64,000 nt of DNA. Origin: Actinopolymorpha singaporensis (lineage in GTDB: Bacteria > Actinomycetota > Actinomycetes > Propionibacteriales > Actinopolymorphaceae). Under the pieces are notes generated by a model. The model did no database searches. It saw only the letters and a program-made list of their open reading frames with translations, and was not told the origin of the DNA. The DNA lies in NCBI RefSeq assembly GCF_900104745.1, contig NZ_LT629732.1, forward strand, positions 3,273,981-3,337,980. Reading direction: 5' to 3'. Position 1 is the first letter of the stretch, and each line of letters starts with the position of its first letter. A program made the position numbers and the translations under genes. Positions 1-64,000 of this stretch are shown here, piece after piece.

Positions 1-575
1 CGCAGGAACACCACGACCAGCGGAATGACCGCCAGAGCGGCGATCGTCACCGTCCAGGAGGCGCTGCGCCAGCCGGAGCCGACGGCGAGAGTGGCGAGTA
101 CGGGCAGGAACACCAGCCGCCCGGCCGCGCCCCCGGAGGTCAGAACACCGGTCACCAGGCCGCGGTGCCGGACGAACCACCGCCCGGTGATCGTTGCCAC
201 GAAGCCCAGCGCCATCGCCCCGGTGCCCAGGCCGACGAGCACACCCCACAGCAGGACCAGCTGCCAGCTGGCGGTCATGAAGACCGTCAGCCCGCTGCCC
301 ACCACGATCAGCCCGAGCGCGCAGACCAGGACCCGGCGGATCCCGAACCGCTCCATCAGTGCGGCAGCGAACGGCGCGGTCAGGCCGTAGAGGAGGAGGT
401 TCACCGAGATCGCGAGCGAGATCGTGCTGCGCGACCAGCCGAACTCCTCCTGCAGGGGAGTGACGAGGACTCCCGGTGTGGCGCCGAATCCCGCGGCGGC
501 GACCAGGGTGAGCATCGAGACGCCCGCGACCAGCCAGGCACGGTGGAGGCGGGGCGAGAGTGTGGACGTTCGCAC
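1..575 (-). CDS. MFS transporter, OFA-like, partial (C-terminus outside window)
   Basis: This is the first 191 residues of a major facilitator superfamily permease; the 3' end lies beyond base 1. Reading the complement from the GTG at 575 gives a short charged N-terminus, then hydrophobic segments with the pattern EEFGWSRSTISLAISVN followed by a loop ERFGIRR, which is typical of MFS helices 1-3 in the oxalate/formate-antiporter-like group. Later segments include RWFVRHRGLVTGVLTSGG. The start is the least certain part because no clear ribosome binding site precedes it. It is divergent from the GlxA-type regulator, with about 70 bases between the two starts, so that regulator may control it (inference). 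The substrate cannot be told. Confidence 0.8.
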   Translation of the reverse strand, partial: MRTSTLSPRLHRAWLVAGVSMLTLVAAAGFGATPGVLVTPLQEEFGWSRSTISLAISVNLLLYGLTAPFAAALMERFGIRRVLVCALGLIVVGSGLTVFMTASWQLVLLWGVLVGLGTGAMALGFVATITGRWFVRHRGLVTGVLTSGGAAGRLVFLPVLATLAVGSGWRSASWTVTIAALAVIPLVVVFL

Positions 576-646
576 GGAGACCAGTCTTCGGGCTGGAACG
601 GGACCGAACGAGTGGCCTGAAGGCCAACATGTGCAAGGATCGGGCC

Positions 647-1639
647 ATGCCGTTTCGCGCCGTCGGATCACGGCACCGGATCGCGGTGCTGGCCCTGCCC
701 GCCGTCGTGCCGTTCGACCTGGGCACGGCGACCCAGGTCTTCGGCTCCGCCCGCGACGGCGACGGGCGGCGGCACTACGTCGTCCGGGTCTGTACGCCCG
801 ACGGAGCGGCGGTGCCGACGGCCTCCGGCTTCGACGTCACTCCCGAGCACGGCCCGGAGCTGCTGGCCGACGCGGACACCGTGGTGGTTCCCGGTGTGCA
901 CGGCGGCTCGGCGATGACCGACGGGACGATCGACCCGCTGGTCGCCCAGGCCCTGCGGGAGGTGGTGGCGACCGGGCGGCGACTGGTGTCGATCTGCACA
1001 GGTGCGTTCGTGCTGGCCGCGGCGGGTGTGCTGGACGGGCGCCCGGCGACGACCCACTGGGCGCACGCCGAGCGGTTCCGTCAGCTGTATCCGAAGGTAC
1101 GGCTCGACCCGGACGTGTTGTTCGTCGACGACGGCCAGGTGCTCACCTCGGCGGGGGTGGGCGCCGGGCTCGACCTGTGCCTGCACATCATCCGACGCGA
1201 TCACGGTGCCGAGGTGGCCAACAGCGCGGCCCGCCGGTGTGTGGTGCCGCCCTGGCGTGACGGCGGTCAGTCGCAGTACATCGAACGCCCGGTTCCCTCC
1301 CCGGCCGGCACCACCACCGAACCCACCCGCCGGTGGATGCTGGAACACCTGGCCGACCCGCTCGACCTGCAGGCGCTGGCCGGGCACGCGCGGATGAGCG
1401 TACGGACGTTCACCCGGCGGTTCCGGGAGGAGACCGGCCTGAGCCCCGGCAGCTGGCTGGGACGGCAGCGCATCGAACACGCCCGGCACCTGCTGGAGTC
1501 CACCGACCTGCCGGTCGACGGGGTGGCCCGGGCGGCAGGGTTCGCGACCACCGCGTCGCTGCGCCAGCACCTGCACGCGGTCGTCGGCGTCTCGCCGCTC
1601 GCGTACCGGCGAACCTTCCGAGGCACGTCGACGTCCTGA
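647..1639 (+). CDS. GlxA family transcriptional regulator (DJ-1/PfpI domain + AraC HTH)
   Basis: A 330-residue regulator with an N-terminal DJ-1/PfpI-like domain (about residues 10-190) and a C-terminal AraC-type double helix-turn-helix (about 220-320). The first domain carries the conserved nucleophile-elbow cysteine in SICTGAFVLAAAG, and the second carries the AraC signature around FTRRFREETGLSP and AGFATTASLRQHLHAVVGVSP. The family usually activates nearby genes in response to small molecules, often amidic or aldehydic ones. The ATG at 647 was chosen over upstream in-frame codons because it begins right before the conserved domain. It is divergent from the partial MFS transporter, which is its most likely target (inference). 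Confidence 0.88.
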   Translation: MPFRAVGSRHRIAVLALPAVVPFDLGTATQVFGSARDGDGRRHYVVRVCTPDGAAVPTASGFDVTPEHGPELLADADTVVVPGVHGGSAMTDGTIDPLVAQALREVVATGRRLVSICTGAFVLAAAGVLDGRPATTHWAHAERFRQLYPKVRLDPDVLFVDDGQVLTSAGVGAGLDLCLHIIRRDHGAEVANSAARRCVVPPWRDGGQSQYIERPVPSPAGTTTEPTRRWMLEHLADPLDLQALAGHARMSVRTFTRRFREETGLSPGSWLGRQRIEHARHLLESTDLPVDGVARAAGFATTASLRQHLHAVVGVSPLAYRRTFRGTSTS

Positions 1640-1704
1640 GCTGGGGCCGAGCCGCCGCCGGTCCACTTCTTCGCGGAGCGTCGCGGAGCCCTGCGCGGCC
1701 GCTG

Positions 1705-2721
1705 TCAACCAGCGCTTGTCGGGGTACGGGACCGCAGCGAACTCGCCCTTACGTGCAACTCGGTGGGCAGCACCGTCACCGACGGCGGGCGGTCCGGATC
1801 CTCGACCCGGCGCAGCAACAGGTCGGCGGCGGTGCGCCCGATCTCGTACGTGGGCTGGGTGATCGTGGACAGTGGCGGCCGGATCAGCGTCGCGCACGGC
1901 ACGTCGTCGAACCCGAACACGCCCACATCGGCGGGCACCCGCAGGCCCCGGTCCACCAGGCACTCCAGCGCCCCGACGGTGAGCAGGTTGTTGGTGGCGA
2001 ACACCGCGTCCGGGCGCGGAGTGTGGTCGAGGAGTTCACCCATGGCGGCGTACCCGCCCCGCTCACGGAAGTCGGCGTGGCGTACCAGCCGCGGATCCGG
2101 TTTCCGGCCGGCCGCCCGCAGTGCGCGGCGGTAGCCCTCCAGGCGTTCCTCGGCCGTGCTGACGTCGCGCGGTCCGGTGATGCAGGCCACCCGGGTGAAC
2201 CCCTCGTCGAGCAGGTGGGCGGTGGCGAGTTCGGCGGCGCTGGTGTTGTCCACCGTGACCGTGTCCACCTCGACCTCCTCCGCCCTCCGGTCGATCGCCA
2301 CGATCGGGACGCCGGCCGACACCAGCCGGGCCAGGTGGCCCGGCTGGTTGGTCGGCGAGACGATCACCCCGGCCATCTGCTCGGCCAGGATCGCGGCGAT
2401 GTAGTCGGCCTCCTTGGCCGGGCTCTCGTCGCTGTTGCAGAGCACCACGGAGTACCTCGCCTGCTGGGCGACGTCCTCGACTCCGCGCACCAGGGCGGTG
2501 AAGAACGGGTTGTTGATGTCGGAGACGAGCACCGCCCACAGGTGGGTCTGGCTGCGGCGAAGGCTGCGGGCGAGCGCGTTGGGCCGGTACTCGAGCTCGG
2601 TCGCCGCGGCACGCACACGGTCGGCCAGCTGTGCGTCGACGGTCTGCTTGCCGTTGAGCACCCGGGAGACGGTGGACGCGGAGACGCCCGCGCGGCGGGC
2701 GACGTCGTAGATCGTGGCCAT
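1705..2721 (-). CDS. LacI family transcriptional regulator
   Basis: A 338-residue repressor. The N-terminal helix-turn-helix reads IYDVARRAGVSASTVSRVLNG (residues 4-24), and the minor-groove hinge follows at about residues 45-58 (YRPNALARSLR). Residues 60-335 form a periplasmic-binding-protein-like sensor domain with VLVSDINNPFF and VFGFDDVPCATLIRPPLSTI, both typical of sugar-sensing LacI proteins. The C-terminus ends close to the usual family length. It lies 80 bases downstream of the acyl-CoA dehydrogenase on the same strand, so cotranscription is possible, but no sugar gene is next to it and the effector is unknown. It may act in trans, for instance on the LacI-like operator at 41379 (speculative). 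Confidence 0.92.
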   Translation of the reverse strand: MATIYDVARRAGVSASTVSRVLNGKQTVDAQLADRVRAAATELEYRPNALARSLRRSQTHLWAVLVSDINNPFFTALVRGVEDVAQQARYSVVLCNSDESPAKEADYIAAILAEQMAGVIVSPTNQPGHLARLVSAGVPIVAIDRRAEEVEVDTVTVDNTSAAELATAHLLDEGFTRVACITGPRDVSTAEERLEGYRRALRAAGRKPDPRLVRHADFRERGGYAAMGELLDHTPRPDAVFATNNLLTVGALECLVDRGLRVPADVGVFGFDDVPCATLIRPPLSTITQPTYEIGRTAADLLLRRVEDPDRPPSVTVLPTELHVRASSLRSRTPTSAG

Positions 2722-2831
2722 GGTGGTGGTTCAGAGTAGGACACACGTAGGGACACAGCAGGGCGCCCCCGTCCGTCCCGGTCGGACGAGGACGCCCCGC
2801 GTCGTGTGCCGCGTCGTACGGCCGAGCGGCG

Positions 2832-4751
2832 TCAGATCATGCGGCGGGCGAGGTTCTCCTTGCCCGAGGGTCCCTTGGCGGATCCGGCGATCCACGGGCC
2901 GTCGGGGTAGAGGTGGAGTACGCCCTCCTCCAGCCAGGTGTAGCGACCGGCCAGGATCTGCTTGGCCAGCGCGTCGTCGCTGTCGTCGGAGTTGACCCAC
3001 AGCCGGCGGAACAGCTCCCGGACACGGGTCCGCGCCTGTACGCAGAACGCCTCCGCCAGTTCGTACGCCGCCGCGCCCCGCTCCGGGTCGTCCTGCCGCA
3101 GCCGCTCCGCCCGTACGCAGGCCGCCGTCATGGCGAACAGCTCCGCGCCGATGTCGACCACCCGGGCGAGGAATCCCTGTCGCTGTTCGAGTTTGGCCTG
3201 CCAGCGCGCCATGCCGTAGAAGGTGTTGCGGGCCAGCTTGCGCGAGGCGCGTTCCACGAACCGCAGGTGCGGTGCGAGGTCGCCGAACTCCGCGTACGAC
3301 GAGGGCCGGTGTCCCTTGCCGGTGACCAGCCGCGGCAGCCAACGGCCGTAGAAGCCGCTCGCCCTGGCCGCCGACCTCGCCTTCGCGCCGGCGGCGGCGT
3401 TCACGTCGGCGAGAGCGCCGGCTGCCTGCAGGTGGGTGTCGACCGCCTCACGGGCGATCATCAGGTGCATGATCTCCGTCGAGCCCTCGAAGATGCGGTT
3501 GATCCGCAGGTCCCGCAGCATCTGCTCCACGGGCGCGGCCCGCTCACCGCGTGCGGCCAGGGACTCCGCGCTCTCGTAGCCGCGACCGCCCCGGATCTGA
3601 ACGAGTTCGTCGATCATCTGCCAGGACTTCTCGCTGGCGTACAGCTTGGCCAGCGCCGCCTCCAGCCGGATGTCGAGCGAGCCCTCGTCGGCCATGCCGG
3701 CGGACAGTTCGAGGACGCTCTCCAAGGCGTACGACGTGGCCGCGATGAACGAGATCTTGTGCGCGATCGCGGCGTGCCGGCCGATCGGGCGGCCCCACTG
3801 TTCGCGTTCGGTGGACCACTCGCGGGCGATCTTCAGCGCCCACTTGCCCGCACCCGCGCACATCGCGGGGATCGACAGGCGCCCGGCGTTCAGCGTCGTC
3901 AGGGCGATCTTCAGGCCCATGCCCTCTTCGGCGAGCCGGTTCGCCGCCGGGACCCGGACCTGGTGGAAGCGGGTGACGCCGTTCTCGATCCCGCGCAGCC
4001 CCATGAAGGAGTTGCGGTTCTCGACCGTGATGCCGGGGCTGTCGGCCTCGACCACGAACGCGGTGATGCCGCCGCGGTGGCCCTCCGAGCGCGGTACCCG
4101 CGCCATCACCACCACGAGTTCGGCCACGACGCCGTTCGTCGTCCACAACTTGACGCCGTCCAGGACGTACTCCGAGCCGTCCGGGCTCGGCACCGCGACC
4201 ATGCCCAGCCGGGCCGGGTCGGAGCCGACGTCGGGTTCGGTGAGCAGGAACGCGCTGATGGCGCCGCGGGCACAGCGGGGGAGGTACTCCCGCTTCTGCT
4301 CCTCGGTGCCGAACATCCGCACCGGTTCCGGCACACCGATCGACTGGTGCGCCGACAGCAGCGCGCCGATGCTCGGGTGGACCGAACTGGCCAGCATCAG
4401 CCCGGCGCCGTAGTCGGCCATCGACAGGCCGAGGCCGCCGTATTCCTGCGGGATCTTCATCCCGAACGCGCCCAGGGCTGCGAAGCCCTTCGCGTACTCG
4501 TCGGGGATGCGGGACTCGCGTTCGATGACCTGGCCGTCCAGCGTCTCGCAGTAGGCACGCAGGCGGTCGAGGAACTCCCGGCCACGGAGGATCTTGGCGG
4601 CGGGAGGACGCGGGGCGGGATGGATCAGGTCGAGGCGGAGCTGCCCGAGGTAGAGGTCCTTGGCGAAGCTCGGCTTGACCCAGGAAGCTTCGCGGGCCGC
4701 CTCGGCGACAGCGCGAGCCTCCCCTTCGGTGACGCGGCCGGTCTGGCTCAT
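2832..4751 (-). CDS. acyl-CoA dehydrogenase, VLCAD/ACAD9-like
   Basis: A 639-residue flavoprotein that should catalyse alpha,beta-desaturation of acyl-CoA in beta-oxidation. Residues about 60-440 hold the N-terminal, middle and C-terminal acyl-CoA dehydrogenase domains. Visible motifs are the FAD/substrate loop AFLLTEPDVGSDPA, the segment REQWGRPIGRHAAIAHK and the catalytic-Glu region INRIFEGSTEIM. A further 190-residue alpha-helical tail is the mark of the very-long-chain (VLCAD/ACAD9) branch rather than the short 380-residue enzymes. The complement ATG at 4751 is preceded by an AAAGGGTGAG ribosome site. A palindrome at 4785-4798 overlaps the probable promoter, which suggests repression released by acyl-CoA (inference). 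Confidence 0.92.
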   Translation of the reverse strand: MSQTGRVTEGEARAVAEAAREASWVKPSFAKDLYLGQLRLDLIHPAPRPPAAKILRGREFLDRLRAYCETLDGQVIERESRIPDEYAKGFAALGAFGMKIPQEYGGLGLSMADYGAGLMLASSVHPSIGALLSAHQSIGVPEPVRMFGTEEQKREYLPRCARGAISAFLLTEPDVGSDPARLGMVAVPSPDGSEYVLDGVKLWTTNGVVAELVVVMARVPRSEGHRGGITAFVVEADSPGITVENRNSFMGLRGIENGVTRFHQVRVPAANRLAEEGMGLKIALTTLNAGRLSIPAMCAGAGKWALKIAREWSTEREQWGRPIGRHAAIAHKISFIAATSYALESVLELSAGMADEGSLDIRLEAALAKLYASEKSWQMIDELVQIRGGRGYESAESLAARGERAAPVEQMLRDLRINRIFEGSTEIMHLMIAREAVDTHLQAAGALADVNAAAGAKARSAARASGFYGRWLPRLVTGKGHRPSSYAEFGDLAPHLRFVERASRKLARNTFYGMARWQAKLEQRQGFLARVVDIGAELFAMTAACVRAERLRQDDPERGAAAYELAEAFCVQARTRVRELFRRLWVNSDDSDDALAKQILAGRYTWLEEGVLHLYPDGPWIAGSAKGPSGKENLARRMI

Positions 4752-4784
4752 GGCTCACCCTTTCGCCGGTACTACCGGCCAGTG

Positions 4785-4798
4785 TTACTCGCCAGTAA
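4785..4798. promoter_or_regulatory. palindromic operator upstream of acyl-CoA dehydrogenase
   Basis: TTACTCGCCAGTAA is a perfect 5-4-5 inverted repeat about 34 bases upstream of the dehydrogenase start. On the minus strand TTACTG (within it) could serve as -35 with TAGTAC (4769-4774) as -10, spacer 18. An imperfect second dyad, ACT-ACCGGCC-AGT, follows at 4771-4783. The arrangement fits a TetR-type fatty-acid regulator, but the protein is not identified here. Confidence 0.5.
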
Positions 4799-4972
4799 GG
4801 GGCGTGCCAGGGGAACCGGAAAATGGACCGACAGCTTGGGTGAGTGCTCCCGAAAGGCGCCGTTGACAGCGGTTGGACCAGGTCGCGGACAGTCTGTGAA
4901 GCCTGTGTAGGCAGGGAAAAGCCGGCGGAAGGCATGCGGGATCGCGCTGTCAGGCCGGCCTTGCGGACGCTG

Positions 4973-5908
4973 TCAGGCCTCGGTGGACGTCCACGCCCGG
5001 CTCGGCGGCCGCGGCGGAAGGGGCCGCCGGTCCATGCGCGGTACGACGCGGTGCACGGTCGCCAGGGTCAGCGCCATCACCAGGCATGCGGTGCCGCAGA
5101 TCCCGGCCGCACTCCCGGCGTACGCCACGAACAGCCGCCGCCGGGTGAGCCCGTCGATGTTCGCGTACAGCCCTGGGTCGGCGACCGTCACGGCGAGCAC
5201 GCCGCCGGCCACCAGGACGACACCGGCCACCGCGAGGAGTGAGACGGCGTACGGATGTGCCTCGCGCGTGGTCGCCCGGGCGAACCGGGACTGGGCGAGG
5301 ACCAGGCAGAACCCGCCACCGGCCGCCCAGCCGCCGACGATCAGCAGGGCCGCCACGGCGTCGCTGGGGCGGTGCCATCCGGCGGACAGCGTGGCCACCG
5401 CCGTCAGCGCGGAGTAGCCGGCGCCGAGCACGGCCGCCGTGCCGCGCAGCGCGGGCGGCAGCACCAGGACGAACGCGACCGCCACCGACGCGGCCACCGT
5501 GGTGTGCCCGCTCGGCAGGCTGTTCAGGCCGGCCGCCGTCTCGCCCTGGACGCCGAGGTCGGGGCGCTGGATCACGACGTGCTTGAGCACCTGGGTGGTG
5601 AGGTTGGCCCCGGCGACCACGAGCGTGGCCACCAGGGCGAGCAGCAACCGGCGCCTGGCCAGCGCGATGAACCCGATCAGCAGAGTCGCGGCGGCGAGGG
5701 ACGCCACCGACACCACGTCCAGCACCCGGGTCACCAGCGTGTGCACGTGAGTCTGGCCGACCACGTTGCCCGCGAGTGCTACCGAGTCCAGGAGTTGGCC
5801 GTGGCGGGTGCGGACGAAGATCCACCACACGGCACCCAGGGCCACGACGTAGGCGAGGGTCAGAGTGAACAGCCAGGACGCGGTGACTCCACGGGAGCGG
5901 CTCGGCAT
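4973..5908 (-). CDS. PAP2 family membrane phosphatase
   Basis: A 311-residue polytopic membrane protein of the phosphatidic acid phosphatase 2 superfamily. All three parts of the active site are visible: KHVVIQRPD (motif 1, KxxxxxxRP), LPSGHT (motif 2) and SAGWHRPSD (motif 3, here with Gly-Trp where most members have SRxxxxxH). Hydrophobic segments surround these, and about 90 residues follow the last motif, with two or three more helices. Such enzymes dephosphorylate lipid phosphates or undecaprenyl pyrophosphate at the outer membrane face. The ATG at 5908 was chosen over a GC-rich extension to 5962. It is transcribed away from ssrA; nothing nearby indicates the substrate. Confidence 0.87.
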   Translation of the reverse strand: MPSRSRGVTASWLFTLTLAYVVALGAVWWIFVRTRHGQLLDSVALAGNVVGQTHVHTLVTRVLDVVSVASLAAATLLIGFIALARRRLLLALVATLVVAGANLTTQVLKHVVIQRPDLGVQGETAAGLNSLPSGHTTVAASVAVAFVLVLPPALRGTAAVLGAGYSALTAVATLSAGWHRPSDAVAALLIVGGWAAGGGFCLVLAQSRFARATTREAHPYAVSLLAVAGVVLVAGGVLAVTVADPGLYANIDGLTRRRLFVAYAGSAAGICGTACLVMALTLATVHRVVPRMDRRPLPPRPPSRAWTSTEA

Positions 5909-6051
5909 GCGATCACCGTAACTGCTCACCCTGTGTGCTCGGCCGCTTCCCGGTGGCCTCATCCTCGACGGACGATGGCCGGTTTCCCGACGGGCTCGTT
6001 CCCCGGCATGTCTCCCATAACGGACGGCCGGTGCCGCCCCGGGAATGCGGA

Positions 6052-6079
6052 TGACCTACGTGGCGTTGGGCAGTACAGT
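6052..6079 (+). promoter_or_regulatory. possible ssrA promoter
   Basis: TGACCT (6052-6057) and TACAGT (6074-6079) are separated by 16 bases and would start transcription near 6086, about 55 bases before the mature tmRNA 5' end, leaving a precursor for RNase P. Only the spacing and box similarity support this. Confidence 0.3.
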
Positions 6080-6140
6080 GGTCCGGGTCGGTCGGGTACG
6101 CCCGATCCGGCGCAGCGGTACAACCTTGACAACTCAACAT

Positions 6141-6511
6141 GGGGGTGAACGGTTTCGACTTCGTGCGATCGCTTCAGGGGAAGCGGGCCGAGGACCCAGG
6201 GTCGTCTCGTTAACGATCCCTGGAAACCAATAAGTGCCGATTCCAAGCGCACTAACTTCGCTCTCGCCGCCTGAGGCGAGCTGACGAAGGGTCAGCCCGG
6301 GAGTGCCTTCGGCCCGGGTCCTGATCTCATCAAGAGGGCTCACCTGTACGGACTGGCCACTGGGCCGTACGGGGAAATGAACGGTGGCTGGGCCCGTCGG
6401 CGACTTGCCTGTGAGAGCGCCGGGGCCGAGTAGAACGCCTAACAGGATGCGCCCGGAGAAGCCCTGAAACATCGACGAAGGACGCGGGTTCGATTCCCGC
6501 CACCTCCACCA
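6141..6511 (+). ncRNA. ssrA: transfer-messenger RNA (tmRNA)
   Basis: A 371-base one-piece tmRNA that rescues ribosomes stalled on broken messages, together with SmpB. The 5' end GGGGGUG pairs with CACCUCC near the 3' end to form the tRNA-like acceptor stem; discriminator A and an encoded CCA end the molecule at 6511. The T arm reads GCGGG-TTCGATT-CCCGC just before it. The 5' end continues GAACGGTTTCGACTTCG, the usual tmRNA start. A resume codon and tag frame lie at 6236-6274, and GC-rich pseudoknot segments fill 6275-6470. A strong terminator follows at once. smpB, often next to ssrA in this phylum, is not in the window. Confidence 0.97.
6236..6274 (+). other. tmRNA proteolysis-tag reading frame
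   Basis: Starting at the resume codon GCC (6236) the frame encodes ADSKRTNFALAA and stops at TGA (6272-6274). The ALAA end is the ClpXP/ClpAP-recognised degron common to tmRNA tags, and NFALAA is typical of actinobacteria. Confidence 0.93.
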
Positions 6512-6516
6512 ACAGC

Positions 6517-6552
6517 AAAGCCCCTGGTCAGAGCCATCTGACCAGGGGCTTT
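6517..6552 (+). terminator. rho-independent-type terminator of ssrA
   Basis: AAAGCCCCTGGTCAGA (6517-6532), a 4-base loop, and its exact complement (6537-6552) form a 16-bp perfect stem five bases after the tmRNA 3' end. The AAA/TTT ends make it bidirectional. Confidence 0.9.
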
Positions 6553-6913
6553 CGCATGCCAGCGACCACTTTGTGCGCGCATCAGACAGGCCGGCCTCGT
6601 CGAACGACGCGGTGGCGTGCAGACCTTCCGGCGTGCCGATGGCAACGACATGGCACCCGGCTGTAGGCCGGCCCGTTCTTGACGTAAACCGCCCAACCCC
6701 GCGCAGCGGGAAAGTACCCAGCCTGGTCGGGCCAACGATCGGGGTGTGTGTCGGCTGCGGAGCTTCCGGGCGTCCGCCCCACTGGGTGGTCTCCGACACT
6801 CCCTGCCGGGGTTCGGGCGAGTGCTGGCAGCCACTCACCACCACAGCCACGACGAGGGCCAGAGTCCCCAGCAGGGCGCCGGGGCTCGACCTTCTCGAAT
6901 CAACAATGCCCAC
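6553..6913 (-). pseudogene. lipoprotein fragment facing ssrA
   Basis: From the complement ATG at 6913 a frame encodes a signal peptide (MGIVDSRR, then a hydrophobic run) ending in a lipobox VVSGC with the lipidated Cys at residue 29, followed by about 85 residues with no family that I recognise. There is no stop codon before the ssrA terminator, and the frame continues antisense through the tmRNA to 6134, producing a meaningless tail that includes WRWRESNPRP, the familiar antisense of a tRNA 3' end. I read it as a lipoprotein gene whose 3' end was lost, perhaps when DNA was inserted or deleted next to ssrA. It could also be a chance frame with a good-looking signal peptide. Confidence 0.4.
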
Positions 6914-6919
6914 AGCTGA

Positions 6920-6940
6920 CGTGCCAGATACGTGCCAGAC
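6920..6940. repeat. tandem direct repeat ACGTGCCAGA x2
   Basis: ACGTGCCAGA occurs at 6920-6929 and again at 6931-6940, one base apart, just upstream of the lipoprotein fragment and about 410 bases from the tmRNA 3' end. Short direct repeats like this are seen as integrase arm sites, but no integrase is present, so the role is open. Confidence 0.5.
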
Positions 6941-7046
6941 GACGGTGATGATCGTGCGGAGGGAGGGGCGGAGCGCGGACCCGACCCGGAGGCGCGACCA
7001 CTCCGCGAGGCCTCGGCGGAGACCGGCTGAAGCCGAAGCGGCGTGG

Positions 7047-7619
7047 TCAGGGCGTCGGGACGTCGTGATGCCCGGCAGCGGTCCTGCACCACGAGGCGAG
7101 CGCGGCCACGTCGACGGAGGTGGTCGTGTCGACTCGGCACACCGGCCCCATTCCGAGCGGCTCTGCGTCCTGGACCATCCGGCTCCACTCCGCGTCGGTC
7201 ATGAAGGAACCATGAACGGCGTGCCGAGCGCGGTGCCGAGCGTCGTCACGGGCACGGGCCACCTCGGCCGGTACGTCGCACCAGATCTCCACTGCTTGCT
7301 TCACGCCGGCCCGGGCGAGGCCCTGGGCGACCAACTTTCGTACGTCGGCCCGCCAGGAACTCTCCAGTACCGCTCCGAGGGGCGCATGCGCCAGGAGCGC
7401 CCACATCGTTTCGCTGGCCGCGGCGCCAAGGGCGCCGTTCCATTCCCGCTGCGACCGGCCGTCGGGTGGCTGGGCGCCGAGCACGTCAGCGTGCGTCTCC
7501 TTGATGACGTCCTTGCTGATCAGTGGCAGGCCGAGTGCCCGGGCCAGAGCGGAAGCGAGCGTTGACTTCCCGGCGGCGGGTAGACCGTTGACGAGGACGG
7601 TGGTACGCCTGTTGCTCAC
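7047..7619 (-). CDS. P-loop kinase / AAA family ATPase
   Basis: A 190-residue nucleotide-binding protein of the small-molecule kinase type (zeta-toxin/chloramphenicol-phosphotransferase-like P-loop group). The Walker A motif GLPAAGKST starts at about residue 11, right after VSNRRTTVLVN, which fixes the GTG at 7619 as the start; an upstream extension is low in information. ALGLPLISKDVIKE resembles the substrate-proximal Lys-Asp segment of this group, and RARDDARHRARHAVH is the basic lid-like region. It lies 11 bases downstream of the hydrolase-like gene and is almost certainly cotranscribed with it. The phosphorylated substrate is unknown. Confidence 0.78.
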   Translation of the reverse strand: MSNRRTTVLVNGLPAAGKSTLASALARALGLPLISKDVIKETHADVLGAQPPDGRSQREWNGALGAAASETMWALLAHAPLGAVLESSWRADVRKLVAQGLARAGVKQAVEIWCDVPAEVARARDDARHRARHAVHGSFMTDAEWSRMVQDAEPLGMGPVCRVDTTTSVDVAALASWCRTAAGHHDVPTP

Positions 7620-7630
7620 GGTGGCGCAGT

Positions 7631-8524
7631 CTAGGCGTTCGCATGCCGGCTCAGCGCAGCCCGTTGTCCCGAGCGCGGCGGTGAGGCGGTGTGGCGCAAC
7701 AAGGCGTCCACGACGATCGGCCACGTGACGCGCGGCACGCCCTGGCCGATGCCGGGCAGTGTGAGCAGAGTGGCGCCCGGGATCTCCGCGGCCAGGGCCA
7801 CTCCGTTCGGGTGTGGGAAGAACGGATCCTCGTCTCCGTGCACCACCAGGGTCGGCGCGGTGATTTCGCCCAGTCGCTCGCGCCACCGCGGCCGGCAGTC
7901 GATGGCCGCGAACATACTGCCGAGGTGGCTCGCACGCTGCGCCTTCGCCGTCCGTCGTGCCCGGTCGAACACCGACCCGGCAGCCGTCCGTACGTCCTGC
8001 TCGTCGAATCCTCGCGATCCGGACATCAGCCGCGCGGAACCAGTCATGTAGTCGACCACGCTGGCGTGCTCGGTCCAGTCCGGCTTCGGACGCCCGAACA
8101 GCTGCTCCATCAGCTCAGGTGCGTGATCTGGCAGGTCGGGATCGACCGGGCCGGGCGCGATCGGACGGGTGGATACCAGGGTCAGCGACGCGACCTGGTC
8201 GGGATGGTCGAGCGCGAGCAGCTGCGCGATGAAACCCCCGACGCCCATCCCGACCACGTGCGTACGCCCCAGCTGCAGTGCCTCCAGCAGCTCGGACGCA
8301 TCAGTCACCAGGTCGCGCAGGTCGTAGGTGGGCGCGTCCGGGTCGACGAACGTCGACTGGCCGGCGTCGCGCAGGTCGTAGCGCACCACGTACCGCTCGG
8401 CCAGTGCCGTGCACAGCTGATCCGGCCAGCTCAGCATGGTGACCCCGATCAGTAGCACCGGTGGATCCGCCGGATCTCCGAAGGTCTCCACGCACAACTC
8501 GACACCGTTGACCTTGATCTGCAT
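7631..8524 (-). CDS. alpha/beta hydrolase-fold protein lacking catalytic Ser and His
   Basis: A 297-residue alpha/beta-hydrolase fold protein close to the RdmC/aclacinomycin-methylesterase-like group (RYDLRDAGQST, LVVHGDEDPFFP, LPGxGxGxP near the end). The nucleophile elbow, normally GxSxG, reads G92-M-G94-V-G: Ser is replaced by Gly (codon GGC at 8243-8245). The catalytic His, normally in LPGMGHGLP, is Gln261 in LPGIGQGVP (codon at 7742-7744). The acid Asp in HGDEDP is kept. Length and the rest of the fold are normal and the frame is open, so this looks like a maintained pseudoenzyme rather than a decayed gene. The start at 8524 has a GGAG ribosome site. The kinase follows 11 bases downstream. 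Confidence 0.85.
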   Translation of the reverse strand: MQIKVNGVELCVETFGDPADPPVLLIGVTMLSWPDQLCTALAERYVVRYDLRDAGQSTFVDPDAPTYDLRDLVTDASELLEALQLGRTHVVGMGVGGFIAQLLALDHPDQVASLTLVSTRPIAPGPVDPDLPDHAPELMEQLFGRPKPDWTEHASVVDYMTGSARLMSGSRGFDEQDVRTAAGSVFDRARRTAKAQRASHLGSMFAAIDCRPRWRERLGEITAPTLVVHGDEDPFFPHPNGVALAAEIPGATLLTLPGIGQGVPRVTWPIVVDALLRHTASPPRSGQRAALSRHANA

Positions 8525-8631
8525 TTCCACTCCGTCTGGTTCATGGGCTGGTACGAGGCAGCGCCAGCGCGATGGCCTGTAGTAGACAGACCACCTCCCG
8601 CCGCAAAGCTCATCGGTCGGCAGCCCACTTC

Positions 8632-8660
8632 GTGCCTCGACGAGGCACTCCGCGTGCCTC
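8632..8660. promoter_or_regulatory. three alternating GTGCCTC half-sites
   Basis: GTGCCTCGACGAGGCAC (8632-8648) is a perfect 8-1-8 palindrome. The half GAGGCAC also pairs with a further GTGCCTC at 8654-8660 across TCCGC, so three half-sites alternate in orientation. The site lies between the divergent hydrolase-like gene and the MASE1 gene, 31 bases upstream of the latter's -35 box. Confidence 0.6.
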
Positions 8661-8690
8661 TGATGCGGTCCTGACGACGCTCGGGGCGTT

Positions 8691-8718
8691 TTGGACTTTC
8701 GGGCTACCGTCCTAGCGT
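8691..8718 (+). promoter_or_regulatory. promoter of the MASE1 gene, probably leaderless
   Basis: TTGGAC (8691-8696), a 16-base spacer and TAGCGT (8713-8718) place the transcription start at about 8725, on top of the GTG GTG start codons, which implies a leaderless message. Confidence 0.5.
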
Positions 8719-8722
8719 CTGT

Positions 8723-9748
8723 GTGGTGGACGGTCACAAAGGGCGACTGCTCCGACGGCCGCTGATAGTGGTTCTGCTGAACCTGGCATTGGCCGCTGCC
8801 TACTACGGGACCGCGCAGATCGGGCTGATGATCGGATTGGCTCACGGGCACATCAGCCCGTTCTGGCCACCCACCGGTGTCGCCATCGTCGCGCTGCTCG
8901 TCCTGGGAAGCGAGTTGTGGCCGGGGATCTTGCTCGGAGCCGGGGTCGGAAACGTGTTCACCGGTCCCGTGATCACGGCGGTTCCCACTGCTGCCGGTAC
9001 GACCCTGGCCTGCCTGTGCGCTTACTGGGGGCTGCGAAAGGCGAACTTCCGGATCGAACTGGATCGGCTGAAGGATGCCCTGGCCCTGGTGTTCCTCGCC
9101 GCGTTCGGGGCGATGCTCATCAGCTCCACGCTTGGGACCATGCAACTCCTGCTCACCGGCGTGGTGTCGGGCCATTCCTTCGTCCCCACCTGGCTCACCT
9201 GGTGGACGGGTGACGCGATGGGTGTGCTCATCGTGGCGCCCCTGCTGCTGACCCTGATCAACATTCCGTGGCGTCAATATCGCTATGTCGACTCCGGACG
9301 ATTCACGGAGATCGCACTTCTGTTGGTCGGATCTTTCGGAATCATGGTGTTTGGCGAACAGGGGCTGGGAGTGTCGTTCCTCGCGTTCCCGCTGCTGGTC
9401 CTCGCCGCCTGGCGGTTCCAGTTGCCGGGCGCGGCACCAGTCAGCTTGCTCCTGTCTGCTGTGGCCATCCACGCCGCGGTGCACGGGACGGGCACGTTCG
9501 CCGGCCACGACCAGCTCCACACGATGGTGATACTGCAAGCCTTCAACGGCTCGATCGCCCTGACCGGGCTCCTGCTGTCGGTGGCCATCACCGAACGAAA
9601 CCGCACTCGCGTGGAACTCGAACGCACCTGCGCCAGGCTCGGAGAGGTCATCGAGCACATCGACCGCGCCATGCGGCCGGACAGGGCGGCGTCCCCGCTC
9701 CGGCACTGGGCGGAGGAGAAGCAAGCCACTCCCAAAGGGCGGGGCTGA
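8723..9748 (+). CDS. MASE1 domain membrane sensor without output domain
   Basis: A 341-residue protein that is nearly all MASE1, a membrane-embedded sensory domain with eight or so helices. Visible marks are ISPFWPPTGVAIVALLVLG and WPGILLGAGVGN near the N-terminus and WLTWWTGDAMGVLIVAPLLL in the middle. MASE1 is normally followed by a GGDEF, histidine kinase or PAS output; here the last helix leads into only about 55 residues with a short coiled coil (RVELERTCARLGEVIEHIDRA). The signal must therefore be passed to a partner or the output was lost. The GAF protein gene begins 120 bases downstream on the same strand and is the obvious partner candidate (inference). Confidence 0.85.
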   Translation: MVDGHKGRLLRRPLIVVLLNLALAAAYYGTAQIGLMIGLAHGHISPFWPPTGVAIVALLVLGSELWPGILLGAGVGNVFTGPVITAVPTAAGTTLACLCAYWGLRKANFRIELDRLKDALALVFLAAFGAMLISSTLGTMQLLLTGVVSGHSFVPTWLTWWTGDAMGVLIVAPLLLTLINIPWRQYRYVDSGRFTEIALLLVGSFGIMVFGEQGLGVSFLAFPLLVLAAWRFQLPGAAPVSLLLSAVAIHAAVHGTGTFAGHDQLHTMVILQAFNGSIALTGLLLSVAITERNRTRVELERTCARLGEVIEHIDRAMRPDRAASPLRHWAEEKQATPKGRG

Positions 9749-9869
9749 CCCCTGTGCCCCGCTGGTCTGTGCACTTCACCGGTGTAGAGGAGGGCCGACG
9801 AGCGGCGTAGTGTCGAACACGCTCGCGGCGGCGAGTGTCGCGCGAAGGGCCGGAGCCGGAGGCGAGAGG

Positions 9870-10628
9870 ATGCAGGGCACGGAGAGCGAAATCGACGGCT
9901 TTTGTGCCGGGTGCCGTTCCAAGGCCAACCTGCCTCGGTACGCAGGTGCCCGTGTCTCGCGAACCCAGGAAATCGACCAGGTGGTCCGTGGACGGCTGGA
10001 TCGTGCCGATCCCAGCACCCTCGACGGATTCTCGCATCCACCGCGGTGCCGACGATGTGGGGCTTTGCTGTGGGAGCGTTCGGCAGACACACGTGAGTTG
10101 CCGGTCGAGCCTCCGTACGATTCGAACGATCCACGGCGATCGGTCAGGCCGGACATTCTGGATCGCGAGTTCCTCGCCACGGCCGACAAGCACACGTTGC
10201 TCGGCACGCTGCTGGACGCCGCGTTGACCCACTGCGGTGCTGACGCGGCCAACGCACAACTGATGGACCCCAACCGGAAAGGCCTGTACATAGCCGCCCA
10301 CCGAGGATTCGAACGCCCGTTCCTCGACTACTTCGAGTGGGTCGACGGCAACGGCTCGGCATGCGCGGTCGCGGCGGCCGAGCGCTCAGCTGTCATTGTT
10401 CCCAACGTCCTGCGCAGCCCGCTGTTCGACGATGCGACCAGGCGGGTGATCCTCGACGCCCGAATCTCCGCGGTGCTGTCGATCCCTCTGCTCAGCTCCA
10501 CCAGGCAACTCCTCGGGGTCTTCTCCTGCCACTATCGCGCCGGTCGGACACTGACGGGCCGCGTGGCCCCATTGCTCCATGTCGTGGCGGGCGCAGCCGC
10601 GTGGTCCCTGCAACGGCACCTGCCCTGA
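9870..10628 (+). CDS. GAF domain protein with N-terminal paired CxxC
   Basis: A 252-residue soluble protein. Residues about 110-245 form a GAF domain (LGTLLDAALTHCGADAANAQLMD, IPLLSSTRQLLGVFSCHYR) like those that bind small ligands or mediate dimerisation in actinobacterial signalling proteins. Ahead of it are two CxxC pairs, Cys12/Cys15 and Cys60/Cys63, which could bind one zinc or iron atom or form a redox switch. The ATG at 9870 was chosen over the upstream GTG at 9810 because GGAGGCGAGAGG lies directly before it. There is no catalytic or DNA-binding output domain. It probably forms a unit with the MASE1 gene upstream. Confidence 0.75.
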   Translation: MQGTESEIDGFCAGCRSKANLPRYAGARVSRTQEIDQVVRGRLDRADPSTLDGFSHPPRCRRCGALLWERSADTRELPVEPPYDSNDPRRSVRPDILDREFLATADKHTLLGTLLDAALTHCGADAANAQLMDPNRKGLYIAAHRGFERPFLDYFEWVDGNGSACAVAAAERSAVIVPNVLRSPLFDDATRRVILDARISAVLSIPLLSSTRQLLGVFSCHYRAGRTLTGRVAPLLHVVAGAAAWSLQRHLP

Positions 10629-10796
10629 GCCGGCACCACCTGACCAGCCGGCCGCCGACCTCCGCCGGCGGCACCGAGATCCCGCGGTGCTTCGTGGACG
10701 CGACTCGCGAGATGCTCCCGGCTTGACTGGTCGGCCGTGTCAACCGCTGGTTGCATGCGGGAAACCTAGACCCAGGCTGCAGGGGCGGACGGCAGG

Positions 10797-11228
10797 TCAG
10801 CGGCGGGTGAGGGCGCGCTCCAGCAGATCGTGCAGGGCGTCCTGTTGCCTGGGGGAGAGGGCCGCGAGCGGCGAGTCCTCCACGAGGAGGTCCAGCAGCT
10901 GCCCGCGCAGCTTGCCGCCCCTGACGGTGAGTTCGAGCTGCTTGGCGCGGCGGTCGGTGGGGTGCGGCCGGCGTTGGATCAGGCCCTGTGCCTCCAGCTT
11001 GTCGACCACGAACGTCGCGTTGGACGGCTCGCAGCCCATCCGCTCGGCGAGACCGCGCATGGTCATCGGGCCGGTCAGCTCGCGCAGCGCGGTCGCCTGT
11101 GCCGCGGTGAGGCCAAGCCTGGCTGCGCGATCGCGTACGTGCTCGTCGATCTGGTGGGCCAAGCCGTTGACCAAGCCGCACAGCTCACGTTCGGCGGTGA
11201 CCTGCTGCTCAGGAGGCTTCGGCTTCAT
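10797..11228 (-). CDS. MarR family transcriptional regulator
   Basis: A 143-residue winged-helix regulator. The DNA-binding core is GPMTMRGLAERMGCEPSNATFVVDKLEAQGLIQR, followed by the wing (PTDRRAKQLELT), and helices at both ends form the dimer interface; the length is typical. I chose the ATG at 11228, preceded by AGGGTGAG, over a longer frame. It is divergent from the metallo-beta-lactamase-fold gene, and a perfect palindrome in the 81-base gap very likely is its operator for both genes. MarR proteins usually release DNA on binding phenolic ligands or on cysteine oxidation. Confidence 0.92.
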   Translation of the reverse strand: MKPKPPEQQVTAERELCGLVNGLAHQIDEHVRDRAARLGLTAAQATALRELTGPMTMRGLAERMGCEPSNATFVVDKLEAQGLIQRRPHPTDRRAKQLELTVRGGKLRGQLLDLLVEDSPLAALSPRQQDALHDLLERALTRR

Positions 11229-11272
11229 GGGGCTCACCCTAGCTCGATACGTCAAGCCTGAATGATCGGGAG

Positions 11273-11302
11273 CTTGAATGATTCAAGTTGGAAGCTTACG
11301 GT
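11273..11302 (+). promoter_or_regulatory. MarR operator overlapping the MBL promoter
   Basis: CTTGAATGATTCAAG (11273-11287) is a perfect 7-1-7 palindrome. TTGAAT inside it serves as -35, and TACGGT (11297-11302) follows after exactly 17 bases as -10, placing the start of transcription at the ATG (11310). A MarR dimer on this site would block RNA polymerase directly. A partial second copy (TCAAGCCTGAATGATC) lies just upstream. Confidence 0.75.
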
Positions 11303-11309
11303 CGGGATC

Positions 11310-12212
11310 ATGACTACCACGCTTCCCGTCGACCGCGACCGGCTTCACCAACCGCCCCGCCTCCGTTCGCTGCGGCTCGGCGACACGACGCTGACCTACG
11401 TTCCGGACGGTACGGCGCAACTGCGTCCACGTGGCTGGCTGCCCGACACGACCGACGAGGTCTGGGCGGCCCATCCTGAGTACCTCGCCGAGACCGGCGA
11501 CCTCGTCGCCGGTCTCGGCGCGCTGCTGGTGGAACGCGACGGACGCGCCCTGCTGATCGACGCGGGCTTCGGCCCGCACTCGCTGCCGGCGACACCGGGC
11601 GGCCCGATCGGCGCCATCACGTCCGGTGCTCTGCTGGACAACCTGGCTGCGATCGGACGTGATCCGGCCACGATCGAGGCTGTCGCCGTCACCCACCTGC
11701 ACACCGACCATCTCGGCTGGGCCTGGCAGCCCGCTCCCGGAACGGGGGACGCGCCCGTGCTCGCTCACGCCGACTGTCTGGTAGCGGAGCCGGAGTGGAG
11801 GCAGCGCCACCTGGCCGAGGCGGACGGCACCACTCCGGAGATCCTTGCCGCACTGGCGCCGCGGGTGCGAACGGTGACCGACGGCGAGGAGATCTTTCCC
11901 GGCGTACTCGCTCGGGTGACCGGCGGCCACACTGCCGGCCACACGGTGTACGTCATCACCGCCGGCGAGCAGCGGGTCGTGGCGTTCGGCGACGCCATGC
12001 ACTCGCCGATCCAGGTGGCGCATCCGGAATGGTCGGCCGTCAACGACCACGACCGCCACCTCGGTGCTGTACGCCGCCGCGACCTCGTGGCCGAGCTGAG
12101 CCGTCCTGACACCATCGGCTACGGGAACCATTTCGCCGATGTGGTCTTCGGCCGCGTCCGTCCCGACGGCGAGCAGTCGTCGTGGCTGCCCGTCGCGACC
12201 GAGGAGCCGTGA
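11310..12212 (+). CDS. metallo-beta-lactamase fold hydrolase
   Basis: A 300-residue MBL-fold metallohydrolase. The zinc signature THLHTDHLGW gives His129, His131, Asp133 and His134; further ligands are in TGGHTAGHTVY, FGDAMH and the C-terminal GNHFAD. The pattern fits the quinone/AHL-lactonase-like or alkyl-sulfatase-neighbouring group, without a tag for any one substrate. The start ATG at 11310 coincides with the predicted transcription start, so translation is probably leaderless. The divergent MarR regulator should control it, which suggests a role in clearing a small toxic or signalling molecule (inference). Confidence 0.88.
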   Translation: MTTTLPVDRDRLHQPPRLRSLRLGDTTLTYVPDGTAQLRPRGWLPDTTDEVWAAHPEYLAETGDLVAGLGALLVERDGRALLIDAGFGPHSLPATPGGPIGAITSGALLDNLAAIGRDPATIEAVAVTHLHTDHLGWAWQPAPGTGDAPVLAHADCLVAEPEWRQRHLAEADGTTPEILAALAPRVRTVTDGEEIFPGVLARVTGGHTAGHTVYVITAGEQRVVAFGDAMHSPIQVAHPEWSAVNDHDRHLGAVRRRDLVAELSRPDTIGYGNHFADVVFGRVRPDGEQSSWLPVATEEP

Positions 12213-12225
12213 CGGCCGCCCGGGG

Positions 12226-12819
12226 TCAGGAGGTGGAGTCCCTGCGGAGCAGGGTGGCCGCGCACTCGGCGGCGAGATCCTCGGCGTGGCGCGGGATTCG
12301 CTGCCCGGAGCGGTAGTGGCGGCGTACGACGGAGTACGGCAGGTCAACGATGGCCATCCGTACCAAATCCTTGTCGCGGTCGGAGGTACGGCCCAGCCCG
12401 CGACCGATCTCGCCAACGGCACGAGTCACCTGGCGGTTGCCGCGGCGATGCCGGTCGCGGTCCTCCTCGGGCCATTCGGGTGCGTCGAAGTCGGCGGCGG
12501 CGTAGAGCAGGATCGTCGCGTCCGCGGGGTTCGCGCGACTCCAGGCGACGACATGCCGGGCGGCGGCCTGTGCGGCGGCGAGCGGCGTGTCCTGCTCGAC
12601 CGCGACCAGGAAACCGGCCTGGAACCTTTCCAGGGAACGCAACCACAGTGCGGCGAGCAACGCCGGGCGCCCGGGGAAGCGGTGGTAGACAGAGCCGCTG
12701 GGTGCTCCGGCCGCCCGGGCGACCGCGGCGACCGTGACGGCGCGCGGGCCCGCGTCGGCGACCAGGGTGGCCGCGGCGTCCAGTAGCCCGTCGACGTCGT
12801 GGCGAGGTGGTCTGCCCAT
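12226..12819 (-). CDS. TetR family transcriptional regulator
   Basis: A 197-residue repressor. The N-terminal helix-turn-helix is in LLDAAATLVADAGPRAVTVAAVARAAGAPSGSVYHRFPGRPAL (about residues 10-55), a strong TetR_N pattern. The remainder is the variable ligand-binding, dimerising helical domain. The ATG at 12819 begins MGRPPRHD directly before the domain; a longer frame to 13089 overlaps the operators and is not needed. It is divergent from the SRPBCC gene, and two TTTTGGAG dyads sit between them, so autoregulation together with control of that neighbour is likely. Confidence 0.92.
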   Translation of the reverse strand: MGRPPRHDVDGLLDAAATLVADAGPRAVTVAAVARAAGAPSGSVYHRFPGRPALLAALWLRSLERFQAGFLVAVEQDTPLAAAQAAARHVVAWSRANPADATILLYAAADFDAPEWPEEDRDRHRRGNRQVTRAVGEIGRGLGRTSDRDKDLVRMAIVDLPYSVVRRHYRSGQRIPRHAEDLAAECAATLLRRDSTS

Positions 12820-12882
12820 GCGGGTGAGTGTAGGGGGCCGGGACCGGGCCTGGTCGCGAGGAGGCAGGGAGGGCGACGACCA

Positions 12883-12935
12883 TTTTGGAGACATCCCTCC
12901 AGTGGCGAAAAGTTTTGGAGTACAGTCTCCAAAAC
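12883..12935. promoter_or_regulatory. double TetR operator, TTTTGGAG dyads
   Basis: GTTTTGGAG-TACAGT-CTCCAAAAC (12912-12935) is a perfect 9-6-9 inverted repeat. A second copy begins with TTTTGGAG at 12883, with the same 6-base gap and a partly matching right half CTCCA (12897-12901). The two left halves are 30 bases apart, close to three helical turns, so two dimers could sit on one face of the DNA. Confidence 0.82.
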
Positions 12936-12961
12936 AGGTTCCGAGCGCTGGAGGGGACGAC

Positions 12962-13537
12962 ATGAGGTTGCCGGAGGTGTGGGGTGCGCGGCCGGAGGAG
13001 CTGGCGGCCGACCACCCGTGCGACGGATACTTCACCGGACGCACGACGTCGTTGTTCCGGGCCGTGACGGTGCGGGCCGACAGGCCCACGGTCTTCCGGT
13101 GGCTGTGTCAACTGAGGGTTGCGCCATACAGCTACGACTTCGTCGACAACGCCGGCCGGCGCAGTCCGCGCGATCTCACGCCAGGGCTCGACCACCTCGA
13201 GAGCGGCCAGCCGTTCATGCGGATCTTCACCCTGGTCGACTTCACCTACGACCGCGACGTCACGTTGGTGCTGACCGACCCAGCGGGCCGGCGGATGTTC
13301 GGCGAGCTGGCGGTCACCTACGCGGTTCGCCCGAACGAGAGCGCGAAGTCGGGTGAGGAGGAGACCCGCCTGCTGGTCAAGCTCGTCCTGCCGGAAGCGC
13401 GCCATCCCGCCGCCTGGGTACGCCAGTCCCTGCTCGGCTGGGGCGACCTGGTGATGATGCGGGCACAGCTGCGCAACCTCGCCCGCCTCGCCGAACGAAC
13501 CACGCGGAGCCGGGCGCAGGCCCCTGCGGCCCGCTGA
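12962..13537 (+). CDS. SRPBCC family protein
   Basis: A 191-residue protein with the helix-grip (SRPBCC, polyketide cyclase-like) pattern: an N-terminal RTTSLFRAVTVRADRPTVFRWLCQLRVAPYSYD, a central FTLVDFTYDRDVTLVL and a long C-terminal helix (WGDLVMMRAQLRNLARLAE). This fold binds hydrophobic ligands; many members are of unknown function. The ATG at 12962 follows GGAGGGGACGAC. It is regulated, on the sequence evidence, by the divergent TetR repressor through the palindromes at 12883-12935. The ligand is likely also the TetR inducer (inference). Confidence 0.78.
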   Translation: MRLPEVWGARPEELAADHPCDGYFTGRTTSLFRAVTVRADRPTVFRWLCQLRVAPYSYDFVDNAGRRSPRDLTPGLDHLESGQPFMRIFTLVDFTYDRDVTLVLTDPAGRRMFGELAVTYAVRPNESAKSGEEETRLLVKLVLPEARHPAAWVRQSLLGWGDLVMMRAQLRNLARLAERTTRSRAQAPAAR

Positions 13538-13546
13538 GCTCCCCGG

Positions 13547-14068
13547 CTAGTCGTCGGCGAGCTGGCGGGCGATGGTGTCCGACCAGGCGTCGACGTCCTT
13601 CCAGTCGCGGAAGTCGCCGTACTTGCCGCGAATCCCCCGGTAGAACAGCCGGCCCATCCGTGACAGGTGCCCGGGCTGGATCGCACCGGCGAAGACGTGG
13701 TGGTCGCGCGGTCCGATCGTGTCGCTGAACTGCCCGACCACCTTGGGGTTCTCGCCCGCGAGCATGCCGGCGAACCGGAAGCCCTGCTCCGCGGCAGCCG
13801 GGCCGAGACCGACGCTGAACAACCACACCGGCCGGCACACGAGCGCGGCCTGGTTGCGTCGTACGTACGCCTGGGCCTCGGTCGGCCAGGCGCCGCCGTA
13901 CACCCCGCACCCGAGCACGGCCGCGTCGTACCCGTCGACCTCCGGCGCCCGGTCCACCGGGTGCACCTCGACCTGGTTGCCGTACTCGTCGAGACTCGCC
14001 GCGATGCGCTCGGCGATGCCGCGGGTCGAGCCGTTCCTGCTCGCGTACGCCATCAGGACAACAGCCAT
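13547..14068 (-). CDS. flavodoxin domain protein
   Basis: A 173-residue flavodoxin-like protein. The FMN phosphate loop is MAYASRNGSTRGIAERIA at the N-terminus, and the second flavin loop is VLGCGVYGG (about residues 55-63); VWLFSVGLGP and the C-terminal DFRDWKDVDAWSDTIARQL complete the fold at normal length. Such proteins, related to menaquinone-dependent protoporphyrinogen oxidase HemG and general flavodoxins, transfer electrons. The ATG at 14068 has GGGGAG before it. It is transcribed 23 bases downstream of a second, shortened flavodoxin, probably as one operon. Confidence 0.88.
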   Translation of the reverse strand: MAVVLMAYASRNGSTRGIAERIAASLDEYGNQVEVHPVDRAPEVDGYDAAVLGCGVYGGAWPTEAQAYVRRNQAALVCRPVWLFSVGLGPAAAEQGFRFAGMLAGENPKVVGQFSDTIGPRDHHVFAGAIQPGHLSRMGRLFYRGIRGKYGDFRDWKDVDAWSDTIARQLADD

Positions 14069-14091
14069 GGTGCGCTCCCCATCCGGGCCGG

Positions 14092-14406
14092 TCAGGACGA
14101 AGGCTCGTCGGGCGCCGGCCGGCCGGCCGGCGCCCCGTCGGCGCCGAGCTCGCGGGCAAGTTCGCGTGCCCAGGAGTCGATGGCCTGCTCGTCGCCGAAC
14201 CGGCGGGCGTCGTGTTGCGAGCGCCCGGCGTAGATCGCGCTGCCGAGCACGCAGGCGTCGTACCCCTTGACGGTGTGCGCTGCCTTCGCGGGGGCGACCT
14301 GTACTTCCAACCCGGCCGAGATCAGGTCCGCGCCGATCCGATCGGCGATGCCGGCGGTCGCGCGGTTCCTGGTCGCGTACGCCACGAGCACGCGCGTCGT
14401 CACCAT
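14092..14406 (-). CDS. internally deleted mini-flavodoxin
   Basis: A 104-residue frame with a normal flavodoxin N-terminus (VLVAYATRNRATAGIADRIG, FMN phosphate loop) and VLGSAIYAGRSQHDARRFG, then directly AIDSWARELARELG, which in the full-length neighbour is the C-terminal helix. The central 60-80 residues carrying strand 4 and part of the FMN-binding surface are missing, without a frameshift. Start at ATG 14406. Either the gene is a decaying paralogue of its neighbour, still open by chance, or it makes a flavin-poor binding fragment. It sits upstream of the intact flavodoxin in the same operon. Confidence 0.72.
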   Translation of the reverse strand: MVTTRVLVAYATRNRATAGIADRIGADLISAGLEVQVAPAKAAHTVKGYDACVLGSAIYAGRSQHDARRFGDEQAIDSWARELARELGADGAPAGRPAPDEPSS

Positions 14407-14653
14407 GCACCTCCCCGCACGCCACTCCCGCACGCTCCGGCACACCTCGCGTACCTCGGTGCCTTCGACCATGGGACCCCGCGCCCGTACGACCGGGACA
14501 GGGGCGGAGGTCCCGTCGGCAGCCCGGTAAGGCACGACCCGGACGGTGCGGGTTCATCCCCGGCGGGTGGTGTCGAGGCAGACCTCACTGGTCAGCCTGC
14601 TGATGCGGGACCAGTGACCGGTCCGGCACGGCCCGGCCGAGGGGAGTGCAGTG

Positions 14654-15550
14654 ATGCCGTCCGACCCGAGCGCCGCAGGCTCCGCTCCCAACGGCTCCCC
14701 GCCGGCGCCCGAATCCCCGCCGATTCCCGACCCGCCGGAGACTCTGGAACCGCCGCAGACTCTGGAACCGCCGCAGACTCTGGAACCGCCTGAGGTGCCC
14801 GCCCCGGCGCCGGGCGTTCCATCGCACCGGGCGGGCGACGGCAGGCGAACCGGTTCGCGCAGCGGTCGAAGCCGGCGCGGAGTAGGTCGGGGGACCAGCC
14901 GGCCGAGCGGCAGTATCCCCAGCCGTGGCGTGGCCACCGTCCTGCTCGCTCTCGGGGACAGCTGGGGGGCCATCCTCTTCCTCGGCTGCGCGAGCCTCGT
15001 GCTCGGTGCCGCCGTGGTCGCTCGGCTTCACGTGACTCCGGCCGGCTGGCCCGGCGCGTCGACGAGGATGATCGGCGTCCTGCTCGGCGCGCAGATCCTG
15101 CTGTACGGCTTGTGCCACCTGCTCCGGGCGATGGCGGCGCCCGACGTGGACGGCGGCCGCCGCGTGTTGGTGGCGCTGCTCGGCATCGAGGCGCTGGTCG
15201 TGGGTGTCCTGCTGGTCCGCGGGGTCGGCGGCACGGTGGCCGCGCTCGGGCTGGTGGCCGGGCTGTTCTGGCTGGTGGCGGGGGTGATCGCGGCCCTGTC
15301 GGAGTTCGTGGGCCGGGCGCGGCCGGGGCGCGGCCCGGCGATGCTGGGCGGGCTGCTCGCGATCGCGGCGAGCATCGCGGTGCTGTCGTACCCCGAGGCC
15401 TCCCTCACCGTGACCGCCGACGTCCTCGGCTGCTACGCGACTGTCCTCGGCGCTCTGACCATCGTGCAGGCGTTCCAGGTCCGGAACGCCAGGACCGCCC
15501 GCCCGGCGGACCGGGACCGGGCCGACAGTGGCGTCGCCGCAGGCGGCTGA
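14654..15550 (+). CDS. DUF308 (HdeD-like) membrane protein with Pro-rich N-terminus
   Basis: A 298-residue protein. Residues 1-100 are disordered, rich in Pro, Arg and Gly, with a repeated six-residue unit (TLEPPQ x3) encoded by a tandem 18-bp repeat. From about residue 100 six hydrophobic helices follow (LGDSWGAILFLGCASLVLGA, LFWLVAGVIAALSEFV, AASIAVLSYPEASLTV), matching the duplicated DUF308/HdeD pattern. HdeD-like proteins are linked to acid and membrane stress, but the biochemical role is unknown. A GAGGGGAG site precedes the start; GTG at 14651 is an alternative. The decayed gene overlapping its 3' end was probably its operon partner. Confidence 0.8.
   Translation: MPSDPSAAGSAPNGSPPAPESPPIPDPPETLEPPQTLEPPQTLEPPEVPAPAPGVPSHRAGDGRRTGSRSGRSRRGVGRGTSRPSGSIPSRGVATVLLALGDSWGAILFLGCASLVLGAAVVARLHVTPAGWPGASTRMIGVLLGAQILLYGLCHLLRAMAAPDVDGGRRVLVALLGIEALVVGVLLVRGVGGTVAALGLVAGLFWLVAGVIAALSEFVGRARPGRGPAMLGGLLAIAASIAVLSYPEASLTVTADVLGCYATVLGALTIVQAFQVRNARTARPADRDRADSGVAAGG
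14738..14791 (+). repeat. 18-bp tandem repeat x3 in DUF308 gene
   Basis: Three in-frame copies of an 18-base unit (core ACTCTGGAACCGCCG) at 14738, 14756 and 14774 encode the TLEPPQ repeats. Copy number is likely to vary between strains. Confidence 0.9.
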
Positions 15551-15804
15551 ACCGGTTCGTACGCCGCGGGCCGACTACACCGGCGCGGTGTACGGCTCCC
15601 TGCTCGCCGGTTCGGTCGTGGCCGGAGCCGGGGCGGGCCAAGCTGGCTGGCGCTCGTGGTCGCGGTGGCCGGTGGGGTTTCTGGGCGGTGATCGCGACCG
15701 CCGAGGCCGGCGCAGGTCGTTCGGTCATCGTGCTGTCGGCGTTCGTCAACCTTGTCCTGGGGCTGGCCATCATCATCGGCGTGAAGAGCCTGATCCCGCA
15801 CTGA
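15528..15804 (+). pseudogene. decayed small integral membrane protein gene
   Basis: From the GTG at 15528 one frame gives ADYTGAVYGSLLAGSVVAGAGAGQAGW, which resembles the N-terminus of a four-helix actinobacterial membrane protein; about 90 bases later a different frame gives AVIATAEAGAGRSVIVLSAF and VNLVLGLAIIIGVKSLIPH, which resembles its last two helices, ending at the TGA at 15802-15804. The middle helices are missing and the two ends are out of frame. Both ends looking conserved argues for a real gene that suffered an internal deletion with a frameshift. It overlaps the end of the DUF308 gene by 23 bases, as translationally coupled genes do. The family comparison is from memory. Confidence 0.5.
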
Positions 15805-15864
15805 GCCGGTGTCGATCCGTGTCGATCCGGTCAGTACGGGACCAGGCTCCTCGTCCGGCTCGGC

Positions 15865-16623
15865 TCAGGCCGGCGCCGACCGCCCCTGCCCCGGGATGCG
15901 GCCCCGGCCACCGGCGGCCTGGGCCTGTCCGACGAGTTCGGGGAGCTTGCGGACGCTGAACGCCGCGAAGATCTCCGTGACGCCGTACAGGATCATGCCG
16001 ATCCCGATCAGGTTGACCAGGAGCAGCACCTGGCGACCGGGCGAGCTGATCGCCCACATGCCCAGCACGATCTCCAGGGCACCGAGGATGAGGCCGACCC
16101 ACCACAGGTGCCGCCCGACCGAGGCCAGGCTGGCGACGAGCGTGAAGATTCCGCTGATCACGAGATACCACGCCACGAAGACCGAGAGCACGAACAACGT
16201 CGGCCCCGGCCACACGATCGCGGCGATCCCGGCCCCGACGCCGAGGACACCACCCACGATCCACAGCCAGCGCCAGTTGTCCGCCCGCGAGGCATGCATG
16301 AACTGCGAGATGCCGCCGAGGATGAACGCGATGCCGGCCAGGATGGCCAGCGAGACCACCGCGGCCGGGCGCAGGCTCAACAGGAGCATGCCGTACAACG
16401 TCCACAGCACGCCTACAGCGAGGTAGAGCCACCACAGCTTGCTGACCGACTCCGCCATCTCCATCGCCGGCGCCTCGCCACCCATCCGGGCTTCCCGGGC
16501 CTCCCGGGTGCCCATGTCCTCGGCTCTGGTTCCTTGCGGCGCCTGCTCCGGAATCTGCGCGCCCTGTGCCGTGGGAGCCCCGCGCTGCGGGCGCTGGGGG
16601 GTCTCTGGGGATTCGCCTGACAT
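15865..16623 (-). CDS. HdeD family acid-resistance/DUF308 membrane protein
   Basis: A 252-residue protein with a polar N-terminal 55 residues and then six transmembrane helices in the duplicated DUF308 pattern: LWWLYLAVGVLWTLYGMLLL, ILAGIAFILGGISQF, WLWIVGGVLGVGAGIAAIVWPGPTL, and the motif GALEIVLGMWAIS. It is closer to the HdeD consensus than the paralogue at 14654, and the two genes converge on the decayed gene between them. The ATG at 16623 was chosen because AAGGGG lies 6-9 bases before it; a GTG two codons earlier overlaps that site. Function beyond stress association is not established. Confidence 0.87.
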   Translation of the reverse strand: MSGESPETPQRPQRGAPTAQGAQIPEQAPQGTRAEDMGTREAREARMGGEAPAMEMAESVSKLWWLYLAVGVLWTLYGMLLLSLRPAAVVSLAILAGIAFILGGISQFMHASRADNWRWLWIVGGVLGVGAGIAAIVWPGPTLFVLSVFVAWYLVISGIFTLVASLASVGRHLWWVGLILGALEIVLGMWAISSPGRQVLLLVNLIGIGMILYGVTEIFAAFSVRKLPELVGQAQAAGGRGRIPGQGRSAPA

Positions 16624-16755
16624 CTCCACCCCTTGGGTCGGGTCCGGCTGTGCCGCGGCACACCTGGACGGCCTTCCGCTTCGCGCACGCCGGTCCGGCG
16701 TACAGGTGAACGATGTCTCCCACGATCCGTCGGCGGCTCATCCTGATCGGGTGAA

Positions 16756-16950
16756 TTGACATCCTCCCGGACTGAAGTCTGGGGATTCCCGTACCGCTCA
16801 CGCGGCCGGTTGGTTGGCGTTGCCAGCAGCGGATGTGGCTGTTGGACTGATAGCCCGTTCACGGCTTCCTTTCGGCCCGAGGGTTGTCGCCTCGCCTCGT
16901 GTCCCTGCCAGAACCAGGCCCGCGCCCGCCTTTACGAGCGGGTCCGGCGA
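16756..16950 (-). mobile_element. right-end relic of an IS200/IS605-family element
   Basis: On the minus strand a frame ends in GRDTRRGDNPRAERKP and stops at TGA (16859-16861), resembling the C-terminal tail of actinobacterial TnpB proteins. About 100 bases later comes the hairpin CCCGGAC-TGAA-GTCTGGG (16766-16783), flanked by GGAATCCCC and GGAGGATGTCAA, the arrangement usual at the right end of these elements; TCAA at 16756-16759 matches the cleavage tetranucleotide known for IS608. Only some 200 bases survive; there is no TnpA, TnpB core or left end. The element boundary at the tnpB side cannot be placed precisely. This stretch sits between the HdeD gene and the phytase-like gene. Confidence 0.5.
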
Positions 16951-17077
16951 CTGAGGTCCAGGGCTAGAACCGAACAGAGGGCGCGGTCAGCGACCATTGA
17001 AGGCATCCGCGGCCGAAGACGAACTCCTGGCCAACCTGCGCCGTCGGGAATGGTCGGATCGGGCAGGATCGCGTTGG

Positions 17078-18325
17078 ATGGTGCGCATGGGTAGGCAATC
17101 CGCACTCGTCCTGTCCGCCGCGTTGGTCGCGCCGCTGCTCGGCGTCGCGCTCACCGCCGGCTCCGCCACCACCGCGCCGAACGCCGCGCCGAACGCTCAG
17201 CCAGTCGCGGCAGCGGCGCCCGCCGTCCATACCGGCCGCGCGGATCCGGTGCTCGGTACGCCGCGGCTGCTCGGGGTGCGAACCGTGCCGAAGGGGCTGG
17301 TCGTCGGCGGCCTGTCCGTCGGAGAGCTGTCCGGCATCGACCGCGACCCGCGCACCGGTCGGTGGTACCTCCTGTCCGACGACTCCGAGGACGGCCCGGT
17401 GCGGATGTTCACCGCCCGGTTCGACATCTCCGACGCCGGGGTCGGGCAGATCGGGTTCACCGGCGCCACCGCACTCGAACGCTCCGACGGCTCGCTCTTC
17501 CCGCCGTTCGCGAGCGACGACCCGGAGGTGGCCGACCCGGAGTCGGTCCGCGTCGACCCTCACGACGGAAGTCTGTACTGGACCAGCGAGGGCAAGCGGG
17601 TGGTGCCCGCGAACGGGTCGGCGCCCGCGCTGATCGACCCGTGGGTACGCCAGGCGACGTTGGACGGTAAGTACGTACGCCAGTTCACCGGCCCGGCCGT
17701 CCTGGCGATGCGCGCCGATGAGGTGGGACCACGGGCGAACGCGACGTTCGAGGGAATGACCCTCACCACTGACGGGCGCCGGCTGGTGACGTCGATGGAG
17801 GGTCCGCTCTACCAGGACGGCCCGCTGCCGACCATCGACCACGGCGCGGTCACCCGGCTGACGTGGTACGACAAGCGCACCGGCCGCGCGTTCCGCCAGC
17901 TGGCGTACCCTCTCGACCCGATCCCGGTGGCGCCGAACCCGCCCACCGCCTCTGCCGACAACGGCGTCAGCGAGCTACTGGCCGTCGACCGGCACCGCTA
18001 CCTCGTCCTGGAACGCTCCTACGCCGCCGGAGTGGGCAACACCATCCGGCTGTACGAGGTCGACGACCGCGGCGCGACGAACGTGCTCCGGCGGCACAGT
18101 CTGGCCGACGGCGGGTACCGGCCGGTGCGCAAGCGGCTGGTGGTGGACTTCGCCGACCCCGCCAACGCCGGCCTCCCGCATGTCGACAACCTGGAGGGGA
18201 TGGCCTGGGGGCCGCGGCTGCCGAGCGGTGAGCGGACGCTGGTGTTCGTGTCCGACGACAACTTCAACCCCACCCAGGTGACCCAGGTGGTGGCGCTCGC
18301 GATCCCGCGCTGGTCCCCGAGCTGA
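17078..18325 (+). CDS. esterase-like/phytase-like secreted protein
   Basis: A 415-residue exported protein. An N-terminal signal peptide (SALVLSAALVAPLLGVALTAGSA) is followed by a beta-propeller-like domain of the type called esterase-like activity of phytase: GELSGIDRDPRTGRWYLLSDDS, DPESVRVDPHDGSLYWTSEG, NATFEGMTLTTDGRRLVTSMEGPL, and near the end DNLEGMAWGPRLPSGERTLVFVSDDNF. These regularly spaced acidic segments are the blade motifs of the family. The substrate of such proteins is mostly unknown. The start is ATG 17078 or 17087; a longer frame to 16997 runs into the IS relic. No operon partner: the sulfatase downstream converges. Confidence 0.86.
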   Translation: MVRMGRQSALVLSAALVAPLLGVALTAGSATTAPNAAPNAQPVAAAAPAVHTGRADPVLGTPRLLGVRTVPKGLVVGGLSVGELSGIDRDPRTGRWYLLSDDSEDGPVRMFTARFDISDAGVGQIGFTGATALERSDGSLFPPFASDDPEVADPESVRVDPHDGSLYWTSEGKRVVPANGSAPALIDPWVRQATLDGKYVRQFTGPAVLAMRADEVGPRANATFEGMTLTTDGRRLVTSMEGPLYQDGPLPTIDHGAVTRLTWYDKRTGRAFRQLAYPLDPIPVAPNPPTASADNGVSELLAVDRHRYLVLERSYAAGVGNTIRLYEVDDRGATNVLRRHSLADGGYRPVRKRLVVDFADPANAGLPHVDNLEGMAWGPRLPSGERTLVFVSDDNFNPTQVTQVVALAIPRWSPS

Positions 18326-18336
18326 CCCCGCGGAGG

Positions 18337-20109
18337 TCAGCTGGTAGCCAGTGCCTGCGCCAGCCGCCGCAGGCGTTCGCCGTCGAGCACACCGGGGGCC
18401 ACCGCGGCGAGCTCGCGCAGGGACAGGTGGCCGAGGGTGGCGACCCGCGGATTGTCCAGCAGGCCGGGCACGGCCGACTCCATCGACGCGACCGCGCCCG
18501 GGTCGGCCAGCAGCTCGGCCACCGGCGAGGTGAGCGTGTGCCGCCCGGCGGGGAACTCCTCCGGCTCCGGCAGCGGCGTGGTCGCCCGCCGCACCTGCTC
18601 GCGCTGGCGGCGCAGCAGCAGATGCTCCGGTCCGACGTCGCCGGCGGTCGGCAGTCCCAGCCGGGCGAACTGCTCCGGTGGCGCCTCCTCGGCCCGCATC
18701 AGCTCCACCATCAGCCCGGCCAGGCGGGTCTCCACCTCGTCGTCGACCAGCGGGTCGTCCTGGTGCGGGTCGTTGTCGAGGTCGAACAGCATCGAGCCGT
18801 GGAGATAGGTGTTGGCCAGCGGCTCTCCGGGCACGCGGAGCACCGGGCAGCCCTTCGTGAACCCGAACGGCGGGCTGAGCTGGGCGTCGCGCAACTCGTC
18901 GACGCGGAAGCGTTCGCGCATGTGCGTGGGCATGAGGGTGTAGCCGTAAAGCGGGCCGTTGGCCGGATCGGCGCACGCCCGCATGTAGACGTACCGCCCG
19001 TCGGTGATGTTGACGTGGCCGCCGAAGCTGCCGAACAACCCCACCTCACGCACGGGCGTGTCGCCCGCGACCGTCGCCCCCAGCGGCACGCCGTGCATGT
19101 CCGGCGGGCGCTGCACGCCGAAGTGGTCCAGCAGGGTGGGCGCGATGTCGATCGTCTGCACCAGGCTGGACCGGCGTTGCCCGGCCGCGTGCGGTGCGCG
19201 CGGATCCCAGACGAACAAGGGGTTGTGGATGTTCTCGTCGTACCACGGCTGGGCGTTCTTGCCCCACCAGCCGTGCTCGCCGAGCAGGAACCCGTGGTCG
19301 GTGGCCACGATCAGCATGGTGTCCGACCACATGTCGTGGGCGTCCATCGCGTCCAGCACCCGGCCCAGCGAGTGGTCGCACATGCTGAGCAGCGCGGCGT
19401 ACTCGAAGCGCACGTGCTCGACCACCTCGGGCCGCTCGGTCACCCGCTTGTAGTCGGGCCAGTCGTGGTGTGGCCCGGCGTAGGCGTGCGGGTAGAGGTC
19501 CTTGTACTGCTTGTACGTGAAGAACGGCTCGTGCGGGTCGAACGTCTCCAGGTGCAGGAACCAGTTGTCCTGCGCGTGGTTGGTGTCGAGGAACTCGATC
19601 CCCGCGTCGAAGGTGCGGCTTTGCGGATGGTCCTCCTCCTGGCGCAGGTGCTCGCGGTTGATCCAGTCCTGCCGCCAGGTCGCGCCGCGGTTGATCTTGG
19701 GGCTGTCGGGCACGTGCGGGTCGGCCACCTGGCCCTTCCACGCGTCGCCTTCCTGCCCGCGGAAGAACTCCCAGGAGTCGTAGCGGCCGTGGTAGGTCGC
19801 GCCGCCGTCCTCCCAGTAGTGCTGGTGGTCGCTGGCCAGGTGGGTGTAGACGCCGTGCTCGCCCAGCAGCTGCGGCATCGAGTCGTCGAAGGGTTCCAGC
19901 GGGCCCCAGTCACGGTGCAGGAAGTTGTACCGGCCGGTGTGCAGCTCACGGCGGGCCGGGATGCACGGCATGCTTCCGCCGTAGCACCGGTCGAACGTCG
20001 CGGACCGCCGCGCCAGCCGGGAGAAGTTGGGTGCGTGCACCCAGTCGTTGCCGTAGGGCGGCAGGAAGCGGCGGTTGAGCGTGTCGAAGAGCACCAGGAT
20101 CGCCTTCAC
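18337..20109 (-). CDS. sulfatase, cysteine type
   Basis: A 590-residue arylsulfatase-family hydrolase. The metal-binding start AILVLFDTLNRRFLPPYGND and the signature GGSMPCIPARRELHTGR are clear; Cys49 in C-I-P-A-R is the residue that formylglycine-generating enzyme converts to formylglycine, so an FGE elsewhere in the genome is needed. Further metal ligands are in LIVATDHGFLLGEHGWWGKN. No signal peptide is present, so the enzyme is cytoplasmic or leaves by another route. The 150-residue C-terminal extension is longer than in minimal sulfatases. About 110 bases separate it from the upstream hyaluronan-synthase-like gene on the same strand, so the two may act on a shared polysaccharide (inference). 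Confidence 0.9.
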   Translation of the reverse strand: MKAILVLFDTLNRRFLPPYGNDWVHAPNFSRLARRSATFDRCYGGSMPCIPARRELHTGRYNFLHRDWGPLEPFDDSMPQLLGEHGVYTHLASDHQHYWEDGGATYHGRYDSWEFFRGQEGDAWKGQVADPHVPDSPKINRGATWRQDWINREHLRQEEDHPQSRTFDAGIEFLDTNHAQDNWFLHLETFDPHEPFFTYKQYKDLYPHAYAGPHHDWPDYKRVTERPEVVEHVRFEYAALLSMCDHSLGRVLDAMDAHDMWSDTMLIVATDHGFLLGEHGWWGKNAQPWYDENIHNPLFVWDPRAPHAAGQRRSSLVQTIDIAPTLLDHFGVQRPPDMHGVPLGATVAGDTPVREVGLFGSFGGHVNITDGRYVYMRACADPANGPLYGYTLMPTHMRERFRVDELRDAQLSPPFGFTKGCPVLRVPGEPLANTYLHGSMLFDLDNDPHQDDPLVDDEVETRLAGLMVELMRAEEAPPEQFARLGLPTAGDVGPEHLLLRRQREQVRRATTPLPEPEEFPAGRHTLTSPVAELLADPGAVASMESAVPGLLDNPRVATLGHLSLRELAAVAPGVLDGERLRRLAQALATS

Positions 20110-20218
20110 CGGACCTTCCTACCAGCCGGCGCGGACAACACGCCCGGCGCGACGCGGGCCGGCACCGGCGCAGAGGCCGGCCCGCAGCGGCCACCGAGGC
20201 CGGGTCGCGACCGATGCG

Positions 20219-21613
20219 TCAGGCGGCGTCGACGTACTCGCGTTCCCTCACCGGCCGCTCCCGCCTCGGCTGCGCCCGCTCCGGCTCGGGCACCGGCTCG
20301 GGCTCCCGCTCCGGCTTCCGGCGCAGTGCCACCTCCACCCGCGCCCGGGTGCCCCACCCGGTGGAGCGCAGAGTGAGCAGGGACCAGAACCGCAGCGGCA
20401 GCATCACCAGCAGGTTGACGTACCCGTACAGCGGCGACGTCGCGAACGTAAGGAACCGCGACCAGACGCTCTGACCCCCCCGGCGTACGTCGAAGTAGCG
20501 CACCGACCGCGCCAGCGACATCAGCCCCACGAACCACAGGTAGTGCAGGACGAGGACCTCCCCGGTCAGCACCGTGTGCACCACCAGGACGTACAGCAGG
20601 ATGGACGAGAAGACCGCCCACTGCGCGAGTTCGAGCAGGGTGAGCCACCACGCGGGCCTGGTGGGGGACAGGCTGCCGAGGACCCAGAGGGACTCGCGGA
20701 AGAACGACCTGCCCCACCGGGCCTGCTGGCGGACGAAGTGGTTGAAGCGCTCGGGTACGGCAGTGTGCGCGATCGCCGACTCCACGAACACCACCCGGCC
20801 CTCGCTCAGGCAGTAGTTCGTCATCCTCCGGTCGTCGCCGGTGATCGCGGGCTTGCCGAGGAACTCCTGGCTGAGGAAGTCGTCGAGATGCCGGAGTACG
20901 ACGTCCGCACGGTAGAAGGCGAGGATCCCGCACACGCACAGCACCGAGCCGAACCGGGAGTACGCCGCCCGCTCACCGAGGAAGGCGTTCGCGTATCGCA
21001 CGTCCTGCATCCGGGTCAGCACGTTGTGGTCGTGGTTCAGGGGGAGAACCAGCCCGGTGGTGGCGGTGACCCGCCGGCGTCCGAACGGCCGCAGGCCCTC
21101 GTACACCGCCGTGGGTTCGAGCACGGAGTCGGAGTCGACGCACACGAAGACGTCCACCTCCCCGGCCATCGCCCGGAAGCCGACCGCGAGCCCGTGCCGC
21201 TTGCCGAGGTTCTCCGGCTGGCGGAACACGCTGATCCGGTCGTGGACCGCGGCGTACTCCCTGGCCACCTCGAACGCGGCCGGGTCCTCGGAGGCGTCGT
21301 CGACGACCACGATCCGGCGCAGTGGGTACGACTGGGCCAGCAGCGAGTCCAGGCAGGAGCGCAGCAGGTTCGGGTCCTCGTTGTAGATCGTGACGATCGC
21401 GCCGATCCGGCGGCGCGGGTTCGGCTTCGGCCACCGCCTCGCCGGCAGCAGCGACAACAGCAGCTTGGTGCCGAGGATGCTGAAGACGGCGAAGCCGTAC
21501 ACGCTCGCGAGGCCGTGGTGCAGCCACCGGGACATGGTCAGAGCCGCGGCAGCGGAGAAGATCAGCAAAGCGGTGACCGTCATGCGACGGACGGCGGTGC
21601 GGACATCAGGCAT
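20219..21613 (-). CDS. family 2 glycosyltransferase, hyaluronan synthase-like
   Basis: A 464-residue processive membrane glycosyltransferase. Two N-terminal helices precede a GT2 domain with the nucleotide-sugar motifs VVVDDASED (Asp105/106), VDSDS (DxD, 160-162), ITGDDRRMTN (catalytic base, 259-263) and QQARWGRSFFRE (QxxRW, 296-300); three or four helices follow to form the channel. The set matches class I hyaluronan/chitin synthases, but other N-acetylhexosamine or glucan polymers are possible. The C-terminal 45 residues are charged repeats (EREPEPVPEPER). Start ATG 21613 with AGGAAA upstream. It is followed by the sulfatase. Confidence 0.88.
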   Translation of the reverse strand: MPDVRTAVRRMTVTALLIFSAAAALTMSRWLHHGLASVYGFAVFSILGTKLLLSLLPARRWPKPNPRRRIGAIVTIYNEDPNLLRSCLDSLLAQSYPLRRIVVVDDASEDPAAFEVAREYAAVHDRISVFRQPENLGKRHGLAVGFRAMAGEVDVFVCVDSDSVLEPTAVYEGLRPFGRRRVTATTGLVLPLNHDHNVLTRMQDVRYANAFLGERAAYSRFGSVLCVCGILAFYRADVVLRHLDDFLSQEFLGKPAITGDDRRMTNYCLSEGRVVFVESAIAHTAVPERFNHFVRQQARWGRSFFRESLWVLGSLSPTRPAWWLTLLELAQWAVFSSILLYVLVVHTVLTGEVLVLHYLWFVGLMSLARSVRYFDVRRGGQSVWSRFLTFATSPLYGYVNLLVMLPLRFWSLLTLRSTGWGTRARVEVALRRKPEREPEPVPEPERAQPRRERPVREREYVDAA

Positions 21614-21915
21614 TGCAGGCGTTTCCTAGGTATAGAGAGCAGGCGGCAGCGCCGCCGGAGCTCGAAGACCGCCCCCCGCGGTGATCGTGTGCCGGTGTGG
21701 TCGCCGGGCGCCGCGGTCGACGTCGGTCGACGGGCGCGCTGTCGAAGCGACCGGCCAGGACCTGACTGCGGCTCAGCGGACACGGCCGGAGACACCTCGT
21801 GGTGCCTCCGCCTGCCGCTCAGGCGTCGGGTCGTGTGAATCTTCCGCGGTACTCGCCGCGGTGGCGGGGCGCCGCGAAGGCGCCGGAGCAACTGGTTCGG
21901 CTCGTGTCGTCGGGG

Positions 21916-22053
21916 CTAGCCGTACGCGTGGGAGATCCCACCGTCGGCCCACAGGTACCGGCGCGCACCTACCTCCGGGTGCGCCCGGCCTGGACGGCTG
22001 GGTTGCGAGCCGCGTGCGGGCTGCAGGTCTGGTCTTACCGGTATTGCCATCAT
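21916..22053 (-). CDS. possible 45-residue small protein
   Basis: A doubled ATG ATG (22053/22050, complement) follows AGGAAGGGCGGCA at good ribosome-site spacing and opens a 45-codon frame that ends RRYLWADGGISHAYG and a TAG stop. It lies about 300 bases upstream of the synthase on the same strand. I do not recognise a family. The aromatic, non-GC-driven C-terminus and the strong ribosome site are the only arguments that it is translated; it could equally be chance. Confidence 0.25.
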   Translation of the reverse strand: MMAIPVRPDLQPARGSQPSRPGRAHPEVGARRYLWADGGISHAYG

Positions 22054-22194
22054 TGCCGCCCTTCCTACCAGGAGTCCCGGTTGTTCGCAGGCGCGCGATG
22101 ACGGATCGGGCCGAACATGCGCGGGGCAGATGGCCGGCGTCACTGTGCGGCATGTGATCAGGGCGACATGGGAGCGGGGCTACGCGGGAGCAGA

Positions 22195-22245
22195 GCGGCG
22201 GGGGGTGAGCGGGTGAGCGGCGGGGGGTGAGCGGGTGAGCGGCGG
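22195..22245. repeat. 22-bp tandem repeat x2.3
   Basis: The unit GCGGCGGGGGGTGAGCGGGT plus GA occurs at 22195 and 22217, with a partial third copy GCGGCGG. It lies 105 bases upstream of the LLM-class gene. Confidence 0.85.
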
Positions 22246-22349
22246 CCGCCGGTCCGGACGGCACGTGTTCGGCGGCGCGTCCCGGGAAGGTTAGGTCCCA
22301 CAGGCGCGAAGACCCGGTGACACCCGGCCCGAACCGACGAGGAGCGACC

Positions 22350-23315
22350 ATGGTGGAGTTCGGCTACACGATGATGTGCGAGCAGGCCGGCCCGACCCAG
22401 CTCGTACGCGACGCGTGCCTGGCCGAGGAGGCCGGCTTCGACTTCGCGGTGATGAGCGACCACTACTTCCCCTGGCTGGACGCACAGGGCCACTCCGCCT
22501 ATGCGTGGTCGGTGCTGGGGGCGGTCGCCCAGGCCACCTCGCGGATCCCGCTGATGACGTACGTCACCTGCCCGATCAGGCGCTACCACCCGGCGGTCGT
22601 CGCACAGAAGGCCGCCACGGTCGCGCTGCTCAGCGAGGGGCGGTTCACCCTGGGCCTCGGCGCGGGGGAGAACCTCAACGAGCACGTCGTCGGCGGCGGC
22701 TGGCCTCCGGTCGACGTCCGACACGAGATGCTGACCGAGGCGATCGAGATCATCCGCGAGCTGTGGGACGGCGGATATCTCCGGTACGACGGCGAGCACT
22801 TCAAGGTCGAGTCGGCCAAACTCTGGGACCTTCCGCCCACACCGCCGAAGATCGGGGTGGCGGCCTCCGGGCCGCAGTCGGTGCGCATCGCCGCCAACTA
22901 CGGTGACGCGCTGATCGCCACCGAGCCGAAACCGGAGCTAGGGAAGATGTTCGACGAGTTCGGCGGCACCGGCAAGCCGCGTATCGGCCAGATCCCGGTG
23001 TGTTACGACACCGACGCCGAGGCCGCCAAGCGCCGCGCCCACGAGCAGTTCCGCTGGTTCGCCGGCGGGTGGAAGGTCAACTCCGAGCTGCCCGGGCCGA
23101 CGGCGTTCGAGATGGCGACGCAGTTCGTGAAGCCCGACGACGTGTCCGAGCAGATCCCGTGCGGTCCGGACGTCGCCACGCACGTGGAGGCGATCAAGGC
23201 GTACGTCGACGCCGGCTACACGCACGTGGCGCTGGTTCAGGTCGGCGGTGACCACCAGGAGGACTTCGTCGCCTGGGCCAACAAGGAACTGCTGCCGGCC
23301 CTGCGGGAGCTGTGA
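22350..23315 (+). CDS. LLM class F420-dependent oxidoreductase
   Basis: A 321-residue bacterial-luciferase-like TIM-barrel enzyme. VEFGYTMMCEQAGPTQLVRDACLAEEAGFDFAVMSDHYFPW at the start and LLSEGRFTLGLGAGENLNEHVVG in the middle match the F420-dependent glucose-6-phosphate dehydrogenase-like subgroup (TIGR03557-type), which uses deazaflavin F420 instead of FMN. The true substrate of this subgroup is often unknown. The ATG at 22350 follows GAGGAGCGACC. It converges with the epimerase gene downstream. Its presence implies an F420 biosynthesis pathway elsewhere in the genome. Confidence 0.9.
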   Translation: MVEFGYTMMCEQAGPTQLVRDACLAEEAGFDFAVMSDHYFPWLDAQGHSAYAWSVLGAVAQATSRIPLMTYVTCPIRRYHPAVVAQKAATVALLSEGRFTLGLGAGENLNEHVVGGGWPPVDVRHEMLTEAIEIIRELWDGGYLRYDGEHFKVESAKLWDLPPTPPKIGVAASGPQSVRIAANYGDALIATEPKPELGKMFDEFGGTGKPRIGQIPVCYDTDAEAAKRRAHEQFRWFAGGWKVNSELPGPTAFEMATQFVKPDDVSEQIPCGPDVATHVEAIKAYVDAGYTHVALVQVGGDHQEDFVAWANKELLPALREL

Positions 23316-23355
23316 GCCGCACCGGCCGGGCGGCTACTGCGGGTCCGGCCGGTCG

Positions 23356-24153
23356 TCAGGCGGGGTCGGGCTGGTCGGTGCTGTCCAGCGGCGTCCAGCC
23401 CAGCACCTCCCGCGCCTTGGCCATCGGGACCAGCCGCTCGGCGCCGTCGCCGCTGATCGCGAACGGCTCGAAGCCGTGGCCGCGCCGGTCCAGCCCCGCC
23501 AGCAGGGCCCTTGCGACGTCCCGCGCGGAGGTGCAGATCAGCCGGGCGCGCGGGTGGTCCGTACGCGGGAACTCGGCGTCGGCGACCGGGTGGCACAGCC
23601 GCAGCGCCACCACGCTCATGCCGTACACCTCCGCGGCGTTGCGGCAGACCTCCTCGCCGAGCCGCTTGGCGAGGCCGTAGAAGTCGGTCGCGTCCGGTGG
23701 GGTGGACTCGTCGGGGTAGCGGTCGCGTCCGGGCACCCCCGGGCTGATCGAGACCGTGTCGTCCCGCGGGGTGTCCTCGGCGCCCGGGTCGTCCACGGCC
23801 GGCTCGGCATACACCGACATGCTGCTGGTGTAGACCGCGTGCGTGACCCCGGCCTCGTACGCGGCCCGCAAGGCCACGTGCAGGCCGGGCACCGCGACCT
23901 CGAAGTGCGCGCGGGCGTTGTCGAGACTGCCCCATCCGGCCATCGGCCCCATCGCCATGAAGACCACCGCGTCGACACCTTCGACGGCCCGGGACACCGC
24001 GGCGACGTCGCGCAGGTCACCGGCGACGTATTCGACGTCGACGTCCGGGCGCGGCGGCTTCAGGTCGAACACGCGGAGGTCGTGCCGCTCGGCGAGGTAG
24101 GGAAGGACCAGCCCACCCACCATCCCGGAGCCGCCGATGACGAGTACCCGCAT
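23356..24153 (-). CDS. NAD-dependent epimerase/dehydratase family protein
   Basis: A 265-residue extended short-chain dehydrogenase. The Rossmann dinucleotide motif is VIGGSGMVGGLV at the N-terminus (GxxGxxG form), Asp at the end of strand 2 (VFDLKPP) favours NAD(H), and the active-site pattern is TSSMSVYAE followed by DFYGLAKRLGEEV (Tyr-x-x-x-Lys). The start ATG 24153 has GGGGAGGTCTGC upstream; the longer frame to 24207 is not needed. The substrate is probably a nucleotide sugar or related polyol, but no neighbouring gene defines it. Confidence 0.87.
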   Translation of the reverse strand: MRVLVIGGSGMVGGLVLPYLAERHDLRVFDLKPPRPDVDVEYVAGDLRDVAAVSRAVEGVDAVVFMAMGPMAGWGSLDNARAHFEVAVPGLHVALRAAYEAGVTHAVYTSSMSVYAEPAVDDPGAEDTPRDDTVSISPGVPGRDRYPDESTPPDATDFYGLAKRLGEEVCRNAAEVYGMSVVALRLCHPVADAEFPRTDHPRARLICTSARDVARALLAGLDRRGHGFEPFAISGDGAERLVPMAKAREVLGWTPLDSTDQPDPA

Positions 24154-24640
24154 GCAGACCTCCCCGAAGTCGGTGCCGGCGCCCGGTGGGCGCCTGACGG
24201 ACGCCACGAACCGGCGTCCACCGCATCATCTCGGTTCCGCGGGGCCGACGCGAGCCGGGTCCGCGACCGATTCCTGCGCGGGAGGAACGGAGTGGGCCGG
24301 GGGGTGAAGAAGACCATCGGGTCGTCCGTCCCGGAGTGGATCGGGTCGGCCGGGCCCCAGATCCACGCGCAGGCGGCGCAACCTGGCGTTGACGGCGGGC
24401 GCCTTGCCGGACACGAAGGTCTCGGTCACGAGTGGGTCGGACGCGGTTCGCATGACGTCTCCCGTCGCTGGAGCGGCACCGCCTTCGGCCGCCGGTCGGC
24501 GAGAAGGTAGATGGGAGGTCGGCGCCGTCGCGTCGTACGGGAGACCGGTCCTGGCGCTGGCCCCGGCGGGGAGAGGCAGTCGGAGAGTCACACCCTGGTG
24601 TGATCCGCGATGTCGGTCCGGGAACCTACGCTGGACGGCT
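24154..24640. other. intergenic region between divergent epimerase and kinase-fusion genes
   Basis: Within 487 bases I see the palindrome at 24588-24603 and a -10-like TACGCT (24627-24632) placing transcription of the kinase-fusion gene at its GTG. A minus-strand frame of 75 codons (24226-24453) has a GGGAG ribosome site and begins RTASDPLVTETFVSGKAPAV, but becomes low in information after 30 residues; it may be a remnant. Nothing else is recognisable. Confidence 0.45.
24588..24603. promoter_or_regulatory. palindromic operator TCACACC-CT-GGTGTGA
   Basis: TCACACCCTGGTGTGA is a perfect 7-2-7 inverted repeat 37 bases upstream of the GTG start. It sits where a NarL/LuxR-type response regulator dimer would bind to autoregulate the two-component gene that follows, whose regulator part is now mostly deleted. 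Confidence 0.7.
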
Positions 24641-25471
24641 GTGACCACTCCCACGGATCCGCCGGCCGAAGCCCACCAGGGTGCCGGCCGCTCGGTCGTG
24701 GCCAGGGTCGCCCCGTTGGTGGGCGCGGTCACGCTCGCGACGGTGCTGGGCGCCTCCGGGGCGGTGTTCACCAGCACCAACTACCGGGTCGACGCACCGG
24801 GGGCCGTGGGCGTGTTCGTCGCGCTGTGGCAGGTGGTCCCGCTGCCGGTCGCGGTGCGCCGGCCGCTCGTCGCCTGGTGTGTGTACGCGCCGACACTGGT
24901 CGTGGCGCCGCTGCTCGTCGTACCCGTCGACTCCTCCGAGCCGTGGCCGCTCCTGCCGCCGGCCCTGATCGCCTACCTCGTCGTCCAGGTGGTGCTGGCC
25001 TGGCGGCGCCCTCCCCACGTCGCGGCAGTCGCCTGGGCGCTTGCCTGCGCGACGTTCGCCGTGATGGCGCAGACCGGCGACCCGCGGCTGGACACCGGCC
25101 CGGACGTGACGTTGTTCGTACTGACGTCGGCGCTGGCACTCGTCGCCGGCGTCGGGTTGCGGATCAGGACCCGGATGCGGGCGCGGCTGCTCGCGGAGGA
25201 ACGCCTGTCCGCCGAGGAACGCGCCCGGCGGATGCTGCTGGAGGAGCGTGCCCGGATCGCCCGGGAGATGCACGACATCGTGGCCCACCACATGTCGGTG
25301 ATCGTGGTGCAGGCGTCCACCGCCGAGTACCGTCTTGCCGGCCTGCCGTCGGCGAAGACCCACATCGGCCGCATCTTCACCAAGCTCGACCTGCGTGACC
25401 GGGCGCAGGCGGTGATCTTCGCGTACGAGAGCGGCCTGGTCACCGCCGGCGCCGACCAGGAACGCCGGTGA
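24641..25471 (+). pseudogene. histidine kinase-response regulator deletion fusion
   Basis: A 276-residue open frame. Residues 1-175 are the five-helix membrane sensor of a NarL-partner histidine kinase; residues 195-238 are the HisKA_3 phosphoacceptor helix (EERARIAREMHDIVAHHMSVIVVQ, His211). Then, with no HATPase domain, the frame jumps at about residue 239 to THIGRIFTKLDLRDRAQAVI, the end of the LuxR-type DNA-binding domain of a response regulator. The kinase ATPase, the start of the regulator, its receiver and half of its helix-turn-helix are missing. One in-frame deletion in a kinase-regulator operon explains this. Neither kinase nor regulator activity can remain. Start GTG 24641, probably leaderless. 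Confidence 0.85.
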
Positions 25472-25790
25472 CCCCGGCCCAGGATCCGCCCGGACCAACA
25501 CAGTGGCCAGGCCAGGGACCAGCCCAGCGGCCAGGCCAGGTCCGGACACCACGGACCGTAGGAACACCTGGGATGACGTGCGCCTTCGGCGGGCATGAGT
25601 CGTCCGGTACGGAACGAGCCGCGGTACCCCAGAAGGCTCGCCCAGCCGGTTCGCCTAGTCTGGGGAGGCGTCGCGGCTGACGCGGCAGACTGGGGCGCGG
25701 TATGCCACCGTTCGCTCCGTTCCGCATCTGTGCGGTCTTACTCAACGGCTGGCACGTAGGTGACGCCGGAATGGAAGGAACGACGAGCGG
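25472..25790. other. intergenic region after the kinase fusion
   Basis: No supported gene. A 70-codon frame starting at 25468 (GTGA overlap with the fusion stop) is Pro/Gln-rich and low in information (imperfect repeats of GGCCAGGCCAGG). The DUF1023 gene's ribosome site GGAAGGAACGACGAGCGG closes the region. Confidence 0.4.
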
Positions 25791-26870
25791 ATGGTTCGAT
25801 CCCGGCGGATCGTGCTCGCGACCCTGGCCGCGCTGACGGCACTGACCGGCGCGGGGCCCGCCATCACCCCCGCCGGCGCGACCAGCACCCGGCCCGATCT
25901 CCCGGGCTCGGCGGCCTGGCAGCAGGCCTCCTTCGACGGGCGCCCACTGCCCAGCCTCACCGGAACGTCGCCGGCCTCGGTGGCGGCATACTTCGCCGGG
26001 TTGCCCGCCGCGGAGCGGAACCGACTGGCCGCGCGCTACCCCGCCGTGGTCGGCAACCTGGACGGCGCACCCCCTGTCATGCGGTACGCCGCCAACCGGC
26101 ACGAGGTGGCCAGGTCCGGTGTCTGGCGCGGCGTGCTGGACCTGCGCGACCGGCAGATCCTCGCGCTCGACCCCCGCGAACGCGGTCTCGCCGTCGAGGT
26201 GTTCGGCGATCTGGCGACCGCGGACCGGGTGGCCGTGCTGGTGCCCGGCGCGGGCGCGGACCTGTACCACCTGGACGAGCCCGGCGGAATTGCCGCCGGT
26301 GCCCGCGCCATGCGCGCGGAGGCCGAACGCCAGGACCCGGGCACCCGGTTGGCGGTGATCGCCTGGGCCGGATACGCCACTCCGGTCGACGCCGGGGCCG
26401 CCGCGATGCAGGGCAGTCTGGCCCGGGTGGGCGCGGGCCGGCTGCAGCGGTTCCTCGCCGGCCTGTCGGCGTACACCTCGGCCCCGATCGGGCTCTTCTG
26501 CCACAGTTACGGCTCGGTGGTGTGCGGCCTCAGCCACCTGCCCCGTCAGGTCGACGACATCGCGGTGTTCGGCAGTCCGGGGGTGCGGCACCGCACCGCG
26601 TCCAGCCTGACGCACACCGCCCGGGTCTGGGCGGGACTCGCCGCCGGTGACCCGATCAGGTACGTCCCGTTCGTACGCGTCGGCGACTACGGCCATGGGC
26701 CGAGCCCGGTGGCGCCCTCGTTCGGCGCCAAGGTCTTCGCCACCACGGGCGCCCGCGGCCACAGTGGCTACCTCACTCCCGGCACCGAGTCGTTGCGCAA
26801 CCTGGTGCGGATCGCGCTCGGCCACGAGGCCGCGGTCACGCCGGCGGCGCCCCCGCGGCCTCCCGCGTAG
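25791..26870 (+). CDS. exported DUF1023-type alpha/beta hydrolase
   Basis: A 359-residue secreted hydrolase. A signal peptide (LATLAALTALTGAGPAITPAGA) leads to a DUF1023 domain with VAVLVPGAGADLYHLDEPGG (oxyanion region), VIAWAGYATP, the nucleophile elbow LFCHSYGSVVCG and the C-terminal GARGHSGYLTPGTESLRN. The elbow has Cys where the family usually has Gly (G-H-S-Y-G), the Ser itself being kept. A paralogue at 47651 has the standard VGHSYGS. Between the signal peptide and the domain is an extra segment (LPAAERNRLAARYPAVVGNLDGAP) typical of longer members. It is 320 bases downstream of the kinase fusion, whose regulator may once have controlled it (inference). Confidence 0.85.
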   Translation: MVRSRRIVLATLAALTALTGAGPAITPAGATSTRPDLPGSAAWQQASFDGRPLPSLTGTSPASVAAYFAGLPAAERNRLAARYPAVVGNLDGAPPVMRYAANRHEVARSGVWRGVLDLRDRQILALDPRERGLAVEVFGDLATADRVAVLVPGAGADLYHLDEPGGIAAGARAMRAEAERQDPGTRLAVIAWAGYATPVDAGAAAMQGSLARVGAGRLQRFLAGLSAYTSAPIGLFCHSYGSVVCGLSHLPRQVDDIAVFGSPGVRHRTASSLTHTARVWAGLAAGDPIRYVPFVRVGDYGHGPSPVAPSFGAKVFATTGARGHSGYLTPGTESLRNLVRIALGHEAAVTPAAPPRPPA

Positions 26871-26960
26871 CAGGGCGTACACCAGGGTCGGCCGGGCGTC
26901 GCCGGGATCCGGCTGGCGTACGCCAGGGTCGGTTGGGGGAGCGGTCAGGGACTTACCCCG

Positions 26961-27665
26961 ATGGAGGACGCCGCGCGGACGGCAATCATCGACCCCATGA
27001 ACGCTGGAACTGCCTTCTCTTCAGGGCACAGCTCCTCGCAGCCCGGCTCACCGCAGTACGGCTCACCGCAGCAGACCTCGCCGGGGGGATCGCTGCGGAT
27101 AGGCGACGCCGAACGTGAGCGAGCCGTGGAGATGCTGCAGGCGGCCTACGCCGAGGGCCGGATCGACCACACCGAACTCGACCTTCGGGTGGGCGGCGCA
27201 CTGGCCGCGGTCGACCGCGCCGACCTCGCTCACGCACTGCGCGGGCTTCCGTTGCCGGACGCAGGCGCATCGAGCACGTGGGGCACTTCGAGCACGGCCC
27301 AGGCTCCGCGCGTGCCGACCGGTCGCCCGGGCGCGATGCCGAGCGGGTCGGACCGATCCCTGGCACTGCTCGCCCACTGGTCGGGCGTACCCACGCTGTT
27401 CGTCGGGCCGCTCGTGATCGCGGCGACGGCGGGCCAGCGGTCGGCTTTCGTACGCCAGCAGGCCACCGAGGCGACCAACTTCCAGCTCAGCTTCCTCGGC
27501 GCGTGCATCGCGATCGGGATCCTGAGCGGCATCACGTTCGGGATTGCAGCGGTGATGTACGTCCCGCTGGTCCTGGCCTGGATGTTGCTGTCGGGCATCG
27601 CGGGGATGTCGTCGCTGTGCGGGAACCGCTGGCGCTACCCCTGGGCGGTTCGCCTGCTCAAATAG
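26961..27665 (+). CDS. DUF1707 and DUF4870 domain membrane protein
   Basis: A 234-residue protein. After a Ser/Gln-rich N-terminus comes DUF1707, the 50-residue helical domain LRIGDAERERAVEMLQAAYAEGRIDHTELDLRVGGALAAVDRADL, common at the N-terminus of actinobacterial membrane proteins; residues about 130-234 form four hydrophobic helices of the DUF4870/TIC20-like type (HWSGVPTLFVGPLVIA, ATNFQLSFLGACIAIG). DUF1707 has been proposed as a membrane-linked interaction domain; no activity is known. The start could also be ATG 26997. It stands alone between the hydrolase and an MFS gene. Confidence 0.86.
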   Translation: MEDAARTAIIDPMNAGTAFSSGHSSSQPGSPQYGSPQQTSPGGSLRIGDAERERAVEMLQAAYAEGRIDHTELDLRVGGALAAVDRADLAHALRGLPLPDAGASSTWGTSSTAQAPRVPTGRPGAMPSGSDRSLALLAHWSGVPTLFVGPLVIAATAGQRSAFVRQQATEATNFQLSFLGACIAIGILSGITFGIAAVMYVPLVLAWMLLSGIAGMSSLCGNRWRYPWAVRLLK

Positions 27666-27727
27666 GGCGGAGGCGCGCGTACGGCCTGCAGAGTGGGAGA
27701 GGGGGACCCACCCCGTAGGGTCGACGG

Positions 27728-29014
27728 GTGACGCGCGCACCCGCACCGCCGCCGGAGGTACGCCGGGCCCGCCTCGCGGTGGCCGTGACGTTCCTCGTCC
27801 ACGCGGCCGTCTTCGCGACCTGGGCTCCCCGGATCCCCTCCATCAAGCAGGCACTCCACCTCGACAACGGCGCCCTCGGAATCGCGCTCGGCGGCCTCGC
27901 GGTCGGCCTGCTGGTGGGCACCAGGCTGACCGGCCGGATGGAGCGGGCCGGTCGCACCGGCCTGGCGATGCGCATCCTCGTGCCGGTGCAGGCCGTCGCA
28001 CTGGTTGCCCCGGCGTTCGCCACCGACCTGGTGACGCTGACCGCCGCGCTGGCCGTGCTCGGCCTGATCGGCGGGATGCTGGACGTGGCGATGAACGCAC
28101 ACGCCGTGGCGGTCGAGAGGCTGTACGGCCGGCCGATCATGTCCGGCTTCCACGGGCTGTGGAGCCTCGGCTCGATGGTGGGCTCGGCGATCGCGGCGCT
28201 GGTGGCCCGGGAGGGCGTGGACGTCCGCGTGCACTTCATCGTGGCCGGAGCGGTCTGCGCGCTGGCCAGTGCGCCGTTTCTCACCCGCCTGCTGCGCCCC
28301 GACCAGGAGGCGGCGGTCACCGGCCACCACGTGGAGGTGCCCGGCGGGCGGCGGCCGCCGGTGCCCGTGGTCGTGGTCGTGATGATGGCGGCGATGGGGT
28401 TCGGCTCGTTCCTCGGCGAGGGGGCGATCGCCGACTGGAGCGCTGTCTACCTGAACGAGAGCCTCGGCGCCTCCGTCGGGCTGGCCGCGCTCGGCCTTTC
28501 GGTGTTCTCCGGCGCGATGACGGCGTCCAGGCTGATCGCGGACCGGGTGGGTGCGAGGTACGGCCCGGTGGTGGTGGCGCGCGCCGGTGCCGCGCTGGGT
28601 GCGCTGGGGTACGCCGTCTTCCTGCTCGCGCCCGGGCCGATGGTCGCGCTGGTGGGCTTCGCCGTCGCCGGGTTCGGGATCGGGCCGGCGGTCCCTGTCG
28701 TGTTCAGCGCTGCCGGCAACACCGGGACGAGGAACCGCGTGTCGGTCCTCGGCCCGGTGGTGTCGGCGGGCTATCTGGGCGCGGTCCTCGGCCCGGTCGC
28801 GATCGGCGCCGTCGCCCACCGGACCGGTCTGACCTGGGCGCTGGTCATCCCGCTTGCGTTCGTGGCGCTCATCTTCGTCGCGGCCGGGCTGCTGCGCGGG
28901 GCGGCCGGTGGCGACGATTCCGGTGGCGGGAAGGGCAGTGGCGAGCGAGCCGGGCCGCGAGCCGCGGACCAGACCGCCGCCCGCGCCCACGGCCCGGCCA
29001 ACATCGACGGCTGA
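27728..29014 (+). CDS. MFS transporter, fucose-permease/YbjJ-like
   Basis: A 428-residue twelve-helix permease. The segments VHAAVFATWAPRIPSIKQAL, MLDVAMNAHAVAVERLYGRPIMSGFHGLWSLGSMVG and EGAIADWSAVYL are characteristic of the FucP/YbjJ-like MFS branch, which includes sugar and drug carriers. The last 45 residues are a charged, disordered tail. TAGGGT (27716-27721) lies 6 bases before the GTG start, so the message is probably leaderless. It converges on the PheRS-like gene. The substrate cannot be inferred. Confidence 0.88.
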   Translation: MTRAPAPPPEVRRARLAVAVTFLVHAAVFATWAPRIPSIKQALHLDNGALGIALGGLAVGLLVGTRLTGRMERAGRTGLAMRILVPVQAVALVAPAFATDLVTLTAALAVLGLIGGMLDVAMNAHAVAVERLYGRPIMSGFHGLWSLGSMVGSAIAALVAREGVDVRVHFIVAGAVCALASAPFLTRLLRPDQEAAVTGHHVEVPGGRRPPVPVVVVVMMAAMGFGSFLGEGAIADWSAVYLNESLGASVGLAALGLSVFSGAMTASRLIADRVGARYGPVVVARAGAALGALGYAVFLLAPGPMVALVGFAVAGFGIGPAVPVVFSAAGNTGTRNRVSVLGPVVSAGYLGAVLGPVAIGAVAHRTGLTWALVIPLAFVALIFVAAGLLRGAAGGDDSGGGKGSGERAGPRAADQTAARAHGPANIDG

Positions 29015-29029
29015 CAGCCGCCGCCCGCG

Positions 29030-30178
29030 TCAGCGCCCCGCGGCCGCCCACTCCGAGACGGCGCCCTGGTGGAGTGCGGCGTAGACCCGGTCCCGCAACC
29101 GGTTGGCGTCGGCGTCGGTGAGGGTGCGGTCCAGTGCGCGGACCACCAGCCGGACCAGCACGTTCCGCTGGCCCGGCGCAATACCCAGCCGGGTCCGCGC
29201 GACCTCGGGCAGGTCGTCGTACGACGTCTCGGCCAGCACCTCGACGGTCTCCACGACGTCGGCGTCCGCACCCAGGGCCGAACGCACCCGGTCGCCGAGC
29301 AGTTCGGCCGACGTGTCCACGTCGGCATCCACCACGACGGACAGGTCGCGGCGTACCGGCGGCTGGTGGGAGACGGGGCGGTACGCCGACCGATCGAGCA
29401 TCTGGCCGGCCACCCGGGGGTCGGCCGACCGCAACAGCCGGATGTCCGGGACGCCCTTGCCGAGCATCAGCAGCCGGTCCAGCCCGAGTCCCATCGCCAG
29501 GCCGCTCCAGGTGGGTACGGGCAGTCCGGCGCCGGCCAGCACACCGGGCGCGGCCAGCCCGCACTCGCCGATCTCCACCCAGCGACCCTGCCACCACACG
29601 TCGATCTGACGGCCGTGTTCGGTGTAGGGGTGGACCTTCGGTTCGGTGCGCCAGCGACTGCCCGGGAGCGCCGCCTCCACCACCCGCCCGATCATCTCGC
29701 CGAGGTCGGGGTCGGTGCAGGGCCGGTCGCGGCGAATCCGCCACAGGTCGAGCTGGTGCGGCGTGCCCGTGTGCTGCCAGTCGATGCTGTCCCGCCGGTA
29801 ACACATGCCGGGACAGACCAGCAGCACGTCGGCCGGTGACCCGTCGGGACCGGCCTCGCCCTCGGCGGCCAGCCGGCGGAGAGCGCCCGGGACCATCGCG
29901 CTGCTGTGGCTGCGCAGCACGTGACCGGCGTCGACGTAGCGGGTGTAGCGCTCCTCGCGGGTCACGGCATCGGCGGCGTAACCCAGGTTGTCGTAGTTGT
30001 CGGCGAGGGAGACGACGGGAGAGGACCGTACGACGCGGACCTCGGCGTCCCAGGCCGAACCCAGGGCGGCGGCCAGGTCGTCGACCACGAGTTGCAGGGC
30101 GTGCGGGCCCTGTGCCGGGTCGGACAGGTCACGGATCGAGAGACAGGCTCGCAGCTGCGCGGGCGAAAGAATCGACAT
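29030..30178 (-). CDS. single-chain PheRS-like protein (class II core + FDX-ACB)
   Basis: A 382-residue protein made of a class II aminoacyl-tRNA synthetase core like PheS and a C-terminal ferredoxin-fold anticodon-binding (FDX-ACB) domain normally found on PheT; the combination resembles mitochondrial PheRS. Motif 1 is HVLRSHSSAM, motif 2 CYRRDSIDWQHTGTPHQLDLW, motif 3 GLAMGLGLDRLLMLGKGVPDIR; FDX-ACB spans about 275-375 (VRRDLSVVVDADVD). The N-terminal coiled coil of bacterial PheS is missing. The Phe-pocket segment, F-P-F-T-E in PheS, reads V182-H-P-Y-T-E, so both pocket Phe residues are replaced (His183, Tyr185). It is therefore probably not a normal PheRS; it may charge another amino acid or work off tRNA. 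ATG at 30178. Confidence 0.82.
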   Translation of the reverse strand: MSILSPAQLRACLSIRDLSDPAQGPHALQLVVDDLAAALGSAWDAEVRVVRSSPVVSLADNYDNLGYAADAVTREERYTRYVDAGHVLRSHSSAMVPGALRRLAAEGEAGPDGSPADVLLVCPGMCYRRDSIDWQHTGTPHQLDLWRIRRDRPCTDPDLGEMIGRVVEAALPGSRWRTEPKVHPYTEHGRQIDVWWQGRWVEIGECGLAAPGVLAGAGLPVPTWSGLAMGLGLDRLLMLGKGVPDIRLLRSADPRVAGQMLDRSAYRPVSHQPPVRRDLSVVVDADVDTSAELLGDRVRSALGADADVVETVEVLAETSYDDLPEVARTRLGIAPGQRNVLVRLVVRALDRTLTDADANRLRDRVYAALHQGAVSEWAAAGR

Positions 30179-30625
30179 CGGAGTACTCCTCGAAGGATCG
30201 TTCGCGGTGGGGAACGGAGTGAAGGGACTCACACACCCCGACCGGCCGCGAGGAGATCCACCGAGGAGAACGCCGCCGACGGCGCCCGGTGGTTCGCGTT
30301 CAGGCGAACGCGGCACCCGGGCATGCCCGGCACTCCACCCCGACGGCACCGCGGTGCCGGCCGGGGCGGGGAAATCGCTGCCCGGGTACGCCCATGCGGA
30401 CAAAGGTACGCGCCCGAGACCGCGTACCGCCATGGCCTCCACAGGCGAGGTCCGAACGAGTCCGAGCCAGGTCCGACGAGAGCCTGAGGAGGTCGATCTC
30501 CTCCTCAGGGCGGACATCGAGGTGGGCAAACTCCACCCGGCGGGTCACGCCGCAGGGTTGCCCACCGCCTACGGTTGGGGACGCCAGCAGGCCAGCTGTG
30601 CGAACCAAGGTGTCGGGAGGCATCC
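30179..30625. other. 447-base intergenic region between divergent PheRS-like and ABC genes
   Basis: No gene supported. TACGGT at about 30570-30575 could be the -10 of the ABC operon, and GGGAGG precedes its GTG. The half nearer the PheRS-like gene shows no T-box: I do not see the conserved TGGNACCGCG antiterminator sequence on the minus strand. Confidence 0.4.
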
Positions 30626-31678
30626 GTGGGACGAATCGAGGCGAGGAACCTCACCAAGACCTACGGCGGGAAACGCGCGGTGGACGATCTGTCGTTCACC
30701 GTCGAACCCGGCGTGGTGACCGGCTTCCTCGGCCCCAACGGTGCGGGCAAGTCCACCACCATGCGGCTGATGCTCGGCCTTGACCACGGCGGCGGGCAGA
30801 CCCGCTTCGACGGCCAGCCGTACTCCCGGCTCACCCACCCGATGCGGCAAGTCGGCGCGGTGCTGGAGGCGAAGGCGTTCCACCCGACCCGCACCGCCCG
30901 CAACCACCTGGCGATGCTGGCGGCCGCCAACGGCATTCCCCGGCAGCGGGTCGATGTCGTCCTCGACCACGTCGGGCTGACCGACGTCGCCGGCCGCAGG
31001 CCGAAGACGTTCTCTCTCGGTATGGGACAGCGGCTGGGCCTGGCCAGCGCGCTGCTCGGCGACCCGCACACCCTGATCCTCGACGAGCCGGCCAACGGGC
31101 TGGACCCGCAGGGCATCACCTGGCTGCGCAACTTCCTGAAGTCCTTCGCCTCCACCGGGCGCACGGTGTTCGTCTCCAGCCACCTGCTGGCCGAGATGGG
31201 GCTGATGGCCGACCGGCTGGTGGTGATCGGCCGCGGCCGGCTGATCGCCGCCGGGGAGGTCCAGGACTTCGTACGCAAGGCCTCCCACACCGCCGTGATC
31301 GTCCGCACACCGCAGGCCGACAGACTGGTCGAGGCGCTGCGCGCGCGGCAGGTGCCGGCCGAGTCCCAGGGCGACGGCAGCCTGGTGGTCAACGGCCTGG
31401 ACCAGGCCGAGGTGGGCGAGCTGGCGTTCTCCGCCGGCGTGGTCCTGCACGAGCTCACCACCCGGACCGCGACGCTGGAGGAGGCCTTCCTGGAGGCGAC
31501 CGGCGGTTCTGAGGAGTACGTCGCCCAGCTCGGCCAGGCGAGCGTCCAGAATCCGGCAGCCCAGAACCCGGCAGCCCAGAACCCGGCAGCCCAGGAGGTG
31601 GCCGCCCAGCTCGTTCAGCCCGCCACCCCCGCGTCCTCGTCCTCGTCCGCCACCCCGCCCTCCGGAGAGTCTCGATGA
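30626..31678 (+). CDS. ABC transporter ATP-binding protein
   Basis: A 350-residue nucleotide-binding subunit of an ABC-2 type exporter. Walker A GPNGAGKST (about residue 37-45), signature FSLGMGQRLGLA, Walker B LILDEPANGLDP and the switch His in SSHLLAEM are all intact. Residues 220-300 form the DrrA-like C-terminal domain, and the last 50 residues are a disordered tail that starts with NPAAQ repeats. The GTG at 30626 has GGGAGG upstream. Its stop overlaps the permease start (ATGA), so the pair is translationally coupled. Substrate unknown; homologues move drugs, lipids or peptides. Confidence 0.93.
   Translation: MGRIEARNLTKTYGGKRAVDDLSFTVEPGVVTGFLGPNGAGKSTTMRLMLGLDHGGGQTRFDGQPYSRLTHPMRQVGAVLEAKAFHPTRTARNHLAMLAAANGIPRQRVDVVLDHVGLTDVAGRRPKTFSLGMGQRLGLASALLGDPHTLILDEPANGLDPQGITWLRNFLKSFASTGRTVFVSSHLLAEMGLMADRLVVIGRGRLIAAGEVQDFVRKASHTAVIVRTPQADRLVEALRARQVPAESQGDGSLVVNGLDQAEVGELAFSAGVVLHELTTRTATLEEAFLEATGGSEEYVAQLGQASVQNPAAQNPAAQNPAAQEVAAQLVQPATPASSSSSATPPSGESR
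31547..31594 (+). repeat. 15-bp tandem repeat x3 in the ABC ATPase gene
   Basis: Three copies of CAGAACCCGGCAGCC (first with one T) at 31547, 31562 and 31577 encode NPAAQ repeats in the C-terminal tail. Confidence 0.88.
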
Positions 31679-32463
31679 TCGACGCACTGCGGTTCGAGTG
31701 GATTCGGATCCGCACCATCCGCTCCACGTACTGGCTCACCGCCCTGGCCCTGCTGCTGAGCGCCACGGTCGCCGGAGTGGTCGCCTACTTCGGGCGGGAG
31801 AACGCGATCAGGCCCGAGACGGCCGGGGTGATCCTCACCGGCGGGTCGGCGTTCAGCCCGCTGCCGTTCACGGCGGTGTTCATGGGGATCATCGGGGTGT
31901 TCGCGTTCGGCCACGAGTACCGTCACGGCACGATCCTGCCCACCCTGACCGCCGTGCCCCGGCGTGGCTCGCTCGTGCTCGCCAAGGCCGTGACGGTGAT
32001 CGGCTGGTCGCTGGTGGTGGCCGTGGTCAGCGTGGCGCTGAACTGGGCGGTGGCCCGGGTGCTGTCGGGCCAGTCGCTGCCGCTGTTCGACGCGCCCGTC
32101 GGGCCGGCGTTGGGTGGCTACCTCGGTTTCGTCGTGCTGTGGGGTCTGCTCGGCCTCGGCCTGGGCGCCCTGCTGCGGAGCCTGCCGGCGGCGATGGTGC
32201 TGCTCTTCGTCGTCCCGCTGGTGGTGGAGCCGCTGCTCGGCGCACTCACCATGATCCCCGCGCTGGAGTCGCTGCGGGAGTACGTCAACTACCTGCCCTT
32301 CACGGCCGGGAACGCCATGTCGCAGACCATGACGGAGCTGGGCGGCGACGGACCGCAGCTGGTCGGCCAGCCGAGCCGCCTGGTCAGCAGCCTCACCTTC
32401 ACCGCGTGGGTGGCAGCCCTGCTCGCCGCCGCGACGGCGCTGTTCCACAAGCGCGACGCCTGA
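31675..32463 (+). CDS. ABC-2 type transporter permease
   Basis: A 262-residue membrane subunit partnering the ATPase just upstream (4-base ATGA overlap). It begins MIDALRFEWIRIRTIRSTYWLTALALLLSAT, the typical cytoplasmic start and first helix of these permeases, and has six hydrophobic segments, including GVFAFGHEYRHGTILPTL, where the coupling-helix motif EYRHGT links to the ATPase. A GC-rich hairpin follows the stop. Two chains plus two ATPases would form the exporter. Confidence 0.9.
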   Translation: MIDALRFEWIRIRTIRSTYWLTALALLLSATVAGVVAYFGRENAIRPETAGVILTGGSAFSPLPFTAVFMGIIGVFAFGHEYRHGTILPTLTAVPRRGSLVLAKAVTVIGWSLVVAVVSVALNWAVARVLSGQSLPLFDAPVGPALGGYLGFVVLWGLLGLGLGALLRSLPAAMVLLFVVPLVVEPLLGALTMIPALESLREYVNYLPFTAGNAMSQTMTELGGDGPQLVGQPSRLVSSLTFTAWVAALLAAATALFHKRDA

Positions 32464-32475
32464 ACCCTCGCTGGT

Positions 32476-32503
32476 GCCCCGGTGCTCCGGTGCCTGCCGG
32501 GGC
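32476..32503 (+). terminator. GC-rich hairpin after the ABC operon
   Basis: GCCCCGG (32476-32482) and CCGGGGC (32497-32503) can pair across a 14-base loop directly after the permease; TAAAGT follows and may be the -10 of the malic enzyme gene. There is no T run. Confidence 0.4.
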
Positions 32504-32564
32504 CTAAAGTGAGACCGTTCGGACACTGCCGTTCGAACCGCGTGGGCGATCGTGAGGAGCGGAC

Positions 32565-33959
32565 GTGACTTCGGTGCCGAGTGCTTCGTACTCCATCACC
32601 GTACGACTCGAGGTACCTGCCGGCGGACGGGCGGTCAGTGAGCTCACCGCCGCCGTCGAGCACGCGGGCGGCACCATCACCGCGCTCGACGTCACCGCCT
32701 CCGGGCACGAGCGGCTGCGGATCGACGTCACCTGCGCCGCCACGGACACCGCGCACGCCGACCGTCTGGTCGAGGTGCTGCGCCAGGTCGCCGGCGTCGC
32801 GATCCACAAGGTGTCCGACCGCACCTTCCTCATGCACCTCGGTGGCAAGATCGAGATGCAGGCCAAGCACCCGATCCGCAACCGCGACGACCTGTCGATG
32901 ATCTACACCCCGGGCGTGGCCCGGGTGTCGATGGCGATCGCCGCCAACCCCGACGACGCCCGCCGGCTGACGATCAAGCGCAACTCCGTCGCCGTGGTCA
33001 GCGACGGGTCCGCCGTTCTCGGCCTGGGCAACATCGGCCCGCACGCCGCGCTGCCGGTGATGGAGGGCAAGGCGGCGCTGTTCAAGCGGTTCGCCGGCAT
33101 CGACGCCTGGCCGCTGTGCCTGGACACCCAGGACGTCGACACGATCGTGGAGGTCGTCCGCAGCATCGCCCCCGGCTTTGCCGGGATCAACCTGGAGGAC
33201 ATCTCCGCCCCGCGCTGCTTCGAGGTCGAACGCCGGCTGCGGGACCTGCTCGACATCCCGGTGTTCCACGACGATCAGCACGGCACCGCGATCGTCGTCC
33301 TGGCGGCGCTGACCAACGCCCTGCGGATCGTCGGCAAGGATCTCGCCCACGTCCGGATCGTGATGTCGGGAGCGGGAGCGGCCGGGAGCGCGATCCTGCG
33401 GCTGTTGCTCGCCGCCGGCGCCAAGGACGTCCTGGTGGCCGACATCGACGGCGTGATCCACGCCGGCCGCGAGGGGCTGTCGCCGGAGCTGCGCTGGATC
33501 GCCGAGCACACCAACCAGGCGCGTTACGCGGGCGACCTGCACGGCGCGGTCGTCGGGGCCGACGTGTTCGTCGGTGTCTCCGCACCCAACGTCCTGGCCG
33601 GAGCCGACGTGGCGACCATGAACAAGGGCGCGATCGTCTTCGCGCTGGCCAACCCCGACCCCGAGGTCGACCCGGCGGAGGCCCGCGAGCACGCCAGCGT
33701 CGTGGCCACCGGCCGCAGCGACTACCCCAACCAGATCAACAATGTGCTGGCCTTCCCCGGCGTCTTCCGTGGCCTGCTCGACGCCCAGAGCCACCACGTC
33801 GACGAGACCATGTTGCTGGCCGCCGCCCAGGCGATCGCGAACGTCGTCACCGAGGACCAGCTCAATGTCAACTACGTGATCCCGAGCGTCTTCCACCCGG
33901 ACGTGCACAGCGCGGTCGCGGCCGCGGTCCGCGACGCGGTGGCTGCCTCCAGCCACTGA
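32565..33959 (+). CDS. NAD(P)-dependent malic enzyme with N-terminal ACT domain
   Basis: A 464-residue oxidative decarboxylase converting malate to pyruvate and CO2. Residues 1-80 form an ACT-like regulatory domain (YSITVRLEVPAGGRAVSEL). The malic domain follows: SMIYTPGVARV, SDGSAVLGLGNIGPHAALPVMEGKAALFK, NLEDISAPRCFEVE and FHDDQHGTAIVVLAAL (metal-ligand Asp pair). The Rossmann domain has VMSGAGAAGSAI, and the end has NQINNVLAFPGVFRGLLDA. The ACT domain suggests allosteric control by an amino acid or other metabolite. The GTG start follows GAGGAGCGGAC. The stop overlaps the start of the VanZ-like gene. Confidence 0.94.
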   Translation: MTSVPSASYSITVRLEVPAGGRAVSELTAAVEHAGGTITALDVTASGHERLRIDVTCAATDTAHADRLVEVLRQVAGVAIHKVSDRTFLMHLGGKIEMQAKHPIRNRDDLSMIYTPGVARVSMAIAANPDDARRLTIKRNSVAVVSDGSAVLGLGNIGPHAALPVMEGKAALFKRFAGIDAWPLCLDTQDVDTIVEVVRSIAPGFAGINLEDISAPRCFEVERRLRDLLDIPVFHDDQHGTAIVVLAALTNALRIVGKDLAHVRIVMSGAGAAGSAILRLLLAAGAKDVLVADIDGVIHAGREGLSPELRWIAEHTNQARYAGDLHGAVVGADVFVGVSAPNVLAGADVATMNKGAIVFALANPDPEVDPAEAREHASVVATGRSDYPNQINNVLAFPGVFRGLLDAQSHHVDETMLLAAAQAIANVVTEDQLNVNYVIPSVFHPDVHSAVAAAVRDAVAASSH

Positions 33960-34429
33960 TGCGCCGGCTCACGGGGGCGGCCGGCGTCGCGTGGTGGGTG
34001 GCGTTCGGGCTGGCGTGTGTGCTCAACCTCTACGGCCTGTACGCGCCCAGCGAACCCGGCCCGGTCCTGTCGTTCAGCTATGCCGACAAGTTGGCGCATT
34101 TCGCGACCTTCGCCTCGGTCGCCTGGACCGGCGGCCGGGCGGGTGTTCCGGTGCGCTGGCTGGCCGGGATCCTCGTCCTGAACGCGGTAGGCAGCGAGAT
34201 CGTCCAGGGAACCCTGATGGCGCAGCGTGAGGGCGACCCGTTCGACGTACTCGCCGACGTGGTCGGGATCACGCTGGGCCTGGCCCTTGCCCGGGCCGGT
34301 CGCCGTTTCGCTGCCAGGGAGTCCGCGGTGACCAGGAGGTCCGCGGGGACGGACGGGTCCGCCGCCGAGGATCTGCCGGCCCGGGACGGCGGTGACGCTC
34401 GTACGACGGCTCCGGACGCGGGATCATGA
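33959..34429 (+). CDS. VanZ-like membrane protein
   Basis: A 156-residue protein with three or four helices and the VanZ pattern SYADKLAHFATFASVAWTG, then GSEIVQGTLMAQREGDPFDVLADVVGITLG. The D-K-x-x-H-F and E-x-x-Q motifs are conserved in the family. VanZ confers teicoplanin tolerance in enterococci, but the common chromosomal members have no known biochemical role. The ATG overlaps the malic enzyme stop (TGATG). The 40-residue C-terminal tail is disordered. Confidence 0.82.
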   Translation: MRRLTGAAGVAWWVAFGLACVLNLYGLYAPSEPGPVLSFSYADKLAHFATFASVAWTGGRAGVPVRWLAGILVLNAVGSEIVQGTLMAQREGDPFDVLADVVGITLGLALARAGRRFAARESAVTRRSAGTDGSAAEDLPARDGGDARTTAPDAGS

Positions 34430-34433
34430 GGAC

Positions 34434-34997
34434 ATGACCGGGGACTACTACACCGGGCAGTTGCTGGTAGCGACGCCCGCGCTGACCGACTCCAACTTCG
34501 CCCGTGGCGTCGTCCTGGTCCTCGACCACGACCACGACGGTGCCCTCGGGGTGCTGGTCAACCGTCCCAGCGAGCTGCCGGTCACCTCCGTCCTCGCCCA
34601 GTGGAGCGACCTGGTCTGCCCGCCGGACGTGCTCTTCCACGGCGGGCCGGTGGCCACCGACTCCGCGCTGGCGCTGGCGGAGGTGCCTGCCGACGGCGAG
34701 GCCGAGCCGCTCGGGTGGCGGCGGCTGCACGGGCACCTCGGCCTGGTCGACCTGGACACCCCTCCGGAGCTGCTGGCCGGCGGGATCCGTGCCATGCGGA
34801 TGTTCGCCGGTTACGCCGGGTGGTCGCCCGGCCAGCTGGAGGCCGAGGTCAAGGAGGGCGGCTGGTACGTCGTGGACGCCGAGCCCGGCGACGCGTTCAC
34901 CACCGACCCGGAAGGTCTGTGGCGGCGGGTGCTTCGACGGCAGCCGGACGAGCTCGCCCTGGTGGCGACGTTCCCCGAGGACCCGTCCCTGAACTGA
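34434..34997 (+). CDS. YqgE/AlgH family protein
   Basis: A 187-residue protein of the YqgE/AlgH family: YTGQLLVATPALTDSNFARGVVLVLDHDHDGALGVLVNRPSE at the N-terminus and VLFHGGPVATDSALAL are diagnostic, and the C-terminal MFAGYAGWSPGQLEAEVKEGGWYVVDA is also well kept. Members are widely conserved with no settled function. The ATG at 34434 is 4 bases after the VanZ stop; the longer frame to 34392 overlaps that gene. Confidence 0.93.
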   Translation: MTGDYYTGQLLVATPALTDSNFARGVVLVLDHDHDGALGVLVNRPSELPVTSVLAQWSDLVCPPDVLFHGGPVATDSALALAEVPADGEAEPLGWRRLHGHLGLVDLDTPPELLAGGIRAMRMFAGYAGWSPGQLEAEVKEGGWYVVDAEPGDAFTTDPEGLWRRVLRRQPDELALVATFPEDPSLN

Positions 34998-35069
34998 CCC
35001 GGCCGGGCTGCCTGGTCGATCATGGCCGGAGGCTGTGCGCAGGGGAGGGGAACGTCTAGACTTCGCCGG

Positions 35070-35342
35070 GTGAGTACGCAACTGAGCCCCGGTGCGCAGA
35101 CCGTCGAGGACACCCGCACGGTGCCCTCACACGGTGACGACGGCGATCACGAGCGGTTCTCCCACTACGTACCCAAGGAGAAGCTTGTCGAGGCCATGGT
35201 CACGGGCACGCCCGTGATCGCGCTGTGCGGCAAGGTCTGGGTGCCCAGCCGCGACCCCGAGAGGTTCCCCGTCTGCCCCGAGTGCAAGGAGATCTGGGAA
35301 GGTCTCCCGCCCGGTGGCGGTGACGGCGAGGGCGACGACTGA
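35070..35342 (+). CDS. DUF3039 protein
   Basis: A 90-residue actinobacterial protein. The DUF3039 core is HYVPKEKLVEAMVTGTPVIALCGKVWVPSRDPERFPVCPECKEIW; Cys in ALCGK and the CPEC pair could bind zinc. Its role is unknown, but it is regularly found beside a DEAD/DEAH helicase, as here. TAGACT (35057-35062) ends 7 bases before the GTG, so translation is probably leaderless. Confidence 0.88.
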   Translation: MSTQLSPGAQTVEDTRTVPSHGDDGDHERFSHYVPKEKLVEAMVTGTPVIALCGKVWVPSRDPERFPVCPECKEIWEGLPPGGGDGEGDD

Positions 35343-35419
35343 TCCGCTGACCTGATCCGCCGACCGGCCGGTCCCGCTCGGCGGAGACCGGCCGCCCGGT
35401 GTTTCCCCGCCCGGCGGGG

Positions 35420-35764
35420 TCAGGACTGGTTCCGCCCCGAGGTCTCTGGTGTGCGGGTGGCTGCGCGGGCGGAGGCGGGCGTACCCGCCGACGGGGGAGT
35501 CGAGCGCTGCGTGGGTGGCGTGTGCCGGCGCCGCGCCGGGCGCCGACCGGCGTTCACGGCGAGTTCGACGACGTCGTTCCACTGCTGACGGCGCTGGAGG
35601 TCGGCACACACCGCTTCCCAGGCGTTGCGCTGCCCGAGGTCGGCATCCAGGCCGGGCAGGCGGGACGCCACGTGGCCGACGAGCCTACGGGCGGTTTCCA
35701 CCAGCCCTCGCTGGGGGATCGGAACCTGCCGACCGTCCGAAGTGGACCCGTCGCCATCGACCAT
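35420..35764 (-). CDS. conserved hypothetical protein
   Basis: A 114-residue protein that I cannot place in a named family. Residues 14-65 (PQRGLVETARRLVGHVASRLPGLDADLGQRNAWEAVCADLQRRQQ) look like a compact helical domain; the C-terminal half is Thr/Pro/Ala-rich and disordered. The ATG at 35764 has GAGGAGC upstream. It sits between the DUF3039 gene and the helicase, on the opposite strand, a neighbourhood I believe recurs in actinobacteria (from memory). Function unknown. Confidence 0.62.
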   Translation of the reverse strand: MVDGDGSTSDGRQVPIPQRGLVETARRLVGHVASRLPGLDADLGQRNAWEAVCADLQRRQQWNDVVELAVNAGRRPARRRHTPPTQRSTPPSAGTPASARAATRTPETSGRNQS

Positions 35765-36139
35765 CGCTGCTCCTCGTCGCCCCTGTTCGACCCTGTACGA
35801 CTCCTGCACGGACCCTGTTCGGCCCACGCCGAGTGCCGGCGCGCGCCCCCGATTCCGAGCGCGCCGGCACCTGGCACTGCGGTCGATATTCCCCACTTGG
35901 AGTTTCGCGATGGTTACGGATTGGTCAAGCCTGGGCGGCGGACACGCTCACAGTTCGGTGACCGATCGATAACGGGAGAAGGACCTCATACCCACCGAAA
36001 CCATGACGAGCCGACCCGTCAGACACGCCGTTCGTCCTACCACCTGGGGTGTTGTCCGGTTGCGTGTGGGCCTGGCCCGAAACGATCGGCGATCAAGCTA
36101 GTGTCGCGGGTCGGAGTTCGTCCACGCGGAAGGGAAGAC
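35765..36139. other. 375-base region upstream of the helicase
   Basis: No gene is supported. It is less GC-rich than its surroundings (for example GATGGTTACGGATTGGTC near 35910), as promoter regions are here. TAGTGT at 36099-36104 is a reasonable -10 for the helicase, giving a leader of about 30 bases with the ribosome site AGGGAAG. Confidence 0.4.
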
Positions 36140-38014
36140 GTGAGCACGCCCGCCTCGACGACCGACACCCGTCAAGCAGCCCCCGGCACCGGAAACCCCG
36201 GAGTCGCCGGCGCCGGAGCCGCCAGCACCGTCGGCCCCTGGGGCCGGCTGCGGGCCTGGCAGCAGGAGGCGTTCGACGCCTACAACGCCCGCAGCCCGCG
36301 CGACTACCTCGCGGTCGCGACACCGGGAGCGGGCAAGACGGCGTTCGCCCTCACCATCGCGGCGGACCTGCTCGCCCGGCGGATCGTCGAGAAGGTCATC
36401 GTGGTCACCCCCACCGACCACCTCAAGCGCCAGTGGGCCGACGCGGCCGCGCGCGGCGACATCGCCCTGGACCCGGCGTTCGCCGGCCGTGGTGGGCGCA
36501 CGAGCCGGGACTTCCACGGCGTCGTGGTGACCTACGCCGGGGTGGCTGCGGCGACCCAGGCGCTGCGGGTGCGCTGCGAGCGGTTCAAGACGATGGTGAT
36601 CCTGGACGAGATCCACCACGCCGGCGACGCACTCACCTGGGGCGAGGCGGTCCGTGAGGCGTTCGAGCCGGCCACCCGGCGGCTGTCGCTCACCGGTACG
36701 CCGTTCCGCAGCGACGCCAACCCCATCCCGTTCGTCACCTACGCGCCGGACGCGGAGGGTGTTCCGCGCAGCGAGGCCGACTACGGCTACGGCTACGGCC
36801 GCGCCCTGGCCGACGGCGTGGTGCGGCCGGTGCTGTTCCTGGCGTACTCCGGTGACATGCGCTGGCGGACCAGCGCGGGGGACGAGATGCACGTGCGGCT
36901 CGGCACCCCGCTCACCAAGGACCTCGCGGCCCAGGCCTGGCGGACCGCGCTCGACCCGGCAGGCGACTGGATCCAGACCGTCCTGCGAGCCGCGGACACC
37001 CGGCTCACGGAGGTACGCCGGCACGTCCCCGACGCCGGCGGCCTGGTGATCGCCACCGACCAGGAGACGGCCCGCGCGTACGCGAAGATCCTCGGCCAGG
37101 TCGCCGGCGAGAAGCCCACCGTGGTGCTGTCGGACGAGTCCACGGCGAGCAAGCGGATCGGGCAGTTCGCCGAGAGCGACAGCAGGTGGATGGTCGCCGT
37201 CCGGATGGTGAGCGAGGGCGTGGACGTGCCCCGGCTGGCCGTCGGCGTGTACGCCACCGCCACCCAGACGCCGTTGTTCTTCGCGCAGGCGGTGGGGCGT
37301 TTCGTCCGTGCCCGGCGGCGGGGTGAGACCGCGTCCCTGTTCCTGCCGACGGTCCCGATCCTGCTGCAGTACGCCGCGGAGATGGAGGTCCTGCGTGACC
37401 ATGCGCTGGGCCGGCCGGTGAAGGACGAGGACGACATCTTCGCCGCGGAGGAGGACCTGCTGGCCGAGGCGGCCCGCGGTGAGACCGGCGCCGACCTGCT
37501 GGAGGACCAGCGCTATCAGGCGATCGGGTCGGAGGCGGCGTTCGACCGGCTGGTGTACGACGGCAACGAGTTCGGCGGGGAGCTGGGCGAGGACGAGACG
37601 GAGTTCCTCGGCATCCCCGGGCTGCTCGAGCCCGACCAGATGCGCGAGCTGCTGCGCCGGCGCCGCTCGGGCAACGGCTCCACCTCGCCGGGGTCGCCGT
37701 CCGCGACCAGCTCGTCCGCTTCGTCTTCGGCATCCTCGTCCGCGGCTGTCGGTGCGGTGCCGCCGCCGGTCGCCGAGGAGTCCGCGAGCAGCTCCGGTGC
37801 GCCGGACGGCGCGACGTACCAGCGGCTGGGTGTGCTGCGCCGGGAGCTCAACGGTCTGGTCGCTGCCTGGCACCACCGGACCGGCCAGCCGCACGGTGCG
37901 GTGCACGCCGAGCTGCGCCGGGTGTGCGGAGGGCCGCTGGCGGTGCAGGCCACCGCCGAGCAGCTCCAGGCCCGCATCGACATGATCCGTGCCTGGGCGG
38001 TCAAACGGTCCTGA
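36140..38014 (+). CDS. DEAD/DEAH box helicase (SF2)
   Basis: A 624-residue superfamily 2 helicase. The ATPase motifs are ATPGAGKTAF (Walker A), LDEIHHAGD (DEIH box), SLTGTPFRS (motif III) and QAVGRFVRARR (motif VI); the second RecA domain covers about residues 275-420. RLRAWQQEAFDAYN is the Q-like motif. Residues 500-560 are a Ser-rich linker encoded by near-repetitive codons, and the last 60 residues form a small helical domain (LGVLRRELNGLVAAWHHRTGQPHGAVHAELRR) that also occurs in related actinobacterial helicases. DNA or RNA preference is unknown. The GTG at 36140 follows AGGGAAG. Confidence 0.92.
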   Translation: MSTPASTTDTRQAAPGTGNPGVAGAGAASTVGPWGRLRAWQQEAFDAYNARSPRDYLAVATPGAGKTAFALTIAADLLARRIVEKVIVVTPTDHLKRQWADAAARGDIALDPAFAGRGGRTSRDFHGVVVTYAGVAAATQALRVRCERFKTMVILDEIHHAGDALTWGEAVREAFEPATRRLSLTGTPFRSDANPIPFVTYAPDAEGVPRSEADYGYGYGRALADGVVRPVLFLAYSGDMRWRTSAGDEMHVRLGTPLTKDLAAQAWRTALDPAGDWIQTVLRAADTRLTEVRRHVPDAGGLVIATDQETARAYAKILGQVAGEKPTVVLSDESTASKRIGQFAESDSRWMVAVRMVSEGVDVPRLAVGVYATATQTPLFFAQAVGRFVRARRRGETASLFLPTVPILLQYAAEMEVLRDHALGRPVKDEDDIFAAEEDLLAEAARGETGADLLEDQRYQAIGSEAAFDRLVYDGNEFGGELGEDETEFLGIPGLLEPDQMRELLRRRRSGNGSTSPGSPSATSSSASSSASSSAAVGAVPPPVAEESASSSGAPDGATYQRLGVLRRELNGLVAAWHHRTGQPHGAVHAELRRVCGGPLAVQATAEQLQARIDMIRAWAVKRS

Positions 38015-38038
38015 GTTCGTGCTGGCCTCGGGCCCGGG

Positions 38039-39941
<1,903 letters not shown>

Positions 39942-39965
39942 CCTGCCCGCCGTACCGTATGGGGC

Positions 39966-41354
39966 ATGGCGGAAACCTCTGATGACCTGATCACCGCCCT
40001 GCGGGCAGAGCTCCCGGACGAGGCGGTCGTCACCGACCCGGACCGGCTGGCGTCGTACCAGCACGACATGGCGACGTTCTGCCCGTACGGCACACCCGCG
40101 GTCGGTGTGCTCGCCCGGTCCACCGAGCACGTACAGCACGTCCTGCGGGTCGCGTCACGCCTCGGCGTACCGGTCGTGCCCCAGGGCGGGCGCACGGGCC
40201 TGTCCGGCGGGGCCAACGCGATCGACGGCTGCATCGTGTTGTCGTTGGAGAAGATGACCACGATCCGCGAGATCGACGCGCCCAACCGGATCGCGGTGGT
40301 CGAGCCCGGCGTCCTCAACTCGACGCTGTCGGCGGCGGTCGCCGAGGACGGGCTGTTCTATCCGCCCGACCCGTCCAGCTGGGAGATCTCCACCCTCGGT
40401 GGCAACGTGGCCACCAACGCCGGCGGGCTGTGCTGTGTGAAGTACGGCGTCACCGCCGACTTCGTGCGCGGCCTGGAGGTGGTGCTCGCCGACGGCGAGG
40501 TGCTGCGCACCGGACGGCGGACCGCCAAGGGGGTGGCGGGCTACGACCTCACCCGCCTGTTCGTCGGCTCGGAGGGGACGCTCGGCGTCGTCACCGAGGT
40601 GACGCTGGCGTTGCGGCCGACCGGGCAGGAACCGCACACGGTCGCGGGACTCTTCCCGACGGTGGCGCAGGCCGGTGACGCGGTGGCCCGGGTGGTCGCC
40701 GCGGGTCTGGTGCCGAGCCTGCTGGAGTTCATGGACCAGACGTCGCTGCGGGCGGCCAACGACTACCGGAACATGGGCCTGCCCGAGAACGCCGCCGCGA
40801 TGCTGATCGCGCAGTCCGACGCCGACACGGACCGCGCCGTGGCCGACATCGGCGCCATCGCGGCGATCTTCACCGAGGCGGGCGGCTTCGACGTCGTGGA
40901 GGCCGAGGACCTGGCCGAGGGCGAGATGCTGCTGACCGCGCGCCGGGACTCCCACTACGCCCTGGAGGCGCTGGGCTCGCGGCTGACCGACGACGTGTGC
41001 GTTCCGCTGAGCCGGCTGGCCGACTTCGTCCACCAGGTGGAGAAGGTGGCCGCCGAGGTCGACCTCACCATCGCCACCGTCGGCCACGCCGGCGACGGCA
41101 ACCTCCATCCCAGCGTGATGTTCGACGCGGGCGACGCCGACCAGGTACGCCGCGCCGACCGGGCGTTCGACGAGATCATGCGGATCGGCCTGGAGATGGG
41201 CGGCACGGTGACCGGTGAGCACGGCGTCGGTGTGCTGAAGCGCGACTGGCTGGCGCGGGAGCTCGGGCCGGTCGGGGAGCGGGTGCACCGGGAGCTGAAA
41301 CGGCTCTTCGACCCGGCCGGGATCCTCAACCCCGGAAAGGTGCTCGCGCCCTGA
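39966..41354 (+). CDS. FAD-linked oxidase, glycolate oxidase GlcD-like
   Basis: A 462-residue flavoprotein of the D-2-hydroxyacid dehydrogenase group (VAO/PCMH fold). The FAD-binding segments are VPVVPQGGRTGLSGGANAIDGC and LGGNVATNAGGLCCVKYG; the C-terminal FAD-oxidase domain has TVGHAGDGNLHP (metal-binding His) and MGGTVTGEHGVGVLKR, ending RLFDPAGILNPGKVL. Likely substrates are glycolate, D-lactate or D-2-hydroxyglutarate; GlcE and GlcF subunits are not adjacent, which favours a single-subunit dehydrogenase. It lies 24 bases after hppD, so 4-hydroxyphenyllactate is also conceivable (inference). Confidence 0.9.
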   Translation: MAETSDDLITALRAELPDEAVVTDPDRLASYQHDMATFCPYGTPAVGVLARSTEHVQHVLRVASRLGVPVVPQGGRTGLSGGANAIDGCIVLSLEKMTTIREIDAPNRIAVVEPGVLNSTLSAAVAEDGLFYPPDPSSWEISTLGGNVATNAGGLCCVKYGVTADFVRGLEVVLADGEVLRTGRRTAKGVAGYDLTRLFVGSEGTLGVVTEVTLALRPTGQEPHTVAGLFPTVAQAGDAVARVVAAGLVPSLLEFMDQTSLRAANDYRNMGLPENAAAMLIAQSDADTDRAVADIGAIAAIFTEAGGFDVVEAEDLAEGEMLLTARRDSHYALEALGSRLTDDVCVPLSRLADFVHQVEKVAAEVDLTIATVGHAGDGNLHPSVMFDAGDADQVRRADRAFDEIMRIGLEMGGTVTGEHGVGVLKRDWLARELGPVGERVHRELKRLFDPAGILNPGKVLAP

Positions 41355-41378
41355 CCGGTGTCGCGTAGGAGGCGTTCT

Positions 41379-41392
41379 ATCGAAACGCTTTC
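41379..41392. promoter_or_regulatory. LacI-type operator-like site upstream of the ABC importer
   Basis: ATCGAAACGCTTTC has the AA-NCG-N-TT core and GAAA/TTTC arms usual for LacI-family operators. It is about 250 bases upstream of the solute-binding protein gene, in a region less GC-rich than its surroundings. The match is short and could be chance. Confidence 0.4.
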
Positions 41393-41642
41393 TGCGTTCA
41401 TTATCCGAACGGAGGCGCGGCCGTGATCGGCCATTGTCAACGAATTGCACTCGCCCGGTAGCTACTCGTATCCGATACCGGTCGCAGGCAGTGCTACTGA
41501 GTCTTTCCCGCGAACGCAACACAACCATTTCGTTGCCATTTCCATCTGGTGTCGGTACCCGCTTGCCCGTAGCCTGCTGGGCATCCGTCATCCGGTGACT
41601 GCGCGAGGGCCGCGTTTCCCCGTGCGGGAGAGGATTCAAGCG

Positions 41643-43448
41643 ATGTCTGAATTCGGTGCCGGGCGCTCGTCGCGCCGGCAGTTCTTGTTCAACGCCGCGA
41701 TGGCAGCCGCGGCCGTGGGAGTGGGCGGCGGCGCACTGGCCGGTTGTGGTCAGGGCGGTAGTGGCGCCGCCGGCGGTGGCGGGGGAGGAAAGGGCGGCGG
41801 CCGGTCCGGCAAGCAGGGCGAGACGCTTTTCATCGCCGGCTTCCAGTGGGGCCCGCCCACCCATTTCAACCCGTTGGGGCAAAGCACCGGCTGGCCCTGC
41901 GGACAGGGCGCCATGCAGCTTGTCTACGAGACGCTGGTGCGGTTCAACCTGCTGAACGGCAAACTCGAACCCGGCTTGGGCAAGGAGCTCCAGACTCCTG
42001 ACGACACCACGATCGTCGTTCCCCTTCAGGACGGCGCCAAGTGGCAGGACGGGAAACCGCTCACCGCCGACGACGTGGTCTACACGTTCGAGCTGGCCAA
42101 GCGGCACACTGAGCTTTCCTACGCGTCGTTCTGGGACTACGTCGACAAGATCGAGGCCAGCGACCCCCAGACGGTCAAGCTCACCCTCGGCCGCAAGCCG
42201 TTCAACCCCGCGATGGCGAAGAACAGCCTGGCCGGCACCTACATCCTGCCCAAGCACGTGTGGGAGCCGCTGGAGAAGCAGGGCAAGCCGATGGGCCAGT
42301 TCGAGAATCTCAAGCCGGTCGGCTCCGGTCCCTACAAGGTGGACTCCTACAACCAGCAGCAGATCAGCCTCACCCGCCAGGACAACTACTGGGGCAAGAG
42401 CGCGTTCGGCGGCCTGCCGAAGCCGAAGTACATCGTTCACCCCATCTTCAAGGGCAACCAGGACGGCGACCTGCGCTTCCAGCGCGGCGGTGTCGACGTG
42501 ATGCAGCAGTTCACCCCCCAGATCTGGAAGATGTGGGAGGACAAGAAGCTCGCGGTGTCCACGTGGTACAAGAAGCCGCCCTACCACGTGCCCGGCGGCA
42601 TGCCGATGCTCGTCATCAACACCACGAAGAAGGGTCTGGACAACCCCGCGGTGCGGCGGGCGCTGGCCTTCGCCATCAACTACCAGGACATTGCCGACAA
42701 GGCCATGTCGAGGTATTCCAAGCCGGCGAATTCCAGCGTCATTCTGCCCACCGGTGGTGAGTCGAAGTTCTTCGACAAGGACGCGGTGGCGGCCAACGGC
42801 TGGAAGTACGACCCCGAGCAGACGAAGAAGATCCTCGAGGGCGAACTCAAGGCCAAGAAGGGATCGGACGGCATCTACGTCCTGCCCGACGGCACCCGCC
42901 TCGGACCATGGACGGCGCAGACGCCCACCGGTTGGAGCGACTGGCAGAACGCCTTGCGCATCGTGGCCAACAACGCCAAGGCGGCCGGCATCGAGATCAC
43001 CACGAAGTTCCCGCAGGCGCCCAACGTCACCAGCTCGGTCCAGGCCGGCGACTTCGACCTCGCGTGCTGGGGTGTGGCCTCCACCAGCGCGGCGACGCCG
43101 TGGCAGCGGTTCCGCGACGTGCTCGACGACCGTGGTGTCGCCAAGCTCGGCCAGCCGGCGTTCTGGAACTACGGGCGGTTCAAGGACCCGGCCGTCGCCA
43201 AGCTGCTCGACGAGGCGGCCGGAGCCAGCGACGACGCGGCCGCCAAGCAGGCGTACGGCAAGCTCGACGAGATCTTCATGAAGAACGCGCCGATGATCCC
43301 GTTGATGTACCGCCCGCTGGAGTTCTACGAGTTCAACGAGACCAACTGGAAGAACTTCCCGAACGAGCAGAACGCCTACGCCCCGCCGATGTTCTCCGGC
43401 GCAGGTGTCTCCTGGCTGTTCAAGATCAAGCGCGTGTCGGAGAGCTGA
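41643..43448 (+). CDS. ABC transporter solute-binding lipoprotein, family 5
   Basis: A 601-residue extracytoplasmic binding protein. The signal has a twin-arginine motif (SSRRQFLF) and a lipobox ALAGC, so it is likely Tat-exported and lipid-anchored; a Gly-rich linker follows. The SBP_bac_5 fold shows FQWGPPTHFNPLGQSTGWPCGQGAMQLVYETLVRFN, then KWQDGKPLTADDVVYTFEL, VGSGPYKVDSYNQQQISLTRQDNYWG and PAVRRALAFAINYQDIA. The aromatic-rich N-terminal pocket segment and NFPNEQNAYAPP near the C-terminus resemble the cello-oligosaccharide-binding branch more than dipeptide binders (inference from memory). It is the first gene of a five-gene importer operon. Confidence 0.93.
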   Translation: MSEFGAGRSSRRQFLFNAAMAAAAVGVGGGALAGCGQGGSGAAGGGGGGKGGGRSGKQGETLFIAGFQWGPPTHFNPLGQSTGWPCGQGAMQLVYETLVRFNLLNGKLEPGLGKELQTPDDTTIVVPLQDGAKWQDGKPLTADDVVYTFELAKRHTELSYASFWDYVDKIEASDPQTVKLTLGRKPFNPAMAKNSLAGTYILPKHVWEPLEKQGKPMGQFENLKPVGSGPYKVDSYNQQQISLTRQDNYWGKSAFGGLPKPKYIVHPIFKGNQDGDLRFQRGGVDVMQQFTPQIWKMWEDKKLAVSTWYKKPPYHVPGGMPMLVINTTKKGLDNPAVRRALAFAINYQDIADKAMSRYSKPANSSVILPTGGESKFFDKDAVAANGWKYDPEQTKKILEGELKAKKGSDGIYVLPDGTRLGPWTAQTPTGWSDWQNALRIVANNAKAAGIEITTKFPQAPNVTSSVQAGDFDLACWGVASTSAATPWQRFRDVLDDRGVAKLGQPAFWNYGRFKDPAVAKLLDEAAGASDDAAAKQAYGKLDEIFMKNAPMIPLMYRPLEFYEFNETNWKNFPNEQNAYAPPMFSGAGVSWLFKIKRVSES

Positions 43449-43462
43449 ACACCTCCGGGCCT

Positions 43463-43498
43463 GGACGCCAGGTGCACGACGACGTGCACCTGGCGTCC
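43463..43498 (+). terminator. intercistronic hairpin after the binding-protein gene
   Basis: GGACGCCAGGTGCAC (43463-43477) and its exact complement (43484-43498) form a perfect 15-bp stem with a 6-base loop, 15 bases after the stop. In binding-protein operons such hairpins stop most transcripts or protect the first cistron from decay, giving more binding protein than permease. Confidence 0.75.
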
Positions 43499-43535
43499 CG
43501 GCCGGCACACCGTCGGCGGAACGTGAGGGAAGTGA

Positions 43536-44543
43536 ATGCGGCTACGCAAGTACCTCGTCGGCAAGACGCTGTGGTACATCGGTGCGCTCGCGGTGGCGCT
43601 GGTTCTGAACTTCCTGCTCCCGCGGCTCGTCCCCGGAAACCCCGTGGACGCCATCGTCGCCCAACTCGGGCGATCGGGAACGCAGGCGGAGTCCCTGCAG
43701 CGCATCCACGAGCACTACGTCAAGGAGTTCGGCCTCGACCAGTCGATGCTGGGGCAGTTCTTCACCTATCTCGGCAACCTCGCCCACTTCAACCTGGGCA
43801 CGTCGTTCGCGAACTACCCCGCCCATGTCGACACTCTGATCGGCCAGGCGCTTCCGTGGACGATCGGCCTGCAGTTGCCGGCCATCCTGATCGGCTGGCT
43901 GGTCGGTAACGCGCTCGGCGCGCTCGCGGCGTTCAAGGGAGGGTGGTTCGACCGAGGCGCCTTCGTCAGTTCGCTCTTCCTGTCCAGCATGCCGTACTAC
44001 TGCCTGGCGATCCTGCTGCTCTACCTCTGCGCGGTCGCGCTGCCGCTGCTTCCACCCGGCGGCGGGTACGAGCCGGGCTCGACGCCCACGTTCCACATGT
44101 CGTTCATGATCGACGTGATGCGGCACTACTGGCTGCCGTTCCTGTCCCTGGTGCTGATCTTCGTCGGCGGGCAGGCCGTCGGAATGCGCTCGATGGCGAT
44201 CTACGAGCTCAACTCCGACTACGTGAACTACGGCCGGGGTCTCGGCCTGCCGGACAAGCGGATCGTGCGCTACATCTTCCGCAACGCGATGCTTCCGCAG
44301 GTGACCGGGCTGGCCCTGTCGATCGGCACCCTGGTGGGTGGCGCCCTGGTCACCGAGATCGTGTTCTCCTATCCCGGGATCGGCTCGCTGCTGTTCGCCG
44401 CGATCGGCCAGAACGACTATCCCGTCATCCAGGCGATCACGCTGATCATCCTGGTGGCGGTGTTGTTGTCCAACTTCCTCGTCGAGATCGCCTACGGGTT
44501 CGTCGATCCGCGGATCCGGGCGTCGCAGGCAGGTGAACGCTGA
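43536..44543 (+). CDS. ABC transporter permease, DppB type
   Basis: A 335-residue inner-membrane permease. It starts RKYLVGKTLWYIGALAVALVLNFLLPRLVPGNPVD, the typical first helix and PGNP motif of DppB/OppB, and has the EAA coupling loop NYGRGLGLPDKRIVRYIFRNAMLPQVTG and the family ending FSYPGIGSLLFAAIGQNDYPVIQAI. Six transmembrane helices are visible. GTGAGGGAAGTGA precedes the ATG. The stop overlaps the next start (TGATG). Confidence 0.94.
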   Translation: MRLRKYLVGKTLWYIGALAVALVLNFLLPRLVPGNPVDAIVAQLGRSGTQAESLQRIHEHYVKEFGLDQSMLGQFFTYLGNLAHFNLGTSFANYPAHVDTLIGQALPWTIGLQLPAILIGWLVGNALGALAAFKGGWFDRGAFVSSLFLSSMPYYCLAILLLYLCAVALPLLPPGGGYEPGSTPTFHMSFMIDVMRHYWLPFLSLVLIFVGGQAVGMRSMAIYELNSDYVNYGRGLGLPDKRIVRYIFRNAMLPQVTGLALSIGTLVGGALVTEIVFSYPGIGSLLFAAIGQNDYPVIQAITLIILVAVLLSNFLVEIAYGFVDPRIRASQAGER

Positions 44544-45556
44544 TGCGGATGGCACGCTTCACACCGCGCTTCTGGGTCTCGGCGGTGGTCTTCGCCCTGG
44601 TCGTGGCGTTCGCTGTGCTGGGGCCGTTGGTCTTCGGAGGGAAGGCCGGCGAGGGCGTCGGCGGACTGTACGACCCGCCGTCGGGCAGCGCCTGGCTCGG
44701 CACCGACGACCTCGGGCACGACGTCTTCACCAACCTCATGCTCGGCACCCGGACCTCGCTGACCATCGGCCTGGTCTCCGGGGTGGTGGCGACGCTCATC
44801 GGCGTCGTCGTCGGTCTGCTCGCGGGTTACCACGGTGGGATGGTGGAGGAGGCGCTGATGGGCGTCACCAACGTCGCCCTGGCGATCCCCGCGATCGTGG
44901 TGCTGATCCTGCTGTCGGTCGCGATCGACTTCCGTTCGATCGTGGCGATGGCGGTCGTCATCGCCATCACCAGCTGGCCGTGGACGGCGCGAGCCGTGCG
45001 CGCACAGACCAGCAGTGTGCGAACGCGCGAACACCTCGACGTGGCCAGGCTTTCCGGCGCCCGTACGTTCGACATCCTGATGTGGGACGTCCTGCCGTAC
45101 CTCATGTCCTACATCGCCATGGCGTTCGTGCTCCAGGTGTCCAGTGCGATCCTCGCCGAGGCCGGGCTGTCCCTGCTCGGCCTGGGCCCGAGCGGAAGCG
45201 TCTCGCTCGGCATCATGCTCAACTGGGCCCTGGTCGGCGAGTCGTTGCTGAACGGCGCCTGGTGGGCGTTCCTCCCGCCGACGATCCTGCTGACGTTGGT
45301 CGCGTTCGCCCTGCTGATGTTGCAGTCCAGCCTCGACGAGGTGTTCAACCCGCGGCTGCGGCGCGGCCGCCGGCAGCGCGGCGCGGCCGCCGGTGCCGGA
45401 GCAGGCGCTTCGGTGTCGCTGGTCACCAGCGGTGCCGTCGCCGCCGAGACGCTCGATGTCGGGTCGGCGGGTGAACCGGTGGCCGAGCCCGGTGTGGGCG
45501 AACGTGTCGTCGGCTCCGGTCCGGACCGGACGAGTGAAAGGTCGGGTAGCGCATGA
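44543..45556 (+). CDS. ABC transporter permease, DppC type
   Basis: A 337-residue partner permease. GSAWLGTDDLGHDVFTNLMLGTRTSLTIGLVSG is the DppC N-terminal signature, and the EAA loop is LDVARLSGARTFDILMWDVLPYLMSYI. After the last helix comes PPTILLTLVAFALLMLQSSLDEVFNPRLR, the usual end; a further 70 residues rich in Ala and Gly are unusual and probably disordered. It overlaps both neighbours by 1-4 bases, so translation is coupled. Confidence 0.93.
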   Translation: MRMARFTPRFWVSAVVFALVVAFAVLGPLVFGGKAGEGVGGLYDPPSGSAWLGTDDLGHDVFTNLMLGTRTSLTIGLVSGVVATLIGVVVGLLAGYHGGMVEEALMGVTNVALAIPAIVVLILLSVAIDFRSIVAMAVVIAITSWPWTARAVRAQTSSVRTREHLDVARLSGARTFDILMWDVLPYLMSYIAMAFVLQVSSAILAEAGLSLLGLGPSGSVSLGIMLNWALVGESLLNGAWWAFLPPTILLTLVAFALLMLQSSLDEVFNPRLRRGRRQRGAAAGAGAGASVSLVTSGAVAAETLDVGSAGEPVAEPGVGERVVGSGPDRTSERSGSA

Positions 45557-46575
45557 CCGGGGTGATGACCTCCACCGACGTCCTGCTGCGGGCCGAGCGC
45601 CTGCGGGCCGCCTACAACGTCGAGGGCGGCCAGGTGGTCGCGGTCGACGACGTGTCGGTCGAGGTGCGCAAGGGGGAGGTGCTCGGGGTGGCCGGGGAGT
45701 CCGGCTGCGGCAAGAGCACCCTGGGCGCGATCCTGTCGCTGACCGTACGGCCGCCGCTGTACGTGCTGAGCGGTTCGCTGGAGGTCGACGGCAAGCAGCT
45801 CGACCTCGGGCCGGACCAGAAACCACCGCGTTCGTGGCGCGGCGAGGTGGTTTCCCTGCTGCCGCAGGGCGCGATGAACTCCCTGAGCCCGACGGTGCGG
45901 ATCCGGGACTTCGTCTACGACGTGATCCGCGCGCACCAGCCGGGCGTCCGGCGCGACCAGGCGATCGAGCGGGCGCGGCAGCGACTGGAGCAGCTCGATC
46001 TGCCCGCACGTGTCCTCGACTACTACCCCCACCAGCTCAGCGGCGGGATGAAGCAGCGGGTGGTCACGGTCGTGTCCACCCTGCTCGATCCGCGGCTGCT
46101 GATCGCCGACGAGCCGACGTCCGCGCTCGACGTGTCCTCCCAGCGGATCCTGATCGAGATGCTGCGGGAGATGCTGAAGCAGGACATCATCGGCGGCGTC
46201 ATCTTCATCACCCACGACCTGCCGGTGCTCAACACGATCGCCGACCGGATCGCGGTGATGTACGCCGGGAAGATCGCCGAGGTCAGTCCGGCGACCGAAC
46301 TCATCAACCGGCCCCGCCATCCCTACAGCGCGTCGCTGTTGTCGTCGGTGCTGGTGCCCGAGCCCCACATGCGGCAGGTCAGGGTGCGCGGCATCCCCGG
46401 CGCGCCGCCGAGCCTGGCCCGCCCGCCGGCCGCGTGCCGGTTCCACCCCAGGTGCCCGCTGGTGATGGACATCTGCCGTACGGAGGATCCGCCGCGGGTC
46501 GGTGACGAACGCCGCCACTCGCTGTGCTGGTGGGCCGAACAGCATCCCGGCCAGACGGTGGAGGTGGGTCGATGA
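45553..46575 (+). CDS. ABC transporter ATP-binding protein, DppD type
   Basis: A 340-residue ATPase. Walker A is GESGCGKSTLGA, Q-loop LPQGAMNSLSP, signature HQLSGGMKQRVV, Walker B LLIADEPTSALDV and switch FITHDLPVL. The C-terminal oligopeptide-transporter domain contains four Cys in the patterns CRFHPRCPLVMDIC and LCWW, which in relatives bind an Fe-S cluster. The start overlaps the upstream gene by four bases (ATGA). Confidence 0.94.
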   Translation: MTGVMTSTDVLLRAERLRAAYNVEGGQVVAVDDVSVEVRKGEVLGVAGESGCGKSTLGAILSLTVRPPLYVLSGSLEVDGKQLDLGPDQKPPRSWRGEVVSLLPQGAMNSLSPTVRIRDFVYDVIRAHQPGVRRDQAIERARQRLEQLDLPARVLDYYPHQLSGGMKQRVVTVVSTLLDPRLLIADEPTSALDVSSQRILIEMLREMLKQDIIGGVIFITHDLPVLNTIADRIAVMYAGKIAEVSPATELINRPRHPYSASLLSSVLVPEPHMRQVRVRGIPGAPPSLARPPAACRFHPRCPLVMDICRTEDPPRVGDERRHSLCWWAEQHPGQTVEVGR

Positions 46576-47396
46576 GTGCGCAGCCCCGAAGTGACGCGGA
46601 ACCCCGCGGCGGCGCGGAGCCGCTGATCGAGGCGAAGTCGCTGTCCCGCGTGTTCGGTCACGGCGCCAACACGGTACGGGCCGTCGACGACGTGTCGTTC
46701 ACGCTGGGCCGCCAGGAGGTCGTGTCCATCGTGGGGGAGAGCGGCAGCGGGAAGTCGACGCTGGCCCGGCTGGTGCTGCGACTGCTGGACCCGACGTCGG
46801 GGACGCTGCACCTGTCCGGCCGGGACGTCACCTCACTGAAGGGACGCGACCTGCAGGCGTACTGGCGCGACGTGCAGGCGGTCTTCCAGGACCCGTTCAG
46901 CTCGTTCAACCAGTTCTTCACGGTACGCCGGCTGCTGAACCGGTCCCTGCGCCTGGCCGCCGCCGGGTCGGCCGAGCGGGGCGAGACGCTGATGGCCCAG
47001 GCGCTGGAGCACGTCGGACTGTCCGCCGACGTGCTCGACAAGTGGCCGCACCAGTTGTCCGGTGGCCAGCGACAGCGGGTGATGATCGCCCGGGCGCTGA
47101 TGTTGCAGCCACGCATCCTGGTCGCCGACGAGGCCACCTCGATGCTGGACGCGTCGCTGCGGGCGAACATCCTGAACGTCCTCGCCGACCTTCGCCGCGA
47201 CTACGACATGACGATCCTGTTCATCACCCACGACATCGGCCAGGCGTGCTACGTGAGCGACCGGGTGCTGGTGATGAGTCAGGGCAAGGTCGTCGAACAG
47301 GGCCCCACCGACGAGGTCATCTTCAGCCCGCGGCACGAGTACACCCAGCGGTTGCTCGCCGACGTACCCCGGCTGCACGAGAACATCCTCGACTGA
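46572..47396 (+). CDS. ABC transporter ATP-binding protein, DppF type
   Basis: A 274-residue ATPase completing the importer. Walker A is GESGSGKSTLA, signature HQLSGGQRQRVMIARAL, Walker B ILVADEATSMLDASLRA (Ala in place of the usual Pro after DE) and switch FITHDIGQA. It lacks the long C-terminal Cys domain of its DppD partner and ends soon after HEYTQRLLADVPRLHE, shorter than the 320 residues common for DppF. The ATG overlaps the preceding stop by four bases. A strong hairpin follows 15 bases after the stop. Confidence 0.93.
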   Translation: MSAQPRSDAEPRGGAEPLIEAKSLSRVFGHGANTVRAVDDVSFTLGRQEVVSIVGESGSGKSTLARLVLRLLDPTSGTLHLSGRDVTSLKGRDLQAYWRDVQAVFQDPFSSFNQFFTVRRLLNRSLRLAAAGSAERGETLMAQALEHVGLSADVLDKWPHQLSGGQRQRVMIARALMLQPRILVADEATSMLDASLRANILNVLADLRRDYDMTILFITHDIGQACYVSDRVLVMSQGKVVEQGPTDEVIFSPRHEYTQRLLADVPRLHENILD

Positions 47397-47410
47397 CCTG
47401 GCACCTCTGT

Positions 47411-47453
47411 CGTACGTCCTGCTGTCAAGAGGTCCTTGACAGCAGGACGTACG
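47411..47453 (+). terminator. strong hairpin terminator of the importer operon
   Basis: CGTACGTCCTGCTGTCAAG (47411-47429), a 5-base loop and its exact complement (47435-47453) make a 19-bp perfect stem, followed by CCTTTG. It separates the importer from the DUF1023 operon. Confidence 0.85.
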
Positions 47454-47521
47454 CCTTTGCGGAGTGAGTCACCGCGTGGTGCGGCTCAGGAGCCGGAACG
47501 GACGGTGTAGCCGCCGGCGAG

Positions 47522-47575
47522 GTCAGGGTGGGGCGGGTGGAACCCCTGTCAGGGTGGGGGCAACCCCACCTTGAC
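47522..47575. promoter_or_regulatory. GTCAGGGTGGGG repeats upstream of the DUF1023-acyltransferase operon
   Basis: GTCAGGGTGGGG occurs at 47522-47533 and 47548-47559 as a direct repeat 26 bases apart, and the second copy faces CCCCACCTTGAC (47564-47575) across GCAA as an inverted repeat with one mismatch. The centre of the dyad is about 90 bases upstream of the predicted start (TAGCGT -10 at 47638-47643), suitable for an activator such as a two-component regulator. Confidence 0.6.
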
Positions 47576-47650
47576 GGGGCGGAAACTCCACCTCCACAAG
47601 GGGTATCTGCCGCATCGTGACCGGCGGCTGCGGTTCGTAGCGTCACTGAC

Positions 47651-48499
47651 GTGCGAACTCTGCTGCCTCCACTGGTCGCCGCGACCGTTCTCCTGGGTAT
47701 CGCTCCCGGGGGAAGTGCCGTCGCCTCCCTCGACTCCCACACGGCTCTGCCGCCGTTGCGTTACGCCGCCCGCACCGTCGACGGCCACCGGTTCCTCGCC
47801 TACGACGCGCGCGGCGACGGGCGGGTCGTGGAGGTGCTCGGTGACCTGGCCAGTGCCGACCAGGTGGCCGTCCTCGTTCCGGGCGCCGGTCACCGGCTGG
47901 CCGACTACCTCACCGGCGAAGACGCCCGGCCCACTCCGCGTGGCGCGGGCCGGGCCCTGCTGGCCGAACTGCGCCGGCAGTCGCCCGGCGCCGAGTCGGC
48001 CGTGGTCGTCTGGCTGGGCTACGACACCCCCGAAGGCGTGGACCTGGTGTCTGCCCGCTCCGAACGGGCGGAGGCCGGCGGCCGCGACCTGACCCGGTTC
48101 GTCCGGGAGCTGGGGCACCGGGTGTCCCCGGACACCCGGATCACCCTGGTCGGCCACAGCTACGGGTCGGTCGTGATCGGCCGGGCCGCGCCCGCGGTGC
48201 ACGTCGACGACATCGTGGTCGTGGGCAGTCCCGGGATGGACGCCGGCACTCTGGCCGACCTGCACACCGGCGCGCGGGTGTGGGCCGCGCGGGCACCGGG
48301 CGACCCCATCAGGTTCGCCCCGCCGCTTCGGGTCGGCGGCTTCGGCCACGGAACGAACCCCGCGGCCCCGGGATTCGGCGCCCGCGCGTTCGCGGTCGGC
48401 ACCGCTCGCGGGCACGCCGGCTACTTCACGCCCGGGACCGAGTCACTGGCCAACATCGCCCGCATCGTCCGCGGCCGTACCGACGAGGTGACCCGATGA
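47651..48499 (+). CDS. exported DUF1023-type alpha/beta hydrolase, second copy
   Basis: A 282-residue secreted hydrolase paralogous to the protein at 25791. After the signal peptide (LLPPLVAATVLLGIAPGGSAVA) come VAVLVPGAGHRLADYL, VVVWLGYDTPEGVDL, the elbow VGHSYGSVVIG with the nucleophile Ser, and GTARGHAGYFTPGTESLANIA with the likely catalytic His. It lacks the extra N-terminal segment of the longer paralogue. TAGCGT ends 7 bases before the GTG, so the message is probably leaderless. The stop overlaps the acyltransferase start by four bases, so hydrolase and acyltransferase are made together. Confidence 0.87.
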   Translation: MRTLLPPLVAATVLLGIAPGGSAVASLDSHTALPPLRYAARTVDGHRFLAYDARGDGRVVEVLGDLASADQVAVLVPGAGHRLADYLTGEDARPTPRGAGRALLAELRRQSPGAESAVVVWLGYDTPEGVDLVSARSERAEAGGRDLTRFVRELGHRVSPDTRITLVGHSYGSVVIGRAAPAVHVDDIVVVGSPGMDAGTLADLHTGARVWAARAPGDPIRFAPPLRVGGFGHGTNPAAPGFGARAFAVGTARGHAGYFTPGTESLANIARIVRGRTDEVTR

Positions 48500-49776
48500 C
48501 GATGACCACCGTCGTGACCCGTCCGTGGCAGGCGTTCGCCGACACCGTGGCCGCCCGCACCCCCGCGTCCCGCGACCGGGCACTGGACGCCTACCGCGCA
48601 CTCGCCACGCTCGGCGTGGTGACCGGCCACTGGCTGGTCGGCGCGCTGGTCGCCCAGCCCGACGGAACGCTGCGGATCGCCAGCCCGCTGCGCGACCTGG
48701 GTGCGCTGGCACCGGCGAGCTGGGTGCTGCAGATGCTGGGGCTGTTCTTCCTGGTCGGCGGGCACGCCGCCGTGTCGAGCCTGGCCCGGTCGGCCGAACG
48801 CGGCGAGCCGTACGGCACCTGGCTGCGCCGCCGGTTCGCCCGGCTGGCCCGTCCGGTGCTCGCCGCCACGGCGCTGTCGGCCGGTTGCCTGGCCGTCCTC
48901 GGCGCGGTCGGCGTACCCGAGGGAACCCTGCGTACGTGGGTCGTCCTGCTGGTCCAGCCGTTCTGGTTCGTCGCCGTCTACGCGGTACTCACGGTCCTCA
49001 CGCGGTACGCCGTGGCGGCCGACCGGCGGTGGCGCGGATGGGCGGTGCTGCCGCTGCTGGCGGTCGTGGCGGCCACCGACCTGGCGAGGTACGGCCCGTG
49101 GAGTGACGCGGTGCCCGGTTGGGTCGGCCTGGTCAACCTCGTGCCGGGATGGCTGTTCGCGTACCAACTCGGCGTCTCCTGGGGGCGGGGGACGTTCTCG
49201 GCGGCATCGCTCGGCAGCAAGGGTGCGTCCCAGGGCCGGTTCGGCCGGTGGGCCGGTTGGCTGTTGCTGGTGGGCGGTGCGACCCTGTTCGCGGTGCTGC
49301 TGGTGGTGTTCCACTACCCGGCCAGCATGGTCGGGGTGCCGGGCGCGGCCCGGTCCAACGCGCACCCGCCGTCGCTGCTGGTGCCCGCGCTGGCGGCGTT
49401 CCAGTCCGGCGCGGCCCTGCTCCTGCACGGCCCGGTCACCCGGCTGATGCGCCGGCCCGGCCTGTGGGCGGGTGTCGCCGCGGTGAACCTGGCCGCGATG
49501 ACCATCTTCTGCTGGCACCAGGTTCCGATGGTGCTGGTGTCACTGGCGGGGAAGTCGGCGATCGGTGCGGTGCCGGGACTGACCACATCGCCGGACCAGC
49601 TGTCGTGGGTGCTCGCCCGGGTGGCCTGGCTTCCGGTGATGGCGGCGGTGCTGGTGGCGGTGGTCGCGGCGACCCGGAGGTTCGAGGCGCCGTTGGGCCT
49701 TCGGGCACCGCTGGCACGGGTGGGCGCGGCGGTGGTCACCGCGGCCGCCGTGGGCTTCTTCGTCTCGCTGTACTGA
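48496..49776 (+). CDS. membrane acyltransferase family protein
   Basis: A 426-residue multi-helix membrane protein of the acyltransferase 3 superfamily. RDRALDAYRALATLGVVTGHWLVGAL carries the family's N-terminal Arg...His pattern (R...H in helix 1), and LGLFFLVGGHAAV, RRFARLARPVLAATALSAG and FWFVAVYAVLTVLTRYA are the following helices; FCWHQVPMVLVSLAG is a later conserved segment. Such enzymes move acyl groups onto sugars or peptidoglycan at the outer face. It overlaps the DUF1023 hydrolase gene by four bases; together they may add and remove an ester on the cell surface (inference). Confidence 0.85.
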   Translation: MTMTTVVTRPWQAFADTVAARTPASRDRALDAYRALATLGVVTGHWLVGALVAQPDGTLRIASPLRDLGALAPASWVLQMLGLFFLVGGHAAVSSLARSAERGEPYGTWLRRRFARLARPVLAATALSAGCLAVLGAVGVPEGTLRTWVVLLVQPFWFVAVYAVLTVLTRYAVAADRRWRGWAVLPLLAVVAATDLARYGPWSDAVPGWVGLVNLVPGWLFAYQLGVSWGRGTFSAASLGSKGASQGRFGRWAGWLLLVGGATLFAVLLVVFHYPASMVGVPGAARSNAHPPSLLVPALAAFQSGAALLLHGPVTRLMRRPGLWAGVAAVNLAAMTIFCWHQVPMVLVSLAGKSAIGAVPGLTTSPDQLSWVLARVAWLPVMAAVLVAVVAATRRFEAPLGLRAPLARVGAAVVTAAAVGFFVSLY

Positions 49777-49832
49777 GCGTGCAGCCGAGCTGGTGCGAGC
49801 CGCCAGCTGCGCGCCCGGCAGTGGAACAGGCC

Positions 49833-51050
49833 CTAGGGGCCCGGGGGCCGGATCTGCCCGGTCACCGCCCCGAGGCCCAGCCGGCCACCGCCGGGCGCCG
49901 GTGCGGTGGCCCGGATGGTCACCACGTCGCCGTTCTCGAGGAACGCGCGGGTGGAGCCGTCCGCCAGCGTGAGCGGCTTCGTACCGCCGGCGGTGAGCTC
50001 CATCAGGCAGCCACTCTCGCCCTCGCCCGGTCCGGACACGGTGCCGGAGGCGAGCAGGTCACCGGTGCGCAGGGCCGCACCGTTGGAGGTGAGGTGGGCG
50101 AGCATCTGCGCCGGCGTCCAGTACATGTCGGCGTAGCGGGGCCGGGCGACCACCTGGTCGTTGATCGACACCTCCAGGTCGAGGTCGAGCCCGAAGTCGT
50201 CCGAGCCACGCAGGTGGGGCAGCGGTGCCGGGTCCTGGGCCGGCGGCGGCAGCGCGGCGGCGTCCAGCGCGGCCAGCGGTACCACCCACGGCGATACGGA
50301 GGTACGGAACGACTTGCCCAGGAACGGCCCGAGCGGCCGGGCCTCCCACGCCTGCAGGTCGCGCGCCGACCAGTCGTTGACCAGGACGACCCCGAAGACG
50401 TACTGACGTACCTCGTCGACACTCACCCGCTGCCCGGCGGCGGTGGGCGTCCCCACCACGAAACCCACCTCCGCCTCGAGGTCCAGCCGGGTCGACGGCC
50501 CGAACGCCGGCACGGTCCCGCCCGGCGCGAGGTGCTGTCCGTACGGGCGCAGGACCGGAGTGCCGGAGACCGCGACCGTCCCGGCCCGGCCGTGGTAGCC
50601 GATCGGCAGGTGCCGCCAGTTCGGGGTCAGGGGCGGCTCGTTGGGGCGGAGCAGCCGGCCGAGGCGGGTGGCGTGGTGTTCTGAGGCGTAGAAGTCGACG
50701 TAGTCCGCGACCTCGAACGGCAGGTGGAGCCGCACCTGGTCCGCGGGGACGAGTTCGGGTTCGACCAGGGAGCGGAACGCCTCGTCGGTCAGGCGTTCGG
50801 TCACCCAGTGCCGGACGGCGTGCCAGGCCCGGCTGCCCAGCGCCATGAAGGGGTTCAGCGACGGGACGGTGAACACCCCGGCGAAGTCGGCGTACTCGCT
50901 GGCCGCGAGCGGGGCGAGGTCGAGGACGTGGTCGCCGATGGCCACGCCCACCCGTGGCTCCTCGTCGGGGAGGGAGAAGACGCCGTACGGCAGGTTGTGC
51001 ACCGTGAACGGCGAACCCTCGGGCACCGGCACCCAACTCGTCGTGGCCAC
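49833..51050 (-). CDS. fahA: fumarylacetoacetase
   Basis: A 405-residue hydrolase that splits fumarylacetoacetate into fumarate and acetoacetate, the last step of tyrosine catabolism. The N-terminal SH3-like domain (FTVHNLPYGVFSLPDEEPRVGVAIGDHVLDL) and the catalytic domain are complete: DFYASEHHATRLGRLLRP (metal Asp and catalytic His), PIGYHGRAGTVAVSGTPV, LDLEAEVGFVVG and VLVNDWSARDLQAWE (metal Glu/Asp), SPWVVPLAAL. The GTG at 51050 starts 4 bases after the stop of the upstream gene, so the two are translationally coupled. Confidence 0.95.
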   Translation of the reverse strand: MATTSWVPVPEGSPFTVHNLPYGVFSLPDEEPRVGVAIGDHVLDLAPLAASEYADFAGVFTVPSLNPFMALGSRAWHAVRHWVTERLTDEAFRSLVEPELVPADQVRLHLPFEVADYVDFYASEHHATRLGRLLRPNEPPLTPNWRHLPIGYHGRAGTVAVSGTPVLRPYGQHLAPGGTVPAFGPSTRLDLEAEVGFVVGTPTAAGQRVSVDEVRQYVFGVVLVNDWSARDLQAWEARPLGPFLGKSFRTSVSPWVVPLAALDAAALPPPAQDPAPLPHLRGSDDFGLDLDLEVSINDQVVARPRYADMYWTPAQMLAHLTSNGAALRTGDLLASGTVSGPGEGESGCLMELTAGGTKPLTLADGSTRAFLENGDVVTIRATAPAPGGGRLGLGAVTGQIRPPGP

Positions 51051-51054
51051 AGGG

Positions 51055-51975
51055 TCAATCCTGCAGGACGCCCAGGCGCAGCAGGTCGGCCAGCGGATCG
51101 GACACGCTGCACGACCCGAACGAGGTGAACCACTGCCGGGCGGAGGCCGCCGCCCGGTCGTCGAGCGCAAGCACCTGACCGGCGACGTGGTCGGCGTCCC
51201 GGTCGGCCAGCGCCTCGACAAGGGCCGGCTCGTCCGCGCCGTCCAGAGCGAGCCGGGTGGCGAGTACGACGTTGAGGAAGCCGTGGTGCTCGGGGCCGCG
51301 GGAACCGGATCCACCGGATCCACCGGATCCACCGAATCCACCGGGCCCGCGCACCGCGTTGTGCAGCCCGGCCGTGCACTTGAACGGAAGCTCGCGGTCC
51401 AGGCAGGCGAGGATGACCCGGGCGAGTGCCCGCTCGTCGGGGAACGACTCGGCCGTCTCGCCGCCGGTCCGGAGCTTCGCCCGGTGGCCGTACTCCGCCA
51501 GCGCGTCGAGGGCAGCCGACGCGCCCTCCCACCCGTCGGTCCGGGGCACCTCGACCGCGACCGCCACCTCGTCGGGAAGCTCGGCGGCGGCCAGCGCGCG
51601 GTCCATCCGGGCGACGTTGCGGGCCAGGTCCGGCTCGTCCCGCAACGTCACCTCGACCGAGACCACCCGGGCCCGGTCGGTGCGGCCGGCCCAGCGAAGG
51701 GCGGGTTCGATCGCCCCTGCGCCGCCGCTGACCACCAGCCCCAGGGGCAGCGGCTCCTCGGGCGGCGGAGCGTCGTCGAGCGCGGCGAGAAGTTCCGGCA
51801 GGGTCGCGTCCGGGCACAGGAACGGCCCGACCAGCCCGGCGTACCACTCCTCACGCCGGGCGAGGTAGACGGCCAGTGCGGCGGCCAGCGGCTCACTGGC
51901 GGGCGGGAACACCGCGGCGTCGTCGATCAGCCCGGCGCACAGCGGCGGGATCGTACGGCTGCGCGGAGTAGTCAT
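51055..51975 (-). CDS. uncharacterised protein coupled to fumarylacetoacetase
   Basis: A 306-residue protein that I do not recognise as a named family. It starts RTIPPLCAGLIDDAAVFPPAS and contains several beta/alpha-like segments (GLVVSGGAGAIEPALRWAG, VVSVEVTLRDEPDL, HRAKLRTGGETAESFPDERALARVILACLDRELPFKCTAGLHNAVRG) that suggest a TIM-barrel-like enzyme. A GGFGGSGGSGGSG linker, encoded by 9-bp tandem repeats near 51307-51345, precedes HHGFLNVVLATRLALDG. The gene lies directly before fahA (4-base gap) and is divergent from the MFS gene, so a role in tyrosine or fumarylacetoacetate metabolism is likely (inference). Confidence 0.72.
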   Translation of the reverse strand: MTTPRSRTIPPLCAGLIDDAAVFPPASEPLAAALAVYLARREEWYAGLVGPFLCPDATLPELLAALDDAPPPEEPLPLGLVVSGGAGAIEPALRWAGRTDRARVVSVEVTLRDEPDLARNVARMDRALAAAELPDEVAVAVEVPRTDGWEGASAALDALAEYGHRAKLRTGGETAESFPDERALARVILACLDRELPFKCTAGLHNAVRGPGGFGGSGGSGGSGSRGPEHHGFLNVVLATRLALDGADEPALVEALADRDADHVAGQVLALDDRAAASARQWFTSFGSCSVSDPLADLLRLGVLQD

Positions 51976-52083
51976 CCCTCGGACTTTAGGGCATGTCCTG
52001 GCCCGGCCATCCGCCGATGTGTGACGGCTGACTGGTGGAGGGGAAGGGGTCCGATCGGGAGGCCTTCCTGGTTTGATGTGCCC

Positions 52084-53613
52084 GTGACCACGAGTACGGT
52101 GCGAACCTCCGGCTGGCGTGGAGGCAGGACGCACCGCCTCTACAGCGTGGCCGTCTTCATCGTGCTCGCCTCGGTCGACAACGTGGCCGCCGTTCTCGTG
52201 CCGCCCCTCTACAGCCCGATCGCCCGTGAGCTGGCGGTCCGGGAAACCGCGGTGGGGCTGGTCACCGCGGTGAGCTTCCTGGTGGCCGCGGTCGCCGCCG
52301 TGGCCTGGGCGTACGCCGGCGACCGGACCCGGCGCAAGCCGATGCTGATGATCGGGACGCTGGTGTGGGCGGCCGGGACCAGCGGCACCGCCCTGGCCGG
52401 CTCCTACGCGGCGTTCTTCGCCGCCCAGATGATCGCGGCCATCGGGCTCGGCGCGGTCGCCTCGGTCGGATTCTCCGTGGTCAGCGACCTGATCGCCCCG
52501 AAACGCCGCGGCCTGGTGATGAGCTTCTGGGGACTGTCGCAGGGGCTCGGCACCCTGGTCGGCACGTTACTCGCCGGCGTGCTCGGCGCCGCCGACTGGC
52601 GCCGGCCGTTCCTGGTCCTCACCGCGGTGGGGCTGGTCGCGGCGGTGGCGTACCTCTTCACGTACGACATCCGGCGCGGCCAGAGCGAGCCGGAACTCGC
52701 GGCGATCTTCGCCGAGGGCGGCGACTACGGCCACCGCATCAGCCGGGCCGACCTGCCCGGCATCCTCGCCCGGCGAACCAACGTCTGGCTGGTGATGCAG
52801 GGCTTCACCGCGCAGTTCGTGTTCGGGTCGCTGGTGTGGCTGCCGCGGCTGTTCCAGGCCAAGGCGCAGGCGGCCGGCCACTCCGAGGAGATCTCCATCG
52901 TCATCGGCAGCCTGTTCGCCACGCTCTTCCAGCTCGGCGGCGTACTCTCCATCGTCGGCGGCCTGGTCGGCGACCGGCTGCAGCGGCGCACCCCGCGTGG
53001 CCGGGCGATGGTCGCCGCCATCGGCATCCTCGGCGGCATCCCGTTCTATGTCGTGCTGTTCTTCCTGCCATTGCACATCGACGTCCCCGACACCGCCGGG
53101 ACCGGAACGGTCGTCGCGGCCGTGCTCGCCAGCGTGGTCACGGAGCCGACGGTGACGGTCAGCTTCGCGATGGCGCTGGTGGCCCTGGCCCTGACCTCGG
53201 CCAACTCGCCGAACTGGTTCGCGCTGCTGGCCGACGTCAACCCGCCCGAGCACCGCGGCACCGTCTACAGCGCGGGCAACCTGGTCAACGGCGTCGGCCG
53301 GGCGCTCGGCAACGGGCTGGTCGGGGTGAGCTTCCGGGCGCTGGCCGCCGGCTTCCCGCCGCCGCTCAACTACGCGGTCGGGCTGGCGGCGTTCCAGCTG
53401 TTCTTCGTACCGACCGGGGCGATGTACTGGCTGGCGTCGCGGACCTCTCCTCGGGACCTCGCGGAAGTACGCGAGACGCTGCGGGCCCGGGTGGCGGCCG
53501 AGACCGCACCGCCGGGCACGACCCATGGCTCAACCCAGGGCACGACCCAGGGCACAAGGCCGGGCACAAGCCCGGGCACACCGGAGCAATCGGGGCAGGA
53601 CACCCGGGAGTGA
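52084..53613 (+). CDS. MFS transporter, spinster-like
   Basis: A 509-residue twelve-helix permease. LYSVAVFIVLASVDNVAAVLVPPLYSPIARELAV opens helix 1, AYAGDRTRRKPMLM is the MFS A-motif, and FSVVSDLIAPKRRGLVMSFWGLSQGLGTLVG and PPEHRGTVYSAGNLVNGVGRALGN are the later conserved parts. The C-terminal 35 residues are a Gly/Thr/Gln repeat tail (GTTQGTRPGT). The start is GTG 52084 or 52078. It lies between the fah gene pair (divergent) and hmgA (90 bases downstream, same strand), so it may carry an aromatic acid or homogentisate (inference). Confidence 0.87.
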   Translation: MTTSTVRTSGWRGGRTHRLYSVAVFIVLASVDNVAAVLVPPLYSPIARELAVRETAVGLVTAVSFLVAAVAAVAWAYAGDRTRRKPMLMIGTLVWAAGTSGTALAGSYAAFFAAQMIAAIGLGAVASVGFSVVSDLIAPKRRGLVMSFWGLSQGLGTLVGTLLAGVLGAADWRRPFLVLTAVGLVAAVAYLFTYDIRRGQSEPELAAIFAEGGDYGHRISRADLPGILARRTNVWLVMQGFTAQFVFGSLVWLPRLFQAKAQAAGHSEEISIVIGSLFATLFQLGGVLSIVGGLVGDRLQRRTPRGRAMVAAIGILGGIPFYVVLFFLPLHIDVPDTAGTGTVVAAVLASVVTEPTVTVSFAMALVALALTSANSPNWFALLADVNPPEHRGTVYSAGNLVNGVGRALGNGLVGVSFRALAAGFPPPLNYAVGLAAFQLFFVPTGAMYWLASRTSPRDLAEVRETLRARVAAETAPPGTTHGSTQGTTQGTRPGTSPGTPEQSGQDTRE

Positions 53614-53703
53614 TCGGCCTAAGGTCGGGGCACAAACCTGTGGGAGGACGCCAGGCCCATGCGCGCCCCCAGCCGCGGCGATCCGGCCGGAAGGAGCCCG
53701 AGG

Positions 53704-54906
53704 ATGACCTACTACCGCAGGGTCGGCGAGGTCCCGCCCAAGCGGCACACACAGTTCCGGCGCCCGGACGGTGGCCTCTACCGCGAGGAGCTGATGGGTG
53801 AGGAGGGCTTCACCTCCGACTCCTCGCTCCTCTACCACGCGGGAGTGCCGTCGGCGATCGTCGACTCCCAGGTGTGGGAGCTGCCCGACCTCGCCACCAG
53901 GGCCAACCACCCGCTGACGCCGCGGCACCTGAAGCTGCACGGTTTGTTCGCCGACCTGGACTGGAAGTCCCGCGATGCGGTCACCGGCCGCCGGCTGCTG
54001 CTCGGCAACGCCGACGTCCGGCTGTCCTACGTCTGGGCCGGTGAGGAGTCGCCCTACTACCGCAACGCGATCGGCGACGAGTGCGTGTACGTCGAGTCCG
54101 GAACGGCCCGGGTGGAGACGGTGTTCGGCGTACTCGAGGCCCGCCAGGGCGACTACGTCCTGCTGCCGCGGGCGACCACGCACCGGTGGATCCCGACCGG
54201 CGACACCCCGCTGCAGGCGTACTGCATCGAGGCCAACTCCCACATCAGTCCGCCCAGGCGTTATCTGTCGCGGTTTGGCCAGTTCCTGGAGCACTCGCCC
54301 TACTGCGAGCGGGACCTGCACGGACCCGACGAGCCGTACGTACGCGAGGGCGAGGACGTCGAGGTGCTGGTGAAGCACCGCGGCCACGGCCCCTCGGGCA
54401 TCGTCGGCACCCGGATGGTCTACGCCACTCACCCCTTCGACGTGGTGGGCTGGGACGGCTGCCTGTACCCCTACACGTTCAACGTCGCCGACTTCGAGCC
54501 GATCACCGGGCGGGTGCACCAGCCGCCGCCGGTGCACCAGGTCTTCGAGGGCACCAACTTCGTGGTCTGCAACTTCTGTCCCCGCAAGGTCGACTACCAC
54601 CCGCTGGCGATCCCGGTGCCCTACTACCACTCCAACGTCGACAGCGACGAGGTGATGTTCTACTGCGGCGGCGACTACGAGGCGCGCAAGGGCTCGGGGA
54701 TCGGGCCGGGGTCGATCTCGCTGCATCCCGGTGGGTACGCCCACGGGCCGCAGCCGAGCGCGATCGAGGCGGCCCTCGGCGCGGAGTACTTCGACGAGCT
54801 CGCCGTCATGGTCGACACCTTCCGCCCGCTGGAGCTGGGTGAGGCCGGCGTCGCCGGTGACGACGGGGTGTACGCGTGGACCTGGGCGGGCCGCCGGGCC
54901 ACCTGA
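53704..54906 (+). CDS. hmgA: homogentisate 1,2-dioxygenase
   Basis: A 400-residue iron enzyme that opens the homogentisate ring to maleylacetoacetate. YYRRVGEVPPKRHTQFRRPDGGLYREELMG and SLLYHAGVPSAI are the usual start of bacterial members; the iron site is in HSNVDSDEVMFYCGGDYEARKGSGIGPGSISLHPGGYAHGPQP (His, Glu, His), and a cupin half lies upstream (GDECVYVESGTARVETVFG). Length matches actinobacterial homologues. The ATG at 53704 follows GGAAGGAGCCCGAGG; the longer frame to 53659 is not needed. Confidence 0.95.
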   Translation: MTYYRRVGEVPPKRHTQFRRPDGGLYREELMGEEGFTSDSSLLYHAGVPSAIVDSQVWELPDLATRANHPLTPRHLKLHGLFADLDWKSRDAVTGRRLLLGNADVRLSYVWAGEESPYYRNAIGDECVYVESGTARVETVFGVLEARQGDYVLLPRATTHRWIPTGDTPLQAYCIEANSHISPPRRYLSRFGQFLEHSPYCERDLHGPDEPYVREGEDVEVLVKHRGHGPSGIVGTRMVYATHPFDVVGWDGCLYPYTFNVADFEPITGRVHQPPPVHQVFEGTNFVVCNFCPRKVDYHPLAIPVPYYHSNVDSDEVMFYCGGDYEARKGSGIGPGSISLHPGGYAHGPQPSAIEAALGAEYFDELAVMVDTFRPLELGEAGVAGDDGVYAWTWAGRRAT

Positions 54907-54957
54907 CGGACGGGCGGGCCCCGGCCACCTCGGGGCACCCCGGCGGCGACCTCGGGC

Positions 54958-55917
54958 TCAGCCGACGGGTTCGCGGGCACGGTGCCGCGTCCCGCGCATC
55001 GACGTCACGCTCGCGCCGGCGAGGATGAGGTCCGAGGCGGTCAGCAGCACCCGGGACACCAGCGCGAGGACGAGTGCGTCGGCCGGGGCCAGGACGGGTG
55101 CGAGCGTCGCGACGAGGACCGCCTCGCGGACGCCGAGCCCGGCCGGGGCGACCACGACCAGGAACCCCACGCACCAGGCGAGCGCGAAGCCCCCCACCGC
55201 CAGCGGGACGGCCGCCACCGGGTCGGCGCCGAGCCCGACGGCGAGGATCCACGCGTGCAGGCCGTTCAGCAGCCACTGACCCACGCCGGTCGCCGCCACC
55301 TGGGCCGTCGTACGGCCGGTGAGCGGGCGCTCCACCGCCGGCCGCCGGACGACTCTCAGCAGCCGGCTCAGCAGCGGGTTGAGCACTCGCGGGTGCAGCA
55401 CGACGAGGAAGAGGGGAGTGAGCAGGAACGCCCAGCGGTAGGCCCGGGTCTGTGCGCCGGCCGCGAGTGGCAGCGTGCCGCTGGCGACCAGCAGGCCGGT
55501 GGTGAGGCTGACCAACATCGCGAGGACGAACGCCGTTGCGGTCCGGCGCCGTGGTACGCCCTGGTCGCGGCCGAGCTCCATCTGCGCGAGCATCGGCCAC
55601 ACCGAACCCGGCAGGTGCTTGCCGAGCTGGCTGACGAACAGCACCCGCGCGGCCACCCGGGCCGGCAGCCGCGAGCCCAGTCCGGCCAGCAGCAGCCGCC
55701 ACATGACCATGGCGCTGGACAGGGCGAGTATCGCCGGCACCAGCGCGGCCAGCACCAGCAGTGGTTGCAGCCGGGCAAGCGCGGAGGTGACCTCGCCCCA
55801 TCGGGTGGCGACGGCGAGGACGCCGAAGGTCACCGCGATCGCCGCGAAACCCAGCCGCGCCGCCCTGCCGTTGACCACGTGGAGCACCGAAGCGATGACG
55901 ACGCGGAGTGAGAACAC
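54958..55917 (-). CDS. lysylphosphatidylglycerol synthase-like/flippase-like membrane protein
   Basis: A 319-residue protein with about eight helices of the UPF0104/AglD-like group. VLFVSQLGKHLPGSVWPMLAQMELGRDQGVPRRRTATAFVLAML is the recognisable central segment (here K-H-L-P-G), and GFLVVVAPAGLGVREAVLVATLAPVLAPADALVLALVSRVLLTASDLILA is the C-terminal signature with the conserved P-x-G-x-G-x-R-E. Such proteins accompany glycosyltransferases in cell-envelope clusters and are proposed lipid flippases. The GTG start is 48 bases from the divergent GT4-methyltransferase gene. Confidence 0.86.
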   Translation of the reverse strand: MFSLRVVIASVLHVVNGRAARLGFAAIAVTFGVLAVATRWGEVTSALARLQPLLVLAALVPAILALSSAMVMWRLLLAGLGSRLPARVAARVLFVSQLGKHLPGSVWPMLAQMELGRDQGVPRRRTATAFVLAMLVSLTTGLLVASGTLPLAAGAQTRAYRWAFLLTPLFLVVLHPRVLNPLLSRLLRVVRRPAVERPLTGRTTAQVAATGVGQWLLNGLHAWILAVGLGADPVAAVPLAVGGFALAWCVGFLVVVAPAGLGVREAVLVATLAPVLAPADALVLALVSRVLLTASDLILAGASVTSMRGTRHRAREPVG

Positions 55918-55965
55918 GGTCGGAAGCGTACGGCAACGGCGTCCTTACTGTTAGTGTCGGTCGCC

Positions 55966-57912
55966 GTGCGGGTGGTGATGTTCGGGACGTACGACACGAG
56001 TACCCATCCCCGCGTCGGCATCCTCGCCGAGGGCCTCCGCCGGCACGGGGCCGAGGTCGCCGAATGCAACGCGCCCCTGGGCATCGACACCGCCGGCCGG
56101 GTGGAGATCCTTCGCAGGCCCTGGCTGGTGGCCTCGCTCGCCGCGCGCATCCTCGGCTGCTGGTGGCGCCTGGTGGTGGATGCCCGCGCCCTGCCGCGCC
56201 CGGACGTCGTGCTGGTGGGTTACCTCGGCCACTTCGACGTCCTGCTGGCCCGGTTGTTGTTCCGGCGTACGACGATCGTCCTCGACCATCTCGTCTTCGC
56301 CGCCGACACCGCTCGCGACCGCGGCGAGACCGGGGGCGTCAGGCAGGCCCTGCTCCGGGCACTCGACCGGGCGGCGTTGTCCTGCGCTGACGTGATCGTC
56401 GTCGACACCGAGGAGCACCGCGGACTGGTACCCGAGCGCCGGCGGCACCGGGCGGTCGTGGTGCCCGTGGGTGTGGGAGAGGAGTGGTTCGCCGCGGCCA
56501 GGCTGCCCGGCGGCCCTCGGCACGACGTCGGGGCGGTGATCGCGGCGGGCGAGCGCCGTGCGGAACCCCTGCGGGTGGTGTTCTTCGGGGTCTTCACGCC
56601 GCTGCAGGGCGCGCCGGTGATCGGCACCGCGATCGGGTTGCTTGCCAGTGAGCCGATCGAGGTCACCATGATCGGTCACGGGCAGGACCTCGCGCGGACC
56701 AGGGCGGCCGCGGCAGGCGACCCGCGGGTGCGCTGGCTGGACTGGGTGGCGCCGGCGGAGTTGCCGGGACTCGTCGCCGAGCACGACGTGTGTCTCGGCA
56801 TCTTCGGCACCGGGCCGAAGGCGCTGCGGGTCGTACCCAACAAGGTCTTCCAGGGTGCCGCCGCCGGCTGCGCGGTGGTGACCTCCGACACGGCGCCCCA
56901 GCGCCGGGCTTTCGGCGACGCAGTGGTGTACGTCCCGGCCGGCAGCGCGATCGCGCTGGCGACCGCCCTGCGCCGGCTGCGGCGCGACCCTGAGAAGGTC
57001 GCGGCGCTGCGGGCGGCGGCCGGCCGGGTGGCCCGCGAGCACTTCGCCCCCGAGGAAGTCGTGCGGCCGCTCCTCGACCGCCTGGTCGCTCCGGCTCCCA
57101 CAACCGATCGCGTACCGCGTACGTCCTCGGCCCCCGCGTCGCTTGCTCCGTCCGTCCCGCCTCCCTCCGTTCTGCCTCCCTCCGTCCTGCCTCCGCTGAG
57201 CCCGAACGCCTGGCTGCGCTGGGACGTCGTCGCCGGAATGCTGCCGGCCGACGCGGAGTCGGTACTGGAGGTGGGATGCGGGCAGGGAGGGTTCGGCGCG
57301 CGGCTCGCGCAGCGGTACGACTACCTCGGCCTGGAACCCGCCCCGGAGTCGTGTGCGGTCGCCCGGGCCAGGCTCGCGGGAGCCGGAGGTCGCGGCGAGA
57401 TCCGCAACGGTGACCTGTCGGTGCTGTGGGGCGGCGAGGTGTTCGACCTGGTGTGTGCCTTCGAGGTGATCGAGCACATCGAACACGACGAGAAGGCGCT
57501 GGCCGAGTGGGCCGGCCGGGTCCGGCCGGGCGGCTGGCTGCTGCTGAGCGCACCGGCGTTCCAGCACCGCTACGGCCCCGGGGACGCCGTGGTCGGGCAC
57601 TTTCGCCGCTACGAGCCCGACGGCCTGGCGCGGATGCTGCGCGAGGCGGGCCTGGAACAGGTGGAGGTGCGCCGGTACGGCGGCCCGCTGGGTTACGTCC
57701 TGGAAGGGGCACGCAACCAGATCAGCCGCCAACGGCAGCGGCAGGCCGGGTCGATGGCCGAACGCACCAAGGGGAGCGGACGCTTCCTGCAGCCGCGGTC
57801 GCCGCTGCACGGCGCGGTCACGGAGTACGCCACGCTGCCGTTTCGCCTGCTGCAGCGCGGGTTTCCCGGGCACGGGCCGGGGCTGGTAGCCCGCGCCCGG
57901 CGCCCCGAGTGA
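55966..57912 (+). CDS. fused family 4 glycosyltransferase and SAM methyltransferase
   Basis: A 648-residue two-domain enzyme. Residues 1-375 are a GT-B glycosyltransferase of family 4 type (VRVVMFGTYDTSTHPRVGILAEGLRRHG; RVVFFGVFTPLQGAPVI; the donor-site segment PNKVFQGAAAGCAVVTSDT). A linker with three PPSVLPP-like repeats (about 395-412) leads to a class I methyltransferase (VLEVGCGQGGFGARLA, FDLVCAFEVIEHIEHDEKAL, LRPGGWLLLSAPAF-like). One chain may thus transfer a sugar and methylate it or its acceptor. The start is GTG 55966 or 55954; the domain begins at the former. It is divergent from the flippase-like gene. Confidence 0.88.
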   Translation: MRVVMFGTYDTSTHPRVGILAEGLRRHGAEVAECNAPLGIDTAGRVEILRRPWLVASLAARILGCWWRLVVDARALPRPDVVLVGYLGHFDVLLARLLFRRTTIVLDHLVFAADTARDRGETGGVRQALLRALDRAALSCADVIVVDTEEHRGLVPERRRHRAVVVPVGVGEEWFAAARLPGGPRHDVGAVIAAGERRAEPLRVVFFGVFTPLQGAPVIGTAIGLLASEPIEVTMIGHGQDLARTRAAAAGDPRVRWLDWVAPAELPGLVAEHDVCLGIFGTGPKALRVVPNKVFQGAAAGCAVVTSDTAPQRRAFGDAVVYVPAGSAIALATALRRLRRDPEKVAALRAAAGRVAREHFAPEEVVRPLLDRLVAPAPTTDRVPRTSSAPASLAPSVPPPSVLPPSVLPPLSPNAWLRWDVVAGMLPADAESVLEVGCGQGGFGARLAQRYDYLGLEPAPESCAVARARLAGAGGRGEIRNGDLSVLWGGEVFDLVCAFEVIEHIEHDEKALAEWAGRVRPGGWLLLSAPAFQHRYGPGDAVVGHFRRYEPDGLARMLREAGLEQVEVRRYGGPLGYVLEGARNQISRQRQRQAGSMAERTKGSGRFLQPRSPLHGAVTEYATLPFRLLQRGFPGHGPGLVARARRPE

Positions 57913-57955
57913 CCGCGCTCCACGCCGTTCCTCCGGCGGCTGCCGTCGCGGTCGG

Positions 57956-58819
57956 TCAGAGGACTTCCAGCGGGACCTTCTGCGTCGGCGGCGGGAACAG
58001 CTCGTCCAGTGCCGCCAGCACGTCCGGCGTGAGCCGCAGGTCGACGGCTGCCCGGTTCTCCTCCACGTGCCCGGGTGTACCTGCACGAGGGATCGCGACG
58101 ACGTGGGGATGACGCAGCACCCAGGCCAGTGCGAGCTGTGCCGGGGTGGCGCCGAGGCCGGCGGCGAGCGCCGCCAGGTGGCCGTCGGCGAGCAGTCGGC
58201 CCTGTTCGACGGGGGAGTACGCCATCACCGGCAGGCCGACCGCCTGTGCCCACGGCAGCAGGTCGTACTCCACCCCGCGCCTGGTGAGGTTGTACAGCAC
58301 CTGGTCGGTGGTGACCGCGTCGCCACCTGGTAGCCCCATGACCTCCGCAAGGTCCGCGGTGTCGAAGTTGCTCACGCCCCAGTAGCGGATCTTCCCGGCT
58401 GCGACCAACGTCTCGAACGCCTCCAGCGTCTCCGCCAGCGGCACGCGCCCGCGCCAGTGCAGGAGGTACAGGTCGAGGTGGTCGGTCCCGAGCCGGCGCA
58501 GGCTGGCCTCGCAGGCGCGCAGCGTGTCGCGACGGCGGCCGTGGTCGGGCAGCACCTTGCTCACCAGGAACACCTCGTCACGGCGCCCGGCGACCGCCTC
58601 GCCGACGAGTTCCTCCGCACCACCGTCGGCGTACATCTCGGCTGTGTCGACCAGGGTCAGCCCGAGGTCAAGGCCGTGCCGCAGTGCGGCGACCTCCTGG
58701 TCCCGCCGGGACCGGTCCTCCGCCCAGCCCCAGGTGCCCTGCCCGAGCGCGGGCACCTGCTCACCGGACGGCAGCCGGACCGTCCGCGTGCCTTCCCGGG
58801 TCACTCCACCGCTGGTCAC
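57956..58819 (-). CDS. aldo/keto reductase
   Basis: A 287-residue NADPH-dependent oxidoreductase of the AKR superfamily. The TIM-barrel motifs are LTLVDTAEMYADGGAEELVGEAV (catalytic Asp and Tyr), FLVSKVLPDH (Lys), DLYLLHWRG (His), WGVSNFDTADLAEV and a C-terminal VAIPRAGTPGHVEENRAAVD that binds the cofactor phosphate. It resembles the YeaE/AKR15-like single-domain group reducing aldehydes such as methylglyoxal. The GTG at 58819 follows GCGGAGCT; the longer frame to 58954 is not needed. It converges with the GT4 fusion gene. Substrate not known. Confidence 0.91.
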   Translation of the reverse strand: MTSGGVTREGTRTVRLPSGEQVPALGQGTWGWAEDRSRRDQEVAALRHGLDLGLTLVDTAEMYADGGAEELVGEAVAGRRDEVFLVSKVLPDHGRRRDTLRACEASLRRLGTDHLDLYLLHWRGRVPLAETLEAFETLVAAGKIRYWGVSNFDTADLAEVMGLPGGDAVTTDQVLYNLTRRGVEYDLLPWAQAVGLPVMAYSPVEQGRLLADGHLAALAAGLGATPAQLALAWVLRHPHVVAIPRAGTPGHVEENRAAVDLRLTPDVLAALDELFPPPTQKVPLEVL

Positions 58820-59059
58820 AGCTCCGCGCCCCCCTCCGCGCCTTTCCGCTATCAGCTCGAGCGGGCTCGTCCCGCCCGTCAAGCGTACGCCGGAGAACCT
58901 CCCGTCCACGCGTCGTTCCCCGCGCTTTCGTCCGGCATGTCCGAATGTTCGCATACGCTACGTTCGCCACTTCGGGACCGCCACGAAGACGGTCCCGGGT
59001 CGCCCGGCGGCCACACCACCCGTCAGCCCGCCGGCCGCATCCCGCGCGAAGGAGAACCC

Positions 59060-60923
59060 GTGCCCCAGCCCACCCACGCAGAGCGCAGTCTCGTCGGTCG
59101 CCGCAGCGTCCTCGCCGGCGGTGCCGCGGCCGTCCTGGCCGCTGCCGGATTCCGGGCCAGGCCCGCGTGGGCCGACGGCGTCGACGCCACCCGCCCGGCC
59201 GACGGCAGCCACCGGCTCACCGTGATGGGCACCACGGACCTGCACGGCAACGTCTTCAACTGGGACTACTTCGCCGACCGGGAGTTCGGCAGCGCCACCA
59301 ACCCCGACGACATCGGCCTTGCCAAGGTTTCCAGCCTGGTCGACGCCGTACGCGCCGAACGCGGCCGGGGCAACACCCTCCTGATCGACGCCGGTGACAC
59401 CATCCAGGGCACCCCGCTGGCCTACTACTACGCACGGATCGAGCCGATCTCGAAGACCCGCGTCCACCCGATGGCCGCGGCGATGAACGCCATCGGCTAC
59501 GACGCCGCGGCGCTCGGCAACCACGAGTTCAACTACGGAATCCCGCTGCTGCGCACGTTCGAGGAGCAGCTGGACTTCCCGCTGCTCGGTGCCAACGCGC
59601 TGGACGCCCGCACCGGCATGCCGGCGTTCCAGCCCTACGTCGTCAAGCTGGTGCGGTTCCGGGGGATGCGCCCCGTGCGCGTCGGCATCCTCGGCCTCAC
59701 CAACCCCGGGCATCGCCATCTGGGACAAGGCCAACGTCGAGGGCCGGATGACTTTCCCCGGCCTGGTCGAGCAGGCGAAGGTCTGGGTGCCGAAGATGCG
59801 CCGGGCCGGCTGTGACGTCGTGATCGTGTCCGCGCATTCCGGCGCCGACACCTCCTCCTCCTACGGCGACGCCCTGCCCTGGCCGGAGAACGCCTCCACC
59901 CTCGTGGCCGAGCAGGTGCCCGGCATCGACGCCATCCTGGTCGGGCACGCCCACCTGGAGATCCCGGAGCGGTTCGTCACCAACAAGGAGACCGGCGCGC
60001 AGGTCGTCCTCACCGAGCCCTCCTACTGGGGCCGCCGGCTGAGCCTGATCGAGCTCGACCTGCGCTGGTCCGCGCAGCACGGCTGGCAGGTGGTGGGCCG
60101 CGGTTCGCAGGTGCTCAACTCCAACACCGTTCCCGAGGACCCCGAGATCGTGGCGCTGCTCAAGGGCGACCACGACGACGTGGTGACCTACGTCAACTCG
60201 CCGATCGGCACGTCCAAGGTGGCGATGTCGGCGGCGACCGCGCGTTACGAGGACACCCCGGCGCTGGACTTCGTCAACCACGTCCAGGCGGACGCCGTCA
60301 AGAATGCGCTGGCGGGCTCCGCCGCCGCCGACCTGCCGGTGCTGTCCATCGCCGCGCCGTTCAACAAGGGCGCACAGATCCCGGCCGGTCAGGTGTCGGT
60401 GCGCGACGTCGCCGGCCTCTACATCTACGACAACACCCTGCTCGCGGTGCGTTTCACCGGTGCCCAGCTGAAGGCGTATCTCGAGCAGTCCGCGACCTAC
60501 TTCAAGCAGGTAAGCGGCGTGGGGCCCTACGCGCCGGACGACGTGACGAACGCGCCGACCGCGACCGCTCCGAAGGGCACGCCGGACTACAACTACGACG
60601 TCGTGAGCGGTCTGGACGCACCGTTGACCTACGACATCGACATCGCCAAACCGGTGGGCCAGCGCATCACCAACCTCAGCTACGCCGGCGCGCCGGTGGC
60701 CGCCGGCCAGGAGTTCGCGCTCGCGGTCAACAACTACCGCCAGTCCGGGGGCGGCAACTTCCCGGGCGTGAGCACCGCCGAGGTGCTCTACAACGCCCAG
60801 GTGGAGATCCGGCAGTTGCTGATCGACTGGGTGACCGCGGCCGGCGAGGTCGACCCGACGGTCTTCTTCTCCCGAGACTGGCAGCTGGTGGCCAACGGAA
60901 CCCCGGTGATCATTCAGCCGTAA
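59060..60923 (+). pseudogene. bifunctional metallophosphatase/5'-nucleotidase, frameshifted
   Basis: A UshA-like secreted phosphoesterase read in two frames. Frame 1 from GTG 59060 has a twin-arginine signal (GRRSVLAGGAAAVLAAAG), then GTTDLHGNVFNWDY, LIDAGDTIQG and GNHEFNYG, up to GILGLTNPG. At 59708-59710 the run CCCCGGG carries one base too many; the sense continues in the next frame with IAIWDKANVEGRMTFPG, VSAHSGAD, VGHAHLEIP and the 5_nucleotid_C domain (FTGAQLKAYLEQSATYFK, NNYRQSGGGNFPG) to the stop at 60923. Removing one G restores about 620 residues, a normal length. It may be a recent mutation or a sequencing error; both halves otherwise look under selection. Confidence 0.9.
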
Positions 60924-60939
60924 CCGGCGCAAATCGCGT

Positions 60940-60976
60940 GGCTCTCCGGGACATCCCAGGGTGATGCCGGAGAGCC
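60940..60976 (+). terminator. hairpin after the 5'-nucleotidase
   Basis: GGCTCTCCGG (60940-60949) pairs exactly with CCGGAGAGCC (60967-60976), with further pairing of CATC/GATG inside the loop. No T run follows, as is common in this phylum. Confidence 0.65.
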
Positions 60977-61006
60977 CGCGGGCGGTTCAGGACAGAGGAT
61001 GAGGCC

Positions 61007-61201
61007 ATGTCGAACCGCACCAAGTACGTCATCGGCGGCGTCCTCGTCGCCCTCCTCGGTTGGTGGCTGCTGCCCAACTGGCTGGCCGCCCTGCTGATCG
61101 TCGCGGTGGTCGCCGCACCCGTCGTCGGATACCTCATGCTGGACGACTCCCAGCGGCGCCGCCTGCACCGGCTGCGCAACCGGGGCCAGCTGCACCGCTG
61201 A
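61007..61201 (+). CDS. small membrane protein
   Basis: A 64-residue protein: a short polar start (SNRTKYVIGG), two closely spaced hydrophobic stretches (VLVALLGWWLLPNWLAALLIVAVVAAPVVGYLML) and a basic tail (DDSQRRRLHRLRNRGQLHR). The ATG has AGAGGATGAGG upstream. I know no family for it. It could be cotranscribed with nothing: terminators or opposing genes flank it. Confidence 0.6.
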   Translation: MSNRTKYVIGGVLVALLGWWLLPNWLAALLIVAVVAAPVVGYLMLDDSQRRRLHRLRNRGQLHR

Positions 61202-61211
61202 CCGCGCGGCC

Positions 61212-61259
61212 GTACGGCCCACACGCTGTACGGGCCACACGCTGTACGGGCCACACGCC
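61212..61259. repeat. 16-bp tandem repeat x3
   Basis: GTACGGGCCACACGCT (first copy with C for G, last with C for T) is repeated at 61212, 61228 and 61244 between the small membrane protein and the convergent MocR gene. Confidence 0.85.
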
Positions 61260-61306
61260 GGACGGGACTTCGTACGGCGTAACGGCCCGACCAGACGGAG
61301 TACGCC

Positions 61307-62644
61307 CTAGACGGCGTACGGGCCGCGGGCGGGCCGGGTGGCCGCGGCGACCGCGTCGGCCAGCTGGTCCGCGTCCTCGACCGGCAGCCCGGCGACGGTG
61401 ATCCGTACGCCGGGCGAACTCCGCACCCGGTGGGCCGCGCCCGGGGCCACCACCCACCCCTCCTCCAGCAACCGCGCGCACACGGCGGTCTCGTCCGCGA
61501 CCGGTACCCACACGTTCAGGCCCGAGCGGCCGTGTGCGGCCACCCCGCGCCGGGCGAGGGCGGCGACCAGGGCGTCCCGGCGTTCGTCGTAGAGGGCACC
61601 CGCCCGCGCCACCTGTTCGGCGACGGCCTCGTCCTGCCACAGGGCGACGACGAGGTTCTGCAGGATCGTCGACACCCATCGCGTCACCACTGCCTGCCGG
61701 CCCTCGACCCGTCCGATCGTCTCGCTGTCCCCGGCGAGCACGGCACAGCGCAGGTCCGGCCCGTACGGCTTGGAAACCGACCGCACCATCGCCCAGTGCG
61801 CCGTCGCCCCGGCCAGCGACCGAAGCGGCTCGGCCGCGAGTTCGGCGGCGTGGTCGTCCTCGACGACCAGCACGTCCCGGTGCCGGTCGAGAATCCCGCG
61901 CAGCCGCGTCGCTCTGTGCTCGCTCACCTGGGAGCCGAACGGGTTCTGCGCCCGGCTGGTGACCACCAGCGCCCGGGCACCCCGACGCAGCGCCTGCTCC
62001 ACTGCCTCGGGGTCGGGGCCGTCGTCGTCGACGGGAACGGGTACGACAGGCAACCCCATCGCGGCCAGCAGATCGAACAGGTTCGCCCAGCCGGGATCCT
62101 CCACGACCACCAGGTCACCGGGCGACAGATGCGCGTCGAGAACGCGTTCGACGGCGGCCAGGCAGCCGCTGGTGACGGTGAGATCGTCGGCGGGAACCCC
62201 GTCGGCGACCAGCCGCCGCCGAGCCAGCTCGGCGAGTTCGGGCCGCATGCCGGAACCCGACCCGTAGGTCACCGGGTCGGGCGGGATGTGCCGCAGGGGT
62301 GAGCGCAGCGACGGCAGTAGCGCCGGGTCGGGCCCGCCGACGGACAGGTTCCGTGCGCCCGGCGGCACCGGCAGCCGGGTACGGGACCGGCTGGCGACGG
62401 TGGGCACCGCGCGGACTCGCGTACCGCGTCGCCCGTCGGTCTCGATCACACCCCGCTGGCGCAGCGTGCGGTAGGCGGCCGCCACGGTGCCGGGGCTCAC
62501 GTCCAGGTCGCCGGCCAGCGTGCGCACCGCGGGCAGCTTCGTCCCCGGCGCCAGGTCGCCGGAGCGGACCCCGGACTCCACGCTGGTGGCAATTGCGTTC
62601 GACGTCGCGCCGACGATGCAATATCGTGAAGACACAATCCACAT
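61307..62644 (-). CDS. MocR-type GntR/aminotransferase regulator
   Basis: A 445-residue regulator with a GntR winged helix (residues about 15-80: VRSGDLAPGTKLPAVRTLAGDLDVSPGTVAAAYRTLRQRGVIETDGRRGTRV) and a fold-type I aminotransferase domain (MRPELAELARRRL, VVVEDPGWANLFDLLAAMG, VVEDDHAAEL and the PLP-lysine segment RSVSKPYGPDLR). Such proteins bind PLP or a PLP-amine and control vitamin B6, GABA or transport genes. The ATG at 62644 lies in an A/T-rich stretch; a start a few codons downstream is possible. It is divergent from the GNAT gene, a likely target. Confidence 0.9.
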   Translation of the reverse strand: MWIVSSRYCIVGATSNAIATSVESGVRSGDLAPGTKLPAVRTLAGDLDVSPGTVAAAYRTLRQRGVIETDGRRGTRVRAVPTVASRSRTRLPVPPGARNLSVGGPDPALLPSLRSPLRHIPPDPVTYGSGSGMRPELAELARRRLVADGVPADDLTVTSGCLAAVERVLDAHLSPGDLVVVEDPGWANLFDLLAAMGLPVVPVPVDDDGPDPEAVEQALRRGARALVVTSRAQNPFGSQVSEHRATRLRGILDRHRDVLVVEDDHAAELAAEPLRSLAGATAHWAMVRSVSKPYGPDLRCAVLAGDSETIGRVEGRQAVVTRWVSTILQNLVVALWQDEAVAEQVARAGALYDERRDALVAALARRGVAAHGRSGLNVWVPVADETAVCARLLEEGWVVAPGAAHRVRSSPGVRITVAGLPVEDADQLADAVAAATRPARGPYAV

Positions 62645-62776
62645 TTTGTACTAAAACAAACCCGGCGGCAACTCCTGGATGGCCGAGGGCACACCTCAGG
62701 CGGGCCGCCGCCGGCGGCAGGAAGTACGAACGCCCGCAGAACCCGCACGTCCGCACGCCCGACGGGAGACCCCGCG

Positions 62777-63490
62777 ATGGTCCAGACCTCCGCCGCCGAA
62801 CCCGGGACCGCCGAACACGGCGCCTCCGAACCCGGCGCCTCCGAACCCGGCGCCTCCGAACCCGCCCACGAGACCGGGCCGGCACCTGCCGACCGGTGGT
62901 TCGAGACGCCCGTGCTGTCCGGTGACCACGTACGCCTGGAACCCATGTCCCTCGCCCACGCCGAAGGGCTCGCGGCCGCCGCCGACGACCAGGTCTTCGA
63001 GCACCTCCGGATCCGGCAGGTGCCGAGGACCCGTGAGGAGGGCGAGGCCTTCGTGCGCGCGGTCCTCGCGCAGCGGGACAGGCGCGTGCTCCTTCCCTGG
63101 ACCCAGGTCGACGCGGTGACCGGTGAGGTGGCGGGCACCACGTCGTACTACGAGGTCGACCCGGACCTGCGCACGGTCGCGATCGGCCACACCTGGCTCG
63201 GCCGACGCTGGTGGCGCACTGGCGTCAACACCGAGGCGAAGCTGCTCCTGCTCCGCCGGGCGTTCGACGACCTCGGCGCGGTGCGGGTCGTGTGGCACAC
63301 CGACCTCCGGAACGAGCGTTCCCAGGCCGCGATCGCCCGGCTCGGTGCACAGCGCGAAGGCGTGCTGCGCAAGCACAGGTTGCGCCGGGACGGCAGCTGG
63401 CGCGACACCGTGCAGTTCGCGATGACCGACGACGACTGGCCCCAGGTGCGCGACCGCCTGTCCGCACGGCTGCGGCCCGCGGCATGCTGA
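62777..63490 (+). CDS. GNAT family N-acetyltransferase
   Basis: A 237-residue acetyltransferase of the RimJ/RimL-like group. The first 38 residues are disordered with three GASEP repeats; the domain starts at FETPVLSGDHVRLEPMSLAHAEGL. TSYYEVDPDLRTVAIGHTWLGRRWWRTGVNTEAKLLLLRRAFDDLGAVRVVWHTDLRNERSQAAIARLGAQREGVLRKH covers the acetyl-CoA-binding core and the N-E-R-S-Q-A-A-I-x-R-L-G motif. The acceptor is unknown. Its stop overlaps the next start (ATGCTGA), so it is translated with the PaiB-like protein; the MocR regulator may control both. Confidence 0.92.
   Translation: MVQTSAAEPGTAEHGASEPGASEPGASEPAHETGPAPADRWFETPVLSGDHVRLEPMSLAHAEGLAAAADDQVFEHLRIRQVPRTREEGEAFVRAVLAQRDRRVLLPWTQVDAVTGEVAGTTSYYEVDPDLRTVAIGHTWLGRRWWRTGVNTEAKLLLLRRAFDDLGAVRVVWHTDLRNERSQAAIARLGAQREGVLRKHRLRRDGSWRDTVQFAMTDDDWPQVRDRLSARLRPAAC
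62819..62863 (+). repeat. 15-bp tandem repeat x3 in the GNAT gene
   Basis: GGCGCCTCCGAACCC at 62819, 62834 and 62849, identical copies, encodes the GASEP repeats of the disordered N-terminus. Confidence 0.92.
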
Positions 63491-64000
63491 TCCACCCGTG
63501 GGACGAGGCCGACGAGGAGGAGTGGCGCGGCTTCCTGGCCGAGCACGACTTCGGCCAGCTCATCGCCGGCGGGCGCGACCGTGACCTGCCGGTGGTCGTA
63601 CCCACGCACTTCGTCTTCGACGGCGACCGGACGGTCTGGCTGCATCTGGCCCGGCCCAACCCGGTGTGGGCGCCGCTGGCCGAACACCCACGCGCCGTGC
63701 TCACCGTGGTCGACGACTACGTGTACGCGCCCGCGCGCTGGCAGGCGCCGCCGGGCACCCCGCCCGAGCAGGGCGTGCCGACGTCGTTCTACGCCACTGT
63801 CCAGCTGGCCTGCGACGTGCGTGTGGTCGACGACCCGGAGGAGAAGGCGGCCGTCCTCAACCGGCAGCTGGCCCACTTCGAGCCCGGCTCCGGCCGCGCG
63901 CCCGTGCCCACCGAGGCCGACCGGCGGCTGCTGTCGGGTCTGCGGGCGCTGGAGCTCACCGTGACCGGCGTACGGGCGAAGTTCAAGTACGCGGGGAACA
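63484..64000 (+). CDS. FMN-binding negative regulator, PaiB-like, partial
   Basis: The first 172 residues of a PaiB-type flavin-binding protein; the 3' end is outside the window. MLIHPWDEADEEEWRGFLAEHDFGQLIAGG is the usual N-terminus, and HFVFDGDRTVWLHLARPNPVWAPL and TSFYATVQLACDVRVVDD are later conserved segments of the split-barrel FMN fold. In Bacillus, PaiA (a GNAT) and PaiB form one operon; here too a GNAT gene lies directly upstream with a 7-base overlap, though this GNAT is RimJ/RimL-like. The protein probably binds FMN rather than DNA. Confidence 0.86.
   Translation, partial: MLIHPWDEADEEEWRGFLAEHDFGQLIAGGRDRDLPVVVPTHFVFDGDRTVWLHLARPNPVWAPLAEHPRAVLTVVDDYVYAPARWQAPPGTPPEQGVPTSFYATVQLACDVRVVDDPEEKAAVLNRQLAHFEPGSGRAPVPTEADRRLLSGLRALELTVTGVRAKFKYAGN

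What the first reader, a model, noticed from the sequence alone, without database searches (positions are those of the whole stretch)
29030..30178. Single-chain PheRS-like protein with an altered amino-acid pocket
The protein joins a PheS-type class II core to the FDX-ACB domain of PheT, as in mitochondrial PheRS, and drops the N-terminal tRNA-binding coiled coil. The pocket segment that is F-P-F-T-E in bacterial PheS (Phe258 and Phe260 in E. coli numbering, from memory) reads H183-P-Y185-T-E here, while the motif 2 Arg pair and motif 3 are kept. So ATP chemistry is probably intact, but phenylalanine is not the expected substrate. It may charge a different (perhaps non-protein or aromatic) amino acid or feed an off-ribosome pathway. 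No pheST operon is nearby, so this is probably an accessory copy.
Basis: partly seen in the sequence, partly recalled or inferred. Interest (0 to 1): 0.72.

Follow-up and report, generated by a model that had tools for sequence, protein, structure and literature searches.

The report
Inducible single-chain PheRS-like tRNA ligase
The gene encodes a one-piece relative of the enzyme that loads phenylalanine onto its tRNA, and most of its bacterial relatives sit behind a conserved switch that appears to turn the gene on when phenylalanine-loaded tRNA runs short, so it looks like an emergency, possibly drug-resistant, spare for an essential enzyme.

Summary
In detail: window 29030-30178 (minus strand) encodes a 382-aa PheS core plus FDX-ACB domain, with HPYT where PheS has FPFT. 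It belongs to NCBIfam NF051887, 'PheS-related mystery ligase SrmL', which has no assigned function. His and Tyr are fixed in 51/51 homologues, with further fixed changes around the amino-acid site (G271E, E210D, L212W; E. coli numbering). Fold and profile are closest to mitochondrial PheRS.

New here is the regulation. Most bacterial SrmL genes follow a leader ORF, usually leaderless, with one Phe codon (TTT in 49/55, against 4.8% background) about 5 nt before an RNA arm that can pair with either of two downstream arms. The full device occurs at 42/57 SrmL genes and 0/772 control genes. A stringent version of the motif hit 12 places in 289 genomes: 10 before SrmL, 2 before canonical pheS. So SrmL is wired as a phenylalanyl-tRNA synthetase, induced when Phe-tRNA(Phe) is short.

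Homologues on resistance plasmids and in tRNA-rich jumbo phages fit an accessory, perhaps inhibitor-resistant, tRNA-charging enzyme, resembling the auxiliary indolmycin-resistant TrpRS.

The parts
29030..30178 (-). SrmL-family gene, 382 aa: class II PheS-like catalytic core (residues ~49-259) plus FDX-ACB tRNA/anticodon-binding domain (270-371)
   Evidence: NF051887, 523 bits, cut-off 300; AlphaFold2 pLDDT 90.6; closest fold human mitochondrial PheRS 3cmq, TM 0.77
29624..29632 (-). codons of H183-P184-Y185, the pocket segment equivalent to F248-P-F250 of E. coli PheS
   Evidence: H183 51/51 and Y185 51/51 in SrmL; F248 32/33 and F250 28/33 (Tyr 5/33) in PheS
29564..29566 (-). codon of E205, at the position of invariant Gly271 of E. 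coli PheS (lGCG changed to ECG)
   Evidence: Glu 51/51 in SrmL, Gly 33/33 in PheS
30300..30395 (-). leader ORF MGVPGQRFPRPGRHRGAVGVECRACPGAAFA*, with rare codons CGA-TTT (30377-30372)
   Evidence: homologous leader ORFs at most bacterial SrmL genes and at four canonical pheS genes
30403..30408 (-). TACCTT, -10-like element 7 nt upstream of the leader ATG, so the leader ORF is probably leaderless
   Evidence: a TANNNT element is in 45 of 55 leaders
30354..30367 (-). 5' arm GCCCCGGCCGGCAC, starting 4 nt after the Phe codon (its CCCC run starts 5 nt after)
30338..30349 (-). proximal 3' arm GTGCCGTCGGGG inside the leader ORF (alternative hairpin)
   Evidence: duplex -20.2 kcal/mol
30234..30247 (-). 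distal 3' arm GGCCGGTCGGGGTG between the leader stop and SrmL (attenuator pairing)
   Evidence: duplex -27.3 kcal/mol; across species own -23.7 against mismatched -20.0 (SD 0.37)
30186..30191 (-). GAGGAG ribosome-binding site of SrmL

Best explanation
SrmL is an accessory, single-chain aminoacyl-tRNA synthetase of the mitochondrial-PheRS type. It is made on demand by ribosome-mediated attenuation that senses Phe-tRNA(Phe). When charged tRNA(Phe) is plentiful, a ribosome runs through the leader ORF and the 5' arm pairs with the distal arm, which blocks expression. When it is scarce (starvation, or inhibition of the main PheST enzyme), the ribosome stalls at the UUU codon about 5 nt before the 5' arm, covers that arm, and lets SrmL be made. 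SrmL then charges the single tRNA(Phe), most likely with phenylalanine held in a re-engineered pocket that would tolerate inhibitors of the ordinary enzyme. Shown by sequence: gene, fold, fixed pocket, leader ORF, Phe codon, covarying arms, sharing of the leader with pheS, plasmid and phage homologues. Inferred: stalling, the direction of the switch, Phe as substrate, inhibitor resistance.
For: Phe is present at the same place in essentially every leader; TTT 49/55 against 4.8% of Phe codons in the background, while the preceding codon varies (CGA, CTG, TGG, ACC) and six leaders use TTC, so the amino acid and not only the DNA is kept. The complete device is found at 44/57 bacterial SrmL loci (42 with TTT) and 2/772 control genes (0 with TTT). 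Arm and distal arm covary (own -23.7, swapped between species -20.0, SD 0.37), with U-tract terminators in some, e.g. the Azotobacter plasmid copy. A stringent leader motif had 12 hits in 289 genomes: 10 directly before SrmL and 2 directly before canonical pheS in genomes where no SrmL was found, control pattern 0. Two further pheS leaders appeared among 30 pheS loci sampled. FDX-ACB domain and motif 2/3 Arg are kept. Phage copies lie in or near tRNA and aaRS islands, with no other PheS gene in the three contigs tested. Plasmid copies lie beside cmx, tet(33), erm(X), tet(65). The host has a standard set of 45 tRNAs with one tRNA(Phe) and no orphan tRNA.
Against: The amino-acid pocket is changed at positions fixed or nearly fixed in every PheS examined (F248H, G271E, E210D, L212W), so Phe binding is not assured. 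Canonical U-tract terminators are visible only in some leaders, so termination may be Rho-dependent or otherwise. Several SrmL loci (e.g. L124, L026) and all phage copies lack the leader. No inhibitor of PheRS that would select for SrmL is known to me, and the resistance-gene neighbours may be passengers (the Corynebacterium copies are fragments).
Confidence: 0.66

Rival explanations
1. SrmL charges tRNA(Phe), or another tRNA, with an amino acid other than Phe (for example a polar aromatic amino acid, His, or a Phe analogue), for a specialised translational or non-ribosomal use.
For: Fixed polar and acidic residues H183, Y185, E205, D144 in the amino-acid site.
Against: A Phe-codon leader shared with canonical pheS. 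A single tRNA(Phe) in the genome, so charging it with another amino acid would mistranslate. No conserved partner gene. Phage copies in or near islands of ordinary tRNAs and synthetases.
Confidence: 0.2
2. SrmL does not charge tRNA for protein synthesis but uses an aminoacyl-adenylate or a tRNA to modify a protein, lipid or small molecule (like EpmA, LysX-type or amide-ligase systems), possibly inactivating an antibiotic.
For: Stand-alone paralogues of synthetases often have such roles (general knowledge). Resistance genes beside the plasmid copies.
Against: FDX-ACB domain kept, with invariant P273, R277, D278, S280. Leader tuned to Phe-tRNA. No acceptor or transferase gene conserved nearby.
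Confidence: 0.09
3. The leader responds to an antibiotic or to general ribosome stalling at its RF..PRP peptide rather than to Phe-tRNA, so that SrmL is simply one gene of a drug-inducible set.
For: The leader peptide is conserved beyond Phe; plasmid copies sit with resistance genes.
Against: Selection is for the codon TTT and not only the residue; the residues around Phe vary; the same leader precedes pheS.
Confidence: 0.05

Closest known systems
NCBIfam NF051887 'PheS-related mystery ligase SrmL'
   Same: Same family: 523 bits against a cut-off of 300, full length; phage homologues L154 and L164 also pass.
   Different: The family has no assigned function and I found no paper on it. The leader, the plasmid and phage homologues and the Phe link are new here.
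Human mitochondrial PheRS (FARS2; PDB 3cmq, 5mgu)
   Same: Single chain, class II core followed by an FDX-ACB domain; best profile hit (1.8e-34) and best fold (TM 0.77).
   Different: FARS2 keeps the FPFT pocket, GCG and motif 3 ER; SrmL has HPYT, ECG and DR, and about 21% identity.
Auxiliary, indolmycin-resistant TrpRS of Streptomyces, regulated by ribosome-mediated transcriptional attenuation (Vecchione and Sello 2009, 2010; Kitabatake 2002; cited in PMC6804068 and PMC4787780)
   Same: A second copy of an aromatic-amino-acid synthetase behind a leader ORF that senses its own amino acid.
   Different: Different class (I versus II) and amino acid; SrmL is not a duplicate of the host enzyme but a single-chain form; inhibitor resistance untested.
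E. coli pheM leader of pheST
   Same: Attenuation of a PheRS operon by a Phe-codon leader peptide (pheM annotated upstream of pheS; mechanism from general knowledge).
   Different: The actinobacterial leader has one conserved Phe codon, is mostly leaderless, and is unrelated in sequence. A 2005 survey of about 20 actinobacterial genomes found no conserved RNA element for Phe genes (PMC1262725).

Membership tests
NF051887 SrmL | full-length match above the curated cut-off of 300 bits | tested here: met
   523.2 bits, profile 1-349/349
Phenylalanine--tRNA ligase (TIGR00468 PheS, TIGR00469 mitochondrial) | match above the curated cut-offs | tested here: not met
   83.7 bits against 237; 130.6 against 258
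Phenylalanine--tRNA ligase | FPF pocket and G271 (E. coli numbering) | tested here: not met
   H183, Y185, E205 in 51/51 homologues
Phenylalanine--tRNA ligase | class II motif 2 and motif 3 arginines | tested here: met
   R128 and R235 invariant in SrmL and PheS
Phenylalanine--tRNA ligase | FDX-ACB tRNA-binding domain | tested here: met
   PF03147 32.6 bits against 31.1; whole-length fold match to 3cmq
Phenylalanine--tRNA ligase | charges tRNA(Phe) with Phe | not testable with these tools
   needs an enzyme assay
Ribosome-mediated attenuator | leader ORF with regulatory codons just before the switching arm | tested here: met
   Phe codon, gap of 5 nt in 46/55 as scored; 42/57 against 0/772 controls
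Ribosome-mediated attenuator | two mutually exclusive pairings of one arm | tested here: met
   5' arm pairs with the proximal or the distal arm; both beat arms swapped between species
Ribosome-mediated attenuator | intrinsic terminator before the gene | tested here: inconclusive
   clear U-tract only in some (L149, L019, L022, L023, L025, L029)
Auxiliary antibiotic-resistant aaRS | second synthetase beside the housekeeping one | tested here: met
   canonical pheS in G000 and in 58/58 genomes of the order
Auxiliary antibiotic-resistant aaRS | confers resistance to a synthetase inhibitor | not testable with these tools
   only indirect: cmx, tet(33), erm(X), tet(65) beside plasmid copies

The most novel reading that the evidence does not exclude
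SrmL is a mobile, Phe-tRNA-inducible PheRS that evolved a new amino-acid pocket under selection by a natural PheRS inhibitor not yet discovered. It would be a resistance determinant carried by plasmids, and jumbo phages would use it to keep their own translation going.
Probability: 0.4. Interest if true: 0.86.

Novelty: new variant of a known kind. Interest (0 to 1): 0.74.

Why it matters
A protein family named only 'mystery ligase' gets a testable function. A Phe-sensing attenuator shared by pheS and SrmL appears not to have been described in actinobacteria: a 2005 survey found none (PMC1262725), and Rfam has no match at 21 SrmL loci. If SrmL resists inhibitors, it warns of ready-made resistance to PheRS drugs, a class pursued against tuberculosis and malaria, and hints at an unknown natural PheRS inhibitor. 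The altered pocket may also be of use for genetic-code expansion.

Tried and rejected
Conserved gene neighbours: none beyond shared local synteny, so no pathway partner. Cysteine-sensing idea: Kribbella leaders end in CCC, but most other genera lack Cys codons there and Cys-bearing short ORFs also occur upstream of control genes (13/54, nearly all Kribbella, against 89/769); dropped in favour of Phe once the common core was seen. T-box or other known riboswitch: no Rfam match upstream. A dedicated odd tRNA in the genome: none, 45 ordinary tRNAs. A looser leader motif across 395 genomes of the class gave two hits, both chance matches away from any SrmL or pheS gene. Papers on SrmL or on a self-resistant PheRS: none found. 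The tree separates SrmL from PheS on one long branch; the support value of that split is not informative because of the rooting.

Full report
1. The observation. The reading frame 30178..29030 on the minus strand encodes 382 residues with a PheS-like class II core and a C-terminal FDX-ACB domain. It is a full-length member of NCBIfam NF051887, 'PheS-related mystery ligase SrmL' (523 bits, cut-off 300), and falls below the cut-offs of the true PheRS models. The genome (6.40 Mb, one contig; nearest named relative Actinopolymorpha rutila, 93% identity in this protein) also has an ordinary PheS with FPFT 1.4 Mb away. The alignment confirms that H183-P-Y185-T lies on F248-P-F250-T251 of E. coli PheS.

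2. How unusual the pocket is. I compared 51 SrmL proteins (actinobacteria, a Gammaproteobacterium, phages) with 33 PheS. His183, Tyr185, Glu205, Asp144 and Trp146 are in all 51. The corresponding PheS residues are Phe248 (32/33), Phe250 (28/33, Tyr in the other 5), Gly271 (33/33), Glu210 (33/33) and Leu/Phe212. The Tyr is therefore not decisive; the His, Glu, Asp and Trp are. Motif 2 Arg128 and motif 3 Arg235 are invariant in both sets. Close pairs give dN/dS of 0.05-0.24. This is a constrained active site, not decay.

3. Fold. AlphaFold2 gives pLDDT 90.6. The best solved match over the whole chain is human mitochondrial PheRS (3cmq, TM 0.77; profile E 1.8e-34 to 5mgu). SrmL keeps the single-chain architecture but not the FPF/GCG pocket of that enzyme.

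4. Distribution. SrmL is accessory. It was found in 58 of 294 genomes of the order (every Actinopolymorpha in the sample and most or all of g241, apparently Kribbella; patchy in other families), 26 of 395 of the class and 2 of 396 of a phylum-wide sample. All 58 genomes checked in the order keep canonical PheS. No gene is conserved next to SrmL across genera. Copies occur on plasmids: Azotobacter chroococcum; Glutamicibacter nicotianae, beside cmx with tet(33) about 8 kb away; and fragments between erm(X) and tet(65) in Corynebacterium. The Glutamicibacter segment, including cmx and SrmL, is 91-97% identical in DNA to a chromosomal segment of a genome from another order, so the block moves. 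Homologues also occur in four jumbo-phage contigs of 508-635 kb with 59-71 tRNA genes each. In one, SrmL sits among 28 tRNA genes with genes for LysRS, SerRS and TrpRS-, HisRS- and GlyRS-like proteins. In another it directly follows tRNA-Phe and tRNA-Val. In a third the gene overlaps the end of a PNKP-like nucleic-acid-repair gene. No other PheS gene was found in the three contigs tested; a weak PF01409 hit in one is the LysRS gene.

5. The leader. Upstream of SrmL I found a conserved short ORF. In the window it is MGVPGQRFPRPGRHRGAVGVECRACPGAAFA (30395-30300), seven nt after TACCTT. In Nocardioidaceae it is of the type MSWQQRFSSPRPGNGRGVLDVRL. A version is in the Azotobacter plasmid, in another phylum. 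Of 55 leaders, 45 have a TANNNT element just upstream of the start codon, so most are probably leaderless. Phe is constant. It is TTT in 49/55, against 4.8% of Phe codons in the surrounding genes. The codon before it varies (CGA 37, CTG 6, TGG 4, others), and six leaders have TTC. A C-rich arm starts 5 nt after the Phe codon in 46/55 as scored (the window and L120 also have this spacing by eye). It can pair with a proximal arm inside the ORF or with a distal arm beyond its stop. Own arm-distal pairs average -23.7 kcal/mol, against -20.0 (SD 0.37) when arms are swapped between species. In the Azotobacter plasmid the distal hairpin is a textbook terminator ending in TTTTCTTTT. The complete device is at 42/57 SrmL loci with TTT, and 0/772 control genes. 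Related sequences are not independent, so these counts overstate the number of separate events, but they span many genera and two phyla.

6. The leader belongs to PheRS genes. A stringent motif scanned over 289 genomes of the order gave 12 hits and none for the reversed control. Ten are directly upstream of SrmL. The other two are directly upstream of canonical pheS in genomes in which no SrmL was found. Two more canonical pheS genes, out of 30 examined, have a leader of the same kind (VDTSLRFLRPGPGPSGS, CGA-TTT, same spacing, duplex -24.5). A looser motif over 395 genomes of the class found no other gene under it. A 2005 survey reported no conserved RNA element upstream of phenylalanine genes in the actinobacteria then sequenced, but did predict attenuators at trpS2 and leuS (PMC1262725).

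7. Interpretation. A leader sensing Phe-tRNA(Phe), shared with pheS, on a gene for a single-chain PheRS-like protein says that the cell treats SrmL as a supplier of charged tRNA(Phe). The genome has 45 ordinary tRNA genes and one tRNA(Phe), so charging it with anything but Phe would mistranslate. The parallel is the auxiliary indolmycin-resistant TrpRS of Streptomyces, which is under ribosome-mediated attenuation (Vecchione and Sello; Kitabatake; cited in PMC6804068 and PMC4787780). The altered pocket would then be the means of escaping an inhibitor of the ordinary enzyme. That last step is inference: I know of no such natural inhibitor, and no assay could be run here.

8. What remains open. 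The substrate; whether the switch works by intrinsic or Rho-dependent termination (clear U-tracts only in some leaders); why some loci and the phages lack the leader; and why Kribbella leaders end in three Cys codons.

Noticed in passing
L154 (IMGVR_UViG_3300049793_000366, 508-kb phage contig): Phage island with 28 tRNA genes and genes for LysRS, SerRS and TrpRS-, HisRS- and GlyRS-like proteins, several beside their cognate tRNAs; one tRNA is reported with a four-base anticodon (ggaa).
   Followed up: partly
L155 9995 (517-kb phage contig): The SrmL start overlaps the end of a PNKP-like end-healing gene (HAD phosphatase plus AAA_33 kinase), suggesting coupling with nucleic-acid or tRNA repair.
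   Followed up: no
L005-L012, L024 (Kribbella), about 90 nt upstream of SrmL: Kribbella SrmL leaders end in GVSCCCALS (GVGCCCALS in L024); the triple Cys resembles cysteine leader peptides and is unexplained.
   Followed up: partly
L150 8110-20769 and L127: A block with cmx, SrmL and, in a separate matching piece, tet(33) is 91-97% identical in DNA between a Glutamicibacter plasmid and a chromosome of another order.
   Followed up: partly
L199, L206, L235, L236: Canonical pheS genes with the same Phe-codon leader device; no SrmL was found in these genomes.
   Followed up: yes
L161 (IMGVR_UViG_3300047323_000673, 181 kb): Contig called viral but carrying a tmRNA and DUF4116 repeat genes, probably bacterial, with an SrmL homologue close to the phage ones.
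   Followed up: partly
window 26042-26134: ARAGORN reports a 93-nt tRNA-Asp inside a coding frame; it is not among the 45 tRNAs found by Infernal, so probably spurious.
   Followed up: partly
window 6141-6511: tmRNA gene with tag ADSKRTNFALAA.
   Followed up: no
G403 (apparently Kribbella), contigs 9 and 50: Two SrmL copies in one genome; for the second (L124) no leader was found.
   Followed up: no
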